A stretch of 40,370 nt of DNA from positions 1 through 40,370 of the IMG/VR virus record IMGVR_UViG_3300027971_000095, one strand, 5' to 3'. The notes below the pieces were generated by a model that made no database searches, was not told the DNA's origin, and saw only the letters and a list, made by a program, of their open reading frames with translations. How positions within the stretch are numbered: the stretch's first letter is position 1; each line of letters starts with the position of its first letter. Positions 1 through 40,370 of the stretch are shown here, piece after piece. Origin of the DNA: a virus. A program made the translations under genes and the position numbers.

Positions 1-320
1 TTTAAAGTGTTAGGGTCAATATCTGCCCAAATTATTTCAAACCCAGCCGCTAATATTGCCCAGTTGGTTGCCGTGCAAGTCAAAGGGGTTGATATAATGT
101 ATTTTTTATTTGGGTGTTTATCCTTAATCAATCTCAATGCCAATGTCAAGGCTGATGTTCCAGAGTTAACGGTAACAAGGTAAGGGTTATTGAAGCTTTG
201 TTTTAACTGTCTTTCAAATTCCTCAACGACTTCCCCTTGACCGATAAAGCCTGAGGATAAAACTTTGTCCACGGCTTTTGATGCCTCTGGATTCATGGCT
301 ACTTTAAATAATGGTATCAT
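1..320 (-). CDS. DegT/DnrJ/EryC1-type aminotransferase, N-terminal fragment (left copy)
   Basis: The gene begins at 320 and runs off the left edge, leaving about 106 codons. The fragment matches the start of the complete gene at 37883-38992 almost residue for residue, including the NSGTSALTLAL motif of the PLP phosphate-binding region. The catalytic lysine lies beyond the edge. Most differences from the other copy are silent, which points to a functional allele. In the family these enzymes transfer an amino group from glutamate to a nucleotide-linked keto-sugar. It follows the DUF616 gene directly, with its ATG abutting the DUF616 stop codon. Confidence 0.85.
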   Translation of the reverse strand, partial: MIPLFKVAMNPEASKAVDKVLSSGFIGQGEVVEEFERQLKQSFNNPYLVTVNSGTSALTLALRLIKDKHPNKKYIISTPLTCTATNWAILAAGFEIIWADIDPNTL

Positions 321-1022
321 TTATTTTATATGGTTTGCATGGTTTATAAAATATTTATTCCCCTCGTTTTCAAACGGCGTCCCGATGTACTTTGAACAAT
401 TACCTTTTAAGATTGCTACCTTTATCCTTTCCTCATAATTCCAAAGGACAAAAGGAAAACTAATCTGGTCACGGCTGGAAAACTTGCAGACTTGTTCAAA
501 CCATGCCAAACCAAAATCAATCGTAATTTGATTTACCTTCCTAATATAACATCCCATTTCGTAAAGCCCAAAGTACGGCGGCATTCCAACCGATTGATAA
601 AAATTCATTTGACTTTTTACAAGGTCTTCATTGTCTAACTTTCCCTCAAGTACGGCGGCTATTTCTTGATATAAACAACGTCTTTGCGCGTGACGGAAAA
701 CATACAAATCGGCGTCCCCGTATTCCTTAATAATTTCTTCGGGGTGGATTGCCAGTTGGTGCGTTCCATCATGCCATATAATGTAATCAAAGTCAATGTT
801 TAAAGCCTGTGGAATGCAAAGTATCTTTTCAGCCTTCGCGTTGCGCCTATGCCTTAACGGGTCAATCATACTAAACTGATGGTTCTGGACTTGATTCCAG
901 ACGTTTAAGTCATGGTTAACTTCATCGACAAAAGCAAGGTAAGTGCAATTATCAAAGGTCGTATCAGGGTCAACCAGTACGTCTTTGTTTCCAGTAATTG
1001 AGGTTATAATCAGGTAGTTCAT
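321..1022 (-). CDS. DUF616/TOD1-like glycosyltransferase-type protein (left copy)
   Basis: A 233-residue protein differing from the 38989-39690 copy at only five positions (20, 69, 95, 108 and 163), while the DNA differs at many more sites, so the protein is under purifying selection. The signatures are WHDG at residues 83-86 and FRHAQRRCLYQE at 109-120, resembling the DUF616 (TOD1-like) family, which is related to GT-A glycosyltransferases. No signal peptide or membrane segment is seen, so it should act in the cytoplasm. It is the first gene of the leftward operon and its ATG lies 4 bases after a -7 box. The donor and acceptor sugars cannot be inferred. Confidence 0.75.
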   Translation of the reverse strand: MNYLIITSITGNKDVLVDPDTTFDNCTYLAFVDEVNHDLNVWNQVQNHQFSMIDPLRHRRNAKAEKILCIPQALNIDFDYIIWHDGTHQLAIHPEEIIKEYGDADLYVFRHAQRRCLYQEIAAVLEGKLDNEDLVKSQMNFYQSVGMPPYFGLYEMGCYIRKVNQITIDFGLAWFEQVCKFSSRDQISFPFVLWNYEERIKVAILKGNCSKYIGTPFENEGNKYFINHANHIK

Positions 1023-1026
1023 AGGG

Positions 1027-1034
1027 CAAATATA
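1027..1034 (-). promoter_or_regulatory. -7 box of the leftward (late) operon
   Basis: On the minus strand this reads TATATTTG, a match to the Bacteroidetes -7 consensus TAnnTTTG. Only four bases separate it from the ATG at 1022, so transcription would start at or next to the start codon. The same arrangement is kept at 39695-39702. No convincing -33 TTTG element is seen. Confidence 0.6.
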
Positions 1035-1082
1035 AACTTTATTTTTTTATAAATTAAATATTATTTTTAAGAAAATTATTTC

Positions 1083-1090
1083 TATATTTG
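1083..1090 (+). promoter_or_regulatory. -7 box of the rightward unit (tRNA promoter)
   Basis: TATATTTG fits the Bacteroidetes -7 consensus and sits 4 bases before the first base of the tRNA-like element at 1095. The other copy has TATCTTTG at 39751-39758 in the same place, so the TAnnTTTG pattern is kept while a variable position changed. The stretch between this and the divergent box at 1027-1034 is very AT-rich. Confidence 0.65.
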
Positions 1091-1094
1091 TGGC

Positions 1095-1185
1095 GCAAGG
1101 TGGCGAAATGGTAAACGCAAGGACAGCTTAATTGCTTATAAAATGGTTTCCGAAAAAGTTGCTGGTATCGAGTCCAGCCCTTGCA
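1095..1185 (+). tRNA. tRNA-like element, class II (Leu-like)
   Basis: The ends GCAAGG and CCTTGC form a six-pair acceptor stem. A D-arm-like segment (GGCGAAATGGTAAACGC) resembles tRNA-Leu, and a GCTGG/CCAGC T-stem closes an eight-base loop (TATCGAGT) instead of the usual seven. The length of about 90 suits a class II tRNA with a long variable arm, and TAA lies in the expected anticodon region, which would be Leu. The anticodon stem pairs poorly, so this may be a degenerate or unusual tRNA. The other copy of the locus carries two different, shorter tRNA-like elements here. Confidence 0.5.
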
Positions 1186-1207
1186 CAATTAAAAAAAATG
1201 TAAAAAT

Positions 1208-1236
1208 GTAAATAATATTTTGTAATTTTACATATT
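1208..1236 (+). promoter_or_regulatory. palindromic TGTAATTTTACA promoter/operator element
   Basis: Upstream of the structured RNA is GTAAAT followed by the perfect 12-base palindrome TGTAATTTTACA. It is preserved in the other copy, where flanking bases have changed. It resembles the GTAAAT...ATTTAC pairs at 4361, 7128 and 8549. A TATTCTTTG string just downstream could be a -7 box with one extra spacer base. Promoter or operator role is inferred. Confidence 0.4.
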
Positions 1237-1247
1237 CTTTGAACGGA

Positions 1248-1326
1248 GTGGACGCCATTCAAAGGAAATGGAAACAAATCTTTGTTTCACCTTTGCCCGA
1301 TAGCGTCCACCTATTGGGCATTTTTT
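1248..1326 (+). ncRNA. structured RNA ending in an intrinsic terminator, upstream of HNH gene
   Basis: Four helices are visible: GTGGACGC 1248-1255 with GCGTCCAC 1303-1310; CAAAGG 1260-1265 with CCTTTG 1290-1295; GAAACAAA 1271-1278 with TTTGTTTC 1281-1288; and GCCCGATAG 1295-1303 with CTATTGGGC 1311-1319, followed by A and six T. The last is a textbook terminator. Its loop is the partner of the first strand, so a pseudoknot or a terminator/antiterminator switch is possible. The terminator is unchanged in the second copy. It could be an attenuator for the downstream genes or a stand-alone small RNA. Confidence 0.65.
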
Positions 1327-1337
1327 ATTTTACAATC

Positions 1338-1826
1338 ATGGCTAAAGAAATTCAGTTAACTCAGGGGAAAGTCGCAATCGTTGACGATGAGGACTTTATT
1401 GAATTAAATAAATTAAAATGGCATGCTGATAAAAGGGCAAATGGTAAATTTTATGCAGTCCGTAAATCAATATGTATAAATGGCAAATACATAAATCAAA
1501 AAATGCACAGAATGATAGTTGGCGATAAATTAGGTTTACATACAGACCACATCGACGGTGACACATTAAATAATAGACGTAGCAACTTACGAATTTGCAC
1601 TCATCAACAAAATATGATGAATAAAGGTGTATCAAAAGTTAATAAGTCTGGGTACAAAGGTGTTTTATATGTGAAATCAAGGAAAATGTACAAGGCTTCA
1701 ATTACTTTAAATCGCAAAATTATACAACTTGGATATTTTTATTATATAAAACAAGCTGCTATTGCATACAACGCCGCAGCCTTAAAATATCATGGTGAAT
1801 TTGCTAACCTTAATAAAATAGACTAA
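1338..1826 (+). CDS. HNH endonuclease with AP2 DNA-binding domain
   Basis: A 162-residue homing-type endonuclease. The HNH core (LHTDHIDGDTLNNRRSNLR) spans residues 67-85, with candidate metal-binding and catalytic residues H69, H71 and N79, and an AP2/ERF-like DNA-binding domain follows at about 104-158 (GYKGV to the C-terminus). I place the start at the ATG at 1338. An upstream TTG at 1239 would put the coding region inside the structured RNA and terminator, and the second copy has its ATG at the matching place. The stop is two bases before the replication gene, suggesting co-transcription. HNH-AP2 proteins are common free-standing selfish genes in phages. Confidence 0.88.
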   Translation: MAKEIQLTQGKVAIVDDEDFIELNKLKWHADKRANGKFYAVRKSICINGKYINQKMHRMIVGDKLGLHTDHIDGDTLNNRRSNLRICTHQQNMMNKGVSKVNKSGYKGVLYVKSRKMYKASITLNRKIIQLGYFYYIKQAAIAYNAAALKYHGEFANLNKID

Positions 1827-1828
1827 TC

Positions 1829-2767
1829 ATGAAAGAAAATAGAGATTTTAAAGGAGTATGGATTCCAAAAGAAGTTTGGTTAAACGAAAATTTATCAATT
1901 ATTGAAAAGTGCTTACTGGTTGAAATCGATTCATTGGATAATTCGGAACGTGGTTGTTTTGCGTCAAATGAATATTTAGCAAACTTTTTTAAGTTATCTG
2001 AGAGCCGAATGGCAAACATAATAAGCGATTTAAAGAAACGTGGATTTATAAATCAAATATTCTTTGATGGAAGACAAAGAGGGTTAAGAATTGTAAAAAG
2101 TGAAGTCTGGTTTACCGAAAACGATAAAGCTGATTATTCAAAAACGGTAAAGCTGCCTTATCGAAAACGGGAACATAATAATACATTGAATAAAATAACT
2201 AATAATACAACTAATATTTCTTTTGAAAACGAGTTTTCGCACTTTGAAAAAATTACTATTGAAGATTCTCAAAGTAGCAAAGTAAATCCTTTTACCTTAG
2301 TGAGCCTTGTTGAAAAAGAAAAAGAAAAAAACACGCGGAAAAAAGAAAAAGAAAAAGCCGAAGCCGAGCCAAAAGCCGAGCGCAAGCCAAACCCAACATA
2401 CGAAGCCTTTACCGTGTTCTGCCAAACCTTCGAACAATTATCTGGCGCCGCGTATCCAACAGACCAAAAGGGACATTATATAATGAGTCCCAAAGATGCT
2501 GGAGGCATGGTTTATTTGTTGCGGTGGATTGAAAAAGTTGATAGAAATAACGATACGAATGAGGCATTAAAAGTATTTTTACAGGCTGCTTGGTCGTTGC
2601 CTGATAAATGGTTAAAAGCCAATTTTACCCCAGCCATTTTATACGGACAGGCGGGAAAGATTTACACGGCTTACCAAACTTCGTCACCAGCGGCAAAGAA
2701 AAAGGCTTATGACGATGAAGTTGACAGGCTACTTGCTGAAGCAATGAAAAAATATCAAACACAATAA
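1829..2767 (+). CDS. winged-helix replication initiation-like protein
   Basis: The 312-residue protein has an N-terminal winged-helix domain (about 8-75: FKGVWIPKEVW, then a helix-turn-helix around ASNEYLANFFKLSESRMANIISDLKKRG). A low-complexity, highly charged Lys/Glu linker occupies about 160-187, and a C-terminal helical domain follows. This architecture is typical of phage replication organiser or initiator proteins that bind the origin and recruit the host helicase. It sits between the HNH gene and a PAPS-reductase-like gene with 1-2 base gaps, so it belongs to the early operon. No DNA polymerase is seen, so the host replisome is probably used. The specific role is inferred. Confidence 0.65.
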   Translation: MKENRDFKGVWIPKEVWLNENLSIIEKCLLVEIDSLDNSERGCFASNEYLANFFKLSESRMANIISDLKKRGFINQIFFDGRQRGLRIVKSEVWFTENDKADYSKTVKLPYRKREHNNTLNKITNNTTNISFENEFSHFEKITIEDSQSSKVNPFTLVSLVEKEKEKNTRKKEKEKAEAEPKAERKPNPTYEAFTVFCQTFEQLSGAAYPTDQKGHYIMSPKDAGGMVYLLRWIEKVDRNNDTNEALKVFLQAAWSLPDKWLKANFTPAILYGQAGKIYTAYQTSSPAAKKKAYDDEVDRLLAEAMKKYQTQ

Positions 2768-2768
2768 T

Positions 2769-3521
2769 ATGATACAAGTAAGTTTTAGCGGCGGTCGTTC
2801 TTCCGCAATGATGGCAAAGATTATGATTGATAATTATGCAAAAGATGAATTGATTTTTACTTTTGCCAATACTGGAAAAGAAATGCCTGAAACATTAGAC
2901 TTTGTGAACGCGTGCGATTTGGCTTGGAATTTAAATGTAGTTTGGATTGAATTTTGTGTAGAAGATAAATTTAAGGTTGTAAATTACGAAACAGCTTCAC
3001 GAGATGGCAAGCCTTTTGAACAGTTAATTGAAAAAAGAAATTATTTACCAAACAGGGTGACAAGGTTCTGCACGAGCGATTTAAAGATTAAACCAATGTC
3101 AAAGTATTTACAAAGTTTAGGATTTAAGGAATGGGACGCAGCCGTAGGAATAAGAAAGGATGAACCTAACCGATACTATAAAATGAAAAACAAAGTAAAA
3201 AAAGATAGATGGGAATATTTATTTCCATTATGGGATTTTAACATAACAAAGCAAGATGTTTTAAATTTTTGGAAACAACAAGATTTTAATTTAAACATTC
3301 ATAGTGAGCATGGGAATTGTGACTTTTGCTTTCTCAAAGGATTAAAAAAGAAGGTTGCTCAGGCACATTTAATGCCCGAACGCTTGCAATGGTGGATTGA
3401 TATGGAGGAAAAAATAGGTAGCAAATTTCATTCAGATTTTCCAATGACTACCTTAAAAAATTTGGCTTTAAACCCGCAATTATTTGATGAACCAAACATT
3501 GATTGTTTTTGTGGGGACTAA
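2769..3521 (+). CDS. PAPS reductase-like ATP pyrophosphatase-family protein
   Basis: A 250-residue protein of the PP-loop superfamily. The SGGRSSA motif (residues 7-13) is the ATP-pyrophosphate loop; FANTGKEMPETLDF (32-45) and RFCTSDLKIKP (99-109) are further family hallmarks. Cysteines at 101, 184, 187, 246 and 248 could bind a metal or act in sulfur chemistry. Phages often carry such proteins; a role in sulfur assimilation or in modification of nucleic acid is possible but unproven. The stop of the replication gene is one base upstream, so both are probably translated from one message. I am confident of the fold but not of the substrate. Confidence 0.8.
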   Translation: MIQVSFSGGRSSAMMAKIMIDNYAKDELIFTFANTGKEMPETLDFVNACDLAWNLNVVWIEFCVEDKFKVVNYETASRDGKPFEQLIEKRNYLPNRVTRFCTSDLKIKPMSKYLQSLGFKEWDAAVGIRKDEPNRYYKMKNKVKKDRWEYLFPLWDFNITKQDVLNFWKQQDFNLNIHSEHGNCDFCFLKGLKKKVAQAHLMPERLQWWIDMEEKIGSKFHSDFPMTTLKNLALNPQLFDEPNIDCFCGD

Positions 3522-3533
3522 TTTATTTTAATT

Positions 3534-3541
3534 TATATTTA
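3534..3541 (+). promoter_or_regulatory. possible -7-like box before the 3563 gene
   Basis: TATATTTA followed by C lies 21 bases before the ATG at 3563, in the 41-base gap after the PAPS-reductase-like gene. It resembles the TAnnTTTA element at the ends of the repeated promoters at 4361, 7128 and 8549. No -33 element is clear, so this is weak. Confidence 0.3.
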
Positions 3542-3562
3542 CAATTATAAAAACCAACTTAT

Positions 3563-4297
3563 ATGAATTTACCAGCCATTGCAATGACAATCGAGGAAAA
3601 GATACAAGACATTCAACTTGTAATCGACAATCGAGAAAAAAGATTATTTAAAACGGGTATCGTTGAATCATTACCCAAAATAAACCAAGTTATAAAACAA
3701 ATTCTTCCCCTGTACGGCATTGACGCAAGCCCAGAACACTTGGTTGAGGTGACTCAGTTTATAACCACTTACAAATTGATTGCCGTTGATGAAATAAAAC
3801 TTGCATTCGAAAAGTTCGCACGGCAAGAGTTGAACATTGATGACCATAAACTTTATGGCAAAGTTGATTTGGCTGCCATTGGGAGGATTTTAACGGCTTA
3901 TATAACTTGGAGGCAAAAGGTTTATTTTACCGTGGATATGGAAGACGAAAAGAAACGCGGCAAAATGGAAGAAGAACAAAGGCAAGTCGAGGCAAAAAGG
4001 AAATTTTACTCAGAATTTCCCGAAATGTTAAGCGGCTTTAAGGGTGAATCATACGAAGACGTTCCCTTTTATTGGTACGACGCGGCGATGTCTGCTGGGT
4101 TAATCGGTTACGCCGAAGGAGAAAAACGCGCTATCTGGGAAGAGGCACAGGAAATAGCAAAGAAACAAAAGATACAAGCAGACAGTTACATTGATTTTAA
4201 AACCCAGTTGCACAGGGTTGAAGAAGAAGGAAAGAAGCGGGCGATTATCATTGCGCAAAAGTTGGCGGTCTGGAGAATCGTTCTGAACAGGATATAA
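3563..4297 (+). CDS. unknown charged helical protein, possibly replication-associated
   Basis: I do not recognise this 244-residue protein by function. It is rich in Lys and Glu and mostly helical, with a likely coiled coil around residues 125-150 (DEKKRGKMEEEQRQVEAKRK). A conserved-looking segment, KLYGKVDLAAIGRILTAYITWR at about 97-118, recalls uncharacterised proteins next to replication genes in Bacteroidetes phages. A second Met at residue 8 is an alternative start. It is the last gene of the first early cluster and is followed by a strong terminator. No signal peptide or membrane segment is present. Confidence 0.7.
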   Translation: MNLPAIAMTIEEKIQDIQLVIDNREKRLFKTGIVESLPKINQVIKQILPLYGIDASPEHLVEVTQFITTYKLIAVDEIKLAFEKFARQELNIDDHKLYGKVDLAAIGRILTAYITWRQKVYFTVDMEDEKKRGKMEEEQRQVEAKRKFYSEFPEMLSGFKGESYEDVPFYWYDAAMSAGLIGYAEGEKRAIWEEAQEIAKKQKIQADSYIDFKTQLHRVEEEGKKRAIIIAQKLAVWRIVLNRI

Positions 4298-4321
4298 TTT
4301 TCATGCAATCTGGTTTTCATG

Positions 4322-4352
4322 GTGGGAGATAAATTATTTCCCACTTTTTTTT
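4322..4352 (+). terminator. intrinsic terminator of the first early cluster
   Basis: GTGGGA at 4322-4327 pairs with TCCCAC at 4339-4344; the AT-rich loop can extend the stem, and eight T follow. It closes the HNH to 3563 cluster, directly before a repeated promoter element. Confidence 0.85.
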
Positions 4353-4360
4353 AAAATAAT

Positions 4361-4410
4361 ATTGTAAATATTTTTTTATTAGAATATTTATTTATAAATT
4401 TACATATTGA
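4361..4410 (+). promoter_or_regulatory. repeated promoter/operator element, copy A
   Basis: The element contains TTGTAAATATTTTTTTATT, then an AT spacer, then AAATTTACATATTGAAAC. GTAAAT at 4364-4369 and ATTTAC at 4398-4403 form an inverted pair about 40 bases end to end. Closely related copies lie at 7128-7177 and 8549-8600, each after a terminator or gene end and before a small gene. TAAATTTA may serve as a -7 box. A shared regulator binding the half-sites is inferred. Confidence 0.6.
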
Positions 4411-4448
4411 AACAAACAAACGTTATTTTACCACTTAAAAAAAACAAA

Positions 4449-4658
4449 ATGATAGAGATTAAATTAGGAAACATTGGATGTGAAATTCAAGCCGAAAAAA
4501 TTAAAGCTAAGCTGGAAGGTCAAACATATATGAATTTTATAGTTTATTCATCCAGAATGCAAGATAATTGGCCTGTAAGTGTAGCTACTGAACATCCAAC
4601 CGTAACAAAAAAAGAATTTAGAAAAATGGTTATGTATATTTTAGCATTAAATATATAA
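4449..4658 (+). CDS. small unknown protein (paralogue of the 4716 gene)
   Basis: I start this 69-residue protein at the ATG at 4449 (MIEIKLGN). An in-frame TTG at 4407 would place the coding start inside the promoter repeat. It has alternating short strands and helices, with an A-x-x-I-K-x-x-L helix near residue 14 and NWPVSVAT near 40. The neighbouring 70-residue product at 4716 has the same length and pattern, so the two are probably tandem paralogues. No signal peptide or membrane segment is seen, and no function is suggested. It is framed by promoter A and its own terminator, so it forms a single-gene unit. Confidence 0.65.
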   Translation: MIEIKLGNIGCEIQAEKIKAKLEGQTYMNFIVYSSRMQDNWPVSVATEHPTVTKKEFRKMVMYILALNI

Positions 4659-4668
4659 TAATCTTACA

Positions 4669-4697
4669 GGGCGGTAACCATTCCGCCCAATTTTTAT
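4669..4697 (+). terminator. intrinsic terminator after the 4449 gene
   Basis: GGGCGG at 4669-4674 pairs with CCGCCC at 4683-4688, followed by AATTTTTAT. The hairpin resembles the GGGCAG...CTGCCC terminator at 8934, including the preceding TTACAG/TTTACAG. It may only attenuate, because the next gene starts 19 bases later without an obvious new promoter. Confidence 0.75.
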
Positions 4698-4715
4698 ATT
4701 TTAAAACAACCAATC

Positions 4716-4928
4716 ATGAAAACAATCGAAGTCGGAAAGTACAAAAGCTGGAAAGATGCAAATACCATAAAGGATATTTTGCAAGATAAATCTGAATTTA
4801 GATTTATTTCTAAAATTATTGAAGCACCTAACGGCTTAGTCGTTGTTGCTTCCACTTATCTTGAGGTAAAGAAAAAGGACATGAGGGTAGCAGCTAAATT
4901 TTTAATTGATAAAGAATTTTGGATTTAA
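4716..4928 (+). CDS. small unknown protein (paralogue of the 4449 gene)
   Basis: A 70-residue basic protein that lines up end to end with the 4449 product: strand, helix (DANTIKDILQD), strand (FISKII), strand (LVVVAS), then a Lys-rich helix (KKKDMRVAAKFL). The shared pattern suggests a compact beta-alpha-beta-beta-alpha fold. The leader before the ATG is AAAACAACCAATC, the A-rich motif used by several genes here, with no Shine-Dalgarno. The function is unknown. Position in the early block of small genes suggests a host-interaction or accessory role, which is only inference. Confidence 0.65.
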   Translation: MKTIEVGKYKSWKDANTIKDILQDKSEFRFISKIIEAPNGLVVVASTYLEVKKKDMRVAAKFLIDKEFWI

Positions 4929-4953
4929 TTATTAACCTTTAAAATAATCAATT

Positions 4954-5196
4954 ATGAAAATTACAGAATTTGCACTTAGCGTTTGCCTTGACGAATATGT
5001 CGAAGATTATGTTCACATTAAATTTGCCTATGGCGATGGTAACTATGGCGATTATTCAATGCCTCATTACGATGAAATACAAGACATTATGGAGTACAGA
5101 TTTGAACCAGAAATTTGCGAAGGCAAATACGAGAATTTAAAGCTGGAAGATGTTATCATGGACAATCAGGGTGACTGGTTTAGTCTTGAATATTAA
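4954..5196 (+). CDS. small acidic unknown protein
   Basis: An 80-residue, strongly acidic and tyrosine-rich protein (for example GDGNYGDYSMPHYDE at about 27-41 and repeated Glu/Asp elsewhere). The start is the ATG after TAATCAATT, an A/T-rich leader. It has no membrane segment or known motif. Small acidic early phage proteins sometimes mimic DNA or inhibit host nucleic-acid enzymes, but nothing here proves that. It precedes the 5222 gene by 25 bases. Confidence 0.6.
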   Translation: MKITEFALSVCLDEYVEDYVHIKFAYGDGNYGDYSMPHYDEIQDIMEYRFEPEICEGKYENLKLEDVIMDNQGDWFSLEY

Positions 5197-5221
5197 TTAT
5201 AAACTTTTAAAAACAACCAAA

Positions 5222-5560
5222 ATGAATGTATCACCTTTCAAAAGTTATGACGGCAAAATTTATGAAGATTATGCAGATTATTTAAAAGAAGAACTTGAAG
5301 CTGCAAGAAATAATCGCGACGAATCTTATAAAATTGCATTAGAAATGTTTTCTTATAGCATTCAATATATATATAAAATTCGATTGCTTTTTTATATGAA
5401 CCCTGATGATTTTTATAAGCGAGAAATTGTTGAAATGCAAAATAGATTTATGGTTCATTCTGTAAATTATAAAAATTGTTCATTAAAATTTATGGTCAAT
5501 GGAATTTTAAAAGAATGCCAAGAGGTAATTAATGAAATGGAAAAAACACCAAAACAATGA
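5222..5560 (+). CDS. unknown protein, 112 residues
   Basis: I choose the ATG at 5222, preceded by AAAAACAACCAAA, a leader seen before other genes here; an in-frame ATG at 5150 lies inside the previous gene. The protein is helical with a tyrosine-rich middle (IALEMFSYSIQYIYKIRLLFY, about 41-61) that is hydrophobic but too polar to call a membrane helix with confidence. The 3' end overlaps the next gene by four bases (ATGA), implying coupled translation with the 5557 gene. The function is unknown. Confidence 0.6.
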   Translation: MNVSPFKSYDGKIYEDYADYLKEELEAARNNRDESYKIALEMFSYSIQYIYKIRLLFYMNPDDFYKREIVEMQNRFMVHSVNYKNCSLKFMVNGILKECQEVINEMEKTPKQ

Positions 5561-5775
5561 ATATTCAAGAATTTGCTAAAAGGGTAAGCCTAAATAACGC
5601 TCCTTCACATTACGTTGAGCCAACTCAATTAAAAAAATTCTGGAGAATCCAAGGGGTCAAAGAATTAGAAAAATTATTTGCCTCAGGTATGACCGTTGAT
5701 TATAGTCAGGAAATAGACTGGAAATTAATCAGCGATTACAAAAAACAACTTTGGTACGAATCAATTAATCGTTAA
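5557..5775 (+). CDS. small unknown protein, 72 residues
   Basis: The start overlaps the stop of the preceding gene as ATGA, a typical coupling junction. The product is mixed charged and aromatic, with a putative helix around LKKFWRIQGVKELEKLFASG (about 25-44). I see no recognisable domain, signal peptide or membrane helix. It is followed 11 bases later by the OB-fold-like gene, so the three probably share one transcript. Confidence 0.6.
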   Translation: MNIQEFAKRVSLNNAPSHYVEPTQLKKFWRIQGVKELEKLFASGMTVDYSQEIDWKLISDYKKQLWYESINR

Positions 5776-5786
5776 AACAAAACAAT

Positions 5787-6227
5787 ATGAACATTTTAAA
5801 AGGAAGAGTAAAATACACTGCTGGCAAAGTTTTTGAAGGGCAATACGGACCTTCCATTAACGCCGCAATCACATTGGATAACGGTACTGACATCCGCGTA
5901 TACGGGAAACCAGACGATAACAAGTTAATGGCTTTAAAAAAAGATGACGCCGTAACCATTATACACGACGGCAAATCTTACAAAATTGCCTTTGATATGA
6001 TAACTGCCGATAATCTTCCAGCACCTGAAGAAAACAAAGGTGAAACACCAGCTGCACAACCGCAAAGGAATGGTAAATTAAATGCTGAGGAAATAAGCGA
6101 AAAAGCAAATTTTATGTCCGCTATTTACTGTGAAATTTTTCAACACATGCTTGAATATGGTTTGGAAAAAGAACAGGCACAACCAGCAGCGGCAACCGTG
6201 TTTATTCAAATCGGAAAATTCTTTTAA
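5787..6227 (+). CDS. OB-fold-like protein, possible single-strand DNA-binding accessory
   Basis: The 146-residue protein has an N-terminal, strand-rich half (about 1-68) that looks like an OB or Sh3-type barrel: MNILKGRVKYTAGKVFEGQYG, then strands ending in YKIAF. A Pro/Glu-rich linker (about 76-93) and a helical C-terminal half follow. The neighbour at 6296 is a PD-(D/E)XK nuclease, a pairing that fits recombination or replication. A canonical SSB exists separately at 37506-37883 and lacks similarity to this protein. I assign the barrel with moderate confidence only; the function is inferred from shape and context. Confidence 0.5.
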   Translation: MNILKGRVKYTAGKVFEGQYGPSINAAITLDNGTDIRVYGKPDDNKLMALKKDDAVTIIHDGKSYKIAFDMITADNLPAPEENKGETPAAQPQRNGKLNAEEISEKANFMSAIYCEIFQHMLEYGLEKEQAQPAAATVFIQIGKFF

Positions 6228-6246
6228 TCTCATATTGGTATGTTTG

Positions 6247-6276
6247 CCCCAGCCTGAAAAATGGCTGGGGATTTAC
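6247..6276 (+). terminator. hairpin, possible weak terminator
   Basis: CCCCAGCC at 6247-6254 pairs perfectly with GGCTGGGG at 6263-6270 around an eight-base loop, followed by ATTTA rather than a long T run. It lies between the OB-fold-like gene and the nuclease gene and may attenuate or stabilise the transcript end. Confidence 0.5.
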
Positions 6277-6295
6277 CGATACAAAAACAACTTAG

Positions 6296-6901
6296 ATGCT
6301 TTTACCAAAACCATATATATCAGTGAGCCAAATTAATCTTTGGTACTCAGACCGACAAAAGTACATAAACCGATACTTTCTTAACCTTCCAGAAGAACCA
6401 TCTATTTACATGAACTTTGGCAAACAATTTGCCGAAGATACCGAGGCGTATATCAAAGATGGAATAATCATGGAAACCTTCCCCGATTTTTACATTGAGA
6501 AAATACGACCTATGAAAGGGCTTGAGGCTGAAAAGGAAATAAGCCTAAGTATTAATGACATTCAAGTAAAGGGTTTTATTGATGTTTGGGACGTTGAAAA
6601 TAACAGGGTCATTGATTTTAAAACCTCTGGTAAGCCGTGGACAATGGACACGTTAAAAGATAGCCTTCAAATGAAAGTGTACACGCTTGCAATGTTTGTC
6701 AACGGTGAATCAATCCCCGAAAGTCAAATCAACTGGTTGGGGACAAAAAGAACCAAAAACGGTTTATCTTTCACGGGCGAAAGCCATGAAATTAGGCATA
6801 CCTTTATAATGGACGATTTATTAAAAGGCATTGTTTTAATTGAGCAAACTTGCAAAGAGATAAGCGAACATTATAAAAGTTTTCTTCACTCTTTTAAATA
6901 A
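6296..6901 (+). CDS. PD-(D/E)XK family nuclease (Cas4/RecB-like)
   Basis: This 201-residue protein shows the RecB/Cas4-type signature: an N-terminal YISVSQINLWYSDRQKY motif (residues 7-23), GFIDVW (93-98) with D96, VIDFKTSG (105-112) with D107 and K109, and a downstream QMKVYTLAM motif (125-133) with the Q/Y positions expected of this clade. The four-cysteine Fe-S cluster of Cas4 and AddB is absent. In phages such enzymes act as exonucleases in recombination or in degrading host DNA. The leader AAAAACAACTTAG matches the local A-rich style. No single-strand annealing protein is recognisable nearby. Confidence 0.82.
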   Translation: MLLPKPYISVSQINLWYSDRQKYINRYFLNLPEEPSIYMNFGKQFAEDTEAYIKDGIIMETFPDFYIEKIRPMKGLEAEKEISLSINDIQVKGFIDVWDVENNRVIDFKTSGKPWTMDTLKDSLQMKVYTLAMFVNGESIPESQINWLGTKRTKNGLSFTGESHEIRHTFIMDDLLKGIVLIEQTCKEISEHYKSFLHSFK

Positions 6902-6923
6902 GCAGCCATGACACTTTAAAAAA

Positions 6924-7076
6924 ATGGTACTGATGAAATGGGAAATAAAATACAACAAAGAAAGGGTCATTGTAAATGGCAATACAGTCGAGGAGGCAAT
7001 TAAGGAATTTAAAAAGTTAGGAATACACATTGAAAGCAAAGAGATAAGCATTAGCAGTTTTGGAAATCGTTCATAA
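6924..7076 (+). CDS. small unknown protein, 50 residues
   Basis: An ORF of 50 codons plus stop, beginning MVLMKWEIKYNKE; the Met at codon 4 (6933) is an alternative start. It encodes a strand-helix-strand pattern with a helix at VEEAIKEFKKLG (about 23-34) between two strands. It fills the gap between the nuclease gene and the terminator at 7091. Codon use resembles its neighbours. The function is unknown and expression is not proven, but position and fold-like pattern support a real gene. Confidence 0.55.
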   Translation: MVLMKWEIKYNKERVIVNGNTVEEAIKEFKKLGIHIESKEISISSFGNRS

Positions 7077-7090
7077 TTTAGGTTGTTTGT

Positions 7091-7119
7091 CCCGTATCGG
7101 TTGGTACGGGATTTTTTTT
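7091..7119 (+). terminator. intrinsic terminator
   Basis: CCCGTA at 7091-7096 pairs with TACGGG at 7105-7110, followed by A and eight T. It ends the 4716 to 7076 gene series and lies directly upstream of promoter copy B. Confidence 0.88.
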
Positions 7120-7127
7120 AATTTATT

Positions 7128-7177
7128 TTTGTAAATATTTTTTTATTTAAATAATTATAATTAAATTTACGTATTGA
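7128..7177 (+). promoter_or_regulatory. repeated promoter/operator element, copy B
   Basis: TTTGTAAATATTTTTTTATT, an AT spacer and TTAAATTTACGTATTGAAA match copy A closely. GTAAAT at 7131-7136 and ATTTAC at 7165-7170 form the inverted half-sites. It follows a terminator immediately, as expected for a fresh promoter. Confidence 0.6.
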
Positions 7178-7195
7178 AAATAAAAAACAACCAAA

Positions 7196-7417
7196 ATGAT
7201 TACAATTACCACTTCACTAAGAGAAACACTAAAGGCTCAAGATATAATTAGAGACCTTAACATTGCTTGTATTTTTGATATTCAAGAAGAACAAGTTGCA
7301 TCAAATTGCTGGAATTTTACCACGTTTGAGGAAGACATGGAAGACATTTGCCATGATATTGAAAATATGTTATCTAAATCAGGATTATTAGAATTTGAAA
7401 TTTCTTTTAACAACTAA
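7196..7417 (+). CDS. small unknown protein, 73 residues
   Basis: An acidic protein, first gene after promoter copy B, with leader AAAAACAACCAAA before the ATG. It has the same size and general pattern as the 4449 and 4716 products (initial strand, helix KAQDIIRDL, strand, helix at DMEDICHDIENML), so it could be a distant relative, but identity is low. It has three cysteines. No function is indicated. Confidence 0.6.
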   Translation: MITITTSLRETLKAQDIIRDLNIACIFDIQEEQVASNCWNFTTFEEDMEDICHDIENMLSKSGLLEFEISFNN

Positions 7418-7428
7418 AAACAACCAAA

Positions 7429-7692
7429 ATGGTAAAGACAATTTATTCAGTGATGTACTTTGGCAATGCTAAAAGGTATCAGGATTTATGCGAAGAAGTG
7501 GTTGCCTATTCCAAGCGCCACGCCGTTGAAAAAATTTACGCAAAGATGCGCAATGAAGATTATTTCCCTCAAGAAGATTTTCTTTGGGGAGGACTTGTAA
7601 AGGATTGCGACGGCAATATTATTGCAGACGCAAACGACGATACCATTGAATACGACGGTGGTTATTTTTATGCTGAACCAGTAATGCAATAA
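7429..7692 (+). CDS. small unknown protein, 87 residues
   Basis: The ATG follows CTAAAAACAACCAAA. The protein has a helix-rich first half (residues 16-42), a tryptophan-glycine turn (FLWGGLVKD) and an acidic, strand-like end (DANDDTIEYDGGYFYAE). This pattern recalls small ubiquitous phage proteins of unknown function. It sits two bases before the glucosaminidase-like gene and is likely translated with it. No signal peptide or membrane helix is seen. Confidence 0.6.
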   Translation: MVKTIYSVMYFGNAKRYQDLCEEVVAYSKRHAVEKIYAKMRNEDYFPQEDFLWGGLVKDCDGNIIADANDDTIEYDGGYFYAEPVMQ

Positions 7693-7694
7693 TC

Positions 7695-8531
7695 ATGAAA
7701 AAGCCAATAATAGAAACCTATGTTAAACAAAACAATCGCCTTCCTTTCCAGATTGCTGGAGGGGTTGGCATTGCCTTTGTTCTTGGACTGCTTTATAGTC
7801 CTATTCCTGTTCAATACCAATCAACCAGTTTTGTTCCTATTATCCAAAAAGAAACATTATACGTCCATAAAATAACTGTTTTAAATCTACCCATAAAGTC
7901 TGAGGTTGATGAAAGCGCCTACGGGTCACGTTCATACGGGTACGAGGTGCGCAAGTTATCAGGTGAACAGTTAAGGCAAACATTGGAAGGTCGCGGGTTT
8001 CGTAACCTTGCAAAGGTTGACCGTTCAAAGTTGCGTAGAATATACCTTGCTTACTGTTATGAATCAATGTTAATGAACGTCCACGTTTTAACTGACTTTC
8101 CAGTATCAATGATTTATTCCTTTTTCATCATCGAAGCAACCAGTCAAGGGGTTGAAACAGAACTTTGGCGCAAACACGCAAACGCTGGAGGGGTTAAGGA
8201 TTTAAAAGGTTATGAAACCGTAACCTACAAAACAAGAGAGGTTATAAGGGGAAAAGATAAGTATATAAAGGCAAAATTTATGAAAGCCGAAACAACCGAA
8301 GAAGGCATGAAGCTTTGGGCTGGTGTTTTAAACTCAGGAAGATACGCGGCTTGTAAAAAGGCAAATTACAGGATTAAAGGAATAAAGTTGTACGAATCTA
8401 TTTGTAAATGTGTGTATAAATCAGGTTATCATACCGATAGGGATTACAAGTTCCGAGCCTCATTGATGGCTGAATACTGGCAAATCAAACGTGATAACTT
8501 TCCTTTGAAGAAAGAATACAATGTTTTTTAA
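7695..8531 (+). CDS. membrane-anchored glucosaminidase-like peptidoglycan hydrolase
   Basis: The 278-residue protein has one N-terminal hydrophobic helix (about 18-35) acting as a signal anchor, then a linker, then a glucosaminidase-like domain from about 105. The segment SMIYSFFIIEATSQG (about 138-152) places E147 where the catalytic glutamate of the family lies, and HANAGGVKDLKGY (161-173) corresponds to the conserved Asn/Gly-Lys stretch. Members cleave the glycan backbone of peptidoglycan. It lies in the early block, far from the holin-amidase lysis genes, so a role outside final lysis is possible. The exact bond cleaved cannot be told. Confidence 0.65.
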   Translation: MKKPIIETYVKQNNRLPFQIAGGVGIAFVLGLLYSPIPVQYQSTSFVPIIQKETLYVHKITVLNLPIKSEVDESAYGSRSYGYEVRKLSGEQLRQTLEGRGFRNLAKVDRSKLRRIYLAYCYESMLMNVHVLTDFPVSMIYSFFIIEATSQGVETELWRKHANAGGVKDLKGYETVTYKTREVIRGKDKYIKAKFMKAETTEEGMKLWAGVLNSGRYAACKKANYRIKGIKLYESICKCVYKSGYHTDRDYKFRASLMAEYWQIKRDNFPLKKEYNVF

Positions 8532-8548
8532 ATTATTTTTCATTTATT

Positions 8549-8600
8549 TGTGTAAATATTTTTTTGTTTAAATATTTATTTATATATTTACATATCGAAA
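8549..8600 (+). promoter_or_regulatory. repeated promoter/operator element, copy C
   Basis: TGTGTAAATATTTTTTTG, an AT spacer and TATATTTACATATCGAAAC match copies A and B; GTAAAT at 8552-8557 and ATTTAC at 8586-8591. TATATTTA is a plausible -7 box. The downstream ACAAACAAACG also matches copy A, so the early leader is shared too. Confidence 0.6.
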
Positions 8601-8638
8601 CAAACAAACGATAAATCACCTTTAAAAAACACACAATT

Positions 8639-8908
8639 ATGAAAGCAGCAACCTTAGACATTAGCAAAGTAATAACAGTAATAACAGGTAATTGTGTTTA
8701 CACAACTAAACTTGGGAATATTATTGTAGAAGCAAATAAATATAATTTAATTGATTTTAAAGGTCGCATTAAAACTAAAAAATTAAACAAATATTTAATT
8801 GCTTTTATTGCTAATGGTTACAGCGTAGTATCTGAAAATTGGAATCGTATAAATACAATTTCAGACGGTTCAAGTGATTTTTCAATTACACTTTCTAAAA
8901 ATGTATAA
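8639..8908 (+). CDS. small unknown protein, 89 residues
   Basis: A single-gene unit between promoter copy C and the terminator at 8934. The protein is basic and strand-rich (VITVITGNCVYTTKLGNIIV near the start; a KTKKLNKYLIAFI segment in the middle), with no known motif, signal peptide or membrane helix. The unit layout (promoter repeat, A-rich leader, small gene, GGGC-type hairpin) is the same as at 4361-4697, suggesting interchangeable early cassettes. Confidence 0.6.
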   Translation: MKAATLDISKVITVITGNCVYTTKLGNIIVEANKYNLIDFKGRIKTKKLNKYLIAFIANGYSVVSENWNRINTISDGSSDFSITLSKNV

Positions 8909-8933
8909 TAGTGTACATATAATATTTTTTACA

Positions 8934-8962
8934 GGGCAGTCCCTCAGCTGCCCGCCTTTTTT
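8934..8962 (+). terminator. intrinsic terminator
   Basis: GGGCAG at 8934-8939 pairs with CTGCCC at 8948-8953, followed by GCC and six T. It is preceded by TTTACA as in the terminator at 4669, so the two may be related copies. Confidence 0.88.
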
Positions 8963-8984
8963 CACCACTTAACAAATTAACAAA

Positions 8985-9521
8985 ATGGAAAAGAATTTCA
9001 CCAACACCCAGTTCAAATGGACTTTTGAAAGCATCAGCGACAACATTCCTACAATCATGCTTTTGACAATTATATTAACCTATGGGGTTAATGCTTTTCT
9101 AACCGCCATCTTTTTACCAATTAATTTTTGGATAGCAATCACCGCTTCAACCATTTTACAACTTGGACGATTTGCAGTTGTTTTTATGGACTTTCTTAAC
9201 CCTACTAAAGGTAGAAGCCCTTATCCACCTAAAATAGCATTAGGAGCGACGGTAATAGCCTTAATCGAAGTTTTCTTCGGGTTAATGGAAAAGTATTCTG
9301 GTGCGGAATTTATTACCATGTTCTTTTTCGTGGGAACAATCGTCTGCTTTGGCTACCTTTTGGAAATAAACTTTGTTAACAAAGGGGTTGAGGCATACGG
9401 TTTGGAAGAACCAAAGGTTATCAAAAGACGCAAAAGAAGGGTCGCTGTAAAAAAAGTCACGGAAGATGCACCAAAAGAAAGTAAAGGTTATGTAACTTCG
9501 TTCCAAACGATAACACTTTGA
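8985..9521 (+). CDS. four-helix integral membrane protein, unknown
   Basis: The 178-residue protein has four predicted membrane helices at about 22-43, 46-68, 83-101 and 109-127, followed by a very basic cytoplasmic-type tail (KRRKRRVAVKK, about 147-157). It is not obviously a holin, because a holin of a known family is encoded at 11389-11793. Early expression and membrane location would fit superinfection exclusion or host membrane remodelling, but that is inference. Its stop codon TGA overlaps the TTG start of the RuvC-like gene. Confidence 0.7.
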   Translation: MEKNFTNTQFKWTFESISDNIPTIMLLTIILTYGVNAFLTAIFLPINFWIAITASTILQLGRFAVVFMDFLNPTKGRSPYPPKIALGATVIALIEVFFGLMEKYSGAEFITMFFFVGTIVCFGYLLEINFVNKGVEAYGLEEPKVIKRRKRRVAVKKVTEDAPKESKGYVTSFQTITL

Positions 9522-10003
9522 GGACATACATCGGGGTTGACCCAGCGATAAGAATAAACGGAATGGCGGCTTGCATCATTCAAGGCAAAGAGGTAAGATT
9601 CACGAAATACAAAAGGTTCGTGGATTTTATCCTCGAGGTTCCAAAGTGGGCACAATACGAACACCCTGTTGTACTGGTGGAGGATTCCAGTCTTCAAAAT
9701 GTAACTTTTAATTCTTCTATTAATCGCGCTATCCTTTCCCGTATGTCCCGAAACGTGGGCATGAATCAGGGCGCTTCAAGAATAGCCTATGAATGGATAA
9801 AAGAGAATGGGTATGAGGGTTACAATATTAGCCCTGAGCAAAAAGGGAAGAAGTGGGGAAAGGAAATATTTATGAAAATCTTCAAAAGCGAAGGTTACAA
9901 GTTTGAACCAAATTTTAAACCAGCCAAAATAAGTCAAGACGAAATCGACTGTTTTTCTCTTGCTTTACAGGCTAAAAATTACCAAAAACATGAAAAAAAA
10001 TAA
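9518..10003 (+). CDS. RuvC-like Holliday junction resolvase / RNase H-fold nuclease
   Basis: A 161-residue RNase H-fold nuclease: IGVDPAIRINGMA (5-17) with D8, VVLVEDSS (51-58) with E55, and SQDEIDCFSLAL (139-150) with D141 and D144 give the acidic set expected of RuvC-type resolvases that cut branched DNA. I use the TTG at 9518, which overlaps the previous stop as TTGA. The first ATG (about 9563) would remove the catalytic D8 strand, so a non-ATG start is well supported. It probably resolves branched replication intermediates before packaging. It may be short of activity if the start is wrong. Confidence 0.75.
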   Translation: MRTYIGVDPAIRINGMAACIIQGKEVRFTKYKRFVDFILEVPKWAQYEHPVVLVEDSSLQNVTFNSSINRAILSRMSRNVGMNQGASRIAYEWIKENGYEGYNISPEQKGKKWGKEIFMKIFKSEGYKFEPNFKPAKISQDEIDCFSLALQAKNYQKHEKK

Positions 10004-10277
10004 TGAATTAATCGACGGCATTGAGATAAGCACTTGGAAGGAAATTGAAATGATTGCTAAAACTTATCCGAAACCGATTAAATATTCAGACGGGTTAAAT
10101 AGCAAAATAGCATTATTAAAGTTTTATCTTGAACCTTTGCTTCCAGACTTAAACCCGCCAATGATGACAATGGATAATGGAAGAATGCTTACAATAGCAT
10201 ATCGGTTGTATAAAAGCACCGACGGGGAAGCGGTCAGAAATTTATCATTGAAAATTATAAATCAAATTATAAATTAA
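9990..10277 (+). CDS. small unknown protein, 95 residues
   Basis: I start at the ATG at 9990 (MKKNNELIDG). An in-frame TTG at 9960 would extend it into the nuclease gene. The product is mostly helical, with a proline-rich centre (LEPLLPDLNPPMMTMD) and a helical C-terminus. The 5' end overlaps the RuvC-like gene by 14 bases, so it is likely co-translated. It is the last gene of the rightward block, before the convergent hairpin. I recognise no domain. Confidence 0.55.
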   Translation: MKKNNELIDGIEISTWKEIEMIAKTYPKPIKYSDGLNSKIALLKFYLEPLLPDLNPPMMTMDNGRMLTIAYRLYKSTDGEAVRNLSLKIINQIIN

Positions 10278-10320
10278 GAAATCGATTACGTTTGTTCATA
10301 GTTAATTAGTGGTGAAATCG

Positions 10321-10342
10321 GGGTTGGCAGTTGCGTCAACCC
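10321..10342. terminator. hairpin between convergent transcription blocks
   Basis: GGGTTG at 10321-10326 pairs with CAACCC at 10337-10342 in the 73-base gap between the last rightward gene and the last leftward gene. The plus side continues TTTCCATTTT and the minus side lacks a T run, so it is probably a weak or factor-assisted terminator. The rest of the gap shows nothing else. Confidence 0.5.
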
Positions 10343-10350
10343 TTTCCATT

Positions 10351-11010
10351 TTAAAACGTAACCCCTTGAGTTTTTGCATAATCAACCACCGCACGGGCGT
10401 GACAAAGCGCCAAAGTATTTTGAAACACTGGGTCAAACATCATTAAGGCATCTTTGTAATTAGTAAAGAAACCGTTTTCAGATAACACGGCTGGCATATT
10501 GGTTTGGCTCAGGACAAAGAAATTTTCCTCTTTATCCTTATCCCCGTCAATGGTATCCATTCGATAAACCCATTTAGGAAATGCCTCTTGTACTTCATTA
10601 AAAAGAAACTCAGCGTAAATATCTGACTTTGTTTGCCCCTTTGATGTAAATACCTCGAAACCCCGTGCCGTTGGCGTTGCCGCGTTGCCGTGTATGCTTA
10701 GGTATAACGAAGCCTCATAGTTCTGAGCGTTCATGTTTGCCTTTGCTACGCGCTTGGTAAGGCTAACATCTAAAACAGGGTCGTAAACATTTATAACCGA
10801 CATTCCCCAGTCCTTCAAATACTGCTCAATCTTTGCCGCAACTTCCCTGTTAAACACGCCCTCAAAGAACCAGCCGTAACCGTGGAACATTGAGTTGTTA
10901 TGCTGGAAGCACTTGGACGGGTAGGTTGTGTAATTGTAAGGTAATTTCTTTTTTTCGTCAATGCCTCCATGTCCAGCATCAAGGAATACACAAAATTTAT
11001 TTGATTTCAT
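10351..11010 (-). CDS. N-acetylmuramoyl-L-alanine amidase (endolysin)
   Basis: A 219-residue Amidase_3 enzyme that cuts the bond between N-acetylmuramic acid and L-alanine in peptidoglycan. The zinc ligands and catalytic residues are visible: H14 in FLDAGHGG, E56, H107 in YLSIHGNA, and E178 in PAVLSENGF. There is no signal peptide and no separate wall-binding domain, so release must depend on the holin at 11389-11793. It is the last gene of the leftward block. A GGGAGG/CCTCCC hairpin lies in its leader and may reduce its expression. Confidence 0.92.
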   Translation of the reverse strand: MKSNKFCVFLDAGHGGIDEKKKLPYNYTTYPSKCFQHNNSMFHGYGWFFEGVFNREVAAKIEQYLKDWGMSVINVYDPVLDVSLTKRVAKANMNAQNYEASLYLSIHGNAATPTARGFEVFTSKGQTKSDIYAEFLFNEVQEAFPKWVYRMDTIDGDKDKEENFFVLSQTNMPAVLSENGFFTNYKDALMMFDPVFQNTLALCHARAVVDYAKTQGVTF

Positions 11011-11026
11011 ATTTATATATTTTTAA

Positions 11027-11052
11027 GGGAGGCATAAATCAATATACCTCCC
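11027..11052 (-). terminator. hairpin in the amidase leader
   Basis: GGGAGG and CCTCCC (11027-11032 with 11047-11052) can form a hairpin on the minus-strand message, followed by TTAAAAATATATAAAT and then the amidase ATG. With no real T run this may be an attenuator or a structure delaying endolysin synthesis. Confidence 0.4.
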
Positions 11053-11084
11053 TGAAGCCGCATAAGGTAGCGAATCGTCTGCGC

Positions 11085-11378
11085 CTATAATTTAAATCCG
11101 ATGAGTGCAAAAGCTGCACCAACGATTGATAATTTAGCTGGAAGTTTTACTTCAATCTCTTTGCCTGCGCATTCTCTCGAAGTCTCTTTAATCTTGTTCC
11201 AAATGATTTGAGCAAGTTGGATGTATTCTCTCCAAGTAAATTTTACTTTGTTGCCCTCAAGATGAACATTAATTTCACTTGCAAGTTCTGCAAAGTTCAT
11301 TGAGTAACAAGCCATGTCGCCCAAAGGTGACTTTATTGTGTCTGCATTTTTTAAAGCATCTTTTAAATTAGTCTGCAT
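11085..11378 (-). CDS. unknown protein of the lysis cluster
   Basis: A 97-residue protein between the holin and amidase genes. The C-terminus (KLSIVGAAFALIGFKL) is hydrophobic and could be a short membrane segment; the rest is a soluble helical domain (EYIQLAQIIWNKIKETSREC). Location suggests a lysis accessory such as a spanin-like or holin-regulating protein, but no lipobox or clear spanin layout is seen. The ATG is preceded by an A-rich leader (AAAACAAATAAT). Confidence 0.6.
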   Translation of the reverse strand: MQTNLKDALKNADTIKSPLGDMACYSMNFAELASEINVHLEGNKVKFTWREYIQLAQIIWNKIKETSRECAGKEIEVKLPAKLSIVGAAFALIGFKL

Positions 11379-11388
11379 ATTATTTGTT

Positions 11389-11793
11389 TTAACGTTTGAA
11401 AAATCTTGATATTAATGTCCCTAATTCCAATCCAGTTATCCGCTTAACATTTTCTGCTACCGAGTATAATTCTGTACATGCAATCATCATTGCCACCATG
11501 TAGGTAATTGGAAAAGGAATTGAAAATGTATTTTTTGCCCCTTCAAATATGAGGATTGAAGTAAAATAAATTATTATTTTTTCCGTGGTTCGATACAATC
11601 CTTTACTGCTTATCTTTTGACCTTCTTTTTTTGCCGCTTTGATTCCCGTGACTGTGTCCGCAAAAACTACAAATATTGTAAATAACAGAAAACCTTTAAT
11701 AGGAATAAAAAAAGATGCAACAAACCCGCAGCAAATACTAAAGGAAATAAATTCCCAGGATTGTTGTAATAATTTTAGAATAATTGATTTCAT
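11389..11793 (-). CDS. phage holin (Holin_4-type)
   Basis: The 134-residue protein has four hydrophobic segments at about 13-30, 32-50, 72-86 and 95-111, and the family hallmark FADTVTGIKAAKKEGQKISSKG-type sequence (residues 44-65: Asp46, Gly50 and the basic loop). Members form the membrane lesion that releases endolysin. It lies two genes upstream of the amidase in the same operon, the usual lysis arrangement. The charged C-terminus ends in RFFKR, typical of cytoplasmic holin tails. Confidence 0.85.
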   Translation of the reverse strand: MKSIILKLLQQSWEFISFSICCGFVASFFIPIKGFLLFTIFVVFADTVTGIKAAKKEGQKISSKGLYRTTEKIIIYFTSILIFEGAKNTFSIPFPITYMVAMMIACTELYSVAENVKRITGLELGTLISRFFKR

Positions 11794-11798
11794 AATTT

Positions 11799-14045
11799 TT
11801 AGTTTCCTGTCATTTTAATCCAATTTGTTCCGTCACTTACAAGGGTAGCAAATTTGCCGCCTCCAGATGTTAAAATAGATGTTGTTAAAGTAGTACTATT
11901 TAATGGCTCTATGTTTGTAGCATTTGAATTTACTGCTCCAGAACCTGAATTTTTAATTACAAGTGTTTTATTAGTATTTCCGCTTGCAGATGGAAGTGTA
12001 ATACTAACAGTAGAACTTTGATTAATATTTACATACCAATGCAAATAAACGCCAAAACTTGAAGATAAAACAATACCAGGTCCATTAATGGCAAGATAAA
12101 TATTCACATCATTGCCAGCCGTTGCAGTTAATGTACCACCTGATAAACTTAATCCACTTCCTAAAGTTAAATCAACTACTTGCCCCGTGCTACTTCTTCC
12201 TATGACACTTGTAGCCGTTCCCGATGCAGATGCTAAAGTAACTGTACCATTAAATGTTTTATTACCGCCAAAGGTTTGGGTAAATGATGTTACTAATCCT
12301 GTTTGACTTGCTCCAGCAGCCTGTACGCTTAAAACGCCGCTTCCTACACTCATTCCAGTACCAAGACTTAATTCACCTATTGCATTTGAAGCGTTTATAC
12401 CAAGAACACGTGTTAAAGTTGATGTAGTTGCTAAAGTTCCAATAGATGCTCCGCCTGTCAAAGTGCTAAAGCCAGTCATATTTAACCCTGAGCTACCATT
12501 TATATCTCCATTAAATGTTTTAGCCCCTCCAAATGTTTGCGTAGTTGCAGTAACCACTCCTGTTGTCGATACGCCAGCATTAGCAATAGTAATATTGGGA
12601 GTAGTACCTCCACTTGATGAAATAGGCAATGAGCCTGTAACACTTGTTACCGTTCCATTTCCATTCCCAGTTCCTGCACCAATAGCCGTTCTAAAACTTG
12701 CAGCATCTAAAGCAGTCACCGTATTATCAGCGTTAAATCGAGGGAATGTAATGGCTGAAGGATTGGTTAACGTGAACATAGATTGTCCAATAGTCGTACC
12801 TCCTAAATCACTTCGCATCCCATCCGCTGCCCTTTGGCTAACGGTGTTATCTGCATTGTATCTAAGAAATGAAATAGCCCCAATGTCAGGCAAAGTAATT
12901 GTATTTGAGCCCCTTGTTGTTGGCGTTAGAATAGTTTGAGTACTTAACAATCCCGTAGAACTTGCCGTAACCATGCGAGTGCCAGAGCCTGCAAGGTTGG
13001 ACAATGTCGTTGCGCCTGTGACGCCGAGAGTGCCATTTACATCAAGTTTATAGGCTGGGTTTAATTTACCTATTCCAATACTTCCACCTCCTTGGTTTGC
13101 AACAACTGATAAAGTTGTATCAAGATATTGTCCGTAAGCAGACCCATTCCAATTATGAGCGGTCATTAAATGAATATCAGATGTTCTAACTGCAGCAGCA
13201 AAATTGTCAGTTCCAGGTCTATCTGTAAATGTAATTTGCGCGGTTTGATTTTCTTTTAAATTATCTTTTCTTGCAAAGTAATTTAAAATATTATAATAAA
13301 ATGTCAATCCTGAACCATTATTATTATCTTCTTGTCTATTTATTGTTCCGCTCATTGTTCCACCTGACAATGGCAGATAACTTGTATTGTCATAAGAAAT
13401 TGTTGTTCCCGTTGCTTTTACAAAACCAGTACCATTTAACTTTAATTGATATGTTGTAGCCGCAACCCCTGACCTTAAATAATTTGTAAGCATTGAAGCC
13501 GTATCCAAAAGATTTAATTTAGCCGCAAATCTGGTATTTAAATTAAGCAAAGAGGTATCAGCCTTTCGTAAATATTTTAACAACATACTTGCCGTATCAG
13601 ATATATTTACTTTTAAATTTATTCTGCTGCTTAAAGATGTTGTATCTGTATTATTATTTATTATTATCGTATCAGTATTATTAAAATTCCAACCACCTTT
13701 AGTCTTAATATAGCTAAATAATACATTGTCAACTGTGTCAAATAGATGGTAAGCATTATTTATAGTAGAAGGTTTTAAAGCAGTTGTATCGCTCGCACGA
13801 CCTCTATAAACCAGCCCATCGCCCGTAGTCTGATAACCTAACCTTTGTTTATTGCCCGTATTTGGGTACTGAGCAAAAAGGCAAACTGATAGGAATAAAA
13901 AAAGAATTGAAGGCAATGTTTTTTTGCCTCCAATTCGATTAATTAAACTACTCCCAACTTTGATTAAAACCTCCTGTAATAATATTTCACCTATTTTCCC
14001 TAAAGTTTTAAGGAAACTTCTTTCTTTTTTTGGTTTCTCAATCAT
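11799..14045 (-). CDS. repeat-rich tail fibre protein with an N-terminal hydrophobic segment
   Basis: A 748-residue fibre. Residues 1-40 are basic and amphipathic, followed by a hydrophobic stretch at about 43-58 ending CLFAQ that looks like a signal peptide or anchor, unusual for a tail fibre. Then come coiled repeats (about 125-200, units with DTASMLxxYLR), a pair of units with the pattern FxRxNADNTV, and a pair with TQTFGGxKTFNG. The Ser/Thr/Gly-rich C-terminal part after about 640 is the likely receptor-binding end. It lies between the connector and holin genes. Its start overlaps the preceding stop by four bases. Confidence 0.75.
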   Translation of the reverse strand: MIEKPKKERSFLKTLGKIGEILLQEVLIKVGSSLINRIGGKKTLPSILFLFLSVCLFAQYPNTGNKQRLGYQTTGDGLVYRGRASDTTALKPSTINNAYHLFDTVDNVLFSYIKTKGGWNFNNTDTIIINNNTDTTSLSSRINLKVNISDTASMLLKYLRKADTSLLNLNTRFAAKLNLLDTASMLTNYLRSGVAATTYQLKLNGTGFVKATGTTISYDNTSYLPLSGGTMSGTINRQEDNNNGSGLTFYYNILNYFARKDNLKENQTAQITFTDRPGTDNFAAAVRTSDIHLMTAHNWNGSAYGQYLDTTLSVVANQGGGSIGIGKLNPAYKLDVNGTLGVTGATTLSNLAGSGTRMVTASSTGLLSTQTILTPTTRGSNTITLPDIGAISFLRYNADNTVSQRAADGMRSDLGGTTIGQSMFTLTNPSAITFPRFNADNTVTALDAASFRTAIGAGTGNGNGTVTSVTGSLPISSSGGTTPNITIANAGVSTTGVVTATTQTFGGAKTFNGDINGSSGLNMTGFSTLTGGASIGTLATTSTLTRVLGINASNAIGELSLGTGMSVGSGVLSVQAAGASQTGLVTSFTQTFGGNKTFNGTVTLASASGTATSVIGRSSTGQVVDLTLGSGLSLSGGTLTATAGNDVNIYLAINGPGIVLSSSFGVYLHWYVNINQSSTVSITLPSASGNTNKTLVIKNSGSGAVNSNATNIEPLNSTTLTTSILTSGGGKFATLVSDGTNWIKMTGN

Positions 14046-14584
14046 AATACTATTCCCATTGTGTTATAAATGTCTGTTATTTCTTCTTCATCTGAATAAC
14101 AAGTTGACTCAGGACAACCGATTGCGCTTGGAATAAACGCCGTCAAAGGTGTTGAGTAATTACATAGTAAATCCTTAATCCTCTTCTTTTTTACGTCTAA
14201 CCTTTGTAACAAAGTATCTTGATAAAATTTTAAACCCTCAACTCCGACATTTTGCCCATACTCGTTATCCAATGTATATAAACCATTTGTTCCAAGTTGC
14301 ATAACCATATAAGGGGAAGCCTCATAAAGCACCGCATTAGCGCAAAAGGACTTTAATTGTTTATCCCAAATGTCCTGATAAGCCGTTGATGTAAACGCGG
14401 TTGAATTTCCTTTGTTTGCAACCATTGAATCATATAAAGTCAAGCCAATAGCGGGAACAATCCAACGGAACTCCGCATCTTGAATATGAGGGCTAATAAG
14501 TGACTTATCAAGTCTTATGTCAGCTGGTGTTGGACGTGCAACCCCACCGCTAATAACTTCACTCGGTTGTATTAATTGGCTCAT
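14042..14584 (-). CDS. head-tail connector-like protein
   Basis: The 180-residue product follows the portal gene with a 26-base overlap. It is helical at first (QDAEFRWIVPAIGLTLYDSMVA), with a middle resembling adaptor proteins of Bacteroidetes phages, and a cysteine-containing end (CPESTCYSDEEE). By place and size it is probably the head completion adaptor that sits under the portal. This rests on context and general resemblance rather than a sharp motif. It overlaps the next gene by ATGA-type coupling. Confidence 0.5.
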   Translation of the reverse strand: MSQLIQPSEVISGGVARPTPADIRLDKSLISPHIQDAEFRWIVPAIGLTLYDSMVANKGNSTAFTSTAYQDIWDKQLKSFCANAVLYEASPYMVMQLGTNGLYTLDNEYGQNVGVEGLKFYQDTLLQRLDVKKKRIKDLLCNYSTPLTAFIPSAIGCPESTCYSDEEEITDIYNTMGIVL

Positions 14585-15986
14585 TGATCGGGGTTGTTTG
14601 TTGTATTTCTACGGGTGCATACCCTAATATTTCTCTTTTTTCATTTAATGAAAGATTCTCTTCTACTTTAATTTCACCCATAAAAGACACGGGTAAAGTA
14701 TTTGAAATACCAAAAGATACGTCTGTGAATGCTGAATTATAAAGCCCTATTTCTTTTAAGAAAGGGTTAATAATCTTTGAAAGCATTAAATTTTGGCGTG
14801 GCTTAATAACCGTGTTTTGCAAGTATTCCATTTCTTGCCTTATCTGCTGATTGCTTCCAAGTTGTCCCGAAGTAGCAAAACCAGCTAAAGACTTTGACCA
14901 ACGATTAGCAACTACAATGGCTGAGGCTGCAAGGTTTTGAAGGTTTAAAAATTCGCCTTCGCTTTCTTTTGAGGTAGGTATAAAATTAGCCTTTAATTTT
15001 TCATCTCGTAAAACTTGGACAAATAACTTGTGATTGTTTCCCATTCCTGTAAACTTTGACTCAATGCCTTCAACAAGGCTTTTAGCCTCAACCGATGTCA
15101 TTGAACCAAAGAATTGTAAAATTCCCGAAGGCATAAAGCCATTTTCAAACTTACTTGTATTAAATCTTTGAATCCTGTATTCAATCTCAGCCCACATTTT
15201 CGCTCCAATCCACTCAGGTAAGCCAAAGTAAAAATAACCCGCCGCATATTGTTTGACGTGGATAATTGAACGCTCTGTTCCGTCTTCTAATTTCTTAAAC
15301 TCAGGGTAAATTGGTATTTCTCTAAAACCTTCCCTTTCATAATAAGTTCCCTCTGTTGTCAACGGTACTTCTTCCCAGTTGTCGTAAATGCCAACAGAAC
15401 GTATAATTTGGTCTGCCTCGGCTTTCCTTATGCCAATGTTATAAACAGGCACATGATAAATGTAAGTGAAAGGCTGAGAACCAACCTTTCCCCGTACAAT
15501 TTCTGCAAAGCAATTTCCAAAAGCATCGTAATCAAAAGCCAATGAACCAAGTACCTCTTGCAAATTTTGTGCGTGCAAGTTAACTTGTCCAATAACTTCT
15601 TCAATCTCATTTAAAGAATCGTCGGTTATTACCTCACCCTTCATTGAGGTTGTAAGTAAAGTATTAGATTTTCCTTTCATCGGGATAAAGCCATCACCGA
15701 CAACCATGTTTACTTTGTCCTCAATAATTCGCCTGAGGGTTGGGGAATTGTTTACAATGGCAATAAGACTCTTTAAAAAGTCGTCTTTCTGGGTAAAGAA
15801 TCTAACCCACTTTGCCCCAGTGAAATCAAGCCTTTCTCTGGAAGGTTCATTAAAAATATCCTCTTGCACTAACATAGTGTTTGAGGTATCCAAAGTTACC
15901 GAAGCCAATAAAGGGCTATTGTTTCTTTTTAAATTTCTGTTAGCCCTGTTTGGTACTGCTTGAATCGTCTTCTTTATTTGACTCAT
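14559..15986 (-). CDS. phage portal protein
   Basis: I recognise a portal by size and sequence pattern: an early KWVRFFTQKDDFLKSLIAIVNNSPTL region, a middle with YHVPVYNIGIRKAEADQIIRSV, and a C-terminal stem/crown region with ATSGQLGSNQQIRQEMEYLQN. The portal is the dodecameric ring through which DNA enters the head and to which terminase docks. I choose the ATG at 15986 (MSQIKKTIQ), giving 475 residues; an ATG at 16043 would overlap the upstream gene by 104 bases. It lies downstream of the capsid gene, not between terminase and protease as usual. Confidence 0.85.
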   Translation of the reverse strand: MSQIKKTIQAVPNRANRNLKRNNSPLLASVTLDTSNTMLVQEDIFNEPSRERLDFTGAKWVRFFTQKDDFLKSLIAIVNNSPTLRRIIEDKVNMVVGDGFIPMKGKSNTLLTTSMKGEVITDDSLNEIEEVIGQVNLHAQNLQEVLGSLAFDYDAFGNCFAEIVRGKVGSQPFTYIYHVPVYNIGIRKAEADQIIRSVGIYDNWEEVPLTTEGTYYEREGFREIPIYPEFKKLEDGTERSIIHVKQYAAGYFYFGLPEWIGAKMWAEIEYRIQRFNTSKFENGFMPSGILQFFGSMTSVEAKSLVEGIESKFTGMGNNHKLFVQVLRDEKLKANFIPTSKESEGEFLNLQNLAASAIVVANRWSKSLAGFATSGQLGSNQQIRQEMEYLQNTVIKPRQNLMLSKIINPFLKEIGLYNSAFTDVSFGISNTLPVSFMGEIKVEENLSLNEKREILGYAPVEIQQTTPINEPINTTE

Positions 15987-16164
15987 AGGTTTTTTTCTCA
16001 GGCGTATAAATGACGTGTTGACTAACAGATGTGGGGTTGGCATTATACCAACCCCTTAATTCTGCCTGTGTAAAATTTCCGATAGCCTTCTTTAGTATTC
16101 CCGCTTTTCCTGTTGGGTCTGCGCCAACGTAAATCATTAGCTTACTTTTTTCGCGTACTATCAT
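15940..16164 (-). CDS. small unknown protein, 74 residues, between capsid region and portal
   Basis: A small protein with KAGILKKAIGNFTQAELRGWYNANP in its centre (about 20-44) and a charged, Ser-rich end. It overlaps the portal start by about 47 bases, so translation is probably linked. It could be a minor head protein or a chaperone, but I find no diagnostic motif. Codon use matches its neighbours, which supports a real gene. Confidence 0.55.
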   Translation of the reverse strand: MIVREKSKLMIYVGADPTGKAGILKKAIGNFTQAELRGWYNANPTSVSQHVIYTPEKKTYESNKEDDSSSTKQG

Positions 16165-16174
16165 AAATTATATT

Positions 16175-16723
16175 TTAGTCAAGTGCATTCATAACGGTTT
16201 CTCCGTTTACGATAAATCTTGCTTTATTTGTTGTTCTGCAAGTTAACGTTAATGTCTCTTGATTTGAATCAGTAAACAAAGCACCTGATAAACCTTCAGC
16301 ACTTGTTAGCCTAACAGGTCTTTTCTTTGCGCCAATAACCTCAGCACCCCATAACCAATATAAACCCGTGTTTTCAACGTGTACACAAACCAAACCGCAA
16401 GCCTGCCCCGCCATGTCTTGAATTAAGTTTCTCAACTCTTGGTCACGACAGTTAATTATACCAACTAAACTTTGCTCAATCGCAACCGACAAAGTGTCTG
16501 GGTCTTGCGTTACCGTTTCCGTAAATGCTCCCGAATTATTCCTAAATTCCACCTCGTAAAATACTGAGGCAGTTGATGACATTGTAATCGCTGTAACCGC
16601 TGCACTTGAATTAGCAGTAAAACCAGTAACTTGATTCGCATTAGCGATATAAAGTTTACCGATACCGCCCGCGCAAGTTCCATCGACACATTGATTAAGC
16701 CATCCGCTTGTTATTGCACTCAT
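16175..16723 (-). CDS. probable structural protein, unknown
   Basis: The 182-residue product is strand-rich, with an N-terminal cysteine pair (CVDGTC at 12-17) and further cysteines (CRDQE, ACGLVCVHV, CRTTN). It lies just downstream of the capsid gene. Features resemble a tail tube or minor virion subunit (alternating Ser/Thr/Ala strands), but the family is not recognised. The spacing to the capsid gene is only 12 bases, so similar high expression is likely. Confidence 0.5.
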   Translation of the reverse strand: MSAITSGWLNQCVDGTCAGGIGKLYIANANQVTGFTANSSAAVTAITMSSTASVFYEVEFRNNSGAFTETVTQDPDTLSVAIEQSLVGIINCRDQELRNLIQDMAGQACGLVCVHVENTGLYWLWGAEVIGAKKRPVRLTSAEGLSGALFTDSNQETLTLTCRTTNKARFIVNGETVMNALD

Positions 16724-16735
16724 ATTTATTTTAGA

Positions 16736-17719
16736 TTAGTAGCCTACGCTGATTAATGAATGGTGAATATAATTTACACCCATCTTGAAACGAGCCTTAA
16801 TATACACCTTTTCGTCTTTCTGGTCGTACCAAAGTTCTAAAGCCGTTTCAGGGCTTAACACGTCGGTTGCAAGTACCTTGTTTTGTGGGGTTGTATATTC
16901 CACATAATGAGGCTTAGTTGTTCCAAGTGACGTTGCAATGTCATCCCAACGATACTGAGGAATAACGGTTACGCCTCTAAAAGTGAATTGCTCAACCCCA
17001 TTAATTAACTGAAGTAAACCGTAGTCACCGCCACCGCCGTTTTCAATATCTTCCCTTAGCTGAGAATAAACGCTTTGGGTTACATTGAATACTTTTTGGT
17101 TAGCTGGTAAACCTTTTAACTGTAAAGGCGCTTGGTCATATACTGAACGAAGAATTGCAAAGCCATCACCAGACGCAAGGTCTGCACCTGAGCCTGTGTT
17201 AGTTCTTGGAATTAAATCGTCTGCAACTAACTCAGGATAATAAACTGTCCAAAATCCGTCTAAAGAATCATAGTTAGGGTTGTTGGAAGCCTGTGAACCA
17301 AAATAAGACAAACGGGTAATGTCATTTCTTATCGCCTGTTGAGTACGGGTTAATAATATATTTTCAATCAATGTTCCCGAAACATCTGGAAGCCTTGTAC
17401 CCGTTTTCAATAACTCCTCAAAAACTGTGTCTTCAAATTCGTCCCAGCACATTTCAAGGTCAACCTTCATTTTTTCAACGTCGATTGTACGCTGATAAAT
17501 GTCAACCGAACCAACAGGATTAAATCCGCAACCAGAATATTTTCTTACGATATTTTCAAGGTCTTGAACGAATACCATTTTCTTTTTATTGGCGACGTTT
17601 CCAAGTACACGGAATTGTCCGCGTAAATCGTCATCAAAAAAGACTGGCTCTAAAAATATATTATTTGCCTCCGTACCTCTAAAGGATACGTCAAGTTGGC
17701 TTATTTCAACTGATGCCAT
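16736..17719 (-). CDS. major capsid protein
   Basis: A 327-residue protein placed three genes upstream of portal and two downstream of the head protease. It fits a capsid: an N-terminal extended arm (ISQLDVSFRGTEANNIFLEP), a middle with DEFEDTVFEELLKTGTRLPDVSG, a QQAIRNDITRLSYFG helix, and a late YVEYTTPQNKVLATDVLSPET strand region. The last third contains the VLATD...ALELWYDQKDEKVYIKARFKMGVNYI style end often seen in Bacteroidetes phage capsids. The HK97 fold is inferred from context and size; direct fold prediction would settle it. Confidence 0.72.
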   Translation of the reverse strand: MASVEISQLDVSFRGTEANNIFLEPVFFDDDLRGQFRVLGNVANKKKMVFVQDLENIVRKYSGCGFNPVGSVDIYQRTIDVEKMKVDLEMCWDEFEDTVFEELLKTGTRLPDVSGTLIENILLTRTQQAIRNDITRLSYFGSQASNNPNYDSLDGFWTVYYPELVADDLIPRTNTGSGADLASGDGFAILRSVYDQAPLQLKGLPANQKVFNVTQSVYSQLREDIENGGGGDYGLLQLINGVEQFTFRGVTVIPQYRWDDIATSLGTTKPHYVEYTTPQNKVLATDVLSPETALELWYDQKDEKVYIKARFKMGVNYIHHSLISVGY

Positions 17720-17731
17720 TTGTTTTTAATT

Positions 17732-18205
17732 TTAAAGGTTTGCGTAAGTAATCGTAGCTGTTGTATTTGTCAACTGTGCTGCCGATTCAACAATATATGA
17801 AAACTCTGTTTTTTCTCCAGCCTTAGCGGTTGCAAAGAAAACCTTCCAATCATTTGCGTCATTTAACGCGGTTGTTGAAATGTTAAATGCTGCCGAAGGC
17901 GCTGATGAAACAAAACTACCGTATACTTCATGACCACTTTCGTCAATCAAATTAAACTTATAATAATTTGAAGCGCTTGTTACTCCGTAAATCGGTGTAA
18001 CTGTAAATCTGTCACCTCCTGAGGCAATATGCCAAGTAAAGGATACAGGAATACGGTCTTCAAATGTATCAACCCCATACAATTTTTCAGCATTTATGCC
18101 GTTAACATTGGCGTAAGGGTTAGTACGATTAAGGCTATTTTGTCCGACGTATGTGTTGGAATCAAGAAAGCCATTTACGTTCTGAGCGGTTGGATTGAAT
18201 GCCAT
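17732..18205 (-). CDS. probable head decoration or minor capsid protein
   Basis: A 157-residue, strand-rich protein between the protease and the capsid genes. The Asn/Thr/Tyr-rich N-terminus (about 1-40) and beta-rich core (SFTWHIASGGDRFTVTPIYG) suggest a capsid-stabilising decoration protein, a common occupant of this slot. No membrane segment or catalytic motif is seen. The ATG overlaps the protease stop by one base (TAATG type), so the two are probably coupled. Decoration role is inference. Confidence 0.45.
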   Translation of the reverse strand: MAFNPTAQNVNGFLDSNTYVGQNSLNRTNPYANVNGINAEKLYGVDTFEDRIPVSFTWHIASGGDRFTVTPIYGVTSASNYYKFNLIDESGHEVYGSFVSSAPSAAFNISTTALNDANDWKVFFATAKAGEKTEFSYIVESAAQLTNTTATITYANL

Positions 18206-19584
18206 TATCTTTGTGAAATTTTAGATTTAACTAATGATGCAAAAGAATCAAAAGGACTCAATTTTGCTTTTGTTTCAATAATCTTTTCAGATGTTGTCCC
18301 GCCCGAAGGAAGTCCAACGCCTTTTTTAACTTGTGCCCTAAGTGCAACCAGTTCATTTCCCAATGTTTCCAGAACTGTCTCAATTTCATTAATCGAGTTC
18401 TTTTGTTCATCAGACTTTTTGTACATAGATTGCATTTCCTCTTGTTGCTTAGTATGGATTGCATCCATTTCCTCGGGTGACATTACAAAGTAACCTAAAT
18501 CTTTAAGCATAGTAATAGCAACGTCGACATCGTCGTTTTTAGGTTCTGCTGGCATTACCTCAGGGTCTTGCATAACATCTTCGACTTTATCTTCGGTACT
18601 GTTAAGCAAATTTTTAATTTTTTCTAAAATGGAATTACCCATGTCATCGTCTTTTTTGTTGTTGATTAAAAATGCAGCTGGGACATTTATAAATTTGCTT
18701 AGGCTATTTTGCAACGGTAATAAATCAATATTTTTTTCGCCAACTTTTACAATTTCATCAATAAATCCAAACTCTAAAGCTTCTTGAGCGGTCATCCATG
18801 TTTCAGCCGCCATCATTTGAGTAATCTTGTTTTTAAGGTCTTTCTGTTTCCCTTTACGCTTATAAACTGAGGCGGTATAAATGTCAAGTAACTTTGCCTC
18901 CATCTTATCTAATAATTCAGCCGTTGCCTCGAGTTCGTCCGCGTTACCTATCGTATAACTCCAAGGTCTATGAATCATTAAAAAAGCGTTCTCAGTCATC
19001 TTTACTTTATCCGCAGACAAAAGTACAACCGTTGCAATGCTTGCTACCAAGCCGATTCCTGTTGCCGTTGTTTCATTTGGGTAGTTAGCAATTAAATCAG
19101 CTATTCCCATCCCTTCAGTGACTGAGCCACCACCAGACGAAATCACTAAGTTAAGTTCCTCACCATTTGCGTCGTTTATTTTAGTTCTTACTGAATTATA
19201 AGAATTAACAGATTCAGAAATTTCCCCTAAAATATCAATATTAAATTTTGCCATCGCTTTGCTTTCCTTTTCTCTTTCAATCTTTTTAAATTTTGCCTCA
19301 GCCCAATTTTTCATCGCTGAACCTCCCCACGCATCATACATAACTGAACCGCAAATTTCTTTTCCATTTTCATCAGTATATTTTCCTTGGTCATACGTTT
19401 CCGCACGGGAAAGAAATGAATACGTTCTTTGTACAGTATCTTCGCTCAAGCCTTCGCCGTTTGCGATTTGGTTTGCTCTTAACCAGCCGACGCGAGTTCC
19501 ACAAGATGAACCGTTGTCCTTCTTATGATTTAACGCTTTCCTTGCGTTATTCTTTGCCGTGTCTGGATAATCAGCGTAAGTCAT
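18205..19584 (-). CDS. ClpP-type prohead protease fused to N-terminal unknown domain and C-terminal scaffold-like region
   Basis: The 459-residue protein has three parts. Residues 1-100 form a conserved-looking domain (NGSSCGTRVGWLRAN, DGQ-type and YDAWGG motifs). About 112-290 is a ClpP/SppA-like serine protease: the oxyanion-side SSGGGSV at 149-155, S182 in the GLVASIATVV strand as nucleophile, and H205 in MIHRPW. From about 310 to the end is a charged, coiled-coil region (Glu/Lys-rich) that resembles a scaffold. Head proteases fused to scaffold are common in siphoviruses. An internal Met at 111 could start a shorter protease. Confidence 0.83.
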   Translation of the reverse strand: MTYADYPDTAKNNARKALNHKKDNGSSCGTRVGWLRANQIANGEGLSEDTVQRTYSFLSRAETYDQGKYTDENGKEICGSVMYDAWGGSAMKNWAEAKFKKIEREKESKAMAKFNIDILGEISESVNSYNSVRTKINDANGEELNLVISSGGGSVTEGMGIADLIANYPNETTATGIGLVASIATVVLLSADKVKMTENAFLMIHRPWSYTIGNADELEATAELLDKMEAKLLDIYTASVYKRKGKQKDLKNKITQMMAAETWMTAQEALEFGFIDEIVKVGEKNIDLLPLQNSLSKFINVPAAFLINNKKDDDMGNSILEKIKNLLNSTEDKVEDVMQDPEVMPAEPKNDDVDVAITMLKDLGYFVMSPEEMDAIHTKQQEEMQSMYKKSDEQKNSINEIETVLETLGNELVALRAQVKKGVGLPSGGTTSEKIIETKAKLSPFDSFASLVKSKISQR

Positions 19585-19593
19585 AGGGTAAAT

Positions 19594-19947
19594 TTATTTA
19601 TTATTATTTTTCTTATTCCTTTTTTTGCTGATTCCATAGCCAAACGACTCAGGGTGCTGAATCATGTTATACACGGTTTTTTCGCTTAATCCTGTACGGA
19701 TACTTATATCTAAAATGGCATTCATCTTACTTTCATTTTCAAACAAGGCGGCTGGATAAAGTTCCATGACCATAAACTTTGCTATCGTCAAATCTTTTAT
19801 AATGTTGGTTTTGTAAAGAAAGTCAATGAGGGTATAAAAGTCTTTTGTTATATTATCCTTATCGCATAATGCTTTAAATTTTTGCAAGATGCTTTCCTGA
19901 AATTCAATTAATAATTCCTTATCAATGTTATTTTTCTCATTGTTCAT
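19594..19947 (-). CDS. small protein with C-terminal helix-turn-helix-like segment
   Basis: A 117-residue protein, helical throughout. LSEKTVYNMIQHPESFGYG (about 92-110) looks like a DNA-recognition helix region, and the C-terminus is very basic (KKRNKKNNNK). It overlaps the upstream 20200 gene by 11 bases. It might bind DNA or regulate head gene expression, but the motif is weak and the function unknown. Placement between tape measure and head protease is unusual for a regulator. Confidence 0.5.
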   Translation of the reverse strand: MNNEKNNIDKELLIEFQESILQKFKALCDKDNITKDFYTLIDFLYKTNIIKDLTIAKFMVMELYPAALFENESKMNAILDISIRTGLSEKTVYNMIQHPESFGYGISKKRNKKNNNK

Positions 19948-20200
19948 CGCGCCAAAATTGTACTATTTGCCTCATTTTTCCAACTACCTTTGTTCTGCAC
20001 GCTGGGCAGTTCCTTCTTTCAGGCTCATAGTTGTTTACAAAGTTGTTATAAACATTAAATAAATAATCCATATCCGACGGTTCAATAGATAAAACCCTGT
20101 AAGTCCTGTCAACCGTTGCCATGACTTGCGTTTTATATTCATCAGGTATACGGCTTGCAAGTTCACCCCAAATTGAATTTCCTTTCATACAGTTACACAT
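19937..20200 (-). CDS. small cysteine-containing unknown protein
   Basis: This 87-residue protein begins MCNCMKG and has a second pair in RRNCPACRTK (about 67-76), so four cysteines could hold a zinc ion. The centre is helical (EYKTQVMATVDRTYRVL). It starts immediately after the tape-measure gene ends and overlaps the following gene by 11 bases. No function is recognised; a minor tail or assembly role is possible from context. Confidence 0.5.
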   Translation of the reverse strand: MCNCMKGNSIWGELASRIPDEYKTQVMATVDRTYRVLSIEPSDMDYLFNVYNNFVNNYEPERRNCPACRTKVVGKMRQIVQFWRDEQ

Positions 20201-23122
20201 TTATAAAGTTGCTTTTACTTTTAATTTATTTCCCTCAGCCAAATCCCTTGCAATATCGTCACTAACAACATAGGCTTGTAGCCTGTCAATTCTATTATTT
20301 ATTGCTTCGGTCTTTGCCTCGATTGCTTTTAAATACCCTGACATTCCTGAGTCAATACTCATGCCTTGTATTGGTGCAGAAATCGAAGGTACTATGCCAC
20401 CTTCGGCAAAACCTTTTATTCCAATGCGTCTAAAGGTTGGCGAACCGCCTAATAAACTTTGTTGCCTTTGATTTAATACAACCTCGCCACGTTTAACATA
20501 AGCTAAAACATTATCCCCGTTTGAACGGGTCGGAATATTTTGTTTTTGATTAACCCTTTGCCCAGTTACAACGCCACCTTCAGCAAGGGGTTGAGCTATG
20601 ATTGTAGCGGTTTGTATTCCCGCGAAAACACCAGCGGTTATAGCTGAACCAATAGTAAATGGCGGGCCAGGGGGAACGGCTAAAGCACGGTTGACGGCTA
20701 AAGCACCTTGAATAATTGATTGAGCAATGGCTATTTTCTTTTCAGCCTTAGCCGCTTTTAGTTGAAGTTCTTCGGCTTGCTTTGTTTTTGCGTCAAGTAA
20801 TATTTTTTCTGCCTCAATTTCCTTAAGTAATCTTTTTTTTCTTAATCCGCTTGTTTTTTCTGCTTTCTGTTCAAGTAATGTAATATTTTCTTCAGTCTTT
20901 TGTATTTCCTGATTTAAAATATCAGCGTCTTTTTTAAACCTTGCCTGTTGAATAGTGGAAAAAAGGTCGGTAACTAATGTAGCGGCTTGCAAATATGTTT
21001 CAATTCTTTTAGCTCTTTCTTCTAAATCCTGTTCTTCTTTTTCCTTTTGCTTTTGCCTAAACTCATCTGCATTTTTTGTCACCTCTTTAAAAACCTTTTG
21101 AATATCTTCAACCTCTTTCTTTAATAATTCTGGAGGCTTTGTAGTCAATGGCAATGTGGCAAGTTGTTCGGCGTTTTTTAAATTGTTTAATAAATTACCA
21201 CGAGCCGCATCCGCTAATATTTGATTTTGTTGTTCAACTGCATCTTTGATTTGAATATTGATTGCGTTTAATTTTACAGCTAATTCTTTTTGTGTTCCAG
21301 AACCAACAACGGCGTTAGAAAAAGCCTGTTGTAATTTACCGCGTTCATTTTCTAAAGCAGCGATTGAGCCTTCTGCATATTCTTTTCCTGCCTCTTGACC
21401 GCCTTTGTATGCAACTGTACTTAATTCTTTATTTTGCGTTTTTAATCTTTTTTTCTGTTCTTCGGCGTTTTGCTTTTCAAGTGCAATTCTTTCTTTTTCG
21501 GCTTTCTCAATGGCTAATTTATCCTCTTTGTCAATCTTTGCTTTTTCAGACCTAAATACATTTCTATTAACTTTTAAAGCCTGTGAAATACTTCCAGTTG
21601 TAAAAAAGGTCGTTAAACCAGCACCCATTGCTTTTAAGGTTGCTGGAAATTCATTAGCTAAATCAATTAAACCTCCTAATAAATTATTAAAAAATATCTT
21701 AGCCTTAGATGAAATAATGGTAAATTCTCCACCAAATTTTGTAAATGATTCGTTAAGTTCTGACTGACTTTTTTCTAATTCTAAATTAGTTTGATATAAT
21801 ATTTCTTGTTGCGTCTGGTATTTATTAGTTGACTTTGTTACGTCGTCTGTATTTTTTAATATTTTTTCTAAAGATATAATATAAGCCAATCCAGCGTCCT
21901 CACCAGCCCCACCAAAAACATCTGTAATTACAGTTTGTAATTTATTTCCCGCAATCGAGGTGTCACCCATTTTAGCGCTTACTTTGGATAAAGCCTCAGC
22001 GGTTGTAATTGACCCGTTATTTAAATTATCAAATAATTCCCCTGTAAACTTTTCACCAAATGCTGCATCTAATGCTTCCTTTGATGATTTGGTTTGTTCC
22101 CTAATTCTTAATCCAAACTCTTTAACTACATCTAAACCTTTATCAGAATAAATTCCTTGAGTGGCTGCTGATGTGGCAATAGCTAAATAATCTTTAATAC
22201 TTAATCCAGCGGCTGCAAATTGCGTAGGATATTCTCTTAAATTATCTAAAAATTCACCGTTTGAATCCGCGCCCTTTCTAAATCCAATTTCAATTGAATC
22301 TAATGCCTCGTTAAAACTAATTCCTAATGCTTTACTCGCTGAATTGGCTGCAACCGTAATATCATTAACATCTTTTTTATAAGTTGTTGATATTGCTTTT
22401 GATTGGCTTACAAAGTCACTTAGTACGTTTCCTGTTGCGCCTGTAAAAGTTCCTATTTGATTTGATAACTCTTTTGTTTCTGCAACTGATTCATTTATAC
22501 TTTGAAATATTTCACTTATTCCACTAAATACAGTTAATGCTATTCCAATAGCGCCAAGTGATTTATTAAACGCTCCAGTGGTTGCGCTTAACCCTGTAAT
22601 CCCCTGAGATAAACCACCAATAACACCAGTAACCTGACCTAATGTACCGCCTAATTTTGGGAAAAATTGACCTAATGCTTGAGAATAACCACCAACGTTT
22701 CTTTGAAATTGACCTACATTTGCATCAATTCCCTTTAGTTTTTTATCTAAAGCCCCGATTGATACTAATAAATCCTTTGCCTCCTGACTTGATTCCTCTT
22801 CCGCTGCTGCTAAATCCTTGTATCTTTTTCTTTGGTCGTTTAATTCCTTTGATAACTTTCTATATGCTCCTTCAGCTTTGTCAATGCCAGCTATTTCTTC
22901 TTTTCTTAACTTAACTTGTTCCCGTGTAACATCATTAACTAAGGATTGAGCCGCCTTTAAATCAACCAGCTTTTTTTCAAGTTTTTTAATTTCGTCAACG
23001 TCTGCCGTCTTTTTTAACTCGGCATTTAATTCAGCTATTTGCCTTTTTAATTGCGTTGCCGTTTCAATAGTTCCCGTTAATCCCTCAATCTGAATTTTAA
23101 AACCAATTACCTTTTCAGCCAT
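20201..23122 (-). CDS. tail tape measure protein
   Basis: The longest gene (973 residues). The N-terminus (about 1-130) is a Lys/Glu-rich coiled coil, the middle is Gly/Ala/Ser-rich with hydrophobic helices (about 145-240) and a TP901-like tail-length domain, further coiled coil lies at about 540-790, and the C-terminus has GGVVTGQR and RGEVVLNQRQQSLLGG motifs typical of these proteins. The tape measure sets tail length and is ejected with DNA. At roughly 1.5 angstrom per residue a tail near 145 nm is expected (rule of thumb). It begins where the small gene at 23122 stops. Confidence 0.92.
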   Translation of the reverse strand: MAEKVIGFKIQIEGLTGTIETATQLKRQIAELNAELKKTADVDEIKKLEKKLVDLKAAQSLVNDVTREQVKLRKEEIAGIDKAEGAYRKLSKELNDQRKRYKDLAAAEEESSQEAKDLLVSIGALDKKLKGIDANVGQFQRNVGGYSQALGQFFPKLGGTLGQVTGVIGGLSQGITGLSATTGAFNKSLGAIGIALTVFSGISEIFQSINESVAETKELSNQIGTFTGATGNVLSDFVSQSKAISTTYKKDVNDITVAANSASKALGISFNEALDSIEIGFRKGADSNGEFLDNLREYPTQFAAAGLSIKDYLAIATSAATQGIYSDKGLDVVKEFGLRIREQTKSSKEALDAAFGEKFTGELFDNLNNGSITTAEALSKVSAKMGDTSIAGNKLQTVITDVFGGAGEDAGLAYIISLEKILKNTDDVTKSTNKYQTQQEILYQTNLELEKSQSELNESFTKFGGEFTIISSKAKIFFNNLLGGLIDLANEFPATLKAMGAGLTTFFTTGSISQALKVNRNVFRSEKAKIDKEDKLAIEKAEKERIALEKQNAEEQKKRLKTQNKELSTVAYKGGQEAGKEYAEGSIAALENERGKLQQAFSNAVVGSGTQKELAVKLNAINIQIKDAVEQQNQILADAARGNLLNNLKNAEQLATLPLTTKPPELLKKEVEDIQKVFKEVTKNADEFRQKQKEKEEQDLEERAKRIETYLQAATLVTDLFSTIQQARFKKDADILNQEIQKTEENITLLEQKAEKTSGLRKKRLLKEIEAEKILLDAKTKQAEELQLKAAKAEKKIAIAQSIIQGALAVNRALAVPPGPPFTIGSAITAGVFAGIQTATIIAQPLAEGGVVTGQRVNQKQNIPTRSNGDNVLAYVKRGEVVLNQRQQSLLGGSPTFRRIGIKGFAEGGIVPSISAPIQGMSIDSGMSGYLKAIEAKTEAINNRIDRLQAYVVSDDIARDLAEGNKLKVKATL

Positions 23123-23337
23123 TATATTTTTATTTTATTAATGACATCCTTTAAATATGCCATATTAATAATATATTCATCGTTTTGCAAAATACCCCGT
23201 ATTAAATTAAGGTGAACCATAGAAGCCTTTTGCGCAAGGTAAAAAACGCGACCCGTTTCCTCGATTTCATCATCAAGAATAAAGGTTGAATAAAATTCAA
23301 GAAATACCTTTTTACCTAATGCCTCTTTGTCTTCCAT
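23122..23337 (-). CDS. small unknown protein upstream of tape measure
   Basis: A 71-residue helical, acidic protein (FYSTFILDDEIEETGRVFYLAQKAS) located between the baseplate-like gene and the tape measure. Genes in this position are often small tail-assembly factors, but the frameshift-type chaperone candidate is elsewhere (30839-31720). The ATG shares a base with the stop of the upstream gene and its stop shares a base with the tape-measure ATG, so all three are tightly coupled. No domain recognised. Confidence 0.5.
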   Translation of the reverse strand: MEDKEALGKKVFLEFYSTFILDDEIEETGRVFYLAQKASMVHLNLIRGILQNDEYIINMAYLKDVINKIKI

Positions 23338-25772
23338 TATCCTTTTGTTACACCGTTTATAACTACTTCATAATTTGCACCATCGTAATGAGTATTTACA
23401 TTGATTTCAATGGTTGAACCACTTATTATATATTGAACCGTTGGTATCAACTTTTGTCCGTTCATGAATACAAGTACATTTGCATTTGTGTTTGATACCT
23501 GAGTAATGCCAGAATTAGGCGCAAGTACCAATATATTTGTCATTGAGTTAAGGAATGGCGTGTAAGATAATTGAATATTCACCGTTGCTCCATTTGCTCC
23601 TACTAAGCCGCTGCCCGATCCTGTTACCGTTCCACTTTGAGGCGAAGCTCCAGCTAATGTAATTGTATTGACAACTTTTGTCAAATCATTTGTATTAGGT
23701 TTTTCATCGTAAAGTAAAACCGTTTTGGCAGGGCTATTAGATTTAGGGTTATATTCCAAACTTTGAATTATAAAGTTAGATGAACCTATGATTCCTTTGC
23801 GCCTAAATGAAAGCTGCGTTATATCTTTTGGTTTCCATTTTACAAAGGTTGAATAAACTTTACCAAGTTCTATTCGCTTGTAAGTCTGTAAATGAAATGT
23901 TTTAAAAACACCTTGCATTACGTTTGTGTAATTTGTAACCTCATCCGAAAAGGATAAGTTAAAATCTGCACCGCTTGGATCATTGTAATTTACCATAAAA
24001 GCGGCTGGAAAATCAAAAGCCGAAGCTGCCGAAGTTGTTTCGTCAAACAATCTTATTTTCCCATCCAACCCGTTTCTTCTTCCAGCGTAATAAAGTAAAC
24101 GAGGCGCCAAGTTATAATTAGGTTCTGCGTCAGTCACCGTGTTATAATCGTCACCAAAGACTAAAGGCATCTGAGCCCCGTATGTTCCTCCTGTGGTAAT
24201 GGCAACGTCGTTTATATGGATTGCTTTTGCAAAGAAATTAGTATAAATAAACTCAATACCGTTGTCAAATCTATCTGTCGGGAAATTGTACCCACCAGAA
24301 TAAATATTTACCCCTCGTCTTTCTTCCTCTTTGTTTGTCGTATCGTCGTCCGTTGCGTATGCCAATACCTGAGTTGATTTATAACCATCAAAAACCTGAA
24401 AGTCTGAGCCTTCCACGTCTCTAATATTTAAATCATACTTATTTGAGCCTTTAAAAAACCCGTCAAAAGTTGTAATGCTTGCCGCTCCTGTACTATTTGC
24501 CCTGTATCTTATCGTATAATCGTCTTTTGGGTAAGCGTAAACCTGTCTGTTTAATACGTCTGTCTCCCATGCAAGATTAAAAATTGTTGTAAGGTCGCTA
24601 ATAATGTCCCTAACATACCATGAAATAGGAATAATGTATTGCAAGTTAACGGTTTCGCCTGTTTCCAACCCCTCTTTTTCTGCCACAACCGAAAGAGATC
24701 CAGCAATAGAAAGGTTAAAAGAAACGTTTTCATATCTTAATCTTAGCTTAACAACGTCATCAATAACCAAATCACCAAGAAATTCAAGCGAAATTGAATC
24801 ATTTAATGATGTTTCATTGGTTAAATCATAGGTAGAAACGTTATTTCCGTTGACCTCAAAGAATAAAATGAGTTCTGCAAATTGATTTATATCTCCAATA
24901 GTAGCCGTTAAGGTAACGTTTAACTCAGCAATTAACTCATATAATGCATTTATCGGAACGGTGTAAACCCCACCCGTATAATTTCCCCCTGTGTCAAAGT
25001 TTGGCGATGTTGTTTCATCTGTAAATGTAATATTAACCGTTCCATTTTCTCCCGCTGACTTGGTAAAGGTTGAAGGCGAAGGGTTGGAAGCCCTAAGGTT
25101 TACAAAGTCTTTAATGTAATCAGCATCAAGGTTAAGACCCATTGGAATAATCAAACGATTAAAAGGGTCGGTCTTGAAAATACTATTTAACTGGTAACCT
25201 TTGTCTTTAAAAGCCTTTTCCAATATCTGCCAAATAAAAATAGCTGGGGTTAACTCATTGTATAAAATATAAGTTTCATTTTCCCATGCTTTCCACTTCA
25301 TTAAAATAAAACAATACTCAGCGGTTACAGGGTTGTAATTTGCCTTAACTGTTGTTTCACTTACCTCAATCGTTGACCAACCTAAATCCCTAACTAAAGT
25401 ATTACCAACGTCCGCGAACCAATCTGCATTATTTCCTATTAAAGATATTTTAAAGTTGGAAGCCAAAAACCCTGAGTTAATCGCTTGTAAGTCTGCACCC
25501 TCCAACCTTGCTTTTCCTGTTAGAATTGGAACGCCGTCAGCTTCAAGTCTTGCTGATAATAATTTATAAGCATTGGTTACAATTGCCCCAGCATCGGTAA
25601 TGTTTTGAAATATATTTACATTTGTTTTCGTTGCTGGAAGGGTAACATTTCTTTTAGAATGTGCACCAGATATATTTCCCAGTTCAATGTTTTCAATCGA
25701 ATAATCAATCGTTACATTGACCTCATTTTGATTTAAATCTACTTCTTGACCGCCTATAAATAATTTTATCAT
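23337..25772 (-). CDS. large tail tip/baseplate-like protein
   Basis: An 811-residue, beta-rich protein. The first part (MIKLFIGGQEVDLNQNEVN) and the LPATKTNVNIFQNI stretch look like the start of distal tail or hub proteins seen in Bacteroidetes phages; later parts have repeated strand patterns and a Ser/Gly/Thr-rich C-terminal domain (about 705-811) that resembles a small beta-sandwich. Position between the tape measure and other tail genes supports a tail-tip hub. It is not clearly a known family from sequence alone. It overlaps the upstream gene by four bases. Confidence 0.55.
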   Translation of the reverse strand: MIKLFIGGQEVDLNQNEVNVTIDYSIENIELGNISGAHSKRNVTLPATKTNVNIFQNITDAGAIVTNAYKLLSARLEADGVPILTGKARLEGADLQAINSGFLASNFKISLIGNNADWFADVGNTLVRDLGWSTIEVSETTVKANYNPVTAEYCFILMKWKAWENETYILYNELTPAIFIWQILEKAFKDKGYQLNSIFKTDPFNRLIIPMGLNLDADYIKDFVNLRASNPSPSTFTKSAGENGTVNITFTDETTSPNFDTGGNYTGGVYTVPINALYELIAELNVTLTATIGDINQFAELILFFEVNGNNVSTYDLTNETSLNDSISLEFLGDLVIDDVVKLRLRYENVSFNLSIAGSLSVVAEKEGLETGETVNLQYIIPISWYVRDIISDLTTIFNLAWETDVLNRQVYAYPKDDYTIRYRANSTGAASITTFDGFFKGSNKYDLNIRDVEGSDFQVFDGYKSTQVLAYATDDDTTNKEEERRGVNIYSGGYNFPTDRFDNGIEFIYTNFFAKAIHINDVAITTGGTYGAQMPLVFGDDYNTVTDAEPNYNLAPRLLYYAGRRNGLDGKIRLFDETTSAASAFDFPAAFMVNYNDPSGADFNLSFSDEVTNYTNVMQGVFKTFHLQTYKRIELGKVYSTFVKWKPKDITQLSFRRKGIIGSSNFIIQSLEYNPKSNSPAKTVLLYDEKPNTNDLTKVVNTITLAGASPQSGTVTGSGSGLVGANGATVNIQLSYTPFLNSMTNILVLAPNSGITQVSNTNANVLVFMNGQKLIPTVQYIISGSTIEINVNTHYDGANYEVVINGVTKG

Positions 25773-26977
25773 AGTTGAGCGGTTGGTTTATTTGGATAGG
25801 TAATTTCAAAAGATAATTCAATATCCGTTGTTCTATTATTGTCCGTCAATGTTTCAGCGTTGGAAATAGAAACATTGACATATTTACCATTTTCAATAAT
25901 GTAAACCTCAGGAGAATAAAACATTGATGAAATATATAAAGCATCCTCATGCGGTATATTACATTTAACTTGCTTTCGTTTATTTACCCTTTGATTTGTC
26001 TTAATAATTGTTTTATCATAACTGTTTGCCCGTGGATTTGATACCACGCTCCACGGTTGCGATATGTTTATTATATCAGCATTGGCATTTTGTAAATCTT
26101 GAATTAATCCACGTAATTGATAACTTTCAGCCCCGCCATATTTACCAAACCAATGTAAGTCAATGTTATCAAAACAATTAGGTTCAATGTTTACTTGAAT
26201 CTTTTCAGAAAGTCTTGAATACGAACCAGTGTAATTACCCACACTAACCTCATAGAATGAATAAGCGCTGGGGCTAACAGGAAAATTACCGCTATGAAAC
26301 ACGGCAGAACTGCCAAAAATATTAGCAACACCAATTGAAATAGTGTATAAATCATTATTTGCGGTTGAGTTTACTAAATCTACAATTGTTACGGCTGAGG
26401 TTCCTGACTTTGTCCAGAACTCAAATTGAGCCGCGTTAACACCCCTACCGACAAATGATAGAAATATATTTCCGTCGTCATTACATTGCCTGTCTTGGTT
26501 GTTTGTAGTAAGGAATCGAAAAGGATTTGCCGACGGTTGATAAAAGTCGCTTAGATTAAAGTCGTTATCGTCCCCATAAAATTGTGAAGGAATAACATAA
26601 GCCGTGCTACTATTTTGGCTTGCCGTTGAGGTTACTAAAAACCCAGCACTTGAAACCGTTTGATTCTTTGCCACACAATAAACCGATTTCATTAAATCAG
26701 TATTTGTTGTCTTTGAATATAAATCAAGCGTTCCAAAGATACTTGTTTTAAGCCCTGTAACGGGTGCAACGTCTGAGTAAAGGAAAGATTGAACATTGGT
26801 ATCAAACACCGCGCTGCTTCCACTTGTGCCCGTCTGCACGGCTAAAAATGAACCCGCAAGACTTCCACCAACGTAAACATCTATTTGTTGCTGAACCACC
26901 GCCGAAGGCTCAATGCTTCGATAAGATACAGGATAAAGAAGGCTGCTTAATGTGTCTGGATTTATCGTGTAACTCAT
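25769..26977 (-). CDS. tail protein, unknown
   Basis: A 402-residue Ser/Asn/Tyr-rich beta protein in the tail cluster. It starts with SYTINPDTLSSLLYPVSYRSIEPS-type sequence and ends with strands followed by a Thr/Asp-rich tail, in the style of tail-tip or fibre-attachment proteins. There is no signal peptide. It overlaps both neighbours by four bases (ATGA), indicating an obligate stoichiometric relation or coupled translation. I cannot name a family. Confidence 0.5.
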   Translation of the reverse strand: MSYTINPDTLSSLLYPVSYRSIEPSAVVQQQIDVYVGGSLAGSFLAVQTGTSGSSAVFDTNVQSFLYSDVAPVTGLKTSIFGTLDLYSKTTNTDLMKSVYCVAKNQTVSSAGFLVTSTASQNSSTAYVIPSQFYGDDNDFNLSDFYQPSANPFRFLTTNNQDRQCNDDGNIFLSFVGRGVNAAQFEFWTKSGTSAVTIVDLVNSTANNDLYTISIGVANIFGSSAVFHSGNFPVSPSAYSFYEVSVGNYTGSYSRLSEKIQVNIEPNCFDNIDLHWFGKYGGAESYQLRGLIQDLQNANADIINISQPWSVVSNPRANSYDKTIIKTNQRVNKRKQVKCNIPHEDALYISSMFYSPEVYIIENGKYVNVSISNAETLTDNNRTTDIELSFEITYPNKPTAQL

Positions 26978-27501
26978 CGGTTTAGTATTGATTTGTAATA
27001 ACTTTCAATTGTTGCCTCAACGCTAAAAGTAATTGATTTTTCAATTAGGTCAATAAACTTTTGACTATTTATTTCTAAGGCTATTTCTATAAATCCTGTC
27101 CGCCTTCCTGTTTTGGAATACTTTGAACTTTTAATCGTTGGCATTCCTTCGCGTTTATGTTTTGATGCAATAGCAAAAGCGATGCCCTTTGACTCCTTAT
27201 CACTTTTACCCATTCTCCTTTTAACGTAATCAATTAAGCCGCTTATATACTTACTTGTTTTATTCCCGCTGCCAGGGTAGTATGGTATTCGATTTGACTT
27301 TACTCCTGAGTTATTGATTGCCATGTAATCAGGAACATAACCTTCAATGATTAAAGTATTTATTTCAAATTTAATTAGAGTTTCCATTTGCTTAACCGCT
27401 GAGCCTGATAATTCATGACCTTGTGCCCGCCATTCATTCGCAATGACTGAAATAGCTAATGTACTAATGTCGTCCGCTAATTTTTGCAAATTTACATCCA
27501 T
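26974..27501 (-). CDS. neck or tail completion-like protein
   Basis: The 175-residue product is basic in the middle (YVKRRMGKSDKESKG, SKHKREGMPTIKSSKYSKTGRR) with helical ends, the sort of pattern seen in gp10-like head-tail joining or tail completion proteins. It is the first gene after the terminator at 27501-27533, so it may begin a new transcript or depend on read-through. The family assignment is uncertain. Confidence 0.45.
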   Translation of the reverse strand: MDVNLQKLADDISTLAISVIANEWRAQGHELSGSAVKQMETLIKFEINTLIIEGYVPDYMAINNSGVKSNRIPYYPGSGNKTSKYISGLIDYVKRRMGKSDKESKGIAFAIASKHKREGMPTIKSSKYSKTGRRTGFIEIALEINSQKFIDLIEKSITFSVEATIESYYKSILNR

Positions 27502-27533
27502 AAAAATAAATAAGGTAACCCCAAAGGGCTACC
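27501..27533 (-). terminator. intrinsic terminator inside the leftward operon
   Basis: On the minus strand GGTAGCCC and GGGTTACC (plus 27514-27521 with 27526-27533) form an eight-pair stem with one G-T pair and a four-base loop, followed by TTATTTATTTTT leading to the next ATG. It sits directly after the stop of the 27540 gene, so it should end or thin out transcripts coming from the terminase side. Confidence 0.82.
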
Positions 27534-27539
27534 ATGATT

Positions 27540-27950
27540 TTATGCAACGGTCAAAGTAAGCTGTAAAGCATTGAACTTTATTTCATCACCTACTGCAATA
27601 GTCTTTGTTACAGGCGCGCTTGATGTTCCTAAAACACCGTAGAATAATAAATCACCACTTGCAGACGCATTAAAAACCGCAAAGTCTGTGGCGGTTGCTG
27701 CACTTGCTGCGCTTGAAGTAATTGTAATTGCACTTGTGTTAGAAAGAGTACCCGCGCCAGCGGTTCCACGAGTCCATCCTCCTGATGCGTAACTTGTACG
27801 ACCGTATAATGCTGTGCCTGATAATCCCGTGTCCGTTGGGCTTCCATTATATAACTGAATGAAAGTATTTGCGGGGGCTGGTGTTGGAAAAGCAGTACCG
27901 TTTATATAACCAGTAATTGCGTCTTCCATAAAATTTGAAAATGCTGCCAT
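27540..27950 (-). CDS. small phage tail fibre-type protein
   Basis: The 136-residue protein matches a recurrent phage fibre pattern: FIQLYNGSPTDTG, a GGWTRG-containing strand, TSAITITSSAASAATATDFAVFNASASGDLLFYGVL, then VGDEIKFNALQLTLTVA. These short beta proteins are found as tail or base-plate fibre subunits, often beside larger adhesins. It follows the 27968 gene by 17 bases and is followed by a strong terminator. The role as a virion protein is inferred from family pattern and position. Confidence 0.7.
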   Translation of the reverse strand: MAAFSNFMEDAITGYINGTAFPTPAPANTFIQLYNGSPTDTGLSGTALYGRTSYASGGWTRGTAGAGTLSNTSAITITSSAASAATATDFAVFNASASGDLLFYGVLGTSSAPVTKTIAVGDEIKFNALQLTLTVA

Positions 27951-27967
27951 GATTTATAGTTTTAATG

Positions 27968-28369
27968 TTAAAAATTTATTTCTTCCCAGTTGCCAATCTC
28001 CTCATTCCATTGGTACATTTTGCCATCATTTGGATAAGGTATTGGTGATTGCCAAAGGCAACTTTGTTCGTTCAATGTCCATGAGGGATAAGGTTTAGGT
28101 GGTATAAAAGCATCCCGTATGCTATCGTAATAGTAACCTATTCCCGCGTAGTTTTTTCTAAATGCCTTGCTTTGGTCAAGGCTTGGTGTATTGTTGTCGG
28201 CTTGATAATGGATGCCGCCACGCGTGTTGTAAGATGTGCGTTTTGCATTATAATACACTTCCCAATTAATAGGGTTACCATTATTATCTAAAACAATATC
28301 ATATTCATGACGTCCAACATGAACATTAATTACAAAATTATTTTCATCAAGAATTACATAATGTGCCAT
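27968..28369 (-). CDS. conserved phage tail-region protein (widespread in marine and freshwater phages)
   Basis: This 133-residue protein carries features I recognise from many aquatic phages: N-terminal HYVILDENNFVINVHVG, centre KAFRKNYAGIGYYYD, then FIPPKPYPSWTLNEQSCLW and a C-terminal PYPNDGKMYQWNEE. It is rich in Trp, Tyr and Pro. Such proteins are usually encoded beside tail fibres, and their biochemical role is not established. It lies 11 bases after the adhesin gene. Confidence 0.7.
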   Translation of the reverse strand: MAHYVILDENNFVINVHVGRHEYDIVLDNNGNPINWEVYYNAKRTSYNTRGGIHYQADNNTPSLDQSKAFRKNYAGIGYYYDSIRDAFIPPKPYPSWTLNEQSCLWQSPIPYPNDGKMYQWNEEIGNWEEINF

Positions 28370-28380
28370 TTCTTAATAAT

Positions 28381-30642
28381 TTAACTAAAAGTTACTGTAT
28401 CTAAAACCCCAGCACCAGTAATAGTATATATTTTAAATCCACCAGATATAACTGGAGTTGTTCCTAAAACACCTACACTAAATGTAGCGGTAATTGTATC
28501 TGGTATTTTAATAATTACAACACCGCTTCCACCTGCTCCACCTGTTCGTGTCCCTGTATCAGTACCACCGCCACCACCACCACCGCCTTTTGTATCTGTT
28601 CCCGAACTACCGTTACCATTTACTGCACCATTGCCAGATACTGTATTTACACCAACTCCAGCAGTACCCCATGCACCACCACCACCACCAGCCGCCCTTG
28701 CGACAGATGTCCCTGTTATACTATCAGATGTAGCACCGCCACCATTGCCACCTATTCCAGAACCAAAACCAGCACCACTAGCCCCACCACTTGCATTAAG
28801 TCCAACAGAAGATGAACCGCCACCGCCACCGCCACCGTACCAATAATTACTTGAACCATTTCCACCTATATTTCCTTGTATTGAGGTTAATGCAGTTCCA
28901 CCAGCGGCAACCGCTCCTCCATCTTTTCCACCACCACCACCACCAGACCCACCATTTGAGCCTGTACCAAGTGAAATTGAAGCACCTTTTCCACCGCCAC
29001 CGCCACCTAATGCAGTATTTATAAATACGGAATCACCACCGTTTAATCCATTATTTACTGAACCAGGCGAACCACCGCCACCAACAGTAAGTGTATATAA
29101 TTGTTTATTTATTGTTTGAGTTGTAAATTTGCGATAGCCACCAGCCCCACCGCCACCACCAGCATAAGTACCGCCACCAGCCCCACCACCAGCAACTAAT
29201 AGATAATCTGCAATAAACGTAGGTTGTGTTACATTCAATGTCGCACTCGTCACCGTTGCCGTTCCTGTTACACTTGATGCAATATTGTCAACTGTGGTTA
29301 TTGCCGAAACAGTTGTACCTTGACCTGTTACACTTGCGAACATGGTTGCCGTTCTTAATATAGTTGCATTTGTTACCATTGCAGTGCCATTAACACTTGC
29401 TTTTAATGCAATGCCAAAATTAACCTCTGTACTTGATTCAGCGATTGCGTTGGCACTTGCATCAATGAGCTTTGTAATTATTGCCGTTGCATTTGTTTCA
29501 GCAACGGTTGATGGGCTACTATGTAAATATATTACTTTAGTTGCATTTGCTTCGGTTGTTGCACTTGCATTAACCGATGAATCAATATTTAATGCTAATT
29601 TTAGATTTGCCTCACTAACCGCGAAACCATTTGCAGAACCGCTTAATAACTTGCTTAAGATTATTTGGCTTTGCGTCGTTGCTATTGCGTTGCTTTGAGC
29701 CTCTAATGTTCTTATAACGAATAGTAACCCATTGGTTGTTCCTATCGCTGTGGCGCTTGCTTCGCATAATACTACCCCTTTTGTTGTAACATCTAAGTTA
29801 CTGTTAGTATTTGCATTTGCATTTGATGAACCTGTAATAAATAAAGTAAGGTTTATATTTCCAGATACTTGACCCGTAGCATTTAATTGTCCAATAATAT
29901 TAACCGCTCTTTGAACTTCAGCCTGAGCCGTTGCGCTTGATATTATATTTGCTGATATATTTTTTACCCTTACAATGTCTCCAGATGCTAAAGCGAAAGC
30001 GGTTACATTACTTGAAACCTCTACTATATTTTGCTTACCAACTACAATGATTCCCGTTGCGGTTGCTTTGCATTCAACAAAAGCAGAAACCTTAGTTGAT
30101 AAAAATAAATTACTTTGAGTTGTTCCTGTTGCAATAGCATTACCAACCACTTCGATAATCCTTTGAATCTTTACTTCGCAATTCGTAGGAACTACTAAGT
30201 TAAAATTAATTTGAACGGTCACTAACCTTTGAATGCCAACAAAGGAATCAAAAGTAAATTGAGGTGCCTCAGGAATAAAAAGATAGTTTGGAAGTATTGA
30301 CTGTTTAATAAGATTTAAACGCTGAATAAAAGCCGTTGCATATTGTTGCAACGCTGCCCACTTATCTATCTGTAAAGTGAGATCCGCATCGCCTTCGTTG
30401 TCATAGCCTAATAAATCATCAAAGAATAATGTTACTTGATAAGTATCTTGCTTTCTTATTTGGTCTGAGGCGGTAATCGTTGGTACGGAAAAGAATACCC
30501 GTGGGAATGCGTTTAACTCTTGAAAATCTTCTGTGTTTCCTTGTCGTACACGGTCTGAAGCCCAGCCAAAATTGTAGCTTTTTATCGCCTCAATATCTAT
30601 CGCGGTATCTTTAAAAACATCACTTATTTGCCGTATATTCAT
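28381..30642 (-). CDS. adhesin with tail-completion-like N-terminus, repeat stalk and polyglycine tip
   Basis: The 753-residue protein combines: residues 1-160, a domain like tail completion/terminator proteins (FLQ-type strand pattern, DRVRQGNTEDFQELNAFPRVFF); about 160-475, some 10-14 imperfect repeats of roughly 20 residues with pattern small-N-A-x-A-x(2-4)-A then alternating hydrophobic residues, probably a beta-solenoid stalk; about 480-715, a glycine-rich tip with many GGGGG runs, resembling polyglycine-II sandwich tips of phage adhesins such as S16 gp38. The tip would bind the host surface. The ATG overlaps the upstream -1 frame stop as TAATG. Confidence 0.75.
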   Translation of the reverse strand: MNIRQISDVFKDTAIDIEAIKSYNFGWASDRVRQGNTEDFQELNAFPRVFFSVPTITASDQIRKQDTYQVTLFFDDLLGYDNEGDADLTLQIDKWAALQQYATAFIQRLNLIKQSILPNYLFIPEAPQFTFDSFVGIQRLVTVQINFNLVVPTNCEVKIQRIIEVVGNAIATGTTQSNLFLSTKVSAFVECKATATGIIVVGKQNIVEVSSNVTAFALASGDIVRVKNISANIISSATAQAEVQRAVNIIGQLNATGQVSGNINLTLFITGSSNANANTNSNLDVTTKGVVLCEASATAIGTTNGLLFVIRTLEAQSNAIATTQSQIILSKLLSGSANGFAVSEANLKLALNIDSSVNASATTEANATKVIYLHSSPSTVAETNATAIITKLIDASANAIAESSTEVNFGIALKASVNGTAMVTNATILRTATMFASVTGQGTTVSAITTVDNIASSVTGTATVTSATLNVTQPTFIADYLLVAGGGAGGGTYAGGGGGAGGYRKFTTQTINKQLYTLTVGGGGSPGSVNNGLNGGDSVFINTALGGGGGGKGASISLGTGSNGGSGGGGGGKDGGAVAAGGTALTSIQGNIGGNGSSNYWYGGGGGGGSSSVGLNASGGASGAGFGSGIGGNGGGATSDSITGTSVARAAGGGGGAWGTAGVGVNTVSGNGAVNGNGSSGTDTKGGGGGGGGTDTGTRTGGAGGSGVVIIKIPDTITATFSVGVLGTTPVISGGFKIYTITGAGVLDTVTFS

Positions 30643-30923
30643 TATTTCTTTTGCTTACTTAAGTCCTCAACCATTTTATCCTCAGCCGCTTTGCTTGCAA
30701 GATATTGGAACACTTGATATAATTTTGCTTTTTCTGCTGATTCCATCGGTGTAAATCCTGTTAAATTAAACAATCCAGACTCAGCTACCTTCTTTATTGT
30801 TAAGTACCAACCGTATTTTTCATTTAGGTTATGACTTGCTAATTGAGATTTTCCATCGCCCTTTCCAACATAGAGGTCTGCAAATCTAACATATATTTCT
30901 CGCTTAACTTGGTCAAAAAAAAA
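30642..30923 (-). CDS. -1 frameshift extension of the tail-chaperone-like gene
   Basis: After the T9 run (30915-30923 on the opposite strand as A9) the -1 frame stays open to TAA at 30642-30644. It encodes FFFDQVKREIYVRF and later LNEKYGWYLTIKKVAESG. The frame has no usable start until an ATG 34 codons from the end, while its composition is protein-like and its stop overlaps the ATG of the adhesin gene. This is the layout of G/GT tail chaperones, where a ribosomal slip on a T/A heptamer gives a longer product (about 359 residues here). A homopolymer sequencing error is the alternative explanation. Confidence 0.6.
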   Translation of the reverse strand, partial: FFFDQVKREIYVRFADLYVGKGDGKSQLASHNLNEKYGWYLTIKKVAESGLFNLTGFTPMESAEKAKLYQVFQYLASKAAEDKMVEDLSKQKK

Positions 30924-31720
30924 GCAACCTCATAAGATGTCTGCAAAGACATTTGTAAAAAGTCGACCTTGTTTTGCTCAAAGAGTTCGTCTGAATAATC
31001 TTCGCCCAATGGTTTCAAAAGAACTGCCATTATGTTTAACAATCCCTCAGGGTCACCGTTCTTAACTTGATTCATTGCCTTGTCGTACTGAGCCGCCATT
31101 GTAAATTCAAGGAGTGTGGATTTTTCCATTAACCTTTCTGGAAGGGTATAAACCTTACCGTTAAAATCGTACAGTTGCTTATATTTTGTTTCCGTTGGCG
31201 TGTTAATGGCATTCATTATCTTAGTGTAAATGTAAAAAAGGTATTTTAACTCTAAGCTATCAGCCACCTTGCCAAAGCAAGCATCAAGGGGAATGCCTGT
31301 AAAATAGTTTACAACCTTTGCCATATAAGGGTATCTTACATTTGCCTCCCAGACTTCGTCCATAATTTCAAGGCGTTGGTTTAACTGTTCATCATTGGTT
31401 CGCCATTGAATCATTAATGGTGGAAGAAAACGACGTACATTATCCTTTACCTCTTCCTGTTCCAATGTGTATTCAAGCTTTAAAATAACATACAGTTGTT
31501 CAAAGCCTGTTACCTTAACTTTCAACTTCTTTGCATAAGGTAAAATCTTTTGATAAACCGCGTCCCGATCATTCATGTATTGAATCGCCTCAATTTCAAC
31601 CTTTGGATGCTGCGGCAAAAGGAACTTGGCAAAGTATATGTATTGTTCCAAAGTAATATCCGAAGCCGTCTCAGGGTAATTGTACTTGTTTTGTTTATTT
31701 CCAATATTAAATATTACCAT
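30839..31720 (-). CDS. tail assembly chaperone-like protein (short product)
   Basis: The 293-residue product starts MVIFNIGNKQNKY and is helical. Its sequence and place (two genes after the large terminase, directly before a tail gene) and its overlap with a longer -1 frame match tail assembly chaperones of Bacteroidetes phages, which bind the tape measure during tail building. A run of nine T codes FFL at about codons 267-269 and would be the slip site. The normal neighbour, the tape measure, lies 7.7 kb downstream, which is unusual. The family is not certain from sequence alone. Confidence 0.62.
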   Translation of the reverse strand: MVIFNIGNKQNKYNYPETASDITLEQYIYFAKFLLPQHPKVEIEAIQYMNDRDAVYQKILPYAKKLKVKVTGFEQLYVILKLEYTLEQEEVKDNVRRFLPPLMIQWRTNDEQLNQRLEIMDEVWEANVRYPYMAKVVNYFTGIPLDACFGKVADSLELKYLFYIYTKIMNAINTPTETKYKQLYDFNGKVYTLPERLMEKSTLLEFTMAAQYDKAMNQVKNGDPEGLLNIMAVLLKPLGEDYSDELFEQNKVDFLQMSLQTSYEVAFFLTKLSEKYMLDLQTSMLERAMENLN

Positions 31721-32016
31721 TATTTTCTCCTTGCTTTTTTGGTTACCACGGGAATGTTATCAGCTAATAAATCGCCATTGGTTTCGGTTGTACTTTGTTT
31801 AAAAGGTACTGGTTCCGCTTTATCATGGCTTACCAATGGAAGCGACGGCGGTCGTGACCATTCCCGTTTGATTCCATTGCCTGTTAGCTTAACCGCCTTT
31901 TCAAGGTGCCCACGCATTTGAAGTAAACGTTTTCTTTGCAACGGCTTGTCAATAATTTCTTGCGTAATCTTTTCGATTAAGTCAATAATGATTAACGCCT
32001 TTTCTTTATCTGTCAT
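31720..32016 (-). CDS. small unknown protein after large terminase
   Basis: The 98-residue product is helical at the start (EKALIIIDLIEKITQEIIDKP) and has a basic, Pro-rich, disordered C-terminal half that ends KKARRK. It starts 11 bases after the terminase stop and shares one base with the next gene. It could be a packaging or tail factor, but I see no domain. Confidence 0.55.
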   Translation of the reverse strand: MTDKEKALIIIDLIEKITQEIIDKPLQRKRLLQMRGHLEKAVKLTGNGIKREWSRPPSLPLVSHDKAEPVPFKQSTTETNGDLLADNIPVVTKKARRK

Positions 32017-32027
32017 GTTTGTTTATT

Positions 32028-33257
32028 TTAATTAAATGCAAGTAAATCGCTGCCTTGTGCCAATCGAGAAAATATATATCTAAGGGAATCGCACCCGTGG
32101 TTATCCGCGTCTAAGGGAGTGGAAGACTTTCGGTCGTTCCAAATGTAATTCCGTAACTCATGTTTCAAATTATAAGACTCAGGGGTAACAATGATTTGGT
32201 AATCTAACATTTTCTTAATCCCTTCCACGATTGACCCAGCCCCTTTGTCTGCCTTTTGCACATTCAAGCCCCTTTGTTGCAAAGCCTCAATTAAACGTGG
32301 TTCGCTGGTATCCGCCACTATCATTGCGTTAGGACTAACATAATGATTCATTTGTTCAATGACTGCCTCGTATGAAAGGGATTGTTTATAAATAACTTCT
32401 TCAACATATATTTTCTTTGCCCCTTTGTCAACTGCTACCTTAACCAATGCCAAAGGGTCAGGGTAGAAGCCGAAGTCAAGTCCGTAACCAAAAGGAAGGC
32501 TAATGTCAAAAGCACCCTCAACCCAGTTATCAAATATTACCCCTTGCTTCCTATTTAGCCATTTACCCAAAAACCTATGCGCGTATGCCTCTGGCGACTT
32601 CGTCTTAATCGCCTCAATCTTTGCTATGTAATCAATGCTTAGGTTATTTAAATTATCAAAGTACGTTGTATGTATGTGGGTAATATCGGGGTGTGTACTA
32701 ATTGGTATCATTTGCCCGTCAATTGTTTCCATGCGATGCGACTTTTCAAACCACCGTTTCCATATCCAATGTTCCATGTCCTGAGGGTTCATTACAAGTA
32801 TTACAATGTTTGGGGTGTCAGGCATCCTGATTGATTCGTCGATTGTATCAAAGTCCTTTTCGCTTACAAATTCCTCAGCCTCGTCGACAATGAACACGTT
32901 TAACTTTGGTATCGACTTTAACTTTGCCGTCTGGTTTCCAGAACTTGTCTTGATGCCTGAAAATATTATTTCGCTCCATGTTACTTTGTGGCTTATTTGC
33001 GCGTTGGTCATTTGGAACTCGTCACCGACGCCAAGTAAGTCAATTTTTTCCCTGAACTCAGGAATAACCGATATATTAGCACTTGATAAGGTATAACGTG
33101 TAAAAAGTATCTTCCAGCCTTTGTTAGCTAAAAGCATATTACAAGCCCAAAGTCCCACGGTAAATGACTTAGCCGAACCACGTCCACCAGTTATAAGAAA
33201 GTAACGGGTTTTAGGTTGCCAAAGGGCTTCGTACTTTTCACTAACCTTTATTTGCAT
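32028..33257 (-). CDS. terL: terminase large subunit
   Basis: The 409-residue motor that packages DNA into the prohead. The ATPase has GGRGSAKS at 24-31 (Walker A) and VFIVDEAEE at 121-129 (Walker B plus catalytic Glu). The nuclease domain starts around GLDFGFYPD (D and second acidic residues for metal), continues with a MIVADTSEPRLIEAL strand, and ends near DADNHGCDSLRY. Size is typical. The small terminase starts 17 bases inside its upstream end (overlap 33241-33257). The head-protein genes lie well downstream, an unusual order. Confidence 0.95.
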   Translation of the reverse strand: MQIKVSEKYEALWQPKTRYFLITGGRGSAKSFTVGLWACNMLLANKGWKILFTRYTLSSANISVIPEFREKIDLLGVGDEFQMTNAQISHKVTWSEIIFSGIKTSSGNQTAKLKSIPKLNVFIVDEAEEFVSEKDFDTIDESIRMPDTPNIVILVMNPQDMEHWIWKRWFEKSHRMETIDGQMIPISTHPDITHIHTTYFDNLNNLSIDYIAKIEAIKTKSPEAYAHRFLGKWLNRKQGVIFDNWVEGAFDISLPFGYGLDFGFYPDPLALVKVAVDKGAKKIYVEEVIYKQSLSYEAVIEQMNHYVSPNAMIVADTSEPRLIEALQQRGLNVQKADKGAGSIVEGIKKMLDYQIIVTPESYNLKHELRNYIWNDRKSSTPLDADNHGCDSLRYIFSRLAQGSDLLAFN

Positions 33258-33555
33258 CCTTTGTAAATATTATCGTTGGTACGGTCACCTTTTCCCCTTG
33301 CGTCGTTATGTCAATGTTCTGCTTGCTTTTCCCGTAGGCACGGTCAAGGAGCAACTGAGCCGCCTTTATATCACCCTTTGCAGCTTGTTCCCTTAGCTTC
33401 ATGATAATTGCCTCGGCTGCCGTGATACCGTCTTTCTCGACGCCTAAAACATTTGCCATAATAATATCAAGAGCGGGAAGCTTTTTAGGTCTTCCGTTGG
33501 GGTTTCCTGACTGTCCTTTGGGAAACTTATGTTTTTCAATATCCTTTGCTGCCAT
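33241..33555 (-). CDS. DUF5681-type small terminase-like protein
   Basis: The 104-residue product contains FPKGQSGNPNGRPKK at 11-25, the hallmark of DUF5681, and a helical segment (ITAAEAIIMKLREQAAKGDIKAAQLLLDRAYGK). This family is regularly encoded just before large terminase and is thought to take the DNA-recognising small terminase role. It overlaps the large-subunit gene by 17 bases, and its start is a few bases after the methyltransferase gene, so the packaging genes form one unit. Confidence 0.8.
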   Translation of the reverse strand: MAAKDIEKHKFPKGQSGNPNGRPKKLPALDIIMANVLGVEKDGITAAEAIIMKLREQAAKGDIKAAQLLLDRAYGKSKQNIDITTQGEKVTVPTIIFTKDANKG

Positions 33556-33561
33556 GTGCTG

Positions 33562-34824
33562 TTAATGTGCTGTTTTTAACTCAATGCCATTACGCTTAAT
33601 AATCAATGATGAATCAAGTTTACGCATTCTATCAATGATGACTTGACAATATTTTGGGTCAAGTTCCATGCCGTAACAACGGCGTTTAAGTTGGTGTGCG
33701 GCTACTGTAGTAGTTCCAGACCCTGTAAATGGTTCATATATTAAATCATTTTGCAATGAAAAATCTGTAATCATTTTAGATGCAAATTCAATAGGAAATG
33801 TTGCTCTATGTTCAATTTCTTCTCCTGTGATTTGACTACCAGCCGATTTAATCTGCCAATAATTCCAACGACAATCGTTATAAATTTGACTTGTTCTATA
33901 TTTATCATTTGAAGACATAACAAAAACAAATTCACATCTTCTTGAATATATTCCTATTTGTGGTAAATTTATGGAATGTGTCTTATCCCATATAATTGTT
34001 TCTTTTACTTCAAAAGGATTTAAATGTGAAAATATAATTTTACCGTAATCGCTTCTACTTTTAGCATTATAAGATATATTCCAACAAACTGAATGTTCTT
34101 CTATATTTTTATATATTGATGCCGTATTTAATATATTAATACAAAAATTAAAATAATCTTCGGAAGTTTTATTATCGGTATTTTTTTGATTATATAAACT
34201 TGCCTGTTTTTTACCAACCCCTAATCCTTTTGTATGTAATAAATCACCATTACTTTCACCTTGATTGTAGGGAGGGGAAGTCGCTAATAAATTCCATTTT
34301 TCCCCATTCATCAGTTTTGCCACCGCGTCGCTATCCGTGCTATCTCCACAAAGCAACCGATGCTCACCAATCTCAAACAAGTCACCAATGACAATATCCG
34401 TTTCAATGCCTCCCTTAGGTACTTCGTAATCATCTTCACTTGCTTCCAACTCCTCCAACGTGTCAAACTGCGGTATATCCAAACCCCATGCCTCCAAGTC
34501 CACAACCTCCCAATCGTTCGCAAGTGTATCCCAGTCCCATTCACCAAAAGCGACATTATCCGCAATGATAAAACGCTTCTTTTCTTCCTCAGTTAAATCG
34601 CTGCTTCGTTTTACCCATGCTTCTTCAATGTCCGTGAATCCAAGTTCTTGTAAAGCCCTAAGCCTCATGTTTCCTCCAAGCACCACGTTATTTTCATCAA
34701 TGACCATTGGGCGAAGGGAAAGCATCTTTGGGAACTCCGTGATACTTTGCTTTAGCTTTTGAAACTTGTCATCCCTGAGAACCCGTGGGTTGTTCGGGTT
34801 GGGTTTTATATCCTTTAGTTTCAT
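33562..34824 (-). CDS. ParB-like domain fused to DNA N6-adenine/N4-cytosine methyltransferase
   Basis: A 420-residue fusion. The N-terminal ParB/Srx-like domain has VVLGGNMRLRALQELG at 47-62. The methyltransferase has the catalytic TSPPYN at 182-187 before the SAM-binding FTGSGTT at 366-372, a beta-class order. It likely methylates a DNA base at a recognition sequence that cannot be read from the protein. No restriction nuclease partner is near, so it probably shields phage DNA from host restriction or marks it for packaging. The ParB domain may help with DNA binding. This fusion is known in phages. Confidence 0.9.
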   Translation of the reverse strand: MKLKDIKPNPNNPRVLRDDKFQKLKQSITEFPKMLSLRPMVIDENNVVLGGNMRLRALQELGFTDIEEAWVKRSSDLTEEEKKRFIIADNVAFGEWDWDTLANDWEVVDLEAWGLDIPQFDTLEELEASEDDYEVPKGGIETDIVIGDLFEIGEHRLLCGDSTDSDAVAKLMNGEKWNLLATSPPYNQGESNGDLLHTKGLGVGKKQASLYNQKNTDNKTSEDYFNFCINILNTASIYKNIEEHSVCWNISYNAKSRSDYGKIIFSHLNPFEVKETIIWDKTHSINLPQIGIYSRRCEFVFVMSSNDKYRTSQIYNDCRWNYWQIKSAGSQITGEEIEHRATFPIEFASKMITDFSLQNDLIYEPFTGSGTTTVAAHQLKRRCYGMELDPKYCQVIIDRMRKLDSSLIIKRNGIELKTAH

Positions 34825-35063
34825 TGTTTCTTCAGTAACTTTTTAATAATCTTTTTGTAAACTTTTACTTCAAGTTTCAACTCCTCCTTTTGCTTATAAA
34901 GAACATTATTAGCATTCTTATACCATTTTATTTCTGCTGCTGCTTCCCAAAAAGCGCCTGAGGTATTTTCAATGTCAGGATTAAATCCTGTTACTCCTCC
35001 TTGATACAATGAATTTGTTTCGTATTTTTCATCAAAAGTAAAACCCCCTGCTCCTGTTGCCAT
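34821..35063 (-). CDS. small unknown protein, 80 residues
   Basis: The product begins MATGAGGFTFDEKYE and ends in a long Lys/Glu coiled coil (about 45-80, KQKEELKLEVKVYKKIIKKLLKKQ). It overlaps the methyltransferase start by four bases, and is preceded closely by a glycosyltransferase gene. A coiled coil this size could oligomerise or bind a partner such as the terminase, but nothing more can be said. Confidence 0.55.
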   Translation of the reverse strand: MATGAGGFTFDEKYETNSLYQGGVTGFNPDIENTSGAFWEAAAEIKWYKNANNVLYKQKEELKLEVKVYKKIIKKLLKKQ

Positions 35064-35064
35064 T

Positions 35065-36069
35065 TTATAAATTGTTTAATACATTTACCCTTAATTCATT
35101 TACCTTAACCAAATCCCTTTCTTCCTTGAGCCATTTGCGTCCAGCCTCTAAGTCAACAAAGTACGCATCATCTTTGTCTAAAGCGTTAGTGAATTTGTGG
35201 ATTAAATCTAATTCGTTTTTGTAATTCCTTACCCCAGCGATGTTAAATTCCTTAATTTCCTCTGGTGCGTATGAAATACAACCAGCAACTAACATTTCCA
35301 TCGCAAAGTTATTTGACTTCGCCTGATTAAAATTGTCAATCGTCAAAGGAAAAACGCCGTAATGTGGCGCTGAGTGTTTGACCATTTCAAAGTATTGGAA
35401 CAACGAATTATTCCACGGCACAATGATTGCCTTAGGGTATAGTGTTTTGCCGAGCCAATCAGCTAAACCAACCATTCCAAGTTCAACCTTATCGTTTTTC
35501 TGTAACTCAATCCAAAAGTTTTTAACCGTTGCAAGGTCTTCGAGATGCGTCTGACTTCCGCGCCACATAACTCGTTTCTTTGCGTCCATTAACTTATCCC
35601 TTTTTACAGGCTGCATCGGTGTAACAGTAAAGTCAATGGCGTTTGGAACAACGGTTATTTTATCTTTATCGTAAAACTGGGAGTAAAATTCTTTTAGGTA
35701 CGGGGTTGAGGTCATAACCCAATCAGCATATTTAAACGCCTTTTCAACTGACTCCTTTACCTGAGGCTTGTTAAAATGTTGGCTTGCTGGATTTGCTGGG
35801 CTTACCTCGTGCAATAAATCGTCGTGGTCTAAGATAATCTTTTTACCCATTCGCTTAACCTCGTTAATCATTCCAAGTAAATCGTTGCCGTTGGCACGCT
35901 GAAAGATAACAACATCGACGTCATAAAAATCATACCACTTAACGGTATCAGGGTTAATCATTTTAATGGCATACTGAGGATAAATATCTCGAAGCCTAAT
36001 AAATGGGTTTACCGTGCGATAGTAGTCCGTAGTTGGGCTGCTTAAATTACAAACAATGCCTATTCTCAT
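35065..36069 (-). CDS. GT-B-type glycosyltransferase
   Basis: A 334-residue two-domain enzyme of the GT4-like, GT-B type: an N-terminal Rossmann domain (IGIVCNLSSPTTDYYR, VDVVIFQRAN, IILDHDDLLHEV), then ITVVPNAIDF and a second Rossmann domain with VMWRGSQTHLEDLATVK and the AMEMLVAGC nucleotide-binding motif. It would transfer a sugar from a nucleotide or lipid carrier in the cytoplasm. It is co-located with another glycosyltransferase, a methyltransferase and a DegT aminotransferase. Target could be host surface polysaccharide, virion protein or DNA; not known. Confidence 0.8.
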   Translation of the reverse strand: MRIGIVCNLSSPTTDYYRTVNPFIRLRDIYPQYAIKMINPDTVKWYDFYDVDVVIFQRANGNDLLGMINEVKRMGKKIILDHDDLLHEVSPANPASQHFNKPQVKESVEKAFKYADWVMTSTPYLKEFYSQFYDKDKITVVPNAIDFTVTPMQPVKRDKLMDAKKRVMWRGSQTHLEDLATVKNFWIELQKNDKVELGMVGLADWLGKTLYPKAIIVPWNNSLFQYFEMVKHSAPHYGVFPLTIDNFNQAKSNNFAMEMLVAGCISYAPEEIKEFNIAGVRNYKNELDLIHKFTNALDKDDAYFVDLEAGRKWLKEERDLVKVNELRVNVLNNL

Positions 36070-36236
36070 TTATTTTTACTTTTATAGGTATCCAATAAAA
36101 CTTCCAATACCGCTTCCATTGAATGTTTTTTCCCCGTTGCCTTCCATAAATCAAATTGAATATCAAGCAGCCTTTCCCTTATAACCTTGTTTCGAAAGGT
36201 TACCCCGTACATTTCTTGAGGTTTTGTTGTGTTCAT
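36066..36236 (-). CDS. small protein, possible ribbon-helix-helix DNA-binding
   Basis: Starting at the ATG at 36236 (MNTTKPQEM) the product has 56 residues; a TTG at 36257 would lie inside a promoter box. The sequence YGVTFRNKVIRERLLDIQFDLWK followed by the helix MEAVLEVLLDTYK resembles small ribbon-helix-helix repressors. It lies just after a -7 box and overlaps the glycosyltransferase by four bases, so it may autoregulate the operon, but it could also be a different small protein. Confidence 0.45.
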   Translation of the reverse strand: MNTTKPQEMYGVTFRNKVIRERLLDIQFDLWKATGKKHSMEAVLEVLLDTYKSKNK

Positions 36237-36254
36237 TTTTTTTAAATTATTATA

Positions 36255-36262
36255 CAAATATA
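36255..36262 (-). promoter_or_regulatory. internal -7 box of the leftward operon
   Basis: The minus strand reads TATATTTG in the 29-base gap between two genes, 18 bases before the ATG at 36236. It matches the Bacteroidetes TAnnTTTG consensus and the box before 1022 and 39690. No clear -33 element. Confidence 0.6.
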
Positions 36263-36265
36263 ATA

Positions 36266-36970
36266 TTATTTTTTTAAAATTGGGGAAATAAATCCGCGCT
36301 CACCTTCGGACACAAACATTGAATGCCTGTACGTGTTTGACAGATGCCCAACTACTATCTTGTTATCCGATATAAATTTCATCAACGGGTGTACCGTGTT
36401 GTTCCAATCAAAGATATCCACCCATTTATCAGGGGAATAAACTTCTTCTTCCCTGTTCAAGGTCACCAATGATAAATCGAACTTACCGCCAATCTTTTGT
36501 AACAAAGAAGGTTTAAAGAACTCACACGAACCCCGAAGCCATCCGACAGGGTCACCGCATGAATTAGAAAGTATTTCCCAATTGCCGTCCATAAAGTGAA
36601 TGATGTTACCAAACCATTTGTAATTATGAATAAAATTGTCATCATGCGTGAAAAGAAGCAAATCGTATTCCGTGAAATTGTGTTCCTCAAGCCATTGATT
36701 TGAACAACCCCAATCGCCAACCGTGTTCGGGTATTCTTTATAATTCCAACCTAAATGTTTAATCTGCTCAATAGTTGCAATTTCTTTGTAAAGGACGGTG
36801 TCCAATTCCTTTAATGCCAATCCCTTTTTTTCCTCCTTTGAATACTTTGGGTCACGATGTGAGATGCAAAATAAATTATACTCCCAATCTTTGACAACGA
36901 TTTGCCGTGCAACTGATTCATAAAAATCTAAAGGAAAGTGCCAACCTGAGGCAACAACGGCTAATCTCAT
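36266..36970 (-). CDS. GT-A-type glycosyltransferase-like protein
   Basis: A 234-residue protein with LLLFTHDDNFIHN around residues 104-116; HDD at 109-111 corresponds to the metal-binding DxD of GT-A glycosyltransferases. Other family-like features are AVVASGWHF at the start and GDPVGWLRGSCEFFKPSLL near 139-157. It would transfer a sugar from a nucleotide donor with a divalent metal. It starts four bases inside the upstream methyltransferase stop (overlap), and is the third glycosyltransferase-type protein of the cassette. Substrate is unknown. Confidence 0.68.
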   Translation of the reverse strand: MRLAVVASGWHFPLDFYESVARQIVVKDWEYNLFCISHRDPKYSKEEKKGLALKELDTVLYKEIATIEQIKHLGWNYKEYPNTVGDWGCSNQWLEEHNFTEYDLLLFTHDDNFIHNYKWFGNIIHFMDGNWEILSNSCGDPVGWLRGSCEFFKPSLLQKIGGKFDLSLVTLNREEEVYSPDKWVDIFDWNNTVHPLMKFISDNKIVVGHLSNTYRHSMFVSEGERGFISPILKK

Positions 36971-37506
36971 AGCATCAAAGATAAAGAAGGAAAATCCTCG
37001 TTAATTGTAATAAAGTTTATTCCTGATGAATTGATAGGTTGAAAATCTTTCATCCATTCGACCTTGTCCCTTTCCTTGCTGCCACCTTCAAACAAGATTG
37101 AACCGTTTAAAAAATGGTATTCCTTTAGACTTTTTAAATACTTTAAATGCCCCGCGTGGTTGCTTATATCAAAGTGCATTAAGTCAAAAGGTTCGGGTTT
37201 CCAATTATAAAAATCCATTTCAATTAACTCAATATATTTTGTTAAGCCCAGCGCGTCGATAGTTTCCTGTGTCTTTTCCATTGACGTATGTTTGTAAGGG
37301 TACTTTTGCCAAAGGTCATGGCACATGATGACAGTATCGCTATCTAAGTCCCTTAACGCCTGAGCCATTGCGACGGCTGAATAACCGTGCAACGTGCCAA
37401 ACTCAATGATTATATTAGGATTCATTGTAAGAACCGTATTATAAAACGTCTTGCCGATGTTATTCTTATAATAACTTGAGGAAATATCGTAGTTAAAATA
37501 TGCCAT
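36967..37506 (-). CDS. class I SAM-dependent methyltransferase (sugar or small-molecule type)
   Basis: A 179-residue protein with NIIIEFGTLHGYSAVAMAQAL (about 31-51) as the SAM-binding motif I and VIMCHDLWQKYP as motif II, in the style of Methyltransf_24/cephalosporin hydroxylase-like enzymes that often modify glycans. It has no DNA-methyltransferase catalytic motif, so the target is probably a sugar or small molecule made by the surrounding cassette. The start overlaps the SSB gene stop by one base, and the stop overlaps the next gene by four bases. Confidence 0.7.
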   Translation of the reverse strand: MAYFNYDISSSYYKNNIGKTFYNTVLTMNPNIIIEFGTLHGYSAVAMAQALRDLDSDTVIMCHDLWQKYPYKHTSMEKTQETIDALGLTKYIELIEMDFYNWKPEPFDLMHFDISNHAGHLKYLKSLKEYHFLNGSILFEGGSKERDKVEWMKDFQPINSSGINFITINEDFPSLSLML

Positions 37507-37883
37507 TAAAAGGGAAATTCTGATTCTGGTTTAAACGTCGTTTCTTCTGTTACCTTTGGATTTTCTCCAGCGGTTGGCTTGCCTCCAAATTCTAAAGAAT
37601 TTACCATGCACCGAATTGTGGCTGAAGCTTCACCGTTTTTCATATAAGCATTTATCCCGCCTGTTCCTTCCACGACCACGAATGTACCCTTAACAATGTG
37701 AGGCGCAAGTTTGACACCACGCTCACCCCAGATTGAGCAAGTAATCCAAATCGTCTTTTCCGATGGTGTTGCCCCGTACACCTTTTCCGTGTGTGCAACT
37801 GAAAAAGAACAAACCGTTGTATCACCAACATTTTTTACTTCGGCGTCCTGACCGACGCGACCGCTTACAATTAATTTAATCAT
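37506..37883 (-). CDS. ssb: single-stranded DNA-binding protein
   Basis: I start at the ATG at 37883 (MIKLIVSGRVG), created by the TAATG junction with the aminotransferase; an ATG six bases earlier gives two extra residues. The 125-residue OB-fold protein has the usual strands (LIVSGRVGQDAEVK, ITCSIWGERG, FVVVEGTGG) and ends with an acidic-hydrophobic tip (ESEFPF) that recruits replication proteins. It coats single-stranded DNA in replication and recombination. Its place inside a glycan-modification gene set in the late operon is odd, since the other replication genes are early. Confidence 0.92.
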   Translation of the reverse strand: MIKLIVSGRVGQDAEVKNVGDTTVCSFSVAHTEKVYGATPSEKTIWITCSIWGERGVKLAPHIVKGTFVVVEGTGGINAYMKNGEASATIRCMVNSLEFGGKPTAGENPKVTEETTFKPESEFPF

Positions 37884-38992
37884 TACCAACCTTTTTTTAT
37901 CTGTTCAACAATATATTCCCTATCCTCTTCCGTTACCCACCAGCCAACTGGAAGGCTGGATAACTTTCCAATCACTTGTTCAATGTTTGGTAGTTCTGTT
38001 TTAAACTGCTTTACACATGGGTGTAAATCGTTCCGCTCATGTACCTGAGAAGTCATTACGCCACGGTCTTTCATTGCTCTTTGGAAATTATCCCTATCCT
38101 CAACCAAAATGGAATATATCCAATACGACGAACCCTCGTCAAAATATAAAGGGGTTATAAATTTACTATTTTCATTTAACCACCAATCATAAAACCCAGC
38201 GTTATTTTGGTGTCTTCTAACGTTATCCCCAAATATTTTAAGGTTCTCAATCCCGATGGCGGCGTTGATGTCGTTCATGTGGAATTTATATCCCCAATCG
38301 TTTATCGGTGTTTCGCATCTAAAGTCCTTTCTGTCACCTTCACGGTCAATGCCATACCAACGAAGTAACTTTGCCTTTTTATATTGTTCCTCATTTGGTA
38401 AAATCAACATTCCACCGTCACCCGTGGTAAGGTGTTTTATTGCTTGAAAGGAAAAACAACAGTAATTTCCTGAGTTCCCGACCAACGTACTTTCGTCTTT
38501 AGTGGCTGGGAGTTCGTAATATGAGCCGAAGGCGTGGGCACAATCTTCGATAATATCAAGCCCCGTCAATGATTTTATTTTCTTTACGTCCGCTGCTGCA
38601 CCTCCCCAATGAACAACCATAACGGCGGCAACCAAAGGAGTAACAGATTTAGCGACCGATAAAGGGCAAATGTTTAAAGTGTTCGGCTCAATGTCTGCCC
38701 AAATAATTTCAAACCCAGCGGCAAGTATCGCCCAGTTGGTTGCCGTGCAAGTCAAAGGGGTTGATATAATGTATTTTTTATTTGGGTGTTTATCCTTAAT
38801 CAATCTCAATGCCAATGTTAAGGCTGATGTTCCAGAGTTTACGGTAACAAGGTAGGGATTATTGAAGCTTTGTTTTAATTGGCGTTCAAATTCCATCACT
38901 ACTTCCCCTTGACCGATGAAGCCTGAGGATAAAACTTTGTCCACGGCTTTTGATGCCTCTGGATTCATTGCTACTTTAAATAGTGGTATCAT
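37883..38992 (-). CDS. DegT/DnrJ/EryC1/StrS-family PLP aminotransferase
   Basis: A complete 369-residue enzyme that aminates a keto-sugar nucleotide. Seen in sequence: NSGTSALTLAL (52-62) for the PLP phosphate, EDCAHAFG (149-156) with D150 on the PLP nitrogen, and SFQAIKHLTTGDGG (181-194) with K186 as the PLP-lysine. No sugar dehydratase or other partner for making its substrate is encoded here, so it probably uses a host nucleotide sugar. It overlaps DUF616 by four bases and SSB by the TAATG junction. A diverged partial copy is at 1-320. Confidence 0.92.
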   Translation of the reverse strand: MIPLFKVAMNPEASKAVDKVLSSGFIGQGEVVMEFERQLKQSFNNPYLVTVNSGTSALTLALRLIKDKHPNKKYIISTPLTCTATNWAILAAGFEIIWADIEPNTLNICPLSVAKSVTPLVAAVMVVHWGGAAADVKKIKSLTGLDIIEDCAHAFGSYYELPATKDESTLVGNSGNYCCFSFQAIKHLTTGDGGMLILPNEEQYKKAKLLRWYGIDREGDRKDFRCETPINDWGYKFHMNDINAAIGIENLKIFGDNVRRHQNNAGFYDWWLNENSKFITPLYFDEGSSYWIYSILVEDRDNFQRAMKDRGVMTSQVHERNDLHPCVKQFKTELPNIEQVIGKLSSLPVGWWVTEEDREYIVEQIKKGW

Positions 38993-39690
38993 TTGATGTG
39001 GTTTGCATGGTTTATAAAATATTTATTTCCCTCGTTTTCAAACGGCGTTCCAATATATTTTGAACAGTTACCTTTTAAAATTGCAACCTTTATTCTTTCC
39101 TCATAATTCCAAAGGACAAAAGGAAAACTAATCTGGTCACGGCTGGAAAACTTGCAGACTTGTTCAAACCAAGCTAAACCAAAATCAATCGTAATTTGAT
39201 TAATCTTCCTGATATAGCAACCCATTTCGTATAGCCCAAAGTACGGCGGCATTCCAACCGATTGATAAAAATTCATTTGACTTTTTACAAGGTCTTCATT
39301 GTCTAACTTTCCCTCAAGCACGGCGGCTATTTCTTGATATAAACAACGTCTTTGCGCGTGACGGAAAAGGTATAAATCTGCGTCGCCGTATTCCTTAATA
39401 ATTTCTTTGGGATGGATTGCCAGTTGATGCGTTCCATCATGCCAAATAATATAATCAAAGTCAATGTTTAAAGCCTGAGGAATGTAAAGTATCTTTTCAG
39501 CCTTTGCGTTTCGTCTATGCCTTAAAGGGTCAATCATACTAAATTGATGGTTCTGAACCTGATTCCAGACGTTTAAGTCATGGTTAACTTCATCGACAAA
39601 AGCAAGGTAAGTACAGTTATCAAAGGTGGTCTCAGGGTCAACCAGTACGTCTTTATTTCCAGTGATTGAGGTAATTATAAGGTAGTTCAT
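38989..39690 (-). CDS. DUF616/TOD1-like glycosyltransferase-type protein (right copy)
   Basis: Same 233-residue protein as at 321-1022 with five substitutions (E20, Y69, K95, L108, I163). It keeps WHDG (83-86) and FRHAQRRCLYQE (109-120). This copy leads the complete leftward operon and overlaps the intact aminotransferase by four bases. Preservation of the protein despite many DNA changes argues for a functional gene in both alleles. It likely adds a sugar in the same pathway as the aminotransferase; substrate unknown. Confidence 0.75.
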   Translation of the reverse strand: MNYLIITSITGNKDVLVDPETTFDNCTYLAFVDEVNHDLNVWNQVQNHQFSMIDPLRHRRNAKAEKILYIPQALNIDFDYIIWHDGTHQLAIHPKEIIKEYGDADLYLFRHAQRRCLYQEIAAVLEGKLDNEDLVKSQMNFYQSVGMPPYFGLYEMGCYIRKINQITIDFGLAWFEQVCKFSSRDQISFPFVLWNYEERIKVAILKGNCSKYIGTPFENEGNKYFINHANHIK

Positions 39691-39694
39691 GATG

Positions 39695-39702
39695 CAAATA
39701 TA
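39695..39702 (-). promoter_or_regulatory. -7 box of the leftward operon (right copy)
   Basis: The minus strand reads TATATTTG, four bases before the ATG at 39690, identical in position to the 1027-1034 box although nearby bases changed. This implies selection on the box and a nearly leaderless message. Confidence 0.62.
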
Positions 39703-39750
39703 AACTTTATTATTTTATAAATTAAATATTATTTTTAACAAAATTATTTC

Positions 39751-39758
39751 TATCTTTG
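39751..39758 (+). promoter_or_regulatory. -7 box of the rightward unit (right copy)
   Basis: TATCTTTG, a full match to TAnnTTTG, ends four bases before the tRNA-like element starting at 39763. The left copy has TATATTTG in the same place. Confidence 0.65.
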
Positions 39759-39762
39759 TGGC

Positions 39763-39831
39763 GCAAGTTAGTTTAGTGTTAAAACGTGGAACACAATATT
39801 CCAAATCGAAGATTAGATTCCTTCACTTGCA
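39763..39831 (+). tRNA. tRNA-like element, 69 bases
   Basis: Acceptor strands GCAAGT and ACTTGC pair over six bases. A D-arm GTTT/AAAC, a perfect anticodon-type stem TGGAA/TTCCA with a seven-base loop (CACAATA), and a T-arm-like GAAG/CTTC with loop region TTAGATT complete a cloverleaf. The anticodon position would be CAA (Leu-like), but position 33 is A instead of U, and the T-stem has a mismatch. Seven T follow the 3' A, perhaps as a terminator. It is absent from the left copy, which has a different element. Confidence 0.5.
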
Positions 39832-39839
39832 TTTTTTTA

Positions 39840-39900
39840 GCAAGGTGGTGTAAATGGAAACATTTAAGTAATTAGATATAGGTTCGAATCCTTTCCTTGC
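39840..39900 (+). tRNA. miniature tRNA-like element, 61 bases
   Basis: GCAAGG and CCTTGC give the acceptor stem, a D-arm-like TGT/ACA follows, and the T-arm has a canonical loop (TTCGAAT) on an AGG/CCT stem. The centre is too short for a normal anticodon arm plus variable loop: ATTTA/TAGAT could pair around six bases with almost no variable region. It may be a decayed or reduced tRNA. Its acceptor strands equal those of the 1095 element, so they may share ancestry by internal change. Confidence 0.4.
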
Positions 39901-39961
39901 GCAATAAAAAAAAGTAAAATGTAATTAATATTTTGTAATTTTACATAATCTTTTGAACGGA

Positions 39962-40040
39962 GTGGACACCATTCAAAGGAACTTGGAACAAACATTTGTT
40001 TCACCTTTGCCCGATAGCGTCCACCTATTGGGCATTTTTT
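39962..40040 (+). ncRNA. structured RNA with terminator upstream of HNH gene (right copy)
   Basis: The same folds as at 1248-1326. The terminator stem (40009-40017 with 40025-40033) and its loop CGTCCAC (40018-40024) are unchanged, followed by A and six T. The upstream partner is GTGGACAC, so one pair of the long helix is lost, and the small inner hairpin is shortened by one base. The middle helix CAAAGG/CCTTTG is intact. Persistence of the terminator core in a diverged copy supports function. Confidence 0.65.
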
Positions 40041-40052
40041 ATTTTACAAATT

Positions 40053-40370
40053 ATGAAAGAAATTAAGTTAACTCAGGGAAAAGTTGCAATCGTGGACGAT
40101 GAGGACTTTGATGAATTAAATAAATTAAAATGGCACGCTGATAAAAGAAAAAATGGAAAATTTTATGCAGTCCGTAAATCAATATGTATAAATGGCAAAT
40201 ACATAAATCAAAAAATGCACAGAATGATAGTTGGCGATAAATCAGGTTTACATACAGACCACATCGACGGTGACACATTAAATAATAGACGTAGCAACTT
40301 ACGAATTTGCACTCATCAACAAAATATGATGAATAAAGGTGTATCAAAAGTTAATAAGTCTGGGTACAAA
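40053..40370 (+). CDS. HNH-AP2 endonuclease, N-terminal fragment (right copy)
   Basis: Begins at the ATG at 40053 after the structured RNA terminator and runs off the right edge after 106 codons. The sequence matches the 1338-1826 protein with one codon fewer at the start and a few substitutions; the HNH core (DHIDGDTLNNRRSNLR) is identical. The AP2 domain is cut off at its first residues. The other allele is complete, so this truncation is the window edge, not a mutation. Confidence 0.85.
   Translation, partial: MKEIKLTQGKVAIVDDEDFDELNKLKWHADKRKNGKFYAVRKSICINGKYINQKMHRMIVGDKSGLHTDHIDGDTLNNRRSNLRICTHQQNMMNKGVSKVNKSGYK

Follow-up and report, generated by a model that had tools for sequence, protein, structure and literature searches.

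A conserved run of nine T residues as the probable programmed -1 recoding site of a tail-chaperone-like gene in phages related to those of Bacteroidota

Near the 3′ end of a minus-strand gene in the window, as we call the whole 40,370-nucleotide stretch of viral DNA analysed here, the coding frame meets nine consecutive T residues, and a second frame stays open well beyond the point where the first one ends. The locus thus raises the question of whether one gene is read as two proteins and, if so, which machine slips on the run and what the two proteins do. The elements concerned are as follows.

30839..31720, minus strand: 0-frame ORF, 293 aa, the short (G-like) product; largely alpha-helical, containing two modules that each combine a beta-hairpin with a helix
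30915..30923, minus strand: T9 slip site in the phase GC-T-TTT-TTT-TTG, with two overlapping -1 heptamers, T_TTT_TTT and T_TTT_TTG
30642..30917, minus strand: -1 frame extension, 91 codons and TAA, with the conserved motif YGWYLTIKxxAExGxFN
30839..30914, minus strand: dual-frame stretch, encoding both the C-terminal tail of the 0-frame protein (after TTG) and the first part of the -1 extension

A recount of the letters agreed with a sequence-only reading of this DNA, which had described a 293-residue frame meeting nine T, a -1 slip opening about 90 further codons, and a TAATG junction with the next gene. The codons near the end of the 0-frame ORF are GCT TTT TTT TTG ACC, and the run comprises exactly nine T (30923-30915). 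The -1 frame reads TTT GAC CAA GTT AAG and continues on the minus strand from 30917 to a TAA at 30644-30642, which overlaps the ATG (30642-30640) of the following ORF (28381-30642). Given a shift on T_TTT_TTT, the predicted long (GT-like) product has 359 aa. The same reading had placed no plausible -1 start before the last 34 codons; the first ATG in that frame indeed occurs at about codon 59 of 93, within the last 34-35 codons. The arrangement of an in-phase slippery heptamer near the 3′ end of a short ORF, followed by a -1 extension, is that of G/GT genes (here T_TTT_TTT and 91 codons), and an A or T homopolymer about nine long at a frame junction is that of transcriptional-slippage sites. 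No other A/T run of at least nine occurs in the 40.4-kb window; within its genes, one such run was observed against 3.4 expected from synonymous shuffling, indicating that they are depleted of such runs. No gap in the gene cluster from the terminase large subunit (TerL) to the endolysin is larger than the 196-nt space occupied by the -1 extension. A scan of the window for in-phase heptamers found no other unexplained -1 heptamer with a long extension; those at 37898 and 36278/36275 have long extensions and are ordinary gene overlaps, in which the downstream frames have their own ATG near the start.

We scanned IMG/VR with the 0-frame protein and, separately, with the -1 extension; neither the 0-frame nor the YGWYLT-based scans demanded T at synonymous positions. 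The nearer homologues form two close clades, at 85-94% and about 58% identity, and the distant groups share 27-32% identity in the 0 frame and 43-52% in the extension. All 68 distinct 600-nt contexts of the first set carry exactly nine T in the same phase. The wider scan comprised 94 distinct contexts, from IMG/VR contigs and Nonlabens phage P12024L: 91 have T9 in the same phase, two (P12024L and a 95% relative) have T9 moved by one base, and one has T10. The sequence-only reading had pointed to the length of the run in relatives (eight or ten T rather than nine), to their frames and to the presence of a slippery run as places to look; with nine T in 93 of 94 contexts, the -1 frame open throughout, no fused, uninterrupted frame and no homologue without the run among the 94, its programmed frameshift is strongly supported.

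The lone T10, at 518-527 of locus L231, derives from a G-to-T substitution after the run and leaves the frame relation unchanged. At 48-52% GC, loci L203, L199 and L223 still have the T9 run intact. Counted from the run, the -1 frame is 92-97 codons long in 65 of 66 contexts, the exception being one of 84 codons in a contig of L033. In the tblastn matches of L264, L265 and L270 to the -1 domain, 95 query residues extend over 387 nt, pointing to an insertion of about 30 residues in the extension.

Codon usage across 582 sequence pairs of 70-92% identity distinguishes the parts of the gene. Where the amino acid is the same, the codon is the same as well in 67-77% of cases across most of the 0-frame gene and in 83% in its last block; the share rises to 90-92% where both frames are read and falls to 72-82% over most of the -1-only part, which retains 90-99% amino-acid identity despite its varying codons. 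At the slip codons the figure is 100%, with no synonymous variation. The pattern is that of a -1-only part evolving as a translated protein and of an overlap stretch under dual-coding constraint. Both slip-site Phe codons are TTT in 28 of 28 clusters (clustering at 85% identity); elsewhere in the slip genes, 67% of Phe codons are TTT and about a third are TTC.

These comparisons bear on two simpler accounts of the locus. A homopolymer error in sequencing or assembly, or a decayed gene, could mimic such a junction, as the sequence-only reading had cautioned; homopolymers are error-prone and a single contig could not exclude it. With nine T recurring in contigs from many independent samples and in the record of an isolated phage, and with both frames under selection, the chance of this is negligible. 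Two separate genes, the second expressed by its own initiation or by reinitiation, would match the annotation of P12024L, where the -1 part is called as a gene of its own with an internal start. The conserved -1 part, however, starts at the slip site, and its frame lacks any ATG in 39 of 66 contexts and in most others has one only at codon 56-63; two contexts with an ATG upstream of the slip are the exceptions to a rule that -1 frame ATGs begin at codon 56 or later. Independent initiation therefore does not explain the -1 part, and as it also leaves the invariant slip codons unexplained, we regard it as very improbable. The overlap of the -1 stop with the next ATG, seen in 51 of 66 contexts, is a further point for a shift. 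Programmed -1 recoding at T9 is, on this comparative evidence, as good as proven.

Which machine slips is a separate matter. Known phage G/GT pairs use ribosomal slippage, and the ribosome is probably the agent here as well. The other candidate is RNA polymerase, which would add one U or lose two at T9 in some messages and so give the same two proteins. Several features speak for it: the run is fixed at nine, though a heptamer suffices for the ribosome; the second Phe codon never ends in C, though T_TTT_TTC is also a -1 heptamer; P12024L again has nine T, in a phase that differs by one base; and an A9 run marks a probable G/GT site in Flavobacterium phage 11b. The third frame meets a stop within 3 codons in 24 of 28 clusters, which would dispose of one-base-loss products. 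It also speaks for the polymerase that no downstream stimulatory RNA structure was found when the 70 nt after the run were folded for 18 diverse homologues, their energies being like those of shuffles, with z near 0 in most. A shared upstream Shine-Dalgarno-like enhancer was considered and rejected, as GAGG-type words occur in only some clusters. Nine A or T is moreover a length described for bacterial transcriptional slippage, with cases in Shigella type III genes (PMC5009743). Against this, the eighth and ninth T are coding in both frames (Leu, Phe), so that dual coding alone can hold them, and a T9, whatever its phase, includes an in-phase T_TTT_TTT, which leaves phase without power to discriminate. 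We consider transcriptional slippage possible but doubtful, and ribosomal slippage the probable course.

The role of the proteins has to be sought in the gene neighbourhood, the relevant members of which are listed here.

32028..33257, minus strand: TerL (Terminase_3; Pfam/PHROGs), conserved upstream neighbour
31720..32016, minus strand: 98-aa ORF between the terminase and the slip gene, a conserved neighbour in nearer relatives
28381..30642, minus strand: next gene, 753 aa, with a conserved N-terminal domain of about 165 aa, putatively tail-terminator-like by position
20201..23122, minus strand: tape measure protein (PhageMin_Tail, E 6.8e-13), downstream in the same cassette
16175-16723, beyond the tape measure: candidate tail-tube gene, by sequence character only

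The tape measure, terminase, portal and head protease were assigned via PHROGs and Pfam, and the portal and capsid candidates are located on the far side of the tape measure. By tblastn of the window proteins against 28 loci, we found a conserved order of TerL, (98-aa ORF), slip gene, terminator-like domain, ORFs of 175, 402 and 811 aa, and tape measure. The order holds in relatives down to 30% identity, although not every member was detected in the most distant loci, and the tape measure is in the cassette in nearly all relatives whose sequence extends far enough. The distance of 7.7 kb between slip gene and tape measure given by the sequence-only reading was accurate, as the tape measure starts at 23122 and the interval is about 7.5-7.8 kb. 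In L092 and L164 it is only about 5 kb, so the large distance in the window in part reflects inserted genes and domains. In the 753-aa ORF itself, the N-terminal domain (about 165 aa) is joined to a repetitive region of Ala, Ser and Thr and to a glycine-rich domain (Gly_rich_2); several relatives have a domain of similar size with the next conserved gene immediately behind it.

The usual place of a G/GT gene, although not a strict definition, is between the genes for the major tail protein and the tape measure, normally just before the tape measure gene. In nearly all relatives, four genes or domains intervene between the slip gene and the tape measure. The short G protein is usually about half as long as the 0-frame part found here.

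Searches with the proteins gave little to anchor a function. None of 19 diverse family members had a significant Pfam or PHROG match, there was no significant sequence or fold match in the PDB, and tblastn of five family queries against 50,697 phage records returned no homologue. AlphaFold2 modelled the 0-frame protein with a pLDDT of 80.9, the post-slip tail being of low confidence, as was the -1 domain modelled alone (pLDDT 60). The only confident Foldseek matches of the 0-frame model were to uncharacterised phage proteins, among them one from Nonlabens phage P12024S; the best annotated tail assembly chaperone in BFVD was a weak match at rank 46 (E about 1, probability 0.57). Profile comparison with the tail assembly chaperone annotated in Elizabethkingia phage TCUEAP2 gave no match. 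Another weak lead from the fold search, Flavobacterium phage 6H gp10, was discarded, as T_TTT_TTC is followed at once by a stop in its -1 frame and the profile comparison was negative. Known tail chaperones are mutually divergent, so the missing homology weakens but does not exclude membership of the G/GT group.

Phage frameshifts occur also in capsid and other genes, and the slip gene might accordingly be another structural or assembly gene, for instance for head or neck assembly. Its place directly after the terminase and the 98-aa ORF, not adjoining the tape measure, would suit such a gene, as would the fact that neither fold nor profile comparison tied it to known tail chaperones. What follows it in conserved order is, however, a tail cassette that ends in the tape measure, with the portal and capsid candidates beyond it, and the window offers no other chaperone candidate, whether between TerL and the tape measure or elsewhere. 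A head, neck or other assembly function is thus improbable, and a tail-chaperone role is likely because of the position in the tail cassette and the absence of another candidate. Of the G/GT pair claimed by the sequence-only reading, cassette position, the device itself and exclusion of other candidates make the chaperone role plausible, while known chaperones could be linked to it neither by sequence nor, with confidence, by structure; the gene is tail-chaperone-like in device and cassette, and not in tape-measure adjacency or detectable homology. Overall, a two-protein gene expressed by programmed -1 recoding, with a G/GT-like role, is in our judgement the best explanation and probably the right one.

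Under this preferred explanation, most expression would yield the 293-aa protein, ending after a 25-residue 0-frame tail. A minority of events would shift back one base within T_TTT_TTT(_TTG) and give the 359-aa protein, in which the first 268 residues are shared and a 91-residue C-terminal domain replaces the 25-residue tail. In G/GT systems, the short form binds the tape measure and the long form recruits the tail tube; both are absent from virions, and the short form is in excess. By analogy with lambda G/GT, the common part might bind the tape measure and the -1 domain might recruit the tail-tube protein, with the short form in excess. Comparison shows the site, the two frames and their conservation under purifying selection, the missing independent start and the place in a conserved cassette from TerL to the tape measure; we infer that slippage occurs, as well as its level, the ribosome as its agent and the chaperone role. 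Frameshift efficiencies of 6-7% have been measured for two genes of an HK97-like chaperone cluster (PMC3711429).

The best isolated relatives of the TerL and tape measure of the window are mostly phages of Bacteroidota, which makes a host from this phylum probable; two scans of bacterial genome contigs found no relative of the slip gene. One record, OQ791282.1 (Shigella phage Henu10 by name), has the same match coordinates and identity as Riemerella phage vB_RanS_PT15. It stands among Riemerella phages, and its Shigella host label may be wrong.

The locus adds a protein family that has no Pfam or PHROG model, from highly divergent phages, to the genes with programmed frameshifts, and suggests that a G/GT-like pair can be preserved even when relocated away from the tape measure. 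As gene callers output the short protein alone or a split gene, as in P12024L, the long product is missing from databases. The run held at nine T offers a clean natural case of the ribosome versus RNA polymerase slipping in Bacteroidota phages. An unlikely but far-reaching version is that a widespread, almost wholly uncultured phage lineage makes its chaperone pair through RNA polymerase slippage on T9, from a gene relocated to the front of the tail cassette, and that nine-base homopolymers are perhaps general in Bacteroidota phages.

Compared with lambda G/GT, the window gene is alike in encoding a short and a -1 extended protein, with the slip near the 3′ end and within a tail gene cluster. 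It differs in lying near the terminase, 5-7.7 kb from the tape measure instead of directly upstream, in a short protein about twice as long, in using T9 instead of a minimal heptamer and in having no detectable homology. A conserved frameshift in the tail chaperone genes of long-tailed dsDNA phages was described by Xu, Hendrix and Duda in 2004, as referred to in PMC5009743. Shigella spa13 and mxiE (PMC5009743) similarly have C-terminally extended products, and the spa13 extension overlaps the next gene; unlike the window gene, to which they have no homology, they are bacterial type III secretion genes, with slippage shown at the RNA level.

Flavobacterium phage 11b (L300, NC_006356) is a Bacteroidota phage with a -1 extension across a nine-base homopolymer: A9 at 18173-18181, in-phase A_AAA_AAA, with a 115-codon extension at gp38/gp39. 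Its family is different and a likely tape measure follows directly downstream; gp38/gp39, shortly before the probable tape measure gp40, is likely a canonical G/GT pair unannotated as such. Riemerella phage RAP44 (L298, NC_019490) has A_AAT_TTT on the minus strand (slip 15385) at gp17/gp16, with an 88-codon -1 extension carrying an FGW motif, a site about 2.5 kb before the tape measure that is possibly another unannotated pair.

The homologous device was found in two isolated phages only, the Nonlabens (Persicivirga) phages P12024L and P12024S, the former located through the Foldseek match in its sister phage. Gp40 of P12024L, directly after TerL, carries nine T, and its -1 frame is partly annotated as gp41. 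The extension matches the family extension profile with an hhalign probability of 94 (E 1e-7), and gp40 matches the 0-frame family N-terminal motif more weakly (probability 27, E 6.5e-4). At 15206-15900 of P12024L (L085, JQ823123), gp40 and gp41, annotated as two hypothetical genes, thus appear to be one T9 frameshift gene. In both phages, the 0-frame protein is shorter than that of the window, at 175 aa, the run is shifted one base relative to the frame, and the parts are annotated as separate genes; what they share with the window is a T9 gene after TerL and a homologous -1 domain with the motif GWYxT.
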